Shown here: positions 1-45,729 of the stretch, piece after piece
How the letters are laid out: each line of letters starts with the position of its first letter
Position numbering within the stretch: the first letter of the stretch is position 1
The notes under the pieces: model-generated
Database searches by the model: none
Told to the model about the DNA's origin: nothing
The model's input: the letters and a program-made list of their open reading frames with translations, nothing else
DNA from: Limosilactobacillus coleohominis
GTDB lineage: Bacteria; Bacillota; Bacilli; Lactobacillales; Lactobacillaceae
Reading direction: 5' to 3'
Assembly: GCF_016901675.1 (NCBI RefSeq)
Contig: NZ_JACJKU010000002.1
Coordinates: 1-45,729, forward strand
DNA: 45,729 nt
Made by a program: the position numbers and the translations under genes

Positions 1-6
1 ATTCAT
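1..6 (-). CDS. 5' end of a leftward gene cut by the window edge
   Basis: An ATG on the minus strand (positions 6-4) is preceded by a good ribosome binding site (GAGGAGGG at about 4-5 bases). A TATAAT box lies upstream at 28-33 on the same strand. Only two codons are inside the window, so the product cannot be named. The call rests only on the promoter, ribosome binding site and start. Confidence 0.4.
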
Positions 7-27
7 AAGTCCCTCCTCATCAAGATA

Positions 28-33
28 ATTATA
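28..33 (-). promoter_or_regulatory. -10 box of the gene leaving the left edge
   Basis: The minus strand reads TATAAT here, about 20 bases before the ribosome binding site of the edge gene. No clear -35 box is seen. Confidence 0.4.
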
Positions 34-107
34 CTGAAAGGCTTGCGATTAAGGAATAGATGCTTTACCCTTAATTGTAATTATTAAAGAGAGGAAAGGT
101 TAACATC

Positions 108-764
108 ATGGAACCAGCAGCACAATTAGATGCTGTCGAACACTACACTATTCAGAAGCTTGGGTCAGACCACACCGGTCATGGACTAGATCACATTAGA
201 CGGGTCGTTAAAATGACCAAGCGACTCGCCAAAGATGAATCAATCGATGAGTTCATTGCTATTGCGGCAGCTTACCTTCATGACACAATTGATGAAAAAC
301 TCGTCATGAGTGTCAAGGAATCACAAAATGAACTGCGGGAATTTTTGCGGAAAATCGATTTTACTCAAGAACAAATTAATCAAGTTATGGATATCATTAC
401 GAAGATGTCATTTGCTGACACCCTTGATGGTCAACGTCCAGAACTATCCCCTGAAGGACAAGTGGTTCAGGATGCTGACTGGCTTGATGCCATTGGCGGA
501 ATTGGGATTGTTCGTGCCATTTACTTTGGTGGTCAACACAGTGAGAGGATTTATGATCCATCAATAGCGCCGCGCCAAAACATGAGCCGGGATGATTATC
601 GGAATTTAAATAACGAAACCATTATCAATCATTTCTATGAAAAACTACTCAAAATTAAGTCAATGTTGAATACTGCAGCAGCCCAAAAGGTCGCCCAACA
701 TCGTCAACAAGTGATGTTGGATTTTCTAGAAGAATTTAAGAGTGAATGGAATTCAGAATGTTAG
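108..764 (+). CDS. HD-domain phosphohydrolase (YedJ/YpgQ type)
   Basis: A 218-residue cytosolic protein with the layout of the HD superfamily of metal-dependent phosphohydrolases. The visible metal ligands are His in GHGLDH near residue 27, the HD pair in YLHDT near 58-59, and a downstream Asp in QDADWLDA near 125. The length fits the small YedJ/YpgQ-like family, some members of which hydrolyse nucleotides; the substrate here is unknown. The start has the ribosome binding site GAGGAAAGG upstream. The gene stands alone and converges on the leftward degV pair, sharing a bidirectional hairpin terminator with it. The fold assignment is firm but the function is general. Confidence 0.85.
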   Translation: MEPAAQLDAVEHYTIQKLGSDHTGHGLDHIRRVVKMTKRLAKDESIDEFIAIAAAYLHDTIDEKLVMSVKESQNELREFLRKIDFTQEQINQVMDIITKMSFADTLDGQRPELSPEGQVVQDADWLDAIGGIGIVRAIYFGGQHSERIYDPSIAPRQNMSRDDYRNLNNETIINHFYEKLLKIKSMLNTAAAQKVAQHRQQVMLDFLEEFKSEWNSEC

Positions 765-769
765 ATTCT

Positions 770-807
770 AAAAAGGAGTAACGGACAAATCACCGTTACT
801 CCTTTTT
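770..807. terminator. Bidirectional intrinsic terminator
   Basis: A perfect 10-bp stem (GGAGTAACGG / CCGTTACTCC) with an 8-base loop is flanked by an A run on the left and a T run on the right. It can therefore stop transcription from the HD gene and from the leftward membrane-protein gene, whose stop codon lies inside the stem. Confidence 0.85.
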
Positions 808-1323
808 AACGTTCTCAGTATAGTGGCGAACTAACAATGTTAATGGTGGCACTAATAAACAATCCAATAATCCATTTAAGACGGAAGCTGGGAGCGCCAT
901 CTCAATAATTGCCAGAAACTCATCCCATTGATTAGTCATCATGATTGCTTGAATCGCAATTATTAATATCATGCCAATGAACTGGACACCACCAACTACT
1001 AATCCAAAGTTAATGGCCTGTGAGTGTTCCATATGAGTATTCAACGATGTACGCCACTTCAGCATTAATGAAAGAACAAGCATTGTTAGCAAAATTGGTA
1101 TAAGGGTCCACCAATTTTGCAAATTAATTACTAACATTACCAAACCAATGATTACAAACGTAAGATACGACCAGCTGACACTCAATCCGAGACAAATTCC
1201 TGCTATAGAGATGCCAGTCAACTGGACATCCAGTGTTCCAGTTGGCATCGGGTAACGCCATTCTACAAAACTAAGCGCAACCGCTAGAATAGTTAAACCG
1301 ATCCACCAGTTCCATTTTTTCAT
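796..1323 (-). CDS. Small multi-pass membrane protein coupled to degV
   Basis: 175 residues, almost entirely hydrophobic, with about five to six predicted transmembrane segments and short polar loops. I do not recognise a named family. The size, compactness and a conserved-looking Asn-Gly-Leu-Leu-Asp / Pro-Pro segment near the C terminus recall the substrate-binding S components of ECF transporters, but that is only a resemblance. The ATG overlaps the stop of the upstream degV gene in the sequence TAATG, so it is probably translationally coupled to DegV. A role linked to DegV-type fatty-acid handling is possible but unproven. Confidence 0.6.
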   Translation of the reverse strand: MKKWNWWIGLTILAVALSFVEWRYPMPTGTLDVQLTGISIAGICLGLSVSWSYLTFVIIGLVMLVINLQNWWTLIPILLTMLVLSLMLKWRTSLNTHMEHSQAINFGLVVGGVQFIGMILIIAIQAIMMTNQWDEFLAIIEMALPASVLNGLLDCLLVPPLTLLVRHYTENVKKE

Positions 1324-2198
1324 TATAGCGGCTTCTTTCTTGTATCTTGCATCCAGCCGAGCGCCAATGCCCCTTGGCCAAGGTGAACGCCAATAACCGG
1401 ACCAAAGTAGCTTAATTCAAAATCAATATCAGGATGACTGCTTTGCAATTCATCCAGCCATTTTTGGCCTGCTTCTTCGGCAGCGGCATGGAAAATAAAT
1501 GCACGCACTGGATAATCAGTCTTCGCAAGAGTTTCATCAAAAATTTGTTCAACCCGCAACTTGGCTTTCTTCATTGAGCGTACCTTTTCAAAAGCTTCAA
1601 TCGCGTGATTAGGATTATCAAAAGAAAGCAATGGTTTGATCCGGAGAATTGATCCCACAAAGGCTGAAGCGTTTGACAGACGACCACCACGAACAAGATT
1701 TTGCAAATCATCGACCACAAAATCATCGTGAATCGTTGCCCGAAGTTGCGTAAGCTTATCAATAATGGTGTCAACGTCGTCTCCCTGGTCAATTAAAGTA
1801 GCCGCCTCGATAGCTAATTGCCCCATCAATTTAACGGTAATCTGGGAATCAAAAGGAATAATTCGAATGGTATCCTTCATTTGATCCGCTAACAATTGAA
1901 TATTGTCAATAAAGCCAGAAATGCTTTTGGCTAAGTGAATGCTGATTACAGCTTCATAACCTTCATCTGCAAGCTTTTGATAAAGCTCCATCATTTCACC
2001 AATTGGTGGTTGAGAAGTACTTGGAAAGGTCTTAGAAGTCTTTAATTCACGATAGAATTCATCCGTCGTGATATCGACGCCTTCTTGATAATCTTTGCCA
2101 TCAATCGTAAATGGAATTGGCACCACATTAATGTGATAATCCGCAATTTCTTTTGCGGTTAAATAAGCTGTACTGTCGGTAACAACCGCAATTTTCAT
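1323..2198 (-). CDS. DegV family fatty-acid-binding protein
   Basis: A 291-residue DegV/FakB-type protein. The family binds a fatty acid in a cleft between two domains, and several members present it to the kinase FakA so that exogenous fatty acids can enter phospholipid. The sequence starts with the family hallmark VTDSTAYL, followed by the STSQPP motif near residue 60 and a typical GRLSNASAF segment near 172. The ribosome binding site GGAGG sits 7-8 bases before the ATG. The following membrane-protein gene overlaps its stop codon. Lactobacilli carry several degV paralogues, and which fatty acid this one prefers cannot be read from sequence. Confidence 0.93.
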   Translation of the reverse strand: MKIAVVTDSTAYLTAKEIADYHINVVPIPFTIDGKDYQEGVDITTDEFYRELKTSKTFPSTSQPPIGEMMELYQKLADEGYEAVISIHLAKSISGFIDNIQLLADQMKDTIRIIPFDSQITVKLMGQLAIEAATLIDQGDDVDTIIDKLTQLRATIHDDFVVDDLQNLVRGGRLSNASAFVGSILRIKPLLSFDNPNHAIEAFEKVRSMKKAKLRVEQIFDETLAKTDYPVRAFIFHAAAEEAGQKWLDELQSSHPDIDFELSYFGPVIGVHLGQGALALGWMQDTRKKPL

Positions 2199-2321
2199 GA
2201 TCGGTCCTCCAAATGATTAAATTATGTGTCTTTTATAATTGCTCTTAATTTCTTATTTAATAATACTTTCAAAATTACCATATATTAGTTGATATGACAA
2301 TCACTATTTAGCTTACAGTGT

Positions 2322-2350
2322 TTTACCTGATTCGTCAAAACAGGTATAAT
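2322..2350 (+). promoter_or_regulatory. Promoter of rqcH
   Basis: TTTACC at 2322-2327 and TATAAT at 2345-2350 are separated by 17 bases. They lie about 33 bases before the rqcH ATG, which has the strong ribosome binding site AAAGGAGGA. Confidence 0.7.
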
Positions 2351-2382
2351 ATTTATCAAACGCTCGCAAAGGAGGAAGCAGA

Positions 2383-4071
2383 ATGACTTTCGATGGTTTT
2401 TTCACCCACTCCATGGTGAAAGAATTAAATGATACATTAACTTCGGGCAAGGTCATGCGCGTTAACCAGCCCTATCCTGCAGAAATGATTATGGTGGTCC
2501 GTGCTCACCGCCATAACTACTCACTGCTTGTATCTGCTAACCCAACCTATCCCCGAATCCAAATTACTAATATTCCATATCAAAATCCCGCTGTGCCAAG
2601 CAATTTTGCTATGACAATGCGTAAATACCTTGAAGGCGCCATTATTGAATCAATCGAACAAATTAGCAATGACCGAATCGTTAAAATTAATTTTACCAAT
2701 CGGGATGAACTTGGTGACAACCAAAAACTGGTAATTTATGTTGAAATTATGGCTCGCCACAGTAACTTGTCCTTAGTTAGTGAGCCAAGCGGGAAAATTA
2801 TTGATACCATTAAGCATGTCGGTTCTGATCAAAACCGGGTTCGCATCTTACTCCCTGGCGCACCTTTTGTGATGCCGCCTAAGCAAGAGCGCACAGATCC
2901 ATACCTCCCTAACCAGAAGTATTCTGACCTGGTTAAACAAGATCAAGGCGATCTCAACAAATTAACTCGTGATTTACAACAAACATATCAGGGTCTGGCT
3001 TTCGATACTGCCAAGGAATTAGCCACTGAATTGGTAAATGCCGACAACCTACCAGCAGCGTATGAAGGATTCTTAAACAAGTTTAACAACCCAGACCCAG
3101 TTATTTACACTAACGAAAAGGGACAAACCAAATTTGCCCCATTTCCATTTGATGGAATCTCTGATGGTAAGAATCAGCATTTTGCAACATTAAGTGAGAT
3201 GCTCGATGCGTTCTATAACCAAAAAGTTGAGAATGATCGTACCAAGGAACTTGCCGGTCAGGTATTGAAAGTCGTCAAAAACGAGTTAAAGAAGGATCGT
3301 AGAAAGGTTAAAAAACTGCACCATCAGTTAGAAGAAGCTGCAGATGCAGATTATTACCGAATCCGTGGCGAAATTCTTACCACTTATATGGGAAAGTTAA
3401 AACCTGGGATGACGGAAATCGAGTTGCCAAACTTCTATGATGATAATAAACCACTGAAGATTAAATTATCTCCAGAATTATCTGCTTCGCGAAATACTCA
3501 GAAATACTTTACGAAGTACGACAAACTAAAAGCGTCAGTTGCTTACGTTAATGAGCAATTAAAGATCACACAAGACGAAATTGACTATTTTGAAAATATC
3601 CTGAGCCAAATTGATATTGCTTCGCCTGCCGATGTTCAAGATATTAAGGTGGAACTACAAGAGCAAGGCTATATTAAGCAGCGGAATCGTGGTAAAAAGA
3701 AACGGAAAGTACGGGCTAGTAAGCCTGAGCAATTCCATACTTCAGATGGTACCCTTGTATTAGTTGGTAAAAATAACCTGCAAAATGATCGACTGAGTTT
3801 TAAGACCGCTAACAAGAACGAAATTTGGCTACACGTAAAAGATATGCCAGGGTCTCATGTTGTCATTAGAAGTACTGACCCTTCTGAACAAACCATTTTA
3901 GAAGCCGCACAATTGGCTGCATATTTCTCTAAGGGACGCAATTCTGACCACGTTCCAGTTGATTACCTGCGTGTTAAACAGCTTCATAAACCTAATGGTG
4001 CCAAACCGGGATTCGTAATATTCCGCGGACAAACTACAATCAACGTGACTCCACAAAAATTGAATCACTAG
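2383..4071 (+). CDS. rqcH: Ribosome quality control protein RqcH (FbpA/NEMF family)
   Basis: A 562-residue NFACT-family protein. RqcH binds stalled 50S subunits carrying peptidyl-tRNA and recruits tRNA-Ala to add C-terminal alanine tails that mark the nascent chain for degradation. The N-terminal NFACT-N domain begins in the family manner (MTFDGFFTH). It keeps the Asp97-Arg98 pair, at the same numbering as the tRNA-recruiting DR motif of the Bacillus protein. A charged coiled-coil region covers about residues 290-420. The C-terminal NFACT-R domain includes the EIWLHVKDMPGSH motif near 480. Older annotations call these proteins fibronectin-binding FbpA. It is a single-gene unit with its own promoter, followed by a repeat-type terminator. 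Confidence 0.96.
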   Translation: MTFDGFFTHSMVKELNDTLTSGKVMRVNQPYPAEMIMVVRAHRHNYSLLVSANPTYPRIQITNIPYQNPAVPSNFAMTMRKYLEGAIIESIEQISNDRIVKINFTNRDELGDNQKLVIYVEIMARHSNLSLVSEPSGKIIDTIKHVGSDQNRVRILLPGAPFVMPPKQERTDPYLPNQKYSDLVKQDQGDLNKLTRDLQQTYQGLAFDTAKELATELVNADNLPAAYEGFLNKFNNPDPVIYTNEKGQTKFAPFPFDGISDGKNQHFATLSEMLDAFYNQKVENDRTKELAGQVLKVVKNELKKDRRKVKKLHHQLEEAADADYYRIRGEILTTYMGKLKPGMTEIELPNFYDDNKPLKIKLSPELSASRNTQKYFTKYDKLKASVAYVNEQLKITQDEIDYFENILSQIDIASPADVQDIKVELQEQGYIKQRNRGKKKRKVRASKPEQFHTSDGTLVLVGKNNLQNDRLSFKTANKNEIWLHVKDMPGSHVVIRSTDPSEQTILEAAQLAAYFSKGRNSDHVPVDYLRVKQLHKPNGAKPGFVIFRGQTTINVTPQKLNH

Positions 4072-4079
4072 CATATTAA

Positions 4080-4122
4080 AATAGGGATCCAGCGTTCATT
4101 TTTTGAACGTTAGGTCCCTATT
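4080..4122. terminator. Hairpin terminator, dispersed repeat copy 1
   Basis: A 19-bp imperfect inverted repeat with outer arms AATAGGGA / TCCCTATT and an inner arm ending in GCGTTCA / TGAACGT. It lies between the convergent rqcH and carB genes. T-rich sequence follows on both strands. The arm sequence is shared with hairpins at 10156, 33513 and 45642. Confidence 0.8.
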
Positions 4123-4193
4123 GTTGTTATGTTGTTATATAGTGGCATTCAATGTGTTCACTTAAGTCACTTTGTTATGAAACTTATTGTTTC

Positions 4194-6704
4194 CTAATCA
4201 ATAAACTGCATTTCCGCTCCCATCACCTTGTTAGCAGTCGGTGTTTCTTTAATCTGTAAAGCACTAAATGGAAACAGTGCCCGGTAGACTGCTGTTTGGG
4301 TTTGGTTTGCTTGCTGCTTCATCGATTTGACTAACAATTTACCACTGAATTTATTCAACGCTAATCTGGTAATTACTGCTGGCAAATCAAGCTTCAATAC
4401 TTTCGAAAGGAAAGCAATATCTGTTGCTGGCAGTGGACGGCACATTTCGATTTGATAATGATCCATTTCATCCGCCCTAATCAAGACTTGATATAAACCA
4501 GGTTTTTGCAGTATACGAACCCTTTGTTCACCAAGTTCTGTCACCTGTTTAGTGGCTGCAGGTGATGAAGTTGTAGGATAGCGTTTAGCAACCGTCCGAT
4601 AGTTCATGTGATCATCAATTTGTAAAGCGGCAGTTATTCCTAATGGATAGACATACTGACCGTCAAATAGCGCATTATATTCCAATAATGGTTCTGTACT
4701 TACAACGTCTTCAATCTGATCCTCTGTTGGAATTGGCATTAATGTGATCGTATCACCATAATGCTCTTTCAAACGCTCATACAGTTCACTCTCGTTGGAA
4801 GCAATCATTAGCATTGTTGGTTGTTCCACCCTGATAATATCCGTGATCGTTTCCACTACTAGCGGCTCAATATATAGCTTGTCGACATACAAAGAAGACA
4901 TGGCTGGCGAACTAGGATTATCATTCACCAAAATCGTTTTATTGCCATGAACTTTCAGCTCCTGCATTACCTTGCCGACAACATAATCATTAGCATTTCC
5001 ATTTCCCAAATGGCGACCACCACTACCAATTACCAAAATCGAGTGATTACTTTCCTCCACACTTTCATTTTCTAATTCAAAAGTGGAATAAAATGCATTG
5101 GTATGTTGGTCATATTCTCCGGCAGACGGATCGATTTCTTTAAATGTCCGATTAATTTGGTGCTGGTCCCTTAATTTGGCAATATCAGCGGTTTCTTCAC
5201 CCCATAACTCAGCAATTTTACCATCGCCTATTCCCCAATACTTGGCTTCTTTTAGCATCACAGGACTATCCTGCAATTTTAAAATTTCACTTTGAAGATC
5301 GATTAATCTTTTTAGTTGAGCAAAGTAATAGCTATCAATTTTGGTTAATTCAGCTAATTCTTTTTCTGAATAACCCCGTCGAATCGCCTCCAATAACGAA
5401 TAGAGACGGTCACCTTCAGGATGAATCAGAAGTTGGTCCAATTGATCATCACTAATCCGTTGGATCATTTTAATATAGCCGTTATGCCAACCTGACTGAT
5501 AGTCGGCCACTGACTTAATAATGGCTTCAATAAGGCTTCTGCCGATTCCAATCGTGCTCCCAATAGACTTCTTTTGGGTCCCCAGTTTTAATTTATGGGT
5601 ACTTAATTGATTAAAAGGAAAGACAGGCATTCGGACAGCAGTACGATCCATTACTGGTTCAGTTACCGCTGTATGTTTAGTCAACCCATGATCAAGTCGG
5701 ATATTACGCAACAATTCACCAGCATATAAATGGCCAACTACTCGACTGATTGGGTAACCAGTAGCAAGTTCAGTAAATGTGGTAATTCGGTCAAAGTAAG
5801 GGCTGTTTTTAATAACGTAGTACCGATTTTGCTCAGCATCAAAAGCAAATTGAACGTGATTAACCCCAACAATTCGTAATTTTCGGGTAATTGCAAAGGC
5901 GGTATTTCGCATATCCTGAATTTCCCGATCCAACAATGTTTGCGCAGGTAAGACTGCCATTGAATCTCCGGCATGAATCCCAATCGGATCAATATCTTCA
6001 GTCATTCCCAGCTGCATCATTGTTCCTGAAGCGTCTCTCATAACCAAAACTTCAATTTCCTTCAAACCGGCTAAACTTTGTTGAACAAGAACTTGTCCGC
6101 TACGAGATAATTGTATACCAGTACTAACGGCTTCCCGTAATTCATCTGGGTCCTGGACAATTCTCCGCATCCGCAAGGACTTAGGGAACACTGCTCGTAC
6201 TACCACTGGAAAGCCTACTTCCCGCGCCATTTCAAGTGCGGACTGATAATTATCAAATGTAGCGATCTTCTTTGTCGGTGCATCTAATCTCCGCAATGTT
6301 TGGTTAAGCAAAACCGGATTATTAACTTGTCGAATCGTGGCTTCGGGAACTCCTGAAATTTGAATATCTTGCTCAGTTAAAATCCCTGATTCACTGACAG
6401 TTTGCATAATTTCAAACGCCCGTCGTCCACCAAGGGTTGGCACGATTACTTGTGGATGGTACTGGTTGATCAGCTTAATCACACTACGACTCGTCAATGG
6501 CAAAACATGCCGACAGTCAATTGCTTCAGTCGTATCAAGTGAAGCAGAAAAAGGATTATCATCGACCAGTACGGTCATGAACCCGCCACGTTTCATGGTT
6601 GAAGCAATTTCAAGAGTAGCATAATCTAACTCCCCACCTTGTTGAAAGTTGTCACTGCCAGCACCGATAATTAAAGCAGTTGGTTTAGTGGTCAAGGGCT
6701 TCAT
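4194..6704 (-). CDS. carB: Degenerate carbamoyl-phosphate synthase large chain (CarB-like pseudoenzyme)
   Basis: 836 residues, against about 1060 in active CarB. The N-terminal pre-ATP-grasp and first ATP-grasp domains align colinearly, but key residues are lost. The EDRRRF nucleotide site reads NNPVLL (128-133). The TMGGSGGG ATP loop reads PKSLRMRR (174-181). The metal ligands Glu299 and Asn301 and Arg303 of the E. coli enzyme are Lys299, Ser301 and Tyr303. An oligomerisation-like middle (about 400-550) and a second pre-ATP-grasp region follow. Most of the second ATP-grasp domain is then missing, leaving remnants near 672-695 and 735-785 (metal-site Asn replaced by Cys755), and there is no C-terminal allosteric domain. 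The frame is intact. The ATG touches its GAGGAG ribosome binding site; a TTG at 6695 is better spaced and may be the true start. Both candidate starts overlap the end of carA. Catalysis of carbamoyl-phosphate synthesis looks impossible; the real role is unknown. Confidence 0.88.
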   Translation of the reverse strand: MKPLTTKPTALIIGAGSDNFQQGGELDYATLEIASTMKRGGFMTVLVDDNPFSASLDTTEAIDCRHVLPLTSRSVIKLINQYHPQVIVPTLGGRRAFEIMQTVSESGILTEQDIQISGVPEATIRQVNNPVLLNQTLRRLDAPTKKIATFDNYQSALEMAREVGFPVVVRAVFPKSLRMRRIVQDPDELREAVSTGIQLSRSGQVLVQQSLAGLKEIEVLVMRDASGTMMQLGMTEDIDPIGIHAGDSMAVLPAQTLLDREIQDMRNTAFAITRKLRIVGVNHVQFAFDAEQNRYYVIKNSPYFDRITTFTELATGYPISRVVGHLYAGELLRNIRLDHGLTKHTAVTEPVMDRTAVRMPVFPFNQLSTHKLKLGTQKKSIGSTIGIGRSLIEAIIKSVADYQSGWHNGYIKMIQRISDDQLDQLLIHPEGDRLYSLLEAIRRGYSEKELAELTKIDSYYFAQLKRLIDLQSEILKLQDSPVMLKEAKYWGIGDGKIAELWGEETADIAKLRDQHQINRTFKEIDPSAGEYDQHTNAFYSTFELENESVEESNHSILVIGSGGRHLGNGNANDYVVGKVMQELKVHGNKTILVNDNPSSPAMSSLYVDKLYIEPLVVETITDIIRVEQPTMLMIASNESELYERLKEHYGDTITLMPIPTEDQIEDVVSTEPLLEYNALFDGQYVYPLGITAALQIDDHMNYRTVAKRYPTTSSPAATKQVTELGEQRVRILQKPGLYQVLIRADEMDHYQIEMCRPLPATDIAFLSKVLKLDLPAVITRLALNKFSGKLLVKSMKQQANQTQTAVYRALFPFSALQIKETPTANKVMGAEMQFID

Positions 6705-7773
6705 CTCCTCGTTGGTTCATTAAATCCATAAACTCGTCAAATAACGGATCCGTTTCATCTGGACCCGGAGCGCCATCAGGGAAAAACTGGACAGAAAAGG
6801 CAGGATATTTACGATGACGTAATCCCTGAACACTATTATCCAGCATGTCAACGTAGGTCACAAACAAATTTGACCGGTTCACACTATCCCGTTTAACTTC
6901 ATAACCTTCACTTTGACTAGCATACACAATTTGGTCTGTAATAATCTCTTTGATTGGGTGATTCATTCCATGGTGTTCTACAGGCATTCTTTTTACATCA
7001 GCACCATTAGCTAAAGCAAACAACTCGTGCCCTAAACCGATGGCAAAAATTGGGACCTCATGCTCTTGCACCTCTAAAATCATCTTCAGAACACTCTTCT
7101 TCAAACTGTGCGGGTCTCCAGGACCACTAGAAAATACCACACCATCGGGGTCTAAACGCATAATTTCATCCGCCGTCGAAGTATACGGCAAAACCGTTAC
7201 GTTGCATTTCCGACGGGACAGTTCCCGTAAAATACCATTCTTCAATCCAAAGTCAACAACCACAACCGTTTTACCGACATCTGGATTTGGATATGGCTTA
7301 GGAGTAGCAACCTGGGCAACCTGCTGATTTGTTAAAACCGTTGCATGTAATTGATCAAACGCATGATCATCCGGCACCGGAACAATACTCCCCCGATTAG
7401 GCTCATTGGCAGCCCTCAGTTTGTGGACTAATGCACGGGTATCAACATTTGTAATACCCGGAATATTCATTTGTTCTAAATAATGACTTAGTCCCTGGCG
7501 ATGCTGATCATCAAATGCTGCCAAATCTCTAACAATGACTCCCTTGGCGGCAGGCACAATGGATTCATAAATATTTCGATGGATCGAAACGTTACCGACA
7601 TTCGGCTGCGTAAAAACAATGATTTGATTATCATAGATGGGGTTAGTAATGATTTCTTGGTAACCAGCCATACTAGTGTTGAACACTACTTCTCCAAAAG
7701 TTACCGCCGGAGCACCAAAGCCTTCTCCAGCAAAGACTGAACCATCTTCTAAAATTAAATAACGGGCTGTCAT
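6685..7773 (-). CDS. carA: CarA-like protein with an inactivated glutaminase site
   Basis: 362 residues, normal length for the small subunit of carbamoyl-phosphate synthase, with the N-terminal CPSase domain and the C-terminal class I glutamine amidotransferase fold both recognisable (FNTSMAGYQE near 31-40, SSGPGDP near 215-221, HHGMNHP near 267-273). The catalytic triad is gone. The nucleophile motif GICLGHQ reads AIGLGHE, so Cys is Gly246 and Gln is Glu250, and the HPE motif reads FPD (331-333), so His is Phe and Glu is Asp. Glutamine hydrolysis is therefore not expected. The start at 7773 is chosen because it matches the family N terminus and follows AGGTGGGAG; a longer frame extends upstream without support. 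It is followed directly by carB and preceded by the rluD-type gene. Confidence 0.9.
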   Translation of the reverse strand: MTARYLILEDGSVFAGEGFGAPAVTFGEVVFNTSMAGYQEIITNPIYDNQIIVFTQPNVGNVSIHRNIYESIVPAAKGVIVRDLAAFDDQHRQGLSHYLEQMNIPGITNVDTRALVHKLRAANEPNRGSIVPVPDDHAFDQLHATVLTNQQVAQVATPKPYPNPDVGKTVVVVDFGLKNGILRELSRRKCNVTVLPYTSTADEIMRLDPDGVVFSSGPGDPHSLKKSVLKMILEVQEHEVPIFAIGLGHELFALANGADVKRMPVEHHGMNHPIKEIITDQIVYASQSEGYEVKRDSVNRSNLFVTYVDMLDNSVQGLRHRKYPAFSVQFFPDGAPGPDETDPLFDEFMDLMNQRGDEALDH

Positions 7774-7819
7774 AAAACTCCCACCTCTGTCAATTAATAC
7801 CGCCACTATTGTACACCAT

Positions 7820-8764
7820 TTACTTTTGGTCTGGTGGTAAATCTGTAGCGTCCAAGTGATGTAACATCTGTTCAAACCACTCTGGTAATGGTGCTTCAAA
7901 AAGCATCTCCTTACCAGTTACTGGATGTTTAAAGCCCAGTAAACGAGCATGCAAATATTGTCCATTCCCCTTCAGGGTTTTCCTTGGGCCATACAAAGGA
8001 TCACCCGCTAAAGGATGACCAATGTATTGCATATGCACGCGAATCTGGTGCGTTCGACCTGTTTCAAGCCGACATGAAACTAACGTATAATGCTGGTACC
8101 GCTTCAAGACCTTAAAGTGAGTAACAGCGTGGCGACCATCCGCAACCACTGCCTGCTTTTTACGATCTTTTGGCGACCTTCCGAGTGGTGCATCAATAGT
8201 TCCCTGGTCCTCTTTGATCACACCATGAACTAATGCTACATATTCTCTCTTATTAGTTTTCGCTTTTAGCTGAGCAGCTAACGAACGATGAGCCTGATCA
8301 TTTTTAGCCACCATTAACAAACCAGATGTGTCCTTATCGATCCGATGGACTATCCCTGGGCGAAATTCTCCATTAATGTGTGATAGTGGACTGTGATACA
8401 GCAATGCATTAACCAAAGTATGATTAGGATGACCTGCTGAAGGGTGAACGACCATCCCTTGGGGTTTATTAACCACTAATACGTCATCATCTTCATAAAC
8501 GATATCTAAGGGAATGTTTTCCGGTTCCAAATCGATTTTTTGGGGTTCTTCTGGAATGACTTCCACATGATCGCCAACTTGTAATTTATATTTAGGCTTC
8601 ACTGTGGACCCATTAACAGTAATATTGCCATCCTCAATCCATTTTTTTAATTGTGACCTGGAAACGTCACTCATGACCGTTGCTAGTGCTTTGTCAATTC
8701 TTCCAGTGAGTTGGTCATCAACCGTAATTTTTTGTGGTTGCTTATTTGTCACTTGGATCCTCAT
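7820..8764 (-). CDS. RluD-type 23S rRNA/tRNA pseudouridine synthase
   Basis: 314 residues with an N-terminal S4 RNA-binding domain (about 20-75) and a RluA/RluC/RluD catalytic domain. The catalytic Asp is Asp143 in HRIDKDTSG, and the downstream GRTHQIRVH motif is intact near 240. Family enzymes isomerise uridine in large-subunit rRNA; the exact target in lactobacilli cannot be assigned by motif. The start overlaps the end of lspA by about 20 bases, and a GTG four codons later is an alternative with a ribosome binding site of its own. The lspA-rluD pair commonly stands just upstream of the pyrimidine genes in lactobacilli, which gives context to the odd carAB that follows. Confidence 0.92.
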   Translation of the reverse strand: MRIQVTNKQPQKITVDDQLTGRIDKALATVMSDVSRSQLKKWIEDGNITVNGSTVKPKYKLQVGDHVEVIPEEPQKIDLEPENIPLDIVYEDDDVLVVNKPQGMVVHPSAGHPNHTLVNALLYHSPLSHINGEFRPGIVHRIDKDTSGLLMVAKNDQAHRSLAAQLKAKTNKREYVALVHGVIKEDQGTIDAPLGRSPKDRKKQAVVADGRHAVTHFKVLKRYQHYTLVSCRLETGRTHQIRVHMQYIGHPLAGDPLYGPRKTLKGNGQYLHARLLGFKHPVTGKEMLFEAPLPEWFEQMLHHLDATDLPPDQK

Positions 8765-9224
8765 CCTTTTCCATTAATACAATTACTATTAAAATTAATA
8801 CTCCAACTGTTAAACAGGTATCTGCAATATTGAATACTGGAAAATTCACTGGTAGTAATTCAAACATATCGACGACGTAACCAAAGCGTAATCGATCAAT
8901 GAAATTACCAATGGTCCCCGCAAAAATTAAGCTTAAACTGATTTCCATCCAACGCTGGTCGCTAAACCGATGCATTAAGTAAACTAACGCAATAATTGCA
9001 ATGACACTCACCACCGCAAAAAACCATTGTTTACCTTCCATTAATGACCATGCAGCTCCGTTATTACGTAAATTGGTCAAAGCCACGATGCCTGGTAAAA
9101 ACTGCTTAAAGCCATTTTTAGGAACATTTACTGTGACCCACCATTTAACCAATTGGTCAACACCAATCAACACAATAATGAAGGTTAAGTAGCCCCACCA
9201 GCCGCGATTATTTTTCTGAATCAT
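8742..9224 (-). CDS. lspA: Lipoprotein signal peptidase (signal peptidase II)
   Basis: 160 residues with four hydrophobic membrane segments. This aspartyl peptidase cleaves the signal peptide of diacylglyceryl-modified prolipoproteins before the lipobox Cys. The family motifs are present: NNGAAWSL near 54-61, GNFIDRLRFGYVVDM with catalytic Asp119, and FNIADTCLTVG with catalytic Asp135. The length is typical. It overlaps ebsA upstream and the pseudouridine synthase gene downstream by about 20 bases each, consistent with one leftward transcript. Confidence 0.97.
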   Translation of the reverse strand: MIQKNNRGWWGYLTFIIVLIGVDQLVKWWVTVNVPKNGFKQFLPGIVALTNLRNNGAAWSLMEGKQWFFAVVSVIAIIALVYLMHRFSDQRWMEISLSLIFAGTIGNFIDRLRFGYVVDMFELLPVNFPVFNIADTCLTVGVLILIVIVLMEKDEDPSDK

Positions 9225-9618
9225 TAAGCACCCCGTCTTCTTTCAAAAAATGCTTAATTAAATTTAATGACCGCTGAGTAAAAGAGAAAGTCATTACTTC
9301 TCCATGGACGGTAATCGTCAGCGTGTGCTTAGTAAAGATTGGTTGACGAATATCTTTCACGGGTACTGACAAATATTCCTTAACCAACAAACGGTTAAAA
9401 ACGAAGCGACTTGGAGAAATAACAACTGTTCGGCGGAAAATTTGCAAAGCAGCAAGGATCAAAAAAATTACAATAAACAAAGCCGTAATCCATTGAAAAT
9501 GAGTAATTTCAAATGCGATAATAATACCGATAATCAAAACTAACAACGTCCAACTCCAATCAATAATTGCGGTTGTGAGATCTGGTTGGTAAAAAAAACG
9601 TTTTTGTTCTTCTTCCAT
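9208..9618 (-). CDS. ebsA: EbsA-family membrane protein
   Basis: 136 residues: a polar N terminus, two close transmembrane helices (about 20-36 and 42-62), then a cytosolic beta-rich domain. Size and layout match the EbsA family, named from an enterococcal locus affecting surface substance and annotated as pore-forming, although its molecular function is not established. The ribosome binding site AAAGGAG sits before the ATG. It heads the leftward lspA operon and starts only 32 bases from the divergent RNase H-fold gene. The family call is based on pattern and neighbourhood, so moderate confidence. Confidence 0.7.
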   Translation of the reverse strand: MEEEQKRFFYQPDLTTAIIDWSWTLLVLIIGIIIAFEITHFQWITALFIVIFLILAALQIFRRTVVISPSRFVFNRLLVKEYLSVPVKDIRQPIFTKHTLTITVHGEVMTFSFTQRSLNLIKHFLKEDGVLNDSEK

Positions 9619-9650
9619 AATAAACTCCTTTAAATAGTGAGGTTACGATA

Positions 9651-10040
9651 ATGATTAAAATTTATACTGATGCCGCTACCAAAAACAATCCAGGGCCTAC
9701 CGGGTTGGGAGCTCTAATTGTAGCTGATCACCGTCAGATCCAGTTAACAGATCATGTTGCCGAAGCCAGTAACCATACTGGTGAATTTTTGGCAGCGCAA
9801 ATGGGGTTCGAATATCTGGTTAAAAACTTTCCTCATGATGAGTTAGTCTTATTTTTCACAGACAGTCGTTTATTAAGTGATGCAGTTGGCAAGAACTATT
9901 CCAAACATTATGCTGACCTATTAAAAGACTTAAACAAGTTAATGCAACCATTCGCAACAGTTGTCACCCAGTGGATTCCAGAAGCGCAAAATCATGGTGC
10001 ACATCACCTTGCTAATCAAGCACTGCATCAAATTAAATAG
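9651..10040 (+). CDS. Small RNase H-fold protein (EbsB / YpeP-like)
   Basis: 129 residues with the RNase HI fold. Three of the four carboxylates are visible: Asp7 in YTDAA, Glu45 in HTGEFLA and Asp71 in FTDSRL. The fourth, normally Asp in an AD-x-LA motif, is His118 in AHHLA. Similar short proteins are annotated as RNase HI family or, in enterococci and lactobacilli, as the cell-wall enzyme EbsB. Activity on RNA/DNA hybrids is plausible but the His substitution makes it uncertain. The gene is divergent from ebsA with a very short shared intergenic region and ends before a repeat-type terminator. The start has a GTGAGG ribosome binding site. Confidence 0.82.
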   Translation: MIKIYTDAATKNNPGPTGLGALIVADHRQIQLTDHVAEASNHTGEFLAAQMGFEYLVKNFPHDELVLFFTDSRLLSDAVGKNYSKHYADLLKDLNKLMQPFATVVTQWIPEAQNHGAHHLANQALHQIK

Positions 10041-10155
10041 CCACGTCTTAGTATAACAAAAATACTATCTGAAAAAGACTAAGTTTATTAAAATTATTGA
10101 GATCTAAAAGATTTGTGGACTTAAACCATCGTTTTGACAGCCGAATACTAAATAG

Positions 10156-10199
10156 AATAGGGACTTAACGCTCGGTAAAACGAACGCTAAGTCCCTATT
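10156..10199. terminator. Hairpin terminator, dispersed repeat copy 2
   Basis: A 19-bp inverted repeat with outer arms AATAGGGACTTA / TAAGTCCCTATT and core ACGCTCG / CGAACGC around a short GTAAAA loop. It lies between the convergent RNase H-fold gene and the ABC transporter gene. It shares arms and core with the hairpins at 4080, 33513 and 45642. Confidence 0.8.
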
Positions 10200-10242
10200 A
10201 TCAATTACAAAATCGTAATCTAATTTTGTTACGTCTTTTATG

Positions 10243-11988
10243 TTACTGATTTTCTTGCAATGCAACTAATTTAGCATAGTAGCCCTTTTGAGCCATTAAT
10301 TCTTGATGATTACCACGTTCAATGATTCTTCCATCTTTAAGGACTAGAATTTGTTGGGCATTCTGAATGGTGGAAAGGCGGTGAGCAATTGCAATGGTAG
10401 TTTGTTGGGTAGATATTTTAGCCAAACTTTTTGTAATTGTTTGTTCTGTCTGCGAATCAATATTTGCCGTTGCTTCATCCATAATTAAAATCTCAGGATG
10501 GCGATACATGGTGCGGGCAAAAGAGATTAATTGACGTTGCCCAACTGATAAGTTACTACCGTTTTCGCCAAGAAGAGTTTGATAACCATCAGGAAGTTGT
10601 TCAATAAATTGGCCTGCATCAACTAATTTTGCCGCTTGGCGAATTGCCTGGTGATCCTGGCGATGGTCAAACATGGCAATATTATGCGCGATCGTTCCAT
10701 AAAACATGTATTGCTCTTGGACCACCAGTCCAATTTTGTTTCGTAATTCACTTAATGGATAATCCCGAATATCTTGTCCATCAATTAGTATCTGGCCTTC
10801 TTGGAACTCATAAAAACGCATCAATAAATTAACAATTGAACTCTTACCGCTTCCTGTGTGTCCTACTAAAGCGACCATTTCACCGGGTTGCACAGTAAAA
10901 GAAATGTCCTTTAAAACAGGATGATGAGGATCATAGCCAAAAGTGACGTGACGAAATTCAATTTTACCAGGACCAATTTTAATATTTTTATTACGTTGTT
11001 GCGGCTGATTTGACGGTTGATCAATTAAAGCAAAAATTCGCTGGCCGGCAACCATTCCTTCTTGAAAGAAAGCAAGGTTTTCCATCACACTTGTTAATGG
11101 ATTAAAGAAATTTTGCTGGTATGCAATAAAGGCGTAAACGACACCAGCAGCCACCGCTGAACTTTGACTTTGCCAACCGAAATATCCTAAGGTTGCTGTT
11201 TCCGCTAAGATAAACATTAAACTGACAATCGGATACAACAAAAATGAATCAAAAACAATTAACTTAGTCCGTGATTTAAAGTACTGATTATTTACTTTAT
11301 CAAAATCGTTGTTTAATCGTTTCTGCTGACCAAATTGTTGGATAATTTCAATGCCCCTCAAGGCTTCGTTTAGACGAACGTTAATTTCACTTAATGTGGA
11401 CCGAACCCTTTGATAAACGGGAACACTAACGTTCTGATATAGGAAGACTAACCCAATAATAGCAACTAGCAACACTACAGTTACCCATGCTAATGGCTGA
11501 CTTACCATCATCATAGCAACAAAAGCTGATACTAGTCCGGCAACTGCTACAATCAGATTTAATATCAAACTCCAGAAGTTATAAAGCGTCTTGGTATCAT
11601 TGGTAACGCGTGACACAATCTCGCCCACTGGGGTTTGATCATAATATTGCATTCCCATGGTATGGAGCTTAGCAAATAACTGCGTTCTGATCCGTTCCAA
11701 AGTTGCTTCCGAACCCACTGAAAAACTATACGCCTGCAAAAATTGGAAAATTGCTTTAACGCAAGTAATCAAAAAGTAGGTCAGCACAAAGCCACCAATC
11801 AGTTGAACGGTTGCAGATGATTGCCGCAAGTAATGATCAATAAAAAATTGAACCATCCGTGGTAACAGCAAATTAACTACGCTGACTAAAATGGCCATCA
11901 ACGTTGCTAGCAAAAATTGCCACCAAAATGGTTGAACGGCTTTAAATAAACGCTTTAAAACTACTTTTTGATTAAGTTTATTATTCAT
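10243..11988 (-). CDS. ABC exporter half-transporter, catalytically complete ATP site
   Basis: 581 residues: six membrane helices in the first 310 residues, then an ATP-binding domain. Walker A is GHTGSGKSS (376-384), Walker B ends with the catalytic Glu505 (IMDEA), and the H-loop His536 is present in IAHRLST. The signature motif is LSVGQ (480-484) rather than LSGGQ. With its partner it forms the pattern of heterodimeric multidrug exporters such as LmrCD and BmrCD. There, one composite site is competent and the other is degenerate, and this subunit supplies the intact Walker B and H-loop. The start overlaps the partner's end by 8 bases. The substrate is unknown; drug or lipid export is inferred from the family. 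Confidence 0.92.
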   Translation of the reverse strand: MNNKLNQKVVLKRLFKAVQPFWWQFLLATLMAILVSVVNLLLPRMVQFFIDHYLRQSSATVQLIGGFVLTYFLITCVKAIFQFLQAYSFSVGSEATLERIRTQLFAKLHTMGMQYYDQTPVGEIVSRVTNDTKTLYNFWSLILNLIVAVAGLVSAFVAMMMVSQPLAWVTVVLLVAIIGLVFLYQNVSVPVYQRVRSTLSEINVRLNEALRGIEIIQQFGQQKRLNNDFDKVNNQYFKSRTKLIVFDSFLLYPIVSLMFILAETATLGYFGWQSQSSAVAAGVVYAFIAYQQNFFNPLTSVMENLAFFQEGMVAGQRIFALIDQPSNQPQQRNKNIKIGPGKIEFRHVTFGYDPHHPVLKDISFTVQPGEMVALVGHTGSGKSSIVNLLMRFYEFQEGQILIDGQDIRDYPLSELRNKIGLVVQEQYMFYGTIAHNIAMFDHRQDHQAIRQAAKLVDAGQFIEQLPDGYQTLLGENGSNLSVGQRQLISFARTMYRHPEILIMDEATANIDSQTEQTITKSLAKISTQQTTIAIAHRLSTIQNAQQILVLKDGRIIERGNHQELMAQKGYYAKLVALQENQ

Positions 11989-13732
11989 TTAAGTCCTCCT
12001 CCAGTTGTTGATGACGTTTTTGCAATTGCAACGTTTCCTGATACCAACCAGGCTGTTGTGAGAGCTCACCAGGAGTTCCTTGTTGAACAATCGTCCCATG
12101 GTTCAGGACAATGACCCAATCTGCATTTTGAACAGTACTCAAACGACTAGTGACCATAATTACCGACTGGTCTCGGTGGTGACGTAAGTTCTGTTCAATG
12201 GTGGTTGCCGTTTGCGCATCAACTGCAGACAAGGGATCATCTAAAATTAAAAACGGCGTTGCTTTCATTAATGCACGTCCGATTGCAATCCGTTGCTGTT
12301 GGCCCCCAGATAGTGATACCCCCTGTTGACCAACTTCGGTCTCGTACTGGTCTGGCATTTGTTGAATATCTTTATCAATGGCTGCTTCTTGTGCTGATTT
12401 TTGAACTTGAGTTAACGGAGCGTTAATATCCTGGAAACGCAGGTTATCCTGGATATTAGTTGAAAATAAAAAACTGGTTTGGGGAACATAGCTAATGTTT
12501 GCTAAATAACGATCATGAGCAATTTCGCGGATATCATGTTTCCCCAGCTTAATGCTTCCCGTATAACGATCGAAATCCCGAATTAATAACCGCATCAAAG
12601 TAGACTTGCCACCTCCAGTGGGACCAACAATTCCAACCATCTCACCTGGTTTAACCTTGAAATGAATGTCATGCAATACCGGTTCAACTGAGTCTTCATA
12701 CCCAAATTGATCCACGTCAACCGTTAAGTTAGCTGGAACGGAAATTTGAAGGTGGCTCTGGGGCTTTTGCCAATGATTTTTTTCGTTTAGTAAATGACTA
12801 ATCCGATCATAACTTGCTCGACCACGCTCTAACGTATTAAAGAGTGTTCCAATTGCAAAAAGCGGCCAAACAAGCTCACCAAGGTAAGTCATCATTGTGA
12901 CCAATTGTCCCACTCTTAACTGCTGTTTTATAACCATCCAGCCACCAACACCGATAGCAATTATATACGACAACCCCATAATGAGTGTTGTCGCTGGATT
13001 AAACAATGCATCCCAAAAATAAGCTCGCCGATTAGCATCAAAGGTTCTTTTAACATAACGATTAAAATCTTCTTGGTCAGCTTTTTCTTGACCTAATGAT
13101 TTTAATACTCGCATTCCACTGACACTTTCTTGGGTTTTATTATTGAGATCCCCAAATGAAGCTTGGGCTTTACCATAAGACTCATGAATCTTGTTTCCTA
13201 AACGATTCGCGAGTACCACCAATAGTGGTAAAGGAATCAACGTCAAAAGCGTTAACCGCCAGCTGACAAACATTCCCATCGCAATAATCATTGATCCCCC
13301 AGTAATAATGGAATCGGCCAAAGTCAGGATCCCGTAACTAGCAACTTCACGAACTGCCTCGACATCATTTGTCGCATGTGCCATAAGGTCACCGGTGCGC
13401 CATTTTTGGTAAAAAGTGGGATCCATGTTTAAATAGTGAGCAAACAGTTGTCCACGGAGTTGGCGTTCTAACACGTATGAACTGCCGTATATTAGTCTTT
13501 GCCATGCAAATCGTAATAAGTATTGAGCAGCAGCAGCGATCAGCATTACTCCTACCCAAAAGGCAAGCCATCCTGAAGTAACCCGATGATCACTAATGGC
13601 ATCAACAACATTACCGATTACTCGTGCTGGAATAACATTACAGATTGCTACCAAGATCAGCGCAATTACGCCGCCCAGATATTCTCGCCATTGTTCCTTA
13701 AAGAACCAGTTTAACTGCCTAAAAATACGCAT
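11981..13732 (-). CDS. ABC exporter half-transporter, degenerate ATP site
   Basis: 583 residues with an N-terminal six-helix membrane domain and a C-terminal ATPase. Walker A GPTGGGKST (370-378) and the signature LSGGQ (474-478) are canonical. The Walker B catalytic Glu is replaced by Asp499 (LDDP), and the H-loop His by Ser529 (VTSRLST). These are the typical losses in the non-catalytic half of heterodimeric ABC exporters. The gene comes first in the pair and is preceded by GGAGG. The upstream terminator of malY separates it from that gene. Its partner lies directly downstream with an 8-base overlap, implying co-translation and a heterodimer in the cytoplasmic membrane. Confidence 0.92.
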   Translation of the reverse strand: MRIFRQLNWFFKEQWREYLGGVIALILVAICNVIPARVIGNVVDAISDHRVTSGWLAFWVGVMLIAAAAQYLLRFAWQRLIYGSSYVLERQLRGQLFAHYLNMDPTFYQKWRTGDLMAHATNDVEAVREVASYGILTLADSIITGGSMIIAMGMFVSWRLTLLTLIPLPLLVVLANRLGNKIHESYGKAQASFGDLNNKTQESVSGMRVLKSLGQEKADQEDFNRYVKRTFDANRRAYFWDALFNPATTLIMGLSYIIAIGVGGWMVIKQQLRVGQLVTMMTYLGELVWPLFAIGTLFNTLERGRASYDRISHLLNEKNHWQKPQSHLQISVPANLTVDVDQFGYEDSVEPVLHDIHFKVKPGEMVGIVGPTGGGKSTLMRLLIRDFDRYTGSIKLGKHDIREIAHDRYLANISYVPQTSFLFSTNIQDNLRFQDINAPLTQVQKSAQEAAIDKDIQQMPDQYETEVGQQGVSLSGGQQQRIAIGRALMKATPFLILDDPLSAVDAQTATTIEQNLRHHRDQSVIMVTSRLSTVQNADWVIVLNHGTIVQQGTPGELSQQPGWYQETLQLQKRHQQLEEDLNE

Positions 13733-13743
13733 ATTGTTCCTCC

Positions 13744-13781
13744 AAAAAAAGAGGTTGGGTTTACCAGCTCAGCCTCTTTTA
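13744..13781 (-). terminator. Intrinsic terminator of malY
   Basis: On the minus strand AAAAGAGGCTGAG pairs with the downstream CCCAACCTCTTTT, followed by a run of T. It closes the DUF3737-malY transcript before the ABC transporter operon. Confidence 0.75.
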
Positions 13782-13787
13782 ATTACA

Positions 13788-14960
13788 TTATTTTTGTTGC
13801 CATTCCGCAATTCCACGCGCTAAGCGGTCAAGACCGCTGAGGACGGTTTTGGTTGGACATGCCACATTCATCCGCAAGAAATTATGGCCGTCACCACCAT
13901 AAATATTACCAGCAGATAAAATCAAGCCAGTTTTCTCTTGAATAAATTTAGCTAAAGCATCAGAATCATCAGTTAACTTACGGACGTCAAGCCAAATCAA
14001 ATAGGTTGCTTGTCCAGGAACAACAGTGATTACATCCGCAAGTTGATCATTAATAAAATCACTCACAACCTTACGATTATCCTGAATAGCATCTAAAACA
14101 GCAGTTAACCATTCAGAGCCCTTTTCATAGGCAGCAATCGTTCCCGGAATAGCCATTAAGTTTGGCTCTGCCAATTCTTCACTATTCAATCCTCGGCTCA
14201 CTTGGGCACGTAAATTAGCATTTGGCACAATCACAGTAGCGGCATGCAAAGCGGCTACATTAAAGGTCTTACTTGGTGAGACTGCAACTTCGAGATCTTG
14301 AATAAGCTCTTCTGGTAAACTGAACATTGGTACATAACCCTGCTCATTAAATGTGAAATCACCATGAATTTCATCACTAAAGATTTTAACATGATACTTA
14401 CGGCAAAGCGTGGCTAAACGAATTAACTGATCACGCGTCCAAATAATTCCAACTGGATTATGAGGATTACACAGAATCATCAAATTAGTCAACGGATCAG
14501 CAAGTTTACTCTCCAAGTCTTCCCAATCAATTGAATAGGAATGTTGTTCAACATCATAAACCAGGTCGCTTGATACCACATGGCGACCGCTATTCACGAT
14601 TGAATTGTAGAAAATGTTATAGACAGGAGCTTGTACCAGCACATTGTCACCTAACGAAGTCAGACGCCGAACAGCTGATGAAATCGCTGGCACCACCCCA
14701 GTTGTAAAAATCATCCAATCAGTTTGGGGACGGAAATGGTGTTGCTTTTCATACCAATCAGCCACCGCATTAAAGTATTCGGCTGGAATGTCTTCATATC
14801 CGAATGCTCCCAGGGTCAGCTTATCCTTCATTGCTTCGATAATTGCCGGGCTGGTCTTAAAGTCCATATCTGCAATCGTCATTGGTAATTCGCCATCTTT
14901 AACGTCCCACTTTACTGAATTAGTATGTCGACGGTCTACCGCTTCCGGATATTCAGTCAT
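13788..14960 (-). CDS. MalY/PatB-type PLP aminotransferase / C-S lyase
   Basis: 390 residues of fold-type I PLP enzyme. The PLP Lys is Lys231 in SPSKTFN, and the cofactor-binding motifs NPHNPVG (165-171) and SDEIHGD (195-201) are intact. The MADMDF-like opening motif (IADMDF, 29-34) is characteristic of the MalY/PatB branch, whose members cleave cystathionine or cysteine to pyruvate, ammonia and a thiol. True transamination cannot be excluded. The start is set at the ATG at 14960, two codons inside a TTG-initiated frame, because AAGGAG lies 9 bases upstream and matches the family N terminus. That ribosome binding site is formed by the last codons of the DUF3737 gene, so the two are co-transcribed and probably coupled. 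Confidence 0.93.
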   Translation of the reverse strand: MTEYPEAVDRRHTNSVKWDVKDGELPMTIADMDFKTSPAIIEAMKDKLTLGAFGYEDIPAEYFNAVADWYEKQHHFRPQTDWMIFTTGVVPAISSAVRRLTSLGDNVLVQAPVYNIFYNSIVNSGRHVVSSDLVYDVEQHSYSIDWEDLESKLADPLTNLMILCNPHNPVGIIWTRDQLIRLATLCRKYHVKIFSDEIHGDFTFNEQGYVPMFSLPEELIQDLEVAVSPSKTFNVAALHAATVIVPNANLRAQVSRGLNSEELAEPNLMAIPGTIAAYEKGSEWLTAVLDAIQDNRKVVSDFINDQLADVITVVPGQATYLIWLDVRKLTDDSDALAKFIQEKTGLILSAGNIYGGDGHNFLRMNVACPTKTVLSGLDRLARGIAEWQQK

Positions 14961-14966
14961 AATCAA

Positions 14967-15815
14967 TTACTCCTTTACATCTTGAATAATCGTAGTTGCA
15001 TTTGGGTCAATTTCTGGGTCATCCATAATAATTTCATCAATTTTGTGAGCGTGAATGCGGCCACTAATCGGGTTCTTAACACTCATAACATTTGTTGTAA
15101 TCTCTGCATCAATGTTTTTACAGTATTCAAAAGCAAGGTCAGTCCGTAATACTTTGCAGTTTACCAACTTGATCCCATCAAGGTAACAAAGTCCCTGATC
15201 ACTTTCAATTGTGCAATTAACCAACGTTAAGTTTTTAGTATTCCAGGCTAAATATTCGCCACTAATCTTAGAGTCATAAATCGTAACATTTTCACAGTTC
15301 CAAAAAGCGTCTTTGGATACAAATCTGGAATTGTGAACCTCAATATTCTTTCCACCATCAAAACAATAGTTGCCAATCAGGTCTAAATTACCAATCCGAA
15401 TATTGGAACTATTCATTCCAAAGTAGTCACCACGAGCTTGAACATTTTTGATATCAACATCATCACATGTCCACAGGGTCTCGTCTGCATCCGAAAAGTA
15501 AACGTTCTTTAATGTAACTTCTTTACAACGACGGAAAAGCTTTGGAGCTTGCAAATCAGAATCGTGAATATTAATGTCATCCGTATACCAAATTCCTGAC
15601 CGGGACATTGTCTCGAAAATAGTATCATTAACTTCAATATGCTTTGAATACCAGAGTGGGTATTTCCAAGTAAATACTACCCCATCCAGTTTTAGGTCGT
15701 GGGTTTCTTTAAGTGGTGATTCACCCTTACCAAAAGTAGTATCAATAATTTCAGCGTTATGTTCTTTAAATAGTGGCCGTTCACCATCAAAATAGCCTTC
15801 ATTAATTTGTTTCAT
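14967..15815 (-). CDS. DUF3737 family right-handed beta-helix protein
   Basis: About 282 residues from the preferred ATG. The body consists of repeated short rungs of the form I-x-n-x-x-I/F, with many Asp, Asn, Cys and aromatic residues spaced about 20-23 apart, typical of a right-handed beta-helix, and matches the DUF3737 family as I recall it. No signal peptide or membrane segment is seen, so it should be cytosolic. Its biochemical function is unknown. Starts at 15866, 15818 and 15815 are in frame; GAGGA is spaced best for 15815, and the protein then begins MKQINEGYFDG, which fits the family. It is followed directly by the PLP enzyme, suggesting a shared metabolic or stress role. Confidence 0.85.
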   Translation of the reverse strand: MKQINEGYFDGERPLFKEHNAEIIDTTFGKGESPLKETHDLKLDGVVFTWKYPLWYSKHIEVNDTIFETMSRSGIWYTDDINIHDSDLQAPKLFRRCKEVTLKNVYFSDADETLWTCDDVDIKNVQARGDYFGMNSSNIRIGNLDLIGNYCFDGGKNIEVHNSRFVSKDAFWNCENVTIYDSKISGEYLAWNTKNLTLVNCTIESDQGLCYLDGIKLVNCKVLRTDLAFEYCKNIDAEITTNVMSVKNPISGRIHAHKIDEIIMDDPEIDPNATTIIQDVKE

Positions 15816-15871
15816 CATATTCCTCTTTTTCAAAGTTAAATTATTTTTAGTAAGTAAAGTTTCCAAATATA

Positions 15872-15900
15872 AGTATAAAACTTTTGTAATGGTTAGTGAA
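15872..15900 (-). promoter_or_regulatory. Promoter of the DUF3737-malY operon
   Basis: On the minus strand TTCACT (15900-15895) and TATACT (15877-15872) are 17 bases apart, about 55 bases before the preferred start. It faces away from the aldo/keto reductase promoter in the same intergenic region. Confidence 0.6.
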
Positions 15901-15960
15901 ATACGTTTTTTTCATAGTGGTTGATTCATTTTGATTATGGAACACTTCCAATTAATTGTT

Positions 15961-15966
15961 TATAAT
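15961..15966 (+). promoter_or_regulatory. -10 box of the aldo/keto reductase gene
   Basis: A perfect TATAAT 39 bases before the ATG, with GGGAG as ribosome binding site. The -35 region is weak, so activation by a regulator is possible. Confidence 0.5.
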
Positions 15967-16004
15967 AACAATGACATTAATCGGTATAAAGGGAGCAAAT
16001 ATAT

Positions 16005-16832
16005 ATGCATTATCTCAACATTAATGGTGAAAAGCTATCAGAAATCGGTATTGGCAGTGCAGCCCTGTCAGGAGACATCGCAGCTGAACAAAAAGCCATT
16101 CGTTATGGACTTAGTCATGGTATCAACGTGATTGACACAGCTGAAAGTTATGGTAACAGTGAGGATGTTATTGGCGATGCCTTAAAAGGAATTGACCGTG
16201 ATCAGTATTTTTTGATTTCTAAATTTTTGCCCCAACATGCAACACCACGCCTTCAACGAAAAAGTTTAGAAAAAAGTCTCCAACGATTAGGAGTTGACTA
16301 CCTCGATTTATACCTTTTACATTGGCGTGCTAACGCAGATTTACGATCAACAGTCGAAGGACTCGAACAATTGCAAAAGGAAGGTCTAATCCGTTATTGG
16401 GGAGTATCTAACTTTGACCTATCTGATATGGAAGATCTCATGAACGTCCCGAATGGTGATCACGTTTTCGCAAATGAAGATTTGTATAACTTGACTAGTC
16501 GCGGGGTTGAATTTGACCTTCTCCCGTGGCAGCACCAACATCATATCGGATTTCTGAGCTATTCTCCATTTCATGCGGTTGGTTGGAACTTTATTCAACC
16601 AAACAGTGTCATTAAGCAAATCAGCGAAGAACATCAAGTCACTCCACAACAAATTATGCTCGCTTGGATAACTCGTAACCATAATGTCTTGCCCCTACCA
16701 AAAGCTTGTAAAATCCAACACGTTCAAGATAACATTGATGCTTTAGATATCACTCTCACTGAAAACGATTTAAAGCGTCTCGATCGAGTTTATCCTGCAC
16801 CACAGCATAAAGTGCCTCTGGACAAAATCTGA
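16005..16832 (+). CDS. Aldo/keto reductase family oxidoreductase
   Basis: 275 residues with the NAD(P)H-dependent TIM-barrel fold. The catalytic tetrad is complete: Asp44 and Tyr49 in IDTAESYG, Lys73 in ISKF, and His106 in LLHW. The WGVSNF motif near 133 and the cofactor-binding LPLPKA segment near 225-230 are also present. Members reduce aldehydes and ketones; the substrate is not predictable here. It stands alone, divergent from the DUF3737-malY operon, and ends in a hairpin shared with the leftward methyltransferase gene. Confidence 0.93.
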   Translation: MHYLNINGEKLSEIGIGSAALSGDIAAEQKAIRYGLSHGINVIDTAESYGNSEDVIGDALKGIDRDQYFLISKFLPQHATPRLQRKSLEKSLQRLGVDYLDLYLLHWRANADLRSTVEGLEQLQKEGLIRYWGVSNFDLSDMEDLMNVPNGDHVFANEDLYNLTSRGVEFDLLPWQHQHHIGFLSYSPFHAVGWNFIQPNSVIKQISEEHQVTPQQIMLAWITRNHNVLPLPKACKIQHVQDNIDALDITLTENDLKRLDRVYPAPQHKVPLDKI

Positions 16833-16850
16833 TTTTTAACATTCAAATTA

Positions 16851-16894
16851 ACAGGCCATAAGCACTCGTTTGAGATGAGTGTTTATGGCCTGTT
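16851..16894. terminator. Bidirectional hairpin terminator
   Basis: A long stem with arms ACAGGCCATAAGCACTC and GAGTGTTTATGGCCTGT lies between the convergent reductase and methyltransferase genes, with only a short TTT on the right and modest A/T flanks. Confidence 0.75.
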
Positions 16895-16915
16895 TAGGTA
16901 TTGTTGATAATCTTA

Positions 16916-18064
16916 TTAATCCTTCTTGGCAGTTCTAATTTTCTTACCCCAGTACTGGAATAAGTCTGTCCGTAAAGCACCGTTATAAAGTTTCCGACGT
17001 TTCGTCGCTGGTGCTCCATAATACCGTTCAAACTCCAAATCAGCCGTCAAAATGTACTTACTCCACGTCGTCATTGGTCGGTATAATTCGCCCATTTGGC
17101 GGTATAACTCATGGACGGTCTCTTTATCACCAAGTCGTTCACCATATGGCGGATTGGCGACAATCACACCATTGATTTGATCAGTATGCCAATCCTTAAC
17201 AGCCAACTGTTTAAAAGTAATGTCGTGGGTTAGGCCAGCTGCTTGTGAATTCCGTTGTGCAATTTCAATCATATTTTGGTCAATATCATAACCATGAATT
17301 TCCAGTTCAACATCATAGTCAGCTTTAGAATCTGCCTGGTCACGAATATCATCAGGTAACCCCTCTGGGACCAAATTGGTCCATTGTTCGCAAACAAAAG
17401 ACCTATTCACGCCCGGTGCAATATTATGGCCAATTAATGCAGCCTCAATTGGAATCGTTCCTGAACCACAAACCGGGTCAACAAACGGGTTGTCGGGGAA
17501 CCAGTGAGCTAGTAATACGAGCGCTGCCGCCATATTTTCCTTTAAAGGAGCGCCACCCTTATCGCGGCGGTATCCACGTTTAAAGAGACTTTCACCAGTA
17601 GTATCAAGCGTTAACAAAACATGATCCTTATTAATAGCTACTTCCAGTGGGTATAAATTACCGGTTTCGGGGAGGTTTGTCCGACGATGATAAACTGCCA
17701 TCATCTTTTCGGCAATTGCCTTTTTAGTAATGGCTTGAACAGTTGGCACATTGTGTAGCTGGGAACGGTGACTTTTCCCTTCTACCGGAAAGTTGGCATC
17801 TAGCGGGAGCAGTTCATCCCATGGTAGCCGTTTAGTCTGCTCAAATAATTCATCAAATGTTTTGGCATCAAATTCGCCCACCACGATTTTGATCCGGTCA
17901 GCAGTACGTAACCAAATATTAGTGGTTAACACATCCGCCATATTCCCTTCAAAACGAACCCGACCATTTTCGACCCGAGTATCGTAACCAAGCCGGCGCA
18001 GTTCTTTCCCAACAAGCGCTTCGATTCCTGATGCTGCTGTCGCAATTAGTTGATATTGTTTCAC
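16916..18064 (-). CDS. THUMP-domain class I SAM-dependent RNA methyltransferase (YpsC/RlmL N-terminal type)
   Basis: 382 residues: an N-terminal ferredoxin-like/THUMP RNA-binding half (about 1-155) and a Rossmann methyltransferase half. The SAM motif reads DPVCGSGT (196-203) and the catalytic motif NPPYGER (304-310). The NPPY motif marks N-methylation of a base, and the family includes the m2G2445 23S rRNA methyltransferase domain of RlmL. It starts with GTG after GAGG at 9 bases. In Bacillus its homologue ypsC lies by rnpB and gpsB; here four genes separate them. The NUDIX gene precedes it in the same direction. Confidence 0.92.
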   Translation of the reverse strand: MKQYQLIATAASGIEALVGKELRRLGYDTRVENGRVRFEGNMADVLTTNIWLRTADRIKIVVGEFDAKTFDELFEQTKRLPWDELLPLDANFPVEGKSHRSQLHNVPTVQAITKKAIAEKMMAVYHRRTNLPETGNLYPLEVAINKDHVLLTLDTTGESLFKRGYRRDKGGAPLKENMAAALVLLAHWFPDNPFVDPVCGSGTIPIEAALIGHNIAPGVNRSFVCEQWTNLVPEGLPDDIRDQADSKADYDVELEIHGYDIDQNMIEIAQRNSQAAGLTHDITFKQLAVKDWHTDQINGVIVANPPYGERLGDKETVHELYRQMGELYRPMTTWSKYILTADLEFERYYGAPATKRRKLYNGALRTDLFQYWGKKIRTAKKD

Positions 18065-18106
18065 AATTGATAACCTCGTTTTGTGTAATAAAAGTATTGT
18101 AACAAT

Positions 18107-18574
18107 TTAATTTGAAATCGCCAAATTCAAAACATAATTTCTGATAATTTGCCACATTTTATAATGTTGCTTATTAAAAAAGGCTGGATGCTCATTAATA
18201 CTGAAGTACTTGATTTCTACTGTCTCAGTTGGTTTGGTTGAAAATTGATGTGTGCTAACCAATTCTACCAAGAAGAACGCATTGATCGGTTGAACTGGAT
18301 CCCCATTGGGATAGGTATATTTGTCATCATCCTGCATCGCCAACAACTTGGTTGGTTTGACTAATAACCCCGCATCTTCCTTATATTCGCGCACAACGGT
18401 TTGGCGAAATGTTTCCCCATAAGCCATATAGCCACCCGGAAATCCCCAATCTCCGGTATCTGCACGATGTTGTAGAAGAACACGGTGGTGATCATCCAAT
18501 AATGCTCCTGAGGCACAAGTCATGATTAACGGCATTTTACCAACGCGATCGCGCAACTCCTTTATATATGCCAT
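18107..18574 (-). CDS. NUDIX hydrolase
   Basis: 155 residues. The Nudix box runs from Gly48 to Leu70 (GGYMAYGE...REYKEDAG) with one conservative change: the second Glu of the EE pair is Asp. Family enzymes cleave nucleoside diphosphates linked to another moiety; the substrate is unknown. The start at 18574 is chosen because AAGGAGA lies 7 bases before it; an upstream in-frame ATG at 18598 lacks this. The start lies inside the last codons of the HerA-like gene (13-base overlap), so the two are translationally coupled. Confidence 0.9.
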   Translation of the reverse strand: MAYIKELRDRVGKMPLIMTCASGALLDDHHRVLLQHRADTGDWGFPGGYMAYGETFRQTVVREYKEDAGLLVKPTKLLAMQDDDKYTYPNGDPVQPINAFFLVELVSTHQFSTKPTETVEIKYFSINEHPAFFNKQHYKMWQIIRNYVLNLAISN

Positions 18575-19734
18575 GCAGCATTCTCCTTTCGATACCATCC
18601 CGGCATGTTCACTTGGGCTTTTTTAAAGGGCTCTAATCCAATTTTTACAAAGGCTTCCCCAACTTTCAAATCGGTGGCCGTCTGCTTACCTTTTAAATTT
18701 AAAGTCCTTTCTTCCTCTGAATCAGCTAGGTGATGAATGACGAGATTAGCAAATTGTGAACGCAAGCGATTTGGTAGATCTAAAGGAGACTGCGTAGTCA
18801 ATATTAATGAAAGGTTCCCCTTGCGGCCTTCACGAGCTATTTGAAATATTCCATTTTTAAATAGTCGATCTTCGTTCGGTAAATAGCGGTGAGCTTCATC
18901 AATCACTATTTTTACTGGTAGGGTTGGGTTATGATGTAACCGATAATTCAGAACTTGTTTTAGCAACATCGAAATAAGCTCGCGTTGGCAATCTTCATAG
19001 TGTTTAAGAATGGATAAGTCGATCACAAGGGTCTTGTGAAGACTTGCCTGATTCAAAAACATTTGTAACACATAGCCTAATTCTATTAATGGCTTTTTTG
19101 AAGTCCGTCGAATCCCGAATAATGTTCGAAACTCTTGTCCCATCATTTTTTCTCGAAATTGACTGATGCCAAACCAAAGGTTCCTAATCAATTGCCGATC
19201 ATACTGTTGGCCCATTAGTGAATAATCTGCTCGTTCATCCGTAAATGGGATGATCATTTCTTCTATAATCTGCTGAGGTAGCAGTTGGACAGGATAGCCT
19301 TTTGACCATGTACCCAACTGAAGCAACTTTTCTTGATAATCTTTAATCGGTATGTTTATTTTGGTCATTAGTTGTTGCTTACCAATGATATTTTGCATAA
19401 TTTGCAGCGATGCAATTGCCCGGTTAACAAATGGTATTAATTCATTTTGCGTTCCCGTTAAACGAACCAACTGCTCACCATTCATTCGACCAACATCAAA
19501 ATATGCATTATCCCCCAACCGGTAAACTGTTGCATTTGGCAACTGAGTGTATTCACCAGTCGGATCAAAAACAATGGTAGTCACGTTTTTAGCTTGTAGT
19601 TTGCTCAATAAAGCTAGGGTCGTGGTGGTCTTACCACTTCCGGTTTGTCCGGTAATTAGCAAATGATGCTTGGTAAGTTGCTGAACAGCCACTGGCCCTT
19701 GGTGGTCAGCCAAATTAATCGCAAATTCATCCAT
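18562..19734 (-). CDS. HerA-like (DUF87) ATPase
   Basis: 390 residues. Walker A is GQTGSGKTT at 29-37, followed by FDPTGEY near 59 and a DEAH-like Walker B (VIDEAHRYLP) near 285. A sensor-like TTQSPLDLP segment near 320 completes the HerA/FtsK-type P-loop core. HerA proteins form hexameric DNA translocases, usually paired with the nuclease NurA in archaea or with effector nucleases or Sir2 in bacterial defence. Neither partner is present here, and the N-terminal HAS-barrel is very short or absent. It is coupled to a NUDIX gene downstream. The role is unknown; DNA repair or translocation is the default inference. Confidence 0.85.
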   Translation of the reverse strand: MDEFAINLADHQGPVAVQQLTKHHLLITGQTGSGKTTTTLALLSKLQAKNVTTIVFDPTGEYTQLPNATVYRLGDNAYFDVGRMNGEQLVRLTGTQNELIPFVNRAIASLQIMQNIIGKQQLMTKINIPIKDYQEKLLQLGTWSKGYPVQLLPQQIIEEMIIPFTDERADYSLMGQQYDRQLIRNLWFGISQFREKMMGQEFRTLFGIRRTSKKPLIELGYVLQMFLNQASLHKTLVIDLSILKHYEDCQRELISMLLKQVLNYRLHHNPTLPVKIVIDEAHRYLPNEDRLFKNGIFQIAREGRKGNLSLILTTQSPLDLPNRLRSQFANLVIHHLADSEEERTLNLKGKQTATDLKVGEAFVKIGLEPFKKAQVNMPGWYRKENAAWHI

Positions 19735-19774
19735 AGTCCTACCTCCAAGTAATTATCATCATTATGAACGAAGA

Positions 19775-19808
19775 AAACCAGAAAGACAAATCACCATCTT
19801 TCTGGTTT
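19775..19808 (-). terminator. Hairpin terminator between HerA-like gene and the anchored-protein gene
   Basis: CCAGAAAGA pairs with TCTTTCTGG around a 10-base loop, flanked by A/T runs. On the minus strand it follows the stop of the anchored-protein gene and is followed by TTTT. Confidence 0.75.
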
Positions 19809-19816
19809 CATCATTG

Positions 19817-20290
19817 TTATTCTACTTTTTGGAAAGTAGTGTTTTTGTGGTCAATCCCTTGCCCAGCATTGGCAATTTTATATGTAAAACTACCTGCGTA
19901 CATTTTATTACCAAGGACAAGCACCCGATTATATTGCCAGCGAGAATTTTGTCCTGACTGTGTCTTAGACAAAGTCATATGACTGCCCTTTGCTAAGTAC
20001 TGCCAAGTACCATTCTTAGATTCTTTATTATAAATAGACTCGAAGTTACTATCGCTCTGATTAGCTTTCAACGCTTTCGATTTATCTGCAGTAACAACTA
20101 CCCGGTCTGAATCCTTTGAAAAGGCCATGTATAACTTATTGTTACCATTTACACTAGTATATTGATAAACATGTCCTGGAACCGTGCTGGCGACGCGGTG
20201 AGTACAAAAGGCGTACCCCGCAACAAGGATTAGTAAAACGACAATAATAACTCCCCAAACTGTCTTAGCTTTCCGTGTCATTGTTGTCAT
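19817..20290 (-). CDS. Membrane-anchored extracellular protein coupled to the LysM gene
   Basis: 157 residues with one N-terminal hydrophobic helix (about 11-27) after a positively charged start, so it is probably anchored with the rest outside the cell. A Cys follows the helix but no clear lipobox is seen. The exposed part is about 125 residues, beta-rich in appearance, with no domain I recognise. Its ATG overlaps the LysM gene's stop codon as TAATG, implying translational coupling and joint function at the envelope. A second in-frame ATG lies three codons downstream. Product function is unknown. Confidence 0.7.
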   Translation of the reverse strand: MTTMTRKAKTVWGVIIVVLLILVAGYAFCTHRVASTVPGHVYQYTSVNGNNKLYMAFSKDSDRVVVTADKSKALKANQSDSNFESIYNKESKNGTWQYLAKGSHMTLSKTQSGQNSRWQYNRVLVLGNKMYAGSFTYKIANAGQGIDHKNTTFQKVE

Positions 20291-21318
20291 TAGTCATCAT
20301 CCTCATCAGCATCATAGTCGTCGTTGGTATCTTGTGATTGGTTACTGCTGTTGTCACTATCACTATCATCATTTTGGCTGCTTGAGTCTTTGTCATCGCT
20401 GGATGAACTGTTCTTATCCGACTTCTTCTTAGTGTACACAGAAACTTCCCCATCTTGATAGTCAACGTAAGCTTCGTCGTCATCATCACTCAGATGACTC
20501 TTAATTAGGGATTCAGCCTTCCTGATGCTCTTCTTGGTACCCTTTTGAACTAGTGAATTGATTTCATCAGTGTCATCATCCAAATCAACCGACTTCATAC
20601 TGTCGGAATCATTATCATCATAAGCATTGTAAGAAACATCGTCACCATTACTACCAGCTGCTGTCTTCAGTTGCTTAGCCAGTTTGTTTGCATCCATATC
20701 TTCGTTCGAAGTTGATGAATTGTTGGACTTGCTGTGCTTACTGTGTGATTGAGTTCCTGTTGAAGAATTATCGTCATCATTATCAGTTGTAGTATTTGTG
20801 GTGGAATTATTAGTAGTAGTTGTATCACCATTACTGCTTTGGTAATTCTTAGTCGTTACCTTGGGGCTGACTACGAATGTGACGTTCTTAGGCCCATTGT
20901 TAATCGTAGTCTTTGAGATAACAACCAGGTTTGGATCCCCTTGTGGACGATAGTTTTGTGGAACATTACCATTCTTGTTTAAAATCAAGGTTTGCCCAGC
21001 GTAAATCAAATTAATATTTTGAATATGGTTATCATAGGCAATTTTAGCGACTGAGATACCTGTTGCGGCAGAAATTCCAGACAGAGTATCACCCCATTGA
21101 ACGATATATTTAGTACCATTCAAATCATTAGTATTAATGTGTTGCATTACCATGTTATTACTGATTTGCTGTGGAGTATTTGCTACCCAGTTAGTGATAT
21201 CAGCTTGTTCTTCAATGCTTTGTCCAGTAGTATTAGCCAAAACCGTTGGTGTGATCATTGCTGATCCTGCTAAAGCTGCAGTCATTAGTAAGGCCGTCAG
21301 CTGTTTTTTACTATTCAT
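20290..21318 (-). CDS. Secreted LysM protein with an acidic Asp/Ser-rich tail
   Basis: 342 residues. A signal peptide (about 1-29, ending near VLA-N) is followed by one LysM peptidoglycan-binding module at about 70-115 (YIVQWGDTLSGIS ... LIYAGQTLIL). After that the chain is low complexity: Thr/Ser/Asn-rich at 160-205, a mixed charged segment at 206-300, and a strongly acidic Asp/Ser tail to the end (ADEDDD). No hydrolase domain or sorting signal is visible, so it may stay on the wall through LysM alone. The ribosome binding site is GGGAGG. The downstream anchored protein overlaps its stop codon. The acidic tail might bind cations or carry glycans on Ser; neither can be shown here. Confidence 0.85.
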   Translation of the reverse strand: MNSKKQLTALLMTAALAGSAMITPTVLANTTGQSIEEQADITNWVANTPQQISNNMVMQHINTNDLNGTKYIVQWGDTLSGISAATGISVAKIAYDNHIQNINLIYAGQTLILNKNGNVPQNYRPQGDPNLVVISKTTINNGPKNVTFVVSPKVTTKNYQSSNGDTTTTNNSTTNTTTDNDDDNSSTGTQSHSKHSKSNNSSTSNEDMDANKLAKQLKTAAGSNGDDVSYNAYDDNDSDSMKSVDLDDDTDEINSLVQKGTKKSIRKAESLIKSHLSDDDDEAYVDYQDGEVSVYTKKKSDKNSSSSDDKDSSSQNDDSDSDNSSNQSQDTNDDYDADEDDD

Positions 21319-21357
21319 TACTTATTTCCTCCCAAAGTAATTCAGTTAACAATATTA

Positions 21358-21386
21358 ATTTTAACGCTGTTTTTTGAACCTTTCAA
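21358..21386 (-). promoter_or_regulatory. Promoter of the LysM gene
   Basis: On the minus strand TTGAAA (21386-21381) and TAAAAT (21363-21358) are 17 bases apart, about 40 bases before the ATG. This intergenic stretch lies between the rnpB terminator and the gene. Confidence 0.7.
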
Positions 21387-21480
21387 TCATTGAATTAATA
21401 AGATAATAACTATCATTGCAAACAGTGACTTAGTAAATTGAAAATTGGTGCCAATCTCTCATTCAGATTTTTTGAACAAT

Positions 21481-21503
21481 AAAAAAAGCCCGGCGAACCG
21501 GGC
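21481..21503 (-). terminator. Intrinsic terminator of rnpB
   Basis: On the minus strand GCCCGG-TTCG-CCGGGC is followed by seven T. The tetraloop hairpin directly follows the RNase P RNA. Confidence 0.9.
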
Positions 21504-21905
21504 ACCTGATATGCAGATTTCTGTAGGCCATGTTTTGTCAAAGCATAATTATCAGGTATTAATTATGCAGTGGTAATCATCTATCTCAGTGTCTTAAGAC
21601 ACTCCCCTGGAATCACTTCAATTCGTTATCCAAAGCTCCCCTACCGTAAGTTTGGGTTTACCGCTTGAGGGGTTTACCGCGTTCCATCAGCATTGTTTCC
21701 AATACTGCTTCGTCACTGTGGCACTTTTCAGGAATACTGGGGCATAGTCGAAACCTTAGCCGCTTTTTCCGCCGTCACCGGATCACCGGTGCCCCGCCTT
21801 ATCGTTTCAGCGAGCACAAACACTACGGGCATCGCAGCCCGTGCGAGCATGGACCTTCCTAACACGGCATACACCGTGCTCGATTACCCAAAACCTGCAA
21901 ATATT
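21504..21905 (-). ncRNA. rnpB: RNase P RNA, bacterial type B
   Basis: The catalytic RNA that removes 5' leaders from tRNA precursors. Conserved blocks are visible on the minus strand: GGGTAATCG near the 5' end, AGGAAGGTCCATGCTCGCAC (a core element with one or two differences from the usual GAGGAAAGTCC), AGTGCCACAGTGACG, GGAACGCGGTAAACCCC, AGATAGATGATTACC and the universal ACAGAAA near the 3' end. Short arms at the two ends (ATTTGCAG and CTGCATAT) can pair as P1. The layout, about 400 bases without the type-A P6/P16-17 features, fits the Bacillus-type form. It lies just downstream of gpsB, as in other Firmicutes. The 5' and 3' ends are estimates. Confidence 0.95.
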
Positions 21906-21911
21906 GATCAG

Positions 21912-21942
21912 ATTTTACGGATAAAATTAAAGAAGGTGTGAA
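21912..21942 (-). promoter_or_regulatory. Likely rnpB promoter
   Basis: On the minus strand TTCACA (21942-21937) and TAAAAT (21917-21912), 19 bases apart, place the start near 21905, the predicted RNA 5' end. The -35 box lies within the last codons of gpsB. Confidence 0.55.
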
Positions 21943-22289
21943 TCGTCATCGCCGTTATCAAGTTGAGAACCAAATACCCGACGTTCCAAGTTAGATAATC
22001 GCTTTAAGATATCCATATTTGTAGCGTTGGAAACTGGTTGGCTATTGGATTGAGCAGGTGCACCAATTGATGAACCAACTTCAACTTGACGATTTAATTC
22101 GTCAACCTTGGACTTTAAACGTTCATTTTCGTCACGCAGACTTTGAACTTCCTTGTTAAAAGTATCGTAGTCCTTAATAACATCATCTAAGAATGAGTCA
22201 ACGTCATCAACGTCGTAACCCTTACCAATGCTTTTTTCTTTAAATTGCTTATGCAAAATATCTTGTGGCGTGAAATTAATATTATCCAA
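21927..22289 (-). CDS. gpsB: Cell-cycle protein GpsB
   Basis: About 120 residues. GpsB is a cytosolic coiled-coil adaptor that binds PBP1-type synthases and division proteins and shifts wall synthesis between septum and side wall. The DivIVA-like N-terminal lipid/peptide-binding motif is clear (NFTPQDIL, then [15 protein letters not shown]), followed by a coiled coil to about residue 70 and a short helical C-terminal segment ([16 protein letters not shown]). The frame can also open with GTG at 22298, but GAGG is directly adjacent to it. TTG at 22289 has 8-base spacing and gives the family N terminus (MDNINFTP). The PBP1A gene ponA, its known type of partner, lies about 1.4 kb away. Confidence 0.95.
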
Positions 22290-22330
22290 CTTTAACACCT
22301 CAAATTTAAAAATTATCCGACAACGTAGAT

Positions 22331-22359
22331 ATTTTACCTAAAAACCAGCAGAATTACAA
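22331..22359 (-). promoter_or_regulatory. Promoter of gpsB
   Basis: On the minus strand TTGTAA (22359-22354) and TAAAAT (22336-22331) with a 17-base spacer, about 40 bases before the TTG start. Confidence 0.6.
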
Positions 22360-22397
22360 GGATGCAATTGAGATTATTCCAAAATCAGCACAAATTC

Positions 22398-22982
22398 TTA
22401 ATAATCTGGATGCTCTTGTTCTGCCAGTTCAGTGGCTGCGTCTTGTAAATCATCAAAGGTGATCGTTTGAATTTCATAATCACGATGTTCCTGATATTTT
22501 CTAGCGGCGCGATAATCCCATGAAGGCTTGCTTGTCTGCTCACCTTCTGATTCGCGGTCAGGATCAAATATAATGAGGAGACTATCAGAATGATCCAGCA
22601 TAAACTGCTGATAATTTCGTAACTGTTGCGGAGATTGATAGGGTTGATTACTGACTGGAGCATGAAAATCAACATTTTTTAGTGCTGTTGCTAGCTTTAC
22701 TTGATTCTGTTCATTCCAGCGTTCAGCCACTTTAAGATAGGGTTCCATAATAGAGGTCTTTAATTGCGGATAATCTTTTTTCAATGTATTGCCAACTTCG
22801 ATTGCCCAACGTTCAACTCCCATTTGAGGACCAGAAATGAGCCAAAATTCATCTTCCGATGAGTCTAAACGCTGCGTAAGTTCATTTTTTAATACATTTT
22901 TAATAACCTTGATTTTCGGATCATAATCCTTAAAAACAGCTAATTCATAGGAACTGTAACCTGTTATCCATAATCTCCGCAC
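22398..22982 (-). CDS. YpsA-like SLOG-superfamily protein (DUF1273)
   Basis: About 194 residues with the Rossmann-like SLOG fold of the YpsA family: WITGYSSYEL at the start, ISGPQMGVERWA near 50-60, PYLKVAERWN near 80, and SDSLLIIFDPD near 140. In Bacillus and Staphylococcus YpsA influences cell division, and the gene adjoins gpsB, as here. Nucleotide-sugar or ADP-ribose binding is suspected for the fold, not shown. The frame extends to an ATG at 23018 without a ribosome binding site and overlaps the recU promoter. A GTG at 22982 follows GGGGTGA and matches the family N terminus, so I use it. Confidence 0.88.
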   Translation of the reverse strand: MRRLWITGYSSYELAVFKDYDPKIKVIKNVLKNELTQRLDSSEDEFWLISGPQMGVERWAIEVGNTLKKDYPQLKTSIMEPYLKVAERWNEQNQVKLATALKNVDFHAPVSNQPYQSPQQLRNYQQFMLDHSDSLLIIFDPDRESEGEQTSKPSWDYRAARKYQEHRDYEIQTITFDDLQDAATELAEQEHPDY

Positions 22983-23032
22983 GATTTCACCCCATAATCT
23001 CATCTGGTATTTAATCATTATTTATTTCTTTG

Positions 23033-23038
23033 GTATAA
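23033..23038 (+). promoter_or_regulatory. -10 box of the recU-ponA operon
   Basis: TATAAT 28 bases before the recU ATG, with GGGAGGAG as ribosome binding site. It lies between the divergent ypsA-type gene and recU. Confidence 0.6.
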
Positions 23039-23065
23039 TAACATTTAATTGAGGGAGGAGCCACA

Positions 23066-23701
23066 ATGAGTATTCATTATCCAAGCGGTCAAGGACCCGT
23101 TCATTTTCAAAAGCCACTGGTGAATAAAAAAACATCCCGATATCAGTCGACTTATAGTAAGCGGGGAATGTCCTTGGAAAAGGAAATTAATGAAAGCAAC
23201 CAATACTACCTGGCAACTCATCAGGCAGTAATCCACAAAAAGCCGACCCCAATCCAACTTGTGAAGGTCGACTATCCGAAAAGGAGTGCGGCAGTAATTA
23301 GGGAGGCCTATTTCAGACGCCCTTCTACTACGGATTACAATGGCATCTATAAAGGGTATTATATTGATTTTGATGCAAAGGAAACCCGTAATAAGCGATC
23401 GTTTCCGCTTAAAAATTTCCATCAACATCAAATTAATCATCTGATGGCCTGTGTTGCACAAGGTGGAATTTGTTTTGCTTTTATTAAATTTACTACGTTA
23501 GATCTGTTATACTTATTGCCGGCTACCAAGCTCTTTGAATATTGGCAAGACCAAAAGAATGGCGGTAAGAGTTCTATTACCCTTGCAACCATTAAAAAGG
23601 ATGGCATTAAAGTCGAATACGGGCTGAATCCCCGTCTGCAATATTTACCAGCAATTGACCAATTAATTGCCATCTATGAAAAAGGAGAAAAGCATGAATA
23701 A
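23066..23701 (+). CDS. recU: Holliday junction resolvase RecU
   Basis: 211 residues. RecU is a homodimeric nuclease that binds and cleaves four-way junctions in recombination and chromosome segregation. The family start (NYPSG-like IHYPSGQG), the nuclease residues in YYIDFDAKETRN near 106-117 and a KNFHQHQINH motif near 126 are present; the Asp, Glu and Lys of the DFDAKET stretch fit the active site. The first gene of a two-gene unit, it overlaps ponA by 8 bases, an arrangement conserved in Firmicutes. Confidence 0.96.
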   Translation: MSIHYPSGQGPVHFQKPLVNKKTSRYQSTYSKRGMSLEKEINESNQYYLATHQAVIHKKPTPIQLVKVDYPKRSAAVIREAYFRRPSTTDYNGIYKGYYIDFDAKETRNKRSFPLKNFHQHQINHLMACVAQGGICFAFIKFTTLDLLYLLPATKLFEYWQDQKNGGKSSITLATIKKDGIKVEYGLNPRLQYLPAIDQLIAIYEKGEKHE

Positions 23702-25931
23702 TGATGAATTCCCTAGTCGTCGTCAAGATGACTTGGCGGAAAGCGAAGGTCGCGGACCGTTAATCAAAAAGATTTTTCTATGGGTCGTCGGGATCATCGT
23801 ATTGTTAATTATTAGCGGTGCCGCCCTGTTCTTCTTTTGGGCATCAAGTGCACCAAAAATTAGTCGTAATGAATTAGCAAGTCAGTCGACAACTACCATT
23901 TATGATGCAAACAATAAGGTTGTTTCTCGGCTGGGTGCTCAAAAACGACAGTACGCAAAATCAAGTAAAATCCCTGACAATTTAAAACACGCAGTTGTTT
24001 CAATTGAAGACCGGCGTTTCTATAAGAATCATGGGGTTGATCCAACCAGAATTATGGGAGCAGCCTTAAATAACGTTTTCCATCGTTCTGATGGTACCCA
24101 GGGTGGGAGTACCCTAACCCAACAATTGGTGAAATTATCCGTATTTTCTACTGCTGCTTCTGATCGTACTTTTAAGCGTAAGGCGCAAGAAGCATGGCTG
24201 GCAATTAACGTTGACCGGAACTTCTCCAAAAATGAAATTCTTGAATTTTATATTAACAAGGTCTACATGGGTAATGGTGTCTACGGGATGAAGACCGCTG
24301 CTCAGTACTATTATGGTAAAGATCTGGACGAACTATCATTAGCTCAAATGGCAATGTTGGCCGGAATTCCTCAATCCCCAACGTATTACAACCCAGACGT
24401 TAAAGATACTCAACCAGCTACCATCCGGCGTAACCAAGTGTTGAACGCAATGGTTCGGAGTAAATACATTACTCAAGCACAAGCCGATTCAGCTAAGCAA
24501 GAGTCAGTTACTAAGGGATTAGATAGTTCACACGGTAATACCAAGACTAATGACGTTAACGTAAAAGAACCAGTTGTTGATGCCTATGTCAAAGAGGTAT
24601 TAGCCCAACTTGAACAAAAGGGCTATAACCCTCAAACAGACGGTTTGCAAGTTCATACCAATATGGACCTTGGCGCTCAGCAAAAGTTGTATAACGCTGC
24701 TAATAATTCTGTTTCTTTCCAAAGTGACCAAATGCAGACCGGTGTAGCCGTTACCAACCCTCACAATGGTCAAGTGGTTGCCATGCTAGGTGGTCGTCAT
24801 ACGGGTAACACCATTTATGGATTAAACCGGGCTGTCCAAACCAACCGTTCATCAGGTTCCACTGCAAAGCCATTAATGGATTATGGTCCTGCAATTGAAT
24901 ACTTAAACTGGCCTACTTTCTATACTTTAAGAGATACTAAATTTACGTGGCCAGGAACTAATACTGAACTGCATGACTTTGATAACCAAACCAAAGGGAC
25001 AATGACAATGCAAGATGCACTTGTTCAATCCCGGAACATTCCAGCTATTCGTGCTTTGCAAAAAGTTGGAATTTCTAGAGCAACAACCTTCTTAAACGGA
25101 TTAGGAATCTCTCAAAAGAAGGCCTTTACGTTAAACAACGGGATTGGTTTATATGTTTCCCCATTACAAGTTTCTGCTGCTTATGCCGCATTTGCTAACG
25201 GTGGTACATATTATAAGCCTTACTACATTTCTTCGATTACAACCCAGGATGGTAAGAGCATTAACTACGGTAAGAATGGTAAGCGTGCAATGAGTAAAGC
25301 AACAGCCTACATGATTACTTATATGCTCAAGGGTGTTATTGATAGCTCAGATGGTACAGGAACAGCGGCTCACATCAGCGGTGTTCACCAAGCTGGTAAG
25401 ACCGGGACTACTAACTATCCTTCTGGTCATAGTCAATCTGGCGTCATGGATTCTTGGATGGCAGGTTATACTAAGAACTATTCAGTTGCTGTTTGGACCG
25501 GATACGATCAACCAATGAAGAATTCCATTTCCAGTGCCTATGAACGTTCTGCAATTATGCTGTATCGGGCAATCATGGATTATCTGGATGGTAAAAACCA
25601 CGCTAGTGATTGGAAAATGCCAGATACCGTTGAAGCAGTTCGTTATCGTGGACGAAAAGGACTGGTTGTTAAGGATTCCAAGTGGGCTCTTCAATACACT
25701 GCAATTGATGATAGTGACAGTAGCAATTCGGATTCTTCTGCAAGTTCAAGTTCTGATTCAGATCTTTCGTCCTCTGTCAGTTCATTCTTTGAAAGTCGTG
25801 GTCGTGATCATGAATCATCGAGTTCCGCTTCTAGTGCATCAACCAATGCTACTAGTGAAAGTAACAATAATACGAACAGTACTACGCCACCTTCGAATTC
25901 CACCTCACCTGCTGCAGGTGGTAATCAGTAA
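23694..25931 (+). CDS. ponA: Class A penicillin-binding protein 1A
   Basis: 745 residues. It builds peptidoglycan by glycan polymerisation and transpeptidation outside the membrane. Domains in order: a cytosolic tail; one membrane helix (about 25-48); a glycosyltransferase (GT51) with catalytic Glu105 in EDRRFY; and a transpeptidase with Ser389-x-x-Lys392, Ser446-x-Asn448 and Lys569-Thr-Gly. After about residue 670 there is a long Ser/Asp/Asn/Thr-rich tail without predicted fold. The ATG at 23694 with AAAGGAG before it is preferred over an upstream in-frame ATG. It overlaps recU by 8 bases and ends in a bidirectional terminator. The nearby gpsB encodes a likely regulator. Confidence 0.96.
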   Translation: MNNDEFPSRRQDDLAESEGRGPLIKKIFLWVVGIIVLLIISGAALFFFWASSAPKISRNELASQSTTTIYDANNKVVSRLGAQKRQYAKSSKIPDNLKHAVVSIEDRRFYKNHGVDPTRIMGAALNNVFHRSDGTQGGSTLTQQLVKLSVFSTAASDRTFKRKAQEAWLAINVDRNFSKNEILEFYINKVYMGNGVYGMKTAAQYYYGKDLDELSLAQMAMLAGIPQSPTYYNPDVKDTQPATIRRNQVLNAMVRSKYITQAQADSAKQESVTKGLDSSHGNTKTNDVNVKEPVVDAYVKEVLAQLEQKGYNPQTDGLQVHTNMDLGAQQKLYNAANNSVSFQSDQMQTGVAVTNPHNGQVVAMLGGRHTGNTIYGLNRAVQTNRSSGSTAKPLMDYGPAIEYLNWPTFYTLRDTKFTWPGTNTELHDFDNQTKGTMTMQDALVQSRNIPAIRALQKVGISRATTFLNGLGISQKKAFTLNNGIGLYVSPLQVSAAYAAFANGGTYYKPYYISSITTQDGKSINYGKNGKRAMSKATAYMITYMLKGVIDSSDGTGTAAHISGVHQAGKTGTTNYPSGHSQSGVMDSWMAGYTKNYSVAVWTGYDQPMKNSISSAYERSAIMLYRAIMDYLDGKNHASDWKMPDTVEAVRYRGRKGLVVKDSKWALQYTAIDDSDSSNSDSSASSSSDSDLSSSVSSFFESRGRDHESSSSASSASTNATSESNNNTNSTTPPSNSTSPAAGGNQ

Positions 25932-25935
25932 TTAA

Positions 25936-25976
25936 TTAAAAAAGTCGTTAACGCGTTTGCGTTAACGGCTTTTTTC
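25936..25976. terminator. Bidirectional terminator between ponA and the GDSL hydrolase gene
   Basis: AAAGTCGTTAACGC pairs with GCGTTAACGGCTTT around a GTTT loop, with A and T runs outside. The stop codon of the leftward hydrolase gene is inside the stem. Confidence 0.88.
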
Positions 25977-27098
25977 ATCTATTTCATGCTGAATTAGCGG
26001 AATAAACAACTTAGCAATTTGTCGACCCCCAGCTGGACTCAAGTGAAGATGATCGCCAAAATCGTATTGGTATCTTAGCTGGCCGGTATCATGATCAGTT
26101 AATAAAGTTCCACCATCAACTACTCCAGGCTGTTGTAAAAGGAAATGGTTGAGCAGTTGACGTTGTCGATCAATAATCTCTTCAGATGGTTGCAAGTTTG
26201 CTGTATCAAACATTCTTAATGGAGCAATGGTGGTCGTTAATAATTTACTTTTATTGAGACGACACTGATAGCGTAAACGTTGAAATCCTAGTGCCAACTG
26301 TTGTGGAGTTACATTTTGTTCAGCAATAAGCCGACTATAGTACGGCAATAGCAGATCATTCGTCCCAATTATTGCTAATGTGAGTTTACTATTTGTTTCT
26401 TGAAGCTGGTGACGGTGCAGAAGACTAATCCCAAAGGTTTCATAAAGCGGCTCCTCAACTGGTGCATCAAGCATCAGTTGATTGCCCGCAATTCCTGTTT
26501 GATACCAAACCAGCCGATTTGGAAATTGACGATTAAAATACTGAATTAGTGGTTCTGTAACCATGCCACTTTCTACCAAAGAGTCACCCGTAATTTCAAT
26601 TTGAAATACCGGACGGTCAGTTTGGACCTCAAGGCTTTCTAGTGAAAACCAGCCTTTTCGAGAGTGCCAATGATTGTTGAATGAGGGCGCAGCTGATATT
26701 CCACGTGAAATGGTCGCATTCGTTATTCCAGGGTGATACGTAGAAGCAAAATCTGCATATGTTTGTGGTCGAGTGGCTTCCATTTGGATATATAACGATT
26801 GACCAGCATGAATTGGCATCAGCACTGGATCCGTAAAAAGAAATTGCCCCCGGGGAATCACAATCTGTTCCTGGTGATGACAATATATTTGATGACTGTT
26901 TTTAAATTCTGAATTATCCGCTAAAATCACTTTATCAAAGATCAGATTTTGGCGACCATAACGGTTGGTCAGTTTTAGTCGACAACAACTGCCAGCCAGA
27001 CTAGTTGTGACCTTAATGCTTTGACGCAATTCAGAATAATGGAATGGTAATGCACTAAAATCATGAGTCAACTGGTAAAATCCTGGATACCACTGCAT
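25962..27098 (-). CDS. GDSL/SGNH-family hydrolase
   Basis: 378 residues. An N-terminal beta-rich domain (about 1-165) precedes an SGNH esterase domain: nucleophile Ser173 in TGDSL, Gly near 205 in IAGNQ, Asn247 in GTND, and the Asp349-x-x-His352 pair in DHLHLSP. All four blocks are intact, so it should be an active esterase or lipase; the natural ester is unknown. No signal peptide is seen. The ribosome binding site GGAGGA is strong. It lies between ponA and lplA, separated by terminators on both sides, so it appears to be a single-gene unit. Confidence 0.9.
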   Translation of the reverse strand: MQWYPGFYQLTHDFSALPFHYSELRQSIKVTTSLAGSCCRLKLTNRYGRQNLIFDKVILADNSEFKNSHQIYCHHQEQIVIPRGQFLFTDPVLMPIHAGQSLYIQMEATRPQTYADFASTYHPGITNATISRGISAAPSFNNHWHSRKGWFSLESLEVQTDRPVFQIEITGDSLVESGMVTEPLIQYFNRQFPNRLVWYQTGIAGNQLMLDAPVEEPLYETFGISLLHRHQLQETNSKLTLAIIGTNDLLLPYYSRLIAEQNVTPQQLALGFQRLRYQCRLNKSKLLTTTIAPLRMFDTANLQPSEEIIDRQRQLLNHFLLQQPGVVDGGTLLTDHDTGQLRYQYDFGDHLHLSPAGGRQIAKLFIPLIQHEIDEKSR

Positions 27099-27143
27099 TA
27101 CTATTCCTCCTTCTGTTTCATAGTAGCTCCTCGTTCATAACAT

Positions 27144-27183
27144 AAAACGGTGTCGAGCCTTTATAAATAGTTCAACACCGTTG
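27144..27183 (-). terminator. Terminator of the pdh-lplA operon
   Basis: On the minus strand AACGGTGTTGAAC pairs with GCTCGACACCGTT, followed by TTTTA, six bases after the lplA stop codon. Confidence 0.75.
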
Positions 27184-27188
27184 ATTGA

Positions 27189-28208
27189 TTAATGCTGTTC
27201 GGCAATCAAATTAACAACATCCGCGGGATCAATTCCCATAAAGTATTTATTTAGATCAAATTGATTCAAAGCCTGACGTAATGTCTGCGGATCATATTTT
27301 AAACCTTGCAATTCATTTTCAATATCATGAACGTCACCAGTGCCAAAGAAATCACCATAAATTTTTACATTTACGATTTTTCCTTTTTCAATTAACATCC
27401 GAGCGTCAATTGTTCCAGAAGTGAAGTGGTGACGTTTCTTAATGGTGAAAGCTGGTGATTTACCGTATACCCAATCCCAGTTTTTGTATAACTCTTGCTC
27501 AATTTTATCAATTGCTGCATTGTCAGCTGACGTTAAGTGATACTCATTTTGTTGAGCGGCCTTCAGTGAGTCAGTATGATAAATTTTCTTAATTAATTCA
27601 TCACGAAACTCTTCCGTTGACAAATTTTGGTATTCAGGTTTTAAGTACTGCATAATATTTGTCACCCGTGACCGAACCGACTTAATCCCCTTTGAGGCAA
27701 TTTTGTCTTTGGGGACATGAAGAGCATCAGCAACAGAATCAGTATTCACATTGTACATCAAGGTACCATGAGAAAATGCTTTACCATCTCGAGTATACAT
27801 CGCGTTGCCAGAAAATTTCTTACCGTCCACAACGATGTCATTGCGTCCCGTGACTTTGGCCCCCGTACACCCCATTTCATGAAGGGCGTCCACAACTGGT
27901 TTCACAAGATCCTTAAAGTCACCAAACCGAATTTGATCAGCGGGAACTACAAAGCTGAAGCAAAGGTTTCCCATATCTTGATACATAGCGCCACCACCAG
28001 ATAACCTTCTAGTAACTGTCACGCCATGCTCCTCACAATACTGCTGATTAATTTCTTCAAGCGTATTTTGGTTACGACCAACAATAATACAATCCTTTTC
28101 AATGTAAAAAAGCATAAATGGTGGTTTGATTTGCTGGCTGTTCATTAAGTATTGCTCAGTTGCTAAATTACTACGAATATCATGACTCTGCATTGCTAAA
28201 TATTTCAT
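27189..28208 (-). CDS. lplA: Lipoate-protein ligase A
   Basis: 339 residues. The enzyme adenylates lipoate and joins it to the lipoyl Lys of E2 proteins. Catalytic features are intact: RRLSGGGAM (67-75), GRNDIVVDG (121-129), catalytic Lys131 in the K-x-SG motif, and a C-terminal accessory domain from about residue 245. The length is typical of the two-domain form. It is the last gene of the pdh operon, 20 bases from pdhD, and its evident substrates are the two lipoyl domains encoded by pdhC. No octanoyl or lipoate biosynthesis gene is nearby, consistent with scavenging of lipoate. Confidence 0.95.
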   Translation of the reverse strand: MKYLAMQSHDIRSNLATEQYLMNSQQIKPPFMLFYIEKDCIIVGRNQNTLEEINQQYCEEHGVTVTRRLSGGGAMYQDMGNLCFSFVVPADQIRFGDFKDLVKPVVDALHEMGCTGAKVTGRNDIVVDGKKFSGNAMYTRDGKAFSHGTLMYNVNTDSVADALHVPKDKIASKGIKSVRSRVTNIMQYLKPEYQNLSTEEFRDELIKKIYHTDSLKAAQQNEYHLTSADNAAIDKIEQELYKNWDWVYGKSPAFTIKKRHHFTSGTIDARMLIEKGKIVNVKIYGDFFGTGDVHDIENELQGLKYDPQTLRQALNQFDLNKYFMGIDPADVVNLIAEQH

Positions 28209-28228
28209 AAATCTAAACTCTTTCCAAA

Positions 28229-29635
28229 TTAAATATTAGTCGGCATTCCTAAGCCAACATCAGCACTATCCATAATTGCTTCAGATAGTGATGGATGAGG
28301 ATGAACAGTTAGAGCAATATCTTCAACTGTTGCACCAGATTCGATTGCTAAAGTTAACTCACTAATTAGGTCTGAAGCATCCGCTCCGACAATCTGCGCT
28401 CCCACAACTTGCTGTTCATCGCTAGTAAAGACTAGACGGACGAACCCATCAGGAGAGTGCATTGAAACTGCTCGTCCATTAGCAGAGAACGGGAATTTAG
28501 CGGTTTTTACACTTAAACCTTGATCTTTGGCTTGAGCAGCCGTTAACCCAGTAGTTGCGATTTCTGGATCCACATAACATACCGCTGGCATTGCACGATA
28601 ATCAACAACTGACTTCTGTCCTGCAATTGCTTCAGCAGCAATTTTCCCTTCGTAACTGGCCTTGTGTGCCAATGCCGCACCAGCAACAATATCACCAATC
28701 GCATAGATATGATTAATATTAGTTCGTCCTTGGGCATCCACTTTAATTAGGCCCCGTTGGTCTGTTTGAATACCAACCTGCTCAAGTCCGATTTCCTTGG
28801 TGTTTGGTTTGCGGCCAACAGTGACGCAAACATCATCAGCCATAATTGAATGCTCGGTACCGTCAAGACTGTATGTAACCTTTACGGAACCATCACCGTC
28901 TGTAGCACTTTTGGCCATTGCATTGGTAATAATTTTAACGCCTCGTTGCTCCAAACGTTTTTGTACAATTTTAACAATATCCTTTTCGTAATTTCTTAAA
29001 ATTGCATCTGTTCCTTCTAAAATGGTTACTTTAGTACCAAAGTTGGCGTAAGCAGACGCAAGTTCACATCCAATATATCCTCCACCAATGATAATGAGGT
29101 TCTTCGGTTGCTGAGATAATTCCAATAGCCCTGTTGAATCAATTACACGACCCTGAAATTTAAATCCAGGAATTTCAATTGGATGACTACCTGTGGCAAT
29201 AATCAAGTTTTTAAAAGTATATGTTTGTGCGACATCTTGGTGCATGACCCGTAAACTGTTTTGATCTTTTAAAAAGGCTTTTCCATGAATGACATCAATA
29301 TGATTCTTTTTAAAGAGATAAGCAACACCATTCGTCATCCGTTGAACGACCGACCCTCGATATTTTTGTACTTTGTCCCAGTCGAGTTTAACTGTGTCAG
29401 CAACTACTCCTTCGCTGGCCGACCCCAGAGCTGTCTGGTAGTCATGGGAAACCTGAATTAAAGCCTTGGATGGAATGCATCCTACTCGTAGGCAAACGCC
29501 ACCAAGTTTAGCATTGTCTTCAATCACTGTAACCTTTTGGCCCAATTCAGCCGCATGAACTGCGGCAACATACCCACCAGGTCCCGATCCGATGACCACC
29601 GTATCTAAATCAATTGGAAAATCTCCTACAACCAT
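28229..29635 (-). CDS. pdhD: Dihydrolipoyl dehydrogenase (E3) of the pyruvate dehydrogenase complex
   Basis: 468 residues of FAD/NAD-dependent disulphide oxidoreductase. It re-oxidises dihydrolipoyl E2. The FAD motif GSGPGG (16-21), the redox pair Cys48/Cys53 (CLRVGC), the NAD-binding GGGYIGCE near 179, and the active-site His-Pro-His-Pro of VHPHPSLSEA near the C terminus are all present. The CLRVGC spelling carries Arg where most have Asn. It sits between pdhC and lplA with short spacers in one leftward operon. Confidence 0.97.
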   Translation of the reverse strand: MVVGDFPIDLDTVVIGSGPGGYVAAVHAAELGQKVTVIEDNAKLGGVCLRVGCIPSKALIQVSHDYQTALGSASEGVVADTVKLDWDKVQKYRGSVVQRMTNGVAYLFKKNHIDVIHGKAFLKDQNSLRVMHQDVAQTYTFKNLIIATGSHPIEIPGFKFQGRVIDSTGLLELSQQPKNLIIIGGGYIGCELASAYANFGTKVTILEGTDAILRNYEKDIVKIVQKRLEQRGVKIITNAMAKSATDGDGSVKVTYSLDGTEHSIMADDVCVTVGRKPNTKEIGLEQVGIQTDQRGLIKVDAQGRTNINHIYAIGDIVAGAALAHKASYEGKIAAEAIAGQKSVVDYRAMPAVCYVDPEIATTGLTAAQAKDQGLSVKTAKFPFSANGRAVSMHSPDGFVRLVFTSDEQQVVGAQIVGADASDLISELTLAIESGATVEDIALTVHPHPSLSEAIMDSADVGLGMPTNI

Positions 29636-29642
29636 CGTTCTA

Positions 29643-31232
29643 TCATCCTTCCATTAATAACAATTCTGGGTCCGCTAGCAGTTCCTTCAGCCGATTCATA
29701 GCACGTTGTGCTGTGGCTCCATCAATAATCCGGTGATCAACCGCAAGAGATAATTTTAAGATCTTAGCAATTTTAACCTGGTTATTTTCTACCACTGGTT
29801 CAGGAGCAATTTTACCCATGCCAAGGATAGCAACTTCTGGCCAATTAATTAGTGGTGTAAAGAACCCACCGCCAATTGAGCCAATATTCGTAATTGACAT
29901 CCCAGTGTGTCCCATATCATCTGCACTCAATTTACCATCCTTAGCTTTGGCAGTATTTTGAAAGATTTGTTTAGCAATGGCAAAGAGACTCATTGAATCT
30001 GCATGTTTAACATTTGGAACAAACAGGCCGCGATCAGTATCCGTTGCAATACCGACATTAATATAATCACGGTAGTTAATTGCATGGTTATCCATATCAA
30101 CAGTTGCATTGAAAACTGGGAATTCTTTCATAATCACCGCTAAGGCTTTGGTCATATATGCCATAAATGTTAAGTGTACGCCGTGTTCCTTAGCCAATTC
30201 TTTGTACTTCTTGCGGTGATCCCATAGCTTATCCACATTCACTTCATCAAATAAGTGGATCATCGGAATTTCATTAGCTGATTTAATCATTGCTTTAGCA
30301 GTGGCTTTCCGTACTGGAGTCATTTTTTCAGTGTGTGATGGCCAATCCAAATCAGCATTTACTTTTGGCTTTGCAGTGCTTACTGGTTGTTCATTGGCTG
30401 GTTGTTGATCAGCTGACGATGCCGGCTGATTCATGAAGGCTTCAACGTCAGTCTTCAGGATCTGCCCATGACGACCCGTACCCTTAACTGCACTTAATTG
30501 AACGTCATGATCGCGCGCAAACTTTCGAACAGCAGGCATTGCTAGTACAGGAACTGAATGGTCGGCTTGTGCAAGAGAATGGTCATTCGATGGTTGCTTA
30601 CTGGAAGCAGCTGTTGAATCTTGCTTAGTACTTGGTGTGGGTTGTTTACTATCAACATTGCCCTGACCTTTTGCAACCGCTAACCTTACTAATGGTTGCC
30701 CGACCTGAGCTGTTTCATCTGCTGGTACTAAAATCTTAGTAACAGTTCCATCAACTGGGGATGGTAACTCTTCAACAGATTTATCATTTTCAATTTGTAC
30801 CAAGTCTTCATCTTTCTTGATGGAGTCACCTTCTTGCACATGCCATTCGCCAACTTTGCCCTCAGCAATTCCTTCACCAATATCTGGTAACTTGAATTCA
30901 TAGGTATCTTGATTCTGAGAAGTGGTACTTGCTGACGAATGAACTGTTGTTTCAGCTGATTCTTTATCAGCAACATTTCCTTGTCCATCAGCAACCGCAA
31001 TTTCGACAAGCGGCTGGCCGACTTGAGCCGTTTCATCCGCTGGGACCAAAATTTTAGCAATTGTACCTTCTACCGGTGACGGTAGTTCTTCAACAGATTT
31101 ATCATTTTCAATTTGAACCAAATCATCATCTTTCTTGATTTGGTCGCCTTCTTTAACATGCCATTCGCCAACCGTGCCTTCGGCAATTCCTTCCCCAATA
31201 TCTGGCAATTTAAATTGGTATTTTTCACTCAT
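29643..31232 (-). CDS. pdhC: Dihydrolipoyllysine acetyltransferase (E2) with two lipoyl domains
   Basis: 529 residues. Two lipoyl domains lie at about 4-80 and 111-186 with lipoylation sites Lys45 and Lys151 in IENDKSVEE; they are almost identical. A Ser/Gln/Pro-rich linker, the E1/E3 peripheral-subunit-binding domain (about 227-265), another linker and the catalytic acetyltransferase core follow, with the HRIIDG catalytic motif near 502. Reaction: transfer of the acetyl group from lipoamide to CoA. The ribosome binding site GAGGTGAACAAAGG precedes the ATG, and the gene lies directly after pdhB. Twin lipoyl domains are known in some Firmicute E2 proteins. Confidence 0.97.
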   Translation of the reverse strand: MSEKYQFKLPDIGEGIAEGTVGEWHVKEGDQIKKDDDLVQIENDKSVEELPSPVEGTIAKILVPADETAQVGQPLVEIAVADGQGNVADKESAETTVHSSASTTSQNQDTYEFKLPDIGEGIAEGKVGEWHVQEGDSIKKDEDLVQIENDKSVEELPSPVDGTVTKILVPADETAQVGQPLVRLAVAKGQGNVDSKQPTPSTKQDSTAASSKQPSNDHSLAQADHSVPVLAMPAVRKFARDHDVQLSAVKGTGRHGQILKTDVEAFMNQPASSADQQPANEQPVSTAKPKVNADLDWPSHTEKMTPVRKATAKAMIKSANEIPMIHLFDEVNVDKLWDHRKKYKELAKEHGVHLTFMAYMTKALAVIMKEFPVFNATVDMDNHAINYRDYINVGIATDTDRGLFVPNVKHADSMSLFAIAKQIFQNTAKAKDGKLSADDMGHTGMSITNIGSIGGGFFTPLINWPEVAILGMGKIAPEPVVENNQVKIAKILKLSLAVDHRIIDGATAQRAMNRLKELLADPELLLMEG

Positions 31233-31247
31233 CCTTTGTTCACCTCA

Positions 31248-32225
31248 TTAAAAATTAACGGTTTCCTTAACAGCATTGACGATGTCCTGTTTATTAGGCA
31301 ACCATACCGTTTCACCCTGGCTAAATGGGTATGGTGTGTCAGGAGCAGCAACTCGCTTGATCGGCGCATCCAGTGACAAAATGCCCTTTTCAGCAATTAA
31401 CGCAGCTACCTGGGCACTCACACCAGCCTGTTTTTGTGCCTCTTGAACCAATACTACCCTTCCAGTCTTTCGTACTGATGATAAAATAGTATCTTCATCA
31501 AGCGGAGCAATGGTTCTTAAGTCCACAACTTCAGCATTAATCCCATCCTTTGCCAGATCAGCGGCAGCTTGCAGGCTAGCTTGAACCAAGTATCCGTATG
31601 TAATGATCGAGACATCCGTTCCTTCTCGCTTAACTGCAGCTTGGTCTAACGCAACGGTATATGCTTTATCAGGGACTTCTTCTTTAACTGACCGGTACAG
31701 CTTCATGTGTTCTAGGAAAATTACAGGATCATCGGAACGAATTGATGAAATCAAAAGTCCCTTTGCATCGTAAGGGCCACTCGGTACAACCACCCGTAAT
31801 CCAGGAACCTGTGCAACCAATCCTTCAAAACTGTCGGAGTGCAGTTCAGGAGTATGGACACCACCACCAAATGGCGTCCGAATCGTTACTGGGAAGTTTC
31901 GTGAGCCGCCCATTCTGAATCGTTCACGGGCCAATTGTCCTGCAATTTGATCAAATGCTTCGAAAACAAAGCCCATAAATTGAATTTCTGGAACTGGCCG
32001 AAAGCCTTGCATTGCTAACCCATTAGCTAAACCAATAATTCCCGATTCTGCTAATGGAGTATCATAAACTCGTTCTGGCCCATACTTCTTTTGTAATCCA
32101 TCAGTGGCACGAAAGACACCACCATTTTTACCAACATCTTCACCAAAAATTTGAACCTTGTCATCCCGACCAAGTTCCTCATCCAGGGCGTTAGTAATTG
32201 CTTTAATCATTGTTAACTTCGCCAT
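31248..32225 (-). CDS. pdhB: Pyruvate dehydrogenase E1 beta subunit
   Basis: 325 residues, the standard length. Family blocks are present: [19 protein letters not shown] near the start, [16 protein letters not shown] near 60-75, and the C-terminal [12 protein letters not shown]. It forms an alpha2-beta2 E1 with PdhA and binds thiamine diphosphate between subunits to decarboxylate pyruvate and acetylate E2. Start after AAGGAGGG, two bases beyond the pdhA stop codon, so it is probably coupled. Confidence 0.97.
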
Positions 32226-32227
32226 GA

Positions 32228-33319
32228 TTATTTGCCCTCCTTAGTTGAAATTTCATCAATTTGCTTTTGAATGGCTGGCGGTGTCTCTACAAATTCATTT
32301 TGCAGGTATTCCGTAACTGATTCAGCAGGTTGCGATTCAACTTCCTGAATTGCCTGATTAATTTCTTTTTCAACCTCTTGTTCGTAAGCATCTTCTTGAT
32401 CCTGGTTCCAAATGCCCTTATCAGTTAAGAATTTCCGCATTCTGACTAGTGGATCTTTAGCGTGCCATGCATCTTCTTCTTCCTTTGTCCGGTAACGCTT
32501 AGGATCATCACCAGATAAGGTATGAGGACCATAACGATAGGTTAGTGTCTCTAACATGACTGGCCCGTTTCCAGCGATAATATAGTCACGAGCCTGCTTA
32601 GCAGCAGAATATACTGCCAGAGCATCCATCCCATCAACAACAATCCCTGGAATACCAACTGCGACCGCTTTTTGTGCCAAAACTGGGGCCGCCGTTTGCA
32701 GTTCACGAGGAACCGAAATCGCATACTTGTTATTTTGTACTACAAATAGTGCTGGGGCTTTAAAAGCACCGGCAAAGTTCATTCCTTCATAAAAATCCCC
32801 CTGCGATGTTCCACCATCACCTGTATATGTATATGCTAGAGCCTTAGCACCTTTCTTCTTTAAGCCAAGGGCAACCCCAGCAGTTTGAACATACTGGGCA
32901 CCAATGATAATTTGTGGCGGCATCGCATTCAGTTCTTTTTCATATTTGTTACCGTTAACCATTCCCTTTGACCACATGAAGGCTTTTGCCAAAGGCAAAC
33001 CATGCTTGACTAATTCAGGAACATCACGGTATCCGCCAAGGAGATAATCATCTTTGGTCATTGCAAAATTAGAGGCCATCTGACTAGCTTCTTCTCCAGC
33101 AGTCGGTGCGAAAAATCCTAACCTGCCTTGACGATTAAGCTTCGTTGAACGATCATCAACAATTCTTGACCAAATCATTTGCTTAAATAATTCAACCAGT
33201 TGCTCATCTGTTAAATCCGGCATCAAATCACGATTAACGATTTCTCCATTTTCATTCAATACTTGGAGAGTTTCATATTGTGGAGTGTGCTTTAATTTTT
33301 CAAAATCTAGTTGACCCAT
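32228..33319 (-). CDS. pdhA: Pyruvate dehydrogenase E1 alpha subunit
   Basis: About 363 residues. The thiamine diphosphate motif begins at GDGGTSQGD (167-175) and ends with the Asn pair of [10 protein letters not shown] (196-197). A phosphorylation-loop-like [13 protein letters not shown] follows near 260. The frame also opens with GTG at 33328, but that lies on the ribosome binding site AAGGAAG; the ATG at 33319 has 8-base spacing. The first gene of pdhABCD-lplA, it has a promoter and cre site directly upstream, so glucose control of pyruvate oxidation through CcpA is expected. Confidence 0.97.
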
Positions 33320-33345
33320 TGTCTGCACTTCCTTATAGTTCTATT

Positions 33346-33361
33346 TTGTATACGCTTACAT
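33346..33361 (-). promoter_or_regulatory. Catabolite-responsive element (cre) of the pdh operon
   Basis: The minus strand reads ATGTAAGCGTATACAA, a full match to the cre consensus WTGNNARCGNWWWCAW. It overlaps the expected transcription start just after the -10 box, where CcpA binding normally represses. Confidence 0.85.
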
Positions 33362-33366
33362 TGAAC

Positions 33367-33394
33367 ATTCTAAACTTTTTTTCATATTATTCAA
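33367..33394 (-). promoter_or_regulatory. Promoter of the pdh operon
   Basis: On the minus strand TTGAAT (33394-33389) and TAGAAT (33372-33367) are 16 bases apart. The predicted start falls at about 33360, inside the cre site. Confidence 0.6.
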
Positions 33395-33512
33395 TTTTGT
33401 GTATTGTTTCCCCAAGTTTAAATACACGTTTTCCCTATTAAATCAGGGTTTTGATTAAACCGGTAGCCAAATTTGTTCAGAACTAAACTTCTTCATTAAT
33501 TCGGATAATAAA

Positions 33513-33547
33513 AAACTCCCAACGTTCAATCACCGAACGCTAGGAGT
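33513..33547 (-). terminator. Hairpin terminator, dispersed repeat copy 3 (short)
   Basis: On the minus strand ACTCCTAGCGTTC pairs with GAACGTTGGGAGT and runs into six T. It follows the EamA gene. The inner core GCGTTC / GAACG is shared with the hairpins at 4080, 10156 and 45642, while the outer arm differs. Confidence 0.82.
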
Positions 33548-33560
33548 TTAAAGACATTAA

Positions 33561-34514
33561 CTAGTAGTGAAGATCAACTTCATCTTCATTTAATTCTGCA
33601 GCTGGAACTGCACCGTTTTCACGACGTCCCCGTTGTAAGACATAGATCGCAAAAATTACGATTAAAATACCGATCCCTTCGACCAAGTTAATGTGTAAGT
33701 GGAAGAAAATCACACTTAAGATACTGGTCGTGATGGGCTGAACTGCATCCATAATACTAATCACATCTGATGGTGCAAGCCGTGAAGCATACAACAACAG
33801 TCCAAATGGAATAATCGTACCAAAAATCATTACTGTTGCTACTGAAGATACTAACGTCACCGTTAAATGTGGGGTGTTAGTCCAGAATGGGTGGAAACAA
33901 TTAAAGAAGATTCCTGCAATCATTGTTCCCCAACCTAACACTACCAGTGGTGGGTTCTTCTCAGCGGCCTTACGAGGTAAAACCACATAAAATGCAGCCG
34001 TTACCCCTGAACCTAATCCCCAAAGCAGTGAAATAAATGGTACTGCTAAGTGAGTAAAATCACCACGCGTTATACATAAGAATACACCAATTAAGGCCAG
34101 AACAAAGGCAACTAAATCACTGCGCATTGGCATTTTACGTTGGAAAATCACTGAACCCAAAACAATAAATAATGGGGACAGATATTGGAGAATTGTCGCA
34201 GTTGAGGCATTCCCCGTTTGAATAGCGTAGTAAAAAGTTAATAGGTTCATCGCCAGACCAAAAATTGCGTAAGTAACAACGGAGATCAGGCTAGCCCGAT
34301 CCTTGAAGACGCCAAAAATATTGCCGCGATATACAATCGCACTAATTATTAATAAAATCAGTCCAGTAAAAAAGGTCCGGGTGGACAGCATCCATGGTGC
34401 TGGAATTGCAAGATTTTGGGAAATTAGTTGCAGGACGGTTCCTGAAATTCCCCAACTAAATGAAGCAGCAGCTGCCCATGCGATCCCCTTGGTTACTTGA
34501 TTATGATTTGTCAC
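33561..34514 (-). CDS. EamA/DMT-family membrane transporter
   Basis: About 317 residues with ten predicted membrane helices in two repeated halves, each an EamA domain. The family exports or imports metabolites such as amino acids and nucleotide sugars; the substrate is unknown. Signature-like stretches include FSWGISGTVLQ near the start and NASTATILQYLSPLF near 115, plus a second-half PFGLLLYASRLAP. The frame reaches a TTG at 34535, but AAGGAGA lies after it and directs initiation at GTG 34514. A charged C-terminal tail follows the last helix. Confidence 0.88.
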   Translation of the reverse strand: MTNHNQVTKGIAWAAAASFSWGISGTVLQLISQNLAIPAPWMLSTRTFFTGLILLIISAIVYRGNIFGVFKDRASLISVVTYAIFGLAMNLLTFYYAIQTGNASTATILQYLSPLFIVLGSVIFQRKMPMRSDLVAFVLALIGVFLCITRGDFTHLAVPFISLLWGLGSGVTAAFYVVLPRKAAEKNPPLVVLGWGTMIAGIFFNCFHPFWTNTPHLTVTLVSSVATVMIFGTIIPFGLLLYASRLAPSDVISIMDAVQPITTSILSVIFFHLHINLVEGIGILIVIFAIYVLQRGRRENGAVPAAELNEDEVDLHY

Positions 34515-34546
34515 TCTCTTTCTCTCCTTACTCAAAAATATGGTTT

Positions 34547-34552
34547 ATTCTA
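34547..34552 (-). promoter_or_regulatory. Extended -10 box of the EamA gene
   Basis: The minus strand reads TGTTAGAAT, a TG-type extended -10, about 33 bases before the GTG start. Confidence 0.5.
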
Positions 34553-34595
34553 ACATAAAATAAGTGAAATTCAGGCGAACAAAAGCGATTCATAA

Positions 34596-34633
34596 TAAAA
34601 AAAGTTCCGTTATCAATTTAACGAAACTTTTTT
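34596..34633 (-). terminator. Terminator of the DUF1002 gene
   Basis: AAAAAAGTTCCGTTA and TAACGAAACTTTTTT form a stem with one mismatch, flanked by T runs on both strands, 20 bases after the DUF1002 stop codon. Confidence 0.8.
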
Positions 34634-34653
34634 AAGTTTATTGATGATTTTGC

Positions 34654-35655
34654 TTAATTAAAGAAAGATTGAATCCAAGCAATGAACTTTTGGAACCATC
34701 CAGACGCTTGTTGTTCGGCCTTCTTAGCAGAATCACTATTAGCCCATTCCTTAGCCTTATTCATCAAGTTACCGCTTGAGTTTTTAACGTTATTAATGGT
34801 ATTCGAAACATTGTTAACGTATGACTTGCTGGATGAAATTGGGGAATTTTGGAATGTCACTAGTGAATTAACGATCTTATTTTGTTGTGACTTTGTGGTT
34901 TGATCATCAATTCCGCGACTCTTTAAAGCCCGATCCAACATGTTTTGGATATCTTGCTTTGTTGCCAAATCATTGTTATTTTGTTTTTTCTGCGCAATTT
35001 GTTTGGAGACATCCCCCACAGCAGCCATCAACTTACCAGCGTAGTTCTTATCATTACTGTTGGCATCGATTGCATCTTGTGTAGCATCCATGACGGAATT
35101 AGCAGCACTAGTATTTTGCGGGTTTAACTGGTGCCCATCCGCTGCGAATGCTTTATAAACCCCTGTCAAAGCAGATTCTCCAGATACAGGTCGGTTAGCG
35201 GTCACGTTAATTGTAATATCCGTCACCCCTGCCATCTGAGCAACCATGGCATACTGTTGAGCTGTTACCTTTGTAATATTCGATTTACCATTATACTTCC
35301 GAATATTGACCTTGACCCCAGAACCAGGATCAGTTGGTGTAATCGCTACTGATGAGATCATTGCCGCATTAGTAGTATTATCACTACCAATGTATTGCCG
35401 ATAATCGTCAGCGGTTGCTGTTAATTTTTTGAAGTTTGAATCAACATCCATCGTATCATTCAGGTCAGTATACACACTCTGGGGAGCCCCTGCACCATAA
35501 ACAACGTATGAAGATGTTAAAGTTGAAGTATTATTGTTGCTGGCAGAATTAGTGGTTTGCTGGTCTGCCATCACAGCTTGGGCAGGAACGATTGCGGCTG
35601 CCCCAATGGTTGTAGTTAATAACGCTAAAGCGATCACTTTAGTTGTAATTTTCAT
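34654..35655 (-). CDS. Secreted DUF1002-domain protein
   Basis: About 333 residues. A signal peptide (about 1-31, hydrophobic core ALALLTTTIGAAAIV, cleavage near AQA-V/ADQ) is followed by a DUF1002 region with the YVVYGAGAP and ITPTDPGSGVKVNI type motifs (about 50-200). The C-terminal third is Asn/Ser/Lys-rich and helical and ends in a hydrophobic amphipathic segment (WFQKFIAWIQSFF). Function unknown. The ATG at 35655 is preferred because GGAGG precedes it and it begins the signal peptide; an upstream ATG at 35670 adds five residues. The gene has its own -10 box and terminator. Confidence 0.88.
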   Translation of the reverse strand: MKITTKVIALALLTTTIGAAAIVPAQAVMADQQTTNSASNNNTSTLTSSYVVYGAGAPQSVYTDLNDTMDVDSNFKKLTATADDYRQYIGSDNTTNAAMISSVAITPTDPGSGVKVNIRKYNGKSNITKVTAQQYAMVAQMAGVTDITINVTANRPVSGESALTGVYKAFAADGHQLNPQNTSAANSVMDATQDAIDANSNDKNYAGKLMAAVGDVSKQIAQKKQNNNDLATKQDIQNMLDRALKSRGIDDQTTKSQQNKIVNSLVTFQNSPISSSKSYVNNVSNTINNVKNSSGNLMNKAKEWANSDSAKKAEQQASGWFQKFIAWIQSFFN

Positions 35656-35686
35656 TGATGTATCCTCCACGATTTTAATTATGTTT

Positions 35687-35692
35687 ATTATA
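35687..35692 (-). promoter_or_regulatory. -10 box of the DUF1002 gene
   Basis: The minus strand reads TATAAT, about 31 bases before the preferred ATG; the -35 region is not clear. Confidence 0.5.
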
Positions 35693-35741
35693 ACCTAATC
35701 GTTGTTATCATTTTATGAAGTCTACTATTTCTTAACTATTT

Positions 35742-36470
35742 TTAGTTTCCCTTATGTTTCTGATCTTTAAGCGAGTCGAGTTTAAAAATCGGAATTTGGT
35801 GGCCAGACGGCTGTGGGGTCGACTTGGACTGACCACTCGAATAATGATGCTGTTCATCAAATTGACGAAGTGCAGCTTGAACAGCCTGAGGAGTTTTCAA
35901 ATTCTGATGATCCCAATTACTTAGAATTCGGTCCATATATTTAAAATTATACTTGCCGTTAAGCACTGTCTCTCGCAAGGCTAATTTAATGACTTCAATA
36001 TCATAGTGGTCCTGGTCAATCCAATCATTAACAAGACTCATCTCGATTGGGTTAAGCATCCGTCCAAACTCCGTCTCCAACATCGTAAATAATTTTTGGC
36101 GTTCATTTTGAGTTTGTTTTTGTTGCTTAACATCTTCACCATTCTCCACCAAACGCGTCAATTTATGAATCAAAGGTGAAAAATCGTAGACTAGTGATTC
36201 TTTTCCATCATCACTCTTTTTCATTTTTTGAACCATCAACTTATCCTTAACCATTTGGTTAATGAGGTCATAAACTTGGTCTTCACTAGTTCCCAAGTGC
36301 TCTGCAATTTGTTTAACCGCTGGATCGCCTTGACCACGGTCAATGTATGATCGTAATTCTAAATAGACCATTAATTCTGATGTTGACATTCCAATTTGAT
36401 GATAATGGTGCAGTAAAATATTACTAATGGACGTTGAACCGGCATTAATATATTTTTCAATAAAATCCAT
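35742..36470 (-). CDS. dnaD: Primosomal protein DnaD
   Basis: 242 residues. DnaD helps load the replicative helicase at the origin and at restart sites. An N-terminal winged-helix (DDBH1) domain (about 20-105) precedes a DDBH2 helical domain (about 120-205) with the conserved MLNPIEMSLVNDWID and YIxxIL-type YMDRILSNW motifs. The start has GGAGGAACGCTG before the ATG. It is the last gene of the leftward dinG-tseB-asnS-dnaD group; the nth gene that often follows dnaD in Firmicutes is absent here. Confidence 0.94.
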   Translation of the reverse strand: MDFIEKYINAGSTSISNILLHHYHQIGMSTSELMVYLELRSYIDRGQGDPAVKQIAEHLGTSEDQVYDLINQMVKDKLMVQKMKKSDDGKESLVYDFSPLIHKLTRLVENGEDVKQQKQTQNERQKLFTMLETEFGRMLNPIEMSLVNDWIDQDHYDIEVIKLALRETVLNGKYNFKYMDRILSNWDHQNLKTPQAVQAALRQFDEQHHYSSGQSKSTPQPSGHQIPIFKLDSLKDQKHKGN

Positions 36471-36497
36471 CAGCGTTCCTCCTTCAGTAAATCAGCA

Positions 36498-36541
36498 AAT
36501 AAGGCCCCAATGACGTCGAAAAAGTCAGTGGAGCCTTTTTT
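36498..36541. terminator. Hairpin between asnS and dnaD
   Basis: AAGGCCCCAATGAC pairs with GTCAGTGGAGCCTT with two mismatches. T runs are stronger on the plus strand, so on the minus strand it may only partly stop transcription from asnS into dnaD. Confidence 0.6.
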
Positions 36542-36555
36542 ATTGTAATTGTATA

Positions 36556-37854
36556 TTAAGGGTAAAGACGGTTTAACATCCGTGGGAATGGAATGGTTGT
36601 CCGCAAGTGATCTTGGAGGGTTACCCAACTGATGAACCGTTCTAGTCCAAGACCAAATCCAGAGTGCGGAACTGAACCATACTTACGCAAGTCCAGGTAC
36701 CATTCATAGTCTTTTTCATCAAGGCCCGCATCCTTAACAGCCTTTAATAAAGTATCATAATCAGTTTCACGTTCAGATCCACCGATGATTTCACCATAAC
36801 CTTCTGGTGCCAGAAGGTCAGCACATACATAAACATCATCACGAGTTGGATGGTTCTTCATGTAGAATGGCTTAATGCTCTTTGGATAGTTTAAAACAAA
36901 GACTGGCTTGCTAAAGTGGTCAGCTAAGAATGTTTCTTCTGGTGATCCGAAATCGTCACCCCATTGAACATCCATGCCACTTTCTTTCATCAAATTAATG
37001 GCTTCGTCATAACTAATCCGTGGGTATGGCGTTTCTGTAAATGGACGAAGGGTTTCCGGATCACGTCCAAGAATTTGCAGTTCTTCACTGCAATCATCAA
37101 TTAACTTCTGGATAAGAAAAGCAATGTACTTTTCTTGAACTTCCAGACTTTCATCTTGGTGCATCCAGGCCATTTCTGGTTCAATCATCCAGAATTCAAT
37201 CAAGTGCCGACGAGTCTTTGACTTTTCAGCCCGGAAAACTGGACCAAATGAATAAACTCGATCTAAGGCTAAGGCACCGGCTTCTTCATATAATTGACCT
37301 GATTGAGACAAGTATGCATCTTGTTCAAAGTACTTTGTATGGAATAAGTCAGTGGTACCTTCTGGTGCATTCCCCGTCAAAATTGGTGGGTCGATCTTTG
37401 TGAAACCATTATCTGCGAAGAACTCATAAGTTGCACGAATTACTCGGTCACGAACCTTCATCATTGCCCAAGGCTTCTTAGAACGTAACCAGAGATGACG
37501 TTCGTCAAGCAAGAAGTCAATTCCGTGTTCCTTATTACCAATGGGGTAATCTTCACTTTCATCTACTGGTTGAATATCTTCAATTTGGATTTCATAGCCA
37601 AATTTAGAACGTGAATCTTCATGAATTTCACCAATAACATAGAAGCTGCTTTCTTGACGCAGATCATGTTTTGCCAAATCAAAGATTTCAGGAGCAACTT
37701 TATTCTTTAGCAAAACGCCTTGAAAAAAAGCAGTCCCGTCACGTAATTGCAAAAAGGCGATCTTTCCGCTTGATCGCTTGTCTGTTAACCAAACACCGAT
37801 GCGCACCCGTTCGTTAACGTGTTGTGGTGCATCTTTAATCTTGATGGTTTCCAT
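36556..37854 (-). CDS. asnS: Asparaginyl-tRNA synthetase
   Basis: 432 residues, class IIb aminoacyl-tRNA synthetase. It charges tRNA-Asn. An N-terminal OB-fold anticodon-binding domain (about 15-100) is followed by the catalytic core with motif 2 ([21 protein letters not shown] near 207-227) and motif 3 ([12 protein letters not shown] near 397-408). It is full length and intact. No T-box leader is present, because only 29 bases separate it from the tseB-like gene. Confidence 0.97.
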
Positions 37855-37883
37855 TATCTTTCCCCCTAATATTGAGATAACAA

Positions 37884-38402
37884 TTATAGGTTATCAATTT
37901 GTTGGACGAATTGTCCAGTCTTAAAGTTAATTAAATCATAACATAAAGCACCTTTTTTATTAATATAGGTGACTTCCCAAACAACTTTACTATTAAAGTA
38001 TCCTGGAGCTGACCGTAAAATCCGTCGTGGATTTTCTTTATTGCGCACCGTTGACAGTGCCTGTTGGCTAGTAATTCCTTTAGACTGCTTAATTACGCTA
38101 ATGTTGCCGCCCTTTTCAGGAATCATTACCAAGACTTGTTGTCCATGACGATTTTTCCCCGTGACTGTGTAATAAGTTTTCTCACGATTATAAACATAAA
38201 AGCCATTCGGGTTGTTTACGTGAGCGTACTTTTTAGCCATTGCGTAAGCCTCATGTCGAGCCTGGCTTCGCGGATGATTTGCAATTGCAAATGAAATCCA
38301 AAGAACCAGAATGACGGCTAAAATGGTCAGTATCACGCGTCGGAATATTTTAATACCATTAATACGATTTTGTTTACGTTGAACGTCTCGCCGACTTTGC
38401 AT
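37884..38402 (-). CDS. TseB/YpmB-like cell-wall elongation regulator (DUF5590)
   Basis: 172 residues with an Arg/Lys-rich cytosolic start, one membrane helix (about 22-42) and an extracellular part with two PepSY-like beta-alpha units. The Bacillus homologue YpmB/TseB binds PBP2A and tunes side-wall synthesis. Position between dinG and asnS is as in Bacillus (dinG-ypmA-ypmB-aspB-asnS). The ATG at 38402, preceded by GAGGAAGG, is preferred over one at 38420. Confidence 0.85.
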
Positions 38403-38449
38403 GCGTCTTTCCTTCCTCAAACAAGTAAACTTTTGTTATTATACCAAAT

Positions 38450-41293
38450 CTATTGGTTATTTGTATGCTGATGATCCTGTTTTAGAAATTTTTTTACCAG
38501 TTGAGCAATTTGGTTTGTTTCTACAGCACTCACCTTTAAATCATCTGGCAAGGCCTTAATAATTGTTTTTCCATAACGCCGGTGATCCAATCGTGAATCT
38601 AACACTACAGCAACCCCGTAATCATCAGGAGTTCGCAGTAGTCGACCAATTCCCTGTCGTAAACGGATCGTCGCTTTAGGTAATTCAGAACTATAAAATG
38701 GATTTTTACCATTCCGTTTTAGCAATTGGTGTTCAGCCTTGGTGAAGGCCTCGTCAGGCGCATCAAACGGTAACCGGGTCACAATCAGTAGTTGGAGCTG
38801 GTTATTTGGCAAATCAATTCCTTCCCAGAAACTGCTTGCCCCTAATAGAATTGAATTTGTTCCGGTGGCAAATTGCTTCAGGATCTTTTCACGACTGCCA
38901 TTGATTCCTTGCGCCAATATATCCCGTTGATTGAATAAATCAGTTCGTCTGAGCAAACTATATACTTGCTCAATTGTCACCAATGAATTAAATAAAATCA
39001 TAGTTTGACACTGATTTTCCTGAGCAATTCGATAAATACTCTGACTGAGGTAGTTAATGTAGTCATGATCATTGTCATCATTTGGCATGATGGCATCCTT
39101 TGCTATAAAAAGACGTGCATTATTTTGGTAGTCAAATGCAGGTGGGAACCGCTTGCTCTTGACATTAGTGGTATCTAAGTCTAGTTGCTGATATAAGTAA
39201 TTAGAGCGACTCGAAGTAAATAATGTCGCACCAACAAATAGCTGCCGATAGAAATAAGCATACACATTTTCCCGCAAATAATGATTGGTCACCAGCAAGC
39301 CACCCATCAATCGCATTGTGCTGCGTTCACTAGATTGACGGACATTAAGCCAGTACACTGCAGAATCACTGTCATTACGTAACGTTTGAACCATCGAGCG
39401 TAACTGCTCATCAATTTTGAGTAAGACACTCATTTGGCTGGCAACCTGATTCATGATGTATCGATCGCTACTCAACCAACTATCCATCCGCGCCCGAAAG
39501 AGGTGTTCCAATGCTGTAAAATGCAATTTCAGGCTTGCCAATGCTTGCTCAAAGCGCATCATCAACGGCTCGTCTGGCGATAACAAATCCCTTAGTTGTT
39601 CATTATCTACTGGCTGTTCAATAAAATCTTCCACGCTATCAATGTTAACGTCTTTAAGGAATTTTCCATACAGTTCTTGTTGTAAATCTTCCAAGGATGC
39701 ATGAACTTCAACTAGGTCATCACGCATCAATTCAATGTTGTAGTTTCCTAATGGTAGCTTGTCAAAAACCTGAGCAAGGGTCTGCTCATCATCACTTGAG
39801 ATCAGCGTTTGCAACTGGTTAACAGTGAATGAAGCTTTTTGAAAGCTAATTTCATCGCGAGAATTTTGTAAAACACTTCTGCTCAGGTGCTGTGCCTCAT
39901 CCACTACTAAATAGGTTAACGGACTAGTAGCACCTAGCTCTTGCGCATGAGCAACCAGGTATGAATGATTAGTAACGATAATGTTAGCGGCCGCAACTTT
40001 CTTTTGCCGACGCACTAAAAAGTCATCGCGAAAAAGCGGATCATCTTTGGAGAGCGATTGTACTCCGTGATGACGAATTTCTGTGAAATAAGGTGACCGT
40101 TGTGAATTAAGGTTTAATTCATCTAAGTCCCCGGTAGTCGTCTTCAATAACCATACTAAAATTTGCGCCTTAATAAGCTGAACCAATTGGGAATCTTCAT
40201 GCACACTTAGTGAGTGGATAAATTTACTAAGGTTTAAATAGTGTGAGTTACCCTTCACTAGTACCGCTGACATTTTAAACGGCAGCACACTATTTAATTG
40301 ATCCATCGGTTTTTGAATTAATTGGGTTTGCAAAATATTGGTTGCTGTACTAACCACAATTTTATGTTGAGGATATGTTAAATAACTCAACGGCAGCAGA
40401 TATCCTAATGTTTTACCCATTCCCGTACCAGCTTCAATCACCAGTTGATTATTGCCATCACGGCTAAAGTGATTATAAATGGCGTTCATCATTTTAGACT
40501 GGGTTGGTCGATAATCTAAATGGTTTTCATAAAGGCGTTGCTTTTGTCGTTTAGTTTTCGGGTAAGCTTTCTTTTTTTGATCATCAACAACCAGTGGGCG
40601 TTCCTTATGAAGAGCCACTCCACCACTAACGTATAAATCGTCACTTAGCGGTTGATGATGTGCTTTTCGCCAATCTAATTCACGTTCAAACATGCGGGCT
40701 GTCTGAAATGGTAAGTTCAAATGCAAATCTACTAATTTTTGGAGTGTAATTGTTGGTAATTGCCGCAAACGTTTAATGAGGTCAACTAACAACACCCCCG
40801 TTGCTTCGGCATCGGATACTGCACTGTGCGGATGATCATGCTCAATATGAAGATAATTAGTTAGGTCTCGCAATCGATAGCTTTTTGCGGTTGGCATTAA
40901 AATTTGGCTGAGCGTTACCGTGTCGATGGCTGTAATCCTTAGAGGATCGCGTCCCACCCGTTCCAGTTCATGATTCAGAAATGGAAAATCAAAGTTAACG
41001 TTATGCGCCACAAAAATGGTGCCGCTTAATAGGCTTTCAACCGTCTGTGCAACATCATCCAAAAATGGCGCTTTTGCAACATCTTTATCAGTAATTCCAG
41101 TTAACTGTTGAACGCTACGGGGAATTTTCATTAATGGATTAATTCTGGTTTCAAATTGGTTGATTACTTTACCATCTTGAATTAAGACCAGTCCAATCTG
41201 AATAATCCGGTCACCATTTTTAAAACTGGTTCCGGTTGTCTCCAGATCCACCACTGAATAAACCGGCCCGCGTCTCCTTTGCTTAGTTTTCAT
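38450..41293 (-). CDS. dinG: DinG-family helicase with DnaQ-like exonuclease domain
   Basis: 947 residues, the Firmicute long form. An N-terminal DEDDh 3'-5' exonuclease domain (Asp16, Glu18, Asp102, His156, Asp161) is fused to a superfamily 2 XPD-like helicase: Walker A EAGTGMGKT (287-295), a DEAQ box in VVDEAQHLS near 458, and the GIGRLLR motif near 897. The iron-sulphur Cys set of enterobacterial DinG is not evident. In Firmicutes the exonuclease activity is well supported while helicase activity may be weak. First gene of the dinG-tseB-asnS-dnaD group; the ribosome binding site is GAGGGG. Confidence 0.95.
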   Translation of the reverse strand: MKTKQRRRGPVYSVVDLETTGTSFKNGDRIIQIGLVLIQDGKVINQFETRINPLMKIPRSVQQLTGITDKDVAKAPFLDDVAQTVESLLSGTIFVAHNVNFDFPFLNHELERVGRDPLRITAIDTVTLSQILMPTAKSYRLRDLTNYLHIEHDHPHSAVSDAEATGVLLVDLIKRLRQLPTITLQKLVDLHLNLPFQTARMFERELDWRKAHHQPLSDDLYVSGGVALHKERPLVVDDQKKKAYPKTKRQKQRLYENHLDYRPTQSKMMNAIYNHFSRDGNNQLVIEAGTGMGKTLGYLLPLSYLTYPQHKIVVSTATNILQTQLIQKPMDQLNSVLPFKMSAVLVKGNSHYLNLSKFIHSLSVHEDSQLVQLIKAQILVWLLKTTTGDLDELNLNSQRSPYFTEIRHHGVQSLSKDDPLFRDDFLVRRQKKVAAANIIVTNHSYLVAHAQELGATSPLTYLVVDEAQHLSRSVLQNSRDEISFQKASFTVNQLQTLISSDDEQTLAQVFDKLPLGNYNIELMRDDLVEVHASLEDLQQELYGKFLKDVNIDSVEDFIEQPVDNEQLRDLLSPDEPLMMRFEQALASLKLHFTALEHLFRARMDSWLSSDRYIMNQVASQMSVLLKIDEQLRSMVQTLRNDSDSAVYWLNVRQSSERSTMRLMGGLLVTNHYLRENVYAYFYRQLFVGATLFTSSRSNYLYQQLDLDTTNVKSKRFPPAFDYQNNARLFIAKDAIMPNDDNDHDYINYLSQSIYRIAQENQCQTMILFNSLVTIEQVYSLLRRTDLFNQRDILAQGINGSREKILKQFATGTNSILLGASSFWEGIDLPNNQLQLLIVTRLPFDAPDEAFTKAEHQLLKRNGKNPFYSSELPKATIRLRQGIGRLLRTPDDYGVAVVLDSRLDHRRYGKTIIKALPDDLKVSAVETNQIAQLVKKFLKQDHQHTNNQ

Positions 41294-41360
41294 TGTTAAT
41301 AATCCCCTCTGGTCAAGTTAATTATTATGTGAAATATTTTCCGTAGAAGATACTGCTTTT

Positions 41361-41389
41361 ATAATACTATTTAATTTGACTCTTGACCA
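41361..41389 (-). promoter_or_regulatory. Promoter of the dinG operon
   Basis: On the minus strand TGGTCA (41389-41384) and TATTAT (41366-41361) are 17 bases apart. It lies back to back with the mevalonate operon promoter. Confidence 0.5.
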
Positions 41390-41446
41390 TTCCAAAGAAT
41401 TATTAAGGTTGAACAAAGATTGGCTGTTTACAACAGTTTAATGTTA

Positions 41447-41452
41447 GAATGG
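41447..41452 (+). promoter_or_regulatory. Extended -10 box of the mevalonate-pathway operon
   Basis: TGTTAGAAT is a TG-type extended -10 about 36 bases before the mvk start. A weak -35 (TTGGCT) lies 19 bases upstream. Confidence 0.5.
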
Positions 41453-41487
41453 TGGTTGGACTTTTTTTAGAAAGTGGGTTGAAATAA

Positions 41488-42441
41488 TTGGCCATGCAAA
41501 AAATTGGAATTGGGAAGAGTCATGCCAAGATCATCTTAATTGGTGAACATAGTGTTGTTTATGGTCAACCGGCCATCGCACTTCCCCTCCCCAACGTGAC
41601 CACCAAAGTCACAATTGCTGAAAATCATGAACAAGAAAAAATGATTCAAAGTCGCTATTTTAATGGTCCGCTCAATCAACTTCCTGAGCAAATGGCAGGA
41701 ATTCGAAAACTAATTAGCCAGTTGGTAAACCATTTTAATGGAGCTGCGGATCATTGGACTGTTACAATTACTAGTGACATCCCTGCAGAACGGGGAATGG
41801 GCTCATCGGCTGCGTGTGCTGTTGCAATTGTACGTGCGATCTTTGATTACTATCAATCTCCATTAGACCGTGAATCACTATTAAAATGGGCCGACGTTGA
41901 GGAAGAAGTTACTCACCGTAGCCCAAGTGGTTTGGATGCAGCAACCGTTAGTTCCAGCAAGCCAGTTTGGTTCCATAAGGGTGAAAAAGGAACCCTCATC
42001 GATCTTAACCTCGATGCAACCATGGTAATTGGTGATACTGGAATTAAAGGCGCAACCCGCGACGCAATTACCGCAGTTAAAAATAGTTTAAGCAACCATT
42101 ATGATGAAACTAACTCATTAATTGAACACCTCGGACAATTAACTAAAGATAGCAAGGAAGCTATCAGTAATAATGAGGTGGCTACACTGGGCCGTAAGTT
42201 GACGGCTGCTCATCATGATCTGGAAAAATTAGGGGTTAGTGATGAGAAATTAAACTTACTGGTTCAATCCGCACTCGATTCTGGTGCCTTAGGTGCAAAA
42301 TTAACAGGCGGCGGTCGTGGCGGTTGTATGTTTGCCATTACCAAGTCTGCCCTTGGAGCGCGAAAAATTGCCAGTATCTTAAAAGAGCATGGTGCTACTG
42401 CTACATGGATTCAACCATTTAATAAAGGGGAAATATTATGA
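41488..42441 (+). CDS. mvk: Mevalonate kinase
   Basis: 317 residues, GHMP kinase. It phosphorylates mevalonate to 5-phosphomevalonate. The N-terminal motif IGEHSVVYGQPAIALP (18-33), the ATP-binding glycine loop ERGMGSSAAC (101-110), catalytic-type Asp149 in SGLDAATV, and the C-terminal LTGGGRGGC near 271 are all present. The start is TTG, with GTGGG 9 bases before it; an ATG two codons later is spaced too far. Its stop overlaps the mvaD start (ATGA). First gene of mvk-mvaD-pmk-fni. Confidence 0.96.
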   Translation: MAMQKIGIGKSHAKIILIGEHSVVYGQPAIALPLPNVTTKVTIAENHEQEKMIQSRYFNGPLNQLPEQMAGIRKLISQLVNHFNGAADHWTVTITSDIPAERGMGSSAACAVAIVRAIFDYYQSPLDRESLLKWADVEEEVTHRSPSGLDAATVSSSKPVWFHKGEKGTLIDLNLDATMVIGDTGIKGATRDAITAVKNSLSNHYDETNSLIEHLGQLTKDSKEAISNNEVATLGRKLTAAHHDLEKLGVSDEKLNLLVQSALDSGALGAKLTGGGRGGCMFAITKSALGARKIASILKEHGATATWIQPFNKGEIL

Positions 42442-43406
42442 AAGTAACTGCCCGTGCACATACGAATATTGCACTTGTTAAATACTGGGGAAAAAAAGAT
42501 CAGCAATTAATTATTCCACAGACTGATTCCCTCTCTTTAACATTGGACAAATTTTATACGGATACCACTGTTGAGTTTCAGCCTGAACTAAAGCATGACC
42601 AATTAGTAGTTGACGGCCAGGTGTTTGCCCCGAAGCAAATGAAAAAGGTTACGCGGGTTTTAGATCGAGTTCGTGAACTTAGTAATCAAACACTGTATGC
42701 ATCAGTTAATTCGACGAACCATGTGCCAATGGCAGCTGGTTTAGCCTCTTCAGCATCCGCCTTTGCTGCCCTTGCATTATCAGCTAGTCGATCAGCTGGT
42801 TTAACGCTCAGTGGTCGTGACCTGTCTAGATTAGCACGTCGCGGATCAGGTTCTGCTACACGATCAGTCTTCGGCGGATTAGTAGAATGGCACGCCGGTC
42901 ATGATGACCAAAGTTCATATGCAGAACCGATTATGGAAAACGTTGGCTTTGATATTGAAATGCTGGCAATTTTGATTGATACCAAGCAAAAAAAGATTTC
43001 CAGTCGAGGCGGAATGCAGTCCTCAGTAGAAACATCACCATTCTACCCAGCTTGGCGCGAGGTGGTGGCTCACGATATGGTCGCAATGAAGCAGGCCATT
43101 CAAAATCACGACATTGATCAAATCGGTCATTTAGCAGAAGAAAACGCAATGCGAATGCATGCTCTTACTTTATCAGCTGATCCAGACTATACATACTTCG
43201 ATGGCGGCACTATTCAGGCGATGAACCTGATTAAAGGCTTGCGTAATCAGGGAGTAAACTGCTATTATACGATGGATGCCGGTCCCAATGTAAAAGTCAT
43301 TTATAACCAGCGGGATCGTGAACGGATAATTAATGCTCTTGCCCCCTCCTTTGGTGTCAATAACTTGGTTGTTGCTCAACCTGGGCCAGGAGCGCACTTA
43401 CTATAA
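42438..43406 (+). CDS. mvaD: Diphosphomevalonate decarboxylase
   Basis: 322 residues, GHMP kinase family. It converts 5-diphosphomevalonate to isopentenyl diphosphate with ATP. The motif NIALVKYWGKKD (10-21), the phosphate loop MAAGLASSASAFAAL (98-112) and the C-terminal MDAGPNVKV with its catalytic Asp near 283 are intact. ATGA overlap with mvk, and it is followed by pmk. Confidence 0.97.
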   Translation: MKVTARAHTNIALVKYWGKKDQQLIIPQTDSLSLTLDKFYTDTTVEFQPELKHDQLVVDGQVFAPKQMKKVTRVLDRVRELSNQTLYASVNSTNHVPMAAGLASSASAFAALALSASRSAGLTLSGRDLSRLARRGSGSATRSVFGGLVEWHAGHDDQSSYAEPIMENVGFDIEMLAILIDTKQKKISSRGGMQSSVETSPFYPAWREVVAHDMVAMKQAIQNHDIDQIGHLAEENAMRMHALTLSADPDYTYFDGGTIQAMNLIKGLRNQGVNCYYTMDAGPNVKVIYNQRDRERIINALAPSFGVNNLVVAQPGPGAHLL

Positions 43407-43430
43407 AACGATTTGGAAGGATTTAAAAAA

Positions 43431-44534
43431 TTGATTACAGAAAAAGCACCAGGCAAACTTTACATTGCAGGAGAATATGCTGTTGTTGAAAACGGCTTTC
43501 CGGCAGTTCTAGTTGCCTTGAACCAATTCGTCTCTTGTACCATTGAGGCATCAACCAATGGTGTGGGACAAATTATCAGTCATCAATACCAAAACAATGC
43601 TGTTCAATGGCATCGTCAAGGCGACCAAATGGTTGTCGACAAACGTGACAACCCGTTCTCATATATTCTTTCGGCAATTCAAGTTACCGAAGAATATGCT
43701 CGCACATTGAACAAACAGCTAGCTGTTTATGATCTTCATATTGATAGTGAATTAGACAGTGCTTCTGGTAAAAAATATGGTTTAGGATCGTCAGCAGCCG
43801 TTACGGTTGCCACTGTAAAAGCCCTTTGTCGTTTTTACAATCTACCCGTAGATAATGATAAAATTTTTAAGTTAGCCGCAATCGCCCACTTCTCTGTTCA
43901 AGGAAATGGTTCACTGGGTGATGTAGCAGCGTCCGTTTATGGCGGATGGATTGCATATCATTCATTTGATCGTCAATGGTTAGCAGAACAACGGAAGTTT
44001 TTAGACCTGACCACACTGTTGAGTTTACCTTGGCCCAATTTAAAAATTGAATCACTGAGTGCTCCAGCCAACCTCGCATTAGTAATTGGTTGGACAGGCA
44101 AACCTGCTTCAACTTCCCAATTAGTTGATAAGATTTCCCTTTTCAAAGCACGTGAACAAGATAAGTATCACCAGTTTTTAAATGCCAGCCGTGAATGTAT
44201 CCAGCGCATGGTTGAAGGGTTCCATGAAGGAAACTTGAACACAATTAAACAGGAAATCCGTTATAATCGCTCCCTACTCCAACAACTCGGTGAGCGATCA
44301 GGAGTTCAAATTGAAACGCCAGTTCTGAAACAATTATGCCAAATTGCTGAAAAATTTGGTGGTGCTGCCAAAACATCCGGTGCTGGCGGTGGTGATTGTG
44401 GGATCGTCGCCATTGACGGTCACGCTGACCTCAACGCGATGATTGAAGAATGGACAAAGCAACACATCGAACATTTACCACTGTCCGTTCATTTTATTAA
44501 CAATATTCATCGCTACACAATTAATCTGAAATAA
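43431..44534 (+). CDS. Phosphomevalonate kinase
   Basis: 367 residues, GHMP kinase. It converts 5-phosphomevalonate to 5-diphosphomevalonate, which MvaD uses. The N-terminal APGKLYIAGEYAVVE motif (6-20), the glycine loop YGLGSSAAVTVATV near 110 and the C-terminal KTSGAGGGDCG segment are present. The TTG at 43431, with GGAAGG about 10 bases before it, is preferred; the frame also opens with TTG at 43413 but that TTG forms part of the ribosome binding site region. Genes of this operon are in the order usual for lactobacilli. Confidence 0.95.
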   Translation: MITEKAPGKLYIAGEYAVVENGFPAVLVALNQFVSCTIEASTNGVGQIISHQYQNNAVQWHRQGDQMVVDKRDNPFSYILSAIQVTEEYARTLNKQLAVYDLHIDSELDSASGKKYGLGSSAAVTVATVKALCRFYNLPVDNDKIFKLAAIAHFSVQGNGSLGDVAASVYGGWIAYHSFDRQWLAEQRKFLDLTTLLSLPWPNLKIESLSAPANLALVIGWTGKPASTSQLVDKISLFKAREQDKYHQFLNASRECIQRMVEGFHEGNLNTIKQEIRYNRSLLQQLGERSGVQIETPVLKQLCQIAEKFGGAAKTSGAGGGDCGIVAIDGHADLNAMIEEWTKQHIEHLPLSVHFINNIHRYTINLK

Positions 44535-44553
44535 ACTGACGGGAGTATCATAC

Positions 44554-45588
44554 ATGAATGTGCAACATGCCAATCGTAAAAATGAACACCTATCATTAGC
44601 AGAAAAGTTCTATCAAAGTGCTCACCACATCGATCAATTTGATCAAATCCGATTAGTGCCTAATGCACTCCCTGAAATGTCCACTAATGAGGTTGATCTT
44701 AGCACAAATGTTGCTGGTCTTGACTTTCAGTGGCCTTTTTATTTTGAAGCAATGACTGGTGGTTCACCGCAAGCCAAAGTCATCAATAATGCTTTCTCAA
44801 AAGTTGCTCAACAAACCGGTTTAGCAATGGCGACTGGTTCCTTGTCAGCAATATTTCGGGTTCCCGAGTATAATGACTCTTTTTCAATTGTGCGAAAGAA
44901 TAATCCAAAGGGACTTATTATTGCAAACTTAAGTGCGAACGCGACTGTAGAAATGGCACAAAAGGCCATTCAACTTATTGATGCTAATGCTCTAGAGATT
45001 CACCTAAACGTTGCCCAAGAAATGGTCATGCCTGAAGGAGAACGTAGTATCCATTGGATTGATAATATTCAACGATTAGTACAGTCCCTATCTGTCCCCG
45101 TGATTGTCAAGGAAGTCGGCTTTGGACTGAGTAAAGAAATAATTCAAAAGCTGCAAGCCATTGGAGTCCAAACCGTGAACGTATCTGGTCGCGGAGGAAC
45201 TAACTTTATTCAAATCGAAGATCGTAGAAATCACGCGCATGATTTTAACGATCTGTACAATTGGGGATTAACTACTCCAGAAGCGCTCTTCGAATCCCAC
45301 GCAGTCAATACCATTAACATCATTGCTTCCGGTGGAATTGCATCCCCACTTGATGTGGTCAAGGCTGGTGTACTTGGTGCCAAAGCAGTTGGTGTGGCTG
45401 GTTTCTTTTTACATCAGTACTACAAGAGCGGCGAGGATGGATTACTAGCTAGTGTCCATAACTGGCAAACAGAAATCACTCGCATTATGACCATGCTGGG
45501 TTGTCATCATTTTGCAGAGTTACCAAAAGTACCATACGTATTAAAACCTGAACTGCTTAGTTATGTTCAGCAACGGAACTTAAAATAA
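44554..45588 (+). CDS. fni: Type 2 isopentenyl-diphosphate delta-isomerase
   Basis: 344 residues. This FMN- and NAD(P)H-dependent TIM-barrel enzyme interconverts IPP and DMAPP, completing the supply of both C5 units for undecaprenyl carrier and other isoprenoids. Motifs include RKNEHLSLAEKFY at the start, FEAMTGGSPQA near 65-75, VKEVGFGLS near 189, the SGRGGTNFIQIE block near 210-221 and ASGGIASPLDVVKA near 255-270. Unrelated in fold to the type 1 enzyme. The ribosome binding site is GGGAG. Last gene of the cluster, followed by a repeat-type terminator. Confidence 0.97.
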   Translation: MNVQHANRKNEHLSLAEKFYQSAHHIDQFDQIRLVPNALPEMSTNEVDLSTNVAGLDFQWPFYFEAMTGGSPQAKVINNAFSKVAQQTGLAMATGSLSAIFRVPEYNDSFSIVRKNNPKGLIIANLSANATVEMAQKAIQLIDANALEIHLNVAQEMVMPEGERSIHWIDNIQRLVQSLSVPVIVKEVGFGLSKEIIQKLQAIGVQTVNVSGRGGTNFIQIEDRRNHAHDFNDLYNWGLTTPEALFESHAVNTINIIASGGIASPLDVVKAGVLGAKAVGVAGFFLHQYYKSGEDGLLASVHNWQTEITRIMTMLGCHHFAELPKVPYVLKPELLSYVQQRNLK

Positions 45589-45641
45589 AAGGAATTGTGT
45601 CATTAGTCAGACTACAATCATTAAATACGAACAGCGCAGTA

Positions 45642-45692
45642 CAACAATGGGGCCTAGCACTCGGTAAACCGAACGCTAGGCCCCTATTGTTG
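45642..45692. terminator. Hairpin terminator, dispersed repeat copy 4 (longest)
   Basis: A nearly perfect 23-24 bp stem, CAACAATGGGGCCTAGC... / ...GCTAGGCCCCTATTGTTG, with a TAAA loop and one bulge. The core CTCGG / CCGAACGC and outer CCCTATTGTTG match copies 1 and 2. It lies downstream of fni. Confidence 0.8.
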
Positions 45693-45711
45693 CTTGCGGG
45701 GGCGTGAAAAC

Positions 45712-45729
45712 GAAGTCGTAAACGACTTC
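45712..45729. repeat. Perfect palindrome at the window end
   Basis: GAAGTCGT-AA-ACGACTTC is an 8-bp perfect inverted repeat. The window ends within or just after it, so it cannot be told whether it is a terminator for a leftward gene or another element. Confidence 0.5.

Follow-up and report, generated by a model that had tools for sequence, protein, structure and literature searches.

The window is the whole stretch of Limosilactobacillus coleohominis DNA that was analysed, 45,729 nucleotides in length. It encodes an adjacent pair of genes, here called carA* and carB*, that are homologous to the small and large subunits of carbamoyl-phosphate synthase (CPS). The pair and its neighbours are arranged as follows.

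2383 to 4071, forward strand: gene for an RqcH/FbpA-like protein, the convergent neighbour downstream of carB*
4194 to 6704, reverse strand: carB*, a shortened CPS large-subunit homologue without the catalytic residues, 836 amino acids from ATG 6704
5796 to 5810, reverse strand: codons for K299-N300-S301-P302-Y303, which replace the metal ligands E299 and N301 and residue R303 (by alignment)
6162 to 6185, reverse strand: codons for PKSLRMRR, residues 174-181, which replace the glycine loop of the first ATP-grasp domain (by alignment)
6685 to 7773, reverse strand: carA*, a CPS small-subunit homologue without the catalytic Cys and His, 362 amino acids from ATG 7773
6781 to 6783, reverse strand: Phe331 codon at the site of the catalytic His353 (by alignment)
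7036 to 7038, reverse strand: GGT codon (Gly246) at the site of the catalytic Cys269 of E. coli CarA (by alignment)
7820 to 8764, reverse strand: gene for an RluA/RluD-family pseudouridine synthase, the upstream gene of the operon-like run
8742 to 9224, reverse strand: lspA, signal peptidase II, the first gene of the conserved run

The carA* frame is read from ATG 7773, which is preceded by AGAGGTGGGAG; the list of open reading frames has TTG at 7899 instead. Its 3' end overlaps the start of carB*. The carB* frame is made up of 836 codons and has no internal stop in the open-frame reading of the window. It may instead start at TTG 6695, behind GAGGAG, to give 833 amino acids.

Pfam assigns to CarB* pre-ATP-grasp, ATP-grasp, and oligomerisation domains of the CPS type. 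Residues 8-634 align to residues 8-640 of E. coli CarB, and the numbering of Lys299 and Tyr303 is identical in the two proteins. The original prediction described an open frame of 836 residues where about 1060 are expected, and both the ORF and this alignment confirm it. The alignment also bears out the predicted state of the first ATP-grasp domain. The glycine loop, TMGGSGGG in E. coli CarB, is PKSLRMRR in CarB*, and the metal ligands have become Lys299 and Ser301 (E299K and N301S in E. coli numbering), to which R303Y is now added. The metal-ligand and catalytic roles given here to E299, N301, R303, and other residues are those of E. coli CPS.

The same lesions were followed through an alignment of CarB* homologues, which was reduced from 73 rows to 68. 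Rows dropped were the broken L085, the partial L086, L087 and L091 as intact or second copies, and L090 as a repeat of L043. Position 299 is Lys or Arg in all 68 rows, and position 303 is Tyr in 64. Asn is still found at position 301 in six rows, and residual Gly in the loop is seen at position 175 in nine rows and at 176 in four. Retained residues are E215 (67/68), G241 and H243 (68/68 each), and R/K169. E. coli CarB residues 681-740 have no counterpart over the 68 sequences, as expected from the predicted deletion of the N-terminal lobe of the second ATP-grasp domain; the column of R715 is a gap in every row, and residues 741-760 have a mean occupancy of 0.2. The allosteric domain, residues 941-1073, had likewise been reported missing and is absent, with an occupancy of 0-0.02.

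CarB* scores below both NCBIfam CPS equivalog cut-offs, with 480.6 against 1027 and 470.7 against 599. The AlphaFold2 model of CarB* has a pLDDT of 88.3 and a pTM of 0.90, and its best match in the PDB is the large chain of E. coli CPS (TM 0.88 by query length).

CarA* is the partner subunit, whose lesions the original prediction did not mention. Its AIGLGHE corresponds to GICLGHQ of E. coli-type CarA and to GICMGHQ of the intact copy in the host genome, and its QFFPD to QFHPD. Across 72 CarA rows, position 269 is Gly in 70, the remaining two being intact second copies; Q273 is replaced by Glu in 69 and H353 by Phe in 66. S47 is Ile or Val in 44 of 44 sequences of a set thinned at 85% identity. 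Without the intact L087 and L091 and the repeat L090, the 72 rows leave 69 distinct CarA* partners, all of which carry the core lesions; L122 was left out of set A2 only because its frame had been extended beyond its stop. E355D was dropped as a lesion and is not diagnostic, because the intact CarA of the same genome also has Asp at this position.

CarA* scores above the NCBIfam cut-offs for the CPS small subunit (417.9 over 221 and 354.3 over 307.35). Its structure model is weaker than that of CarB* (pLDDT 75.3, pTM 0.56), and its best PDB matches are to E. coli CarA, with TM of 0.85-0.86. The models predict that the CPS fold and domain order are kept in both subunits. The alignments show the loss of catalytic residues in both, and CarA* is predicted on this basis to be catalytically dead like CarB*.

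The gene order lspA-rluD-[pyrR]-carA*-carB* is conserved, with rqcH convergent where found. The rluD gene lies upstream of the pair in 48 of 50 Limosilactobacillus regions and in 20 of 20 other regions, and rqcH falls within the fetched stretch in 35 of the 50 and 13 of the 20, respectively. In L. plantarum EGD-AQ4, the identities of LspA, RluD, PyrB, and the PyrR beside carA* are backed by NCBIfam; other pyr genes were named by eye. In one region, that of G034 (L068), the genes are packed back to back on the forward strand, almost without gaps, and their order is reversed. The stretch resembles a concatenation of coding sequences, and its gene order is therefore not trusted. An Rfam scan and a PyrR-element search of the window gave no PyrR RNA element, and the sole Rfam match over threshold is RNase P class B RNA at 21519-21895 on the reverse strand. 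Megablast of positions 15000-16500 of the window against plasmids gave no match.

Short carB* frames are open in 48 of 50 Limosilactobacillus genomes, including G040, which matches only over 60-820. The exceptions are G015, where part of the gene lies at a contig end, and G009, where it is in pieces with a stop. In G009 (contig C4; L085, L091) the short CarB and a second CPS large subunit are both in pieces. Because the second copy is also fragmented, G009 is probably a poor assembly.

A profile built from 26 sequences was searched against 396 Lactobacillaceae genomes. It sets short CarB, with best E-values no higher than 1e-238, apart from the remaining genomes, which scored about 1e-177 to 1e-225 or were not matched. 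Short CarB orthologues with the core lesions are found in 21 of the 40 genera of the family and in 227 of 229 listed genomes of those genera, as tallied by hand from per-genome E-values with two no-match genomes outside the list. The two genomes of carrier genera without it are G217, which is 76% complete, and G330, which has a fragment with a stop and 7% contamination. In 23 genomes from 16 of the 19 non-carrier genera, CarB frames are of intact length (1056-1083 codons), except for a second frame of 861 codons in G077 and a frame of 643 codons in G070. The genera g9, g27, and g35 gave no CarB profile match at 1e-160. An order-wide sample of 295 genomes from 74 genera gave 23 matches at an E-value of 1e-228, every one in Lactobacillaceae.

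Named carriers are Limosilactobacillus, Levilactobacillus, Secundilactobacillus, Furfurilactobacillus, Lactiplantibacillus, Weissella, Periweissella, Fructobacillus, Pediococcus, Fructilactobacillus, and one uncultured Lactobacillus. All 18 named loci, from 10 genera, have frames of 826-869 codons, Lys or Arg at position 299, and Gly for the CarA Cys. In G285 (C1:796331-798787) the profile match spans one TAA, and CarB* ends slightly early relative to the model.

Strong purifying selection acts on both subunits. In 13 comparisons of closely related Limosilactobacillus, CarB* has a dN/dS of 0.026-0.099 (10 informative pairs) and CarA* one of 0.007-0.065 (11 pairs), the same range as for rluD and rqcH. 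The three pairs unused for CarB* are two that are saturated and the near-identical L081/L082, where a value of 0.5 comes from a handful of changes. For five pairs from other genera only pN/pS is given, because synonymous sites are saturated. CarA* lies below rluD in all five, and CarB* is near the values of its neighbours except in L125/L126, where it exceeds rluD (0.37 against 0.25). Mean column identity is 71% for CarA* and 48% for CarB*. For a set of 21 CPS pocket positions, conservation exceeds that of columns drawn at random from the same half (20,000 draws, p 0.0001); a second list of 10 positions, picked with the data in view, is not counted here. The original prediction proposed that a pseudo-CPS had been kept by selection for another function, and the orthologues in 21 genera and the low dN/dS of carB*, which confirms selective retention, support this.

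Among the sampled rows, CarA*-CarB* has a single origin in Lactobacillaceae. In a maximum-likelihood tree, the 34 CarA* rows of Lactobacillaceae, of which two come from a single locus, group together with 100/100 support. Their clade branches among the CarA of Lactobacillales, next to those of Enterococcus and of the pyr operons of Lactobacillaceae. One faulty row, L135_8520, runs past its stop and groups with its own locus. The 18 CarB* rows of a second maximum-likelihood tree lie on one side of a branch, also with 100/100 support. Two streptococci have an intact CPS that is also downstream of rluD and pyrR. Because of this shared synteny, CarA*-CarB* is probably the CPS of an ancestral rluD-pyrR-pyr operon that was left in place.

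Five CarA rows labelled as Cys-less fall outside the CarA* clade and belong to other phyla or families. Cys-less CarA outside Lactobacillaceae was seen at L158, L161, L187 (Rikenellaceae), L200 (Syntrophomonadaceae), L191 (uncultured Firmicutes), L175, and L182. Their motifs are GxGLGHQ, AAGLGHE (in L191), GLSLGYQ, and GIGLGYQ, and the CarB matches beside them are of ordinary length except at L200, where the contig ends. It is possible that these loci encode ammonia-dependent CPS.

In 17 of 20 regions outside Limosilactobacillus, carA* is immediately preceded by pyrR, with a gap of 29-129 bases from the end of the match. The three exceptions are all of g3 (Paucilactobacillus, 0/3), and the order pyrR-carA*-carB* is thus found in 17 of 17 examined regions outside these two genera. 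In Limosilactobacillus, the genus of the window, pyrR is adjacent to the pair in 0 of 49 regions. At least one PyrR is encoded in all 25 genomes examined. In a PyrR tree, one branch (95/90) separates two groups. The first contains the 29 PyrR rows that neighbour carA*, as well as two PyrR on long branches whose genes head pyr operons of Limosilactobacillus. The second contains L. plantarum PyrR1 and the remaining Limosilactobacillus and Paucilactobacillus PyrR. Limosilactobacillus genomes G001, G014, and G031 have only a PyrR of this other, PyrR1-type clade, and the pair therefore cannot depend strictly on a PyrR2-type partner.

The L. plantarum strain EGD-AQ4 has two pyrR genes, one heading pyrR-B-C-Aa-Ab-D-F-E and the other in lspA-rluD-pyrR-carA*-carB*. 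In PMC7911632, lp_1782 of L. plantarum WCFS1 is given as pyrR2 and lp_2704 as pyrR1. PyrR1 and PyrR2 both control the pyr operon, PyrR2 doing so by inorganic carbon, according to PMC3582564; the titles of papers from the Bringel group agree with such control by PyrR2. Because the other L. plantarum pyrR heads the pyr operon, the copy immediately before carA*-carB* is PyrR2 by exclusion, which places the pair beside the PyrR1/PyrR2 system. Loss of pyrR2 reportedly makes strains high-CO2-requiring. The L. plantarum operon is also said to have been written pyrR1BCAa1Ab1DFE, and the dead pair may therefore already be named pyrAa2/pyrAb2. A literature search gave no pointer to lactobacilli having a second CPS pair or a dead one, a weak negative, or to a dead CPS pair acting in the PyrR1/PyrR2 system.

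CarA*-CarB* is tentatively read as a conserved pseudo-synthase that serves as a ligand-sensing regulatory complex, most likely acting with PyrR. We infer the regulatory role: the pair is widely retained, mostly beside pyrR, and is therefore probably a sensor or regulator. The sequences show that CarA* has lost the glutaminase centre, and CarB* both the first ATP/metal site and the active site of the second ATP-grasp domain. The changes C269G, Q273E, S47I/V, and H353F in CarA and E299K/R and R303Y in CarB are largely fixed replacements and not scattered damage. Because of this, and because E215, G241, H243, and R/K169 are kept, the pockets have probably been rebuilt and would bind a ligand without metal or turnover. 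The ligand-bound state may then be passed to PyrR, which would act on the pyrimidine genes, as the position of the pair and PyrR2 biology suggest. In L. plantarum, the pair is a candidate reporter of inorganic carbon, a nucleotide, or carbamoyl phosphate to PyrR2. A bolder version is doubtful. It holds that a two-subunit enzyme was converted in place to a sensor, that a CPS substrate or product is read in a metal-free pocket where Lys299 replaces the metal, and that the signal goes to PyrR, the pair supplying the inorganic-carbon sensor still missing from PyrR2-dependent control of pyr genes in L. plantarum.

Limosilactobacillus, with its pyrR elsewhere, is a real difficulty for a PyrR partner. 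The Asn kept at position 301 in six CarB* rows, the residual loop Gly, the raised pN/pS of CarB* in L125/L126, and the lack of a PyrR RNA element in the window also count against the preferred reading. The shared position of the pair and pyrR may be mere inheritance from the old pyr operon, and a pseudoenzyme role unrelated to PyrR, e.g., as a scaffold, is a genuine if somewhat unlikely possibility. The pair is kept in Limosilactobacillus and g3 without an adjacent pyrR and where only a PyrR1-type gene remains, and rluD lies upstream of it in nearly all regions; the presence of PyrR in all 25 genomes and the unbroken order in the 17 regions speak for a PyrR link. An enzyme with altered chemistry would fit the intact frames and the pockets conserved in changed form. 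It is improbable given the loss of the glutaminase Cys and His, the glycine loop, and the start of the second ATP-grasp domain, the change of E299 to Lys, and a CarB* score far under the 1027-bit cut-off. Decay of the gene or an assembly artefact is scarcely credible. The broken copies in G009 and G330 would suit it, yet the second CPS copy of G009 is in pieces as well, and conservation in the 227 listed genomes with dN/dS far below 1 rules it out.

Two further roles would tie the pair to carbamoyl phosphate itself. Like inactive paralogues in other systems, it could join intact CPS (CarAB or PyrAaAb) as a regulatory or decoy subunit and tune it, as the kept fold and oligomerisation domain would allow and as the intact CPS of many carrier genomes would permit. 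This is quite improbable. Ten Limosilactobacillus genomes that are at least 99% complete have CarB* and no intact CarB (G001, G002, G004, G012, G014, G031, G035, G038, G048, and G049), and 22 of 24 g15 genomes have only one CarB match at an E-value of 1e-160, with at most two candidates scored per genome. Since the pair occurs in genomes without intact CPS, helping an active CPS is ruled out as its sole function. The ten CPS-less genomes all have arcA (arginine deiminase) and nine have PyrB, so carbamoyl phosphate derived from arginine may feed their pyrimidine synthesis, and the pair could handle it or channel it to PyrB. Such a role is highly improbable, as the genome of the window has no arcA match and G224 (g15) keeps the pair although it gave neither an arcA match nor a PyrB match over the cut-off, and only one match to CarB. 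G224 rules out carbamoyl-phosphate handling as the sole function. Because the CPS-less genomes and G224 keep the pair, neither de novo pyrimidine synthesis nor an active CPS seems to be required for what it does. The two PyrR elements of G224 lie ahead of permease-like genes and one nucleoside-processing-like gene, all named by eye.

The closest known system is glutamine-dependent CPS (CarAB or PyrAa-PyrAb), which shares the fold of both subunits, the gene order A-B, and common descent. Unlike CarAB, the pair lacks the glutaminase nucleophile and His, the first ATP/metal site, the start of the second ATP-grasp domain, and the allosteric domain. Human CPS1, the next-closest PDB fold to the two models after E. 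coli CPS, is ammonia-dependent and has a glutaminase part without the catalytic Cys. It is an active enzyme that keeps both ATP-grasp sites, whereas CarB* keeps neither. HisZ is an inactive histidyl-tRNA-synthetase paralogue that regulates ATP phosphoribosyltransferase. It resembles the pair by analogy only, as an enzyme paralogue without catalysis that is kept as a regulatory subunit; fold and pathway are unrelated.

If the proposed function of CarA*-CarB* as a sensor acting with PyrR is correct, a candidate sensor is named for the inorganic-carbon response of lactic acid bacteria. Even with another role, CPS-like genes in about half of the Lactobacillaceae genera should not make carbamoyl phosphate. 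CarA* passes the NCBI cut-off for the CPS small subunit, and metabolic models and auxotrophy predictions that count such genes may therefore err. It would be unusual for a pseudoenzyme complex to be so large, to have two dead subunits, and still to be retained almost universally.

Two minor observations concern other pyrR genes. A pyrR-pyrF-pyrE-like run in G000 (C207; L277) has PyrR elements before and after pyrR, with weak scores. The genome's own pyr operon (C162) carries a second PyrR, which is very divergent and belongs to the other clade.
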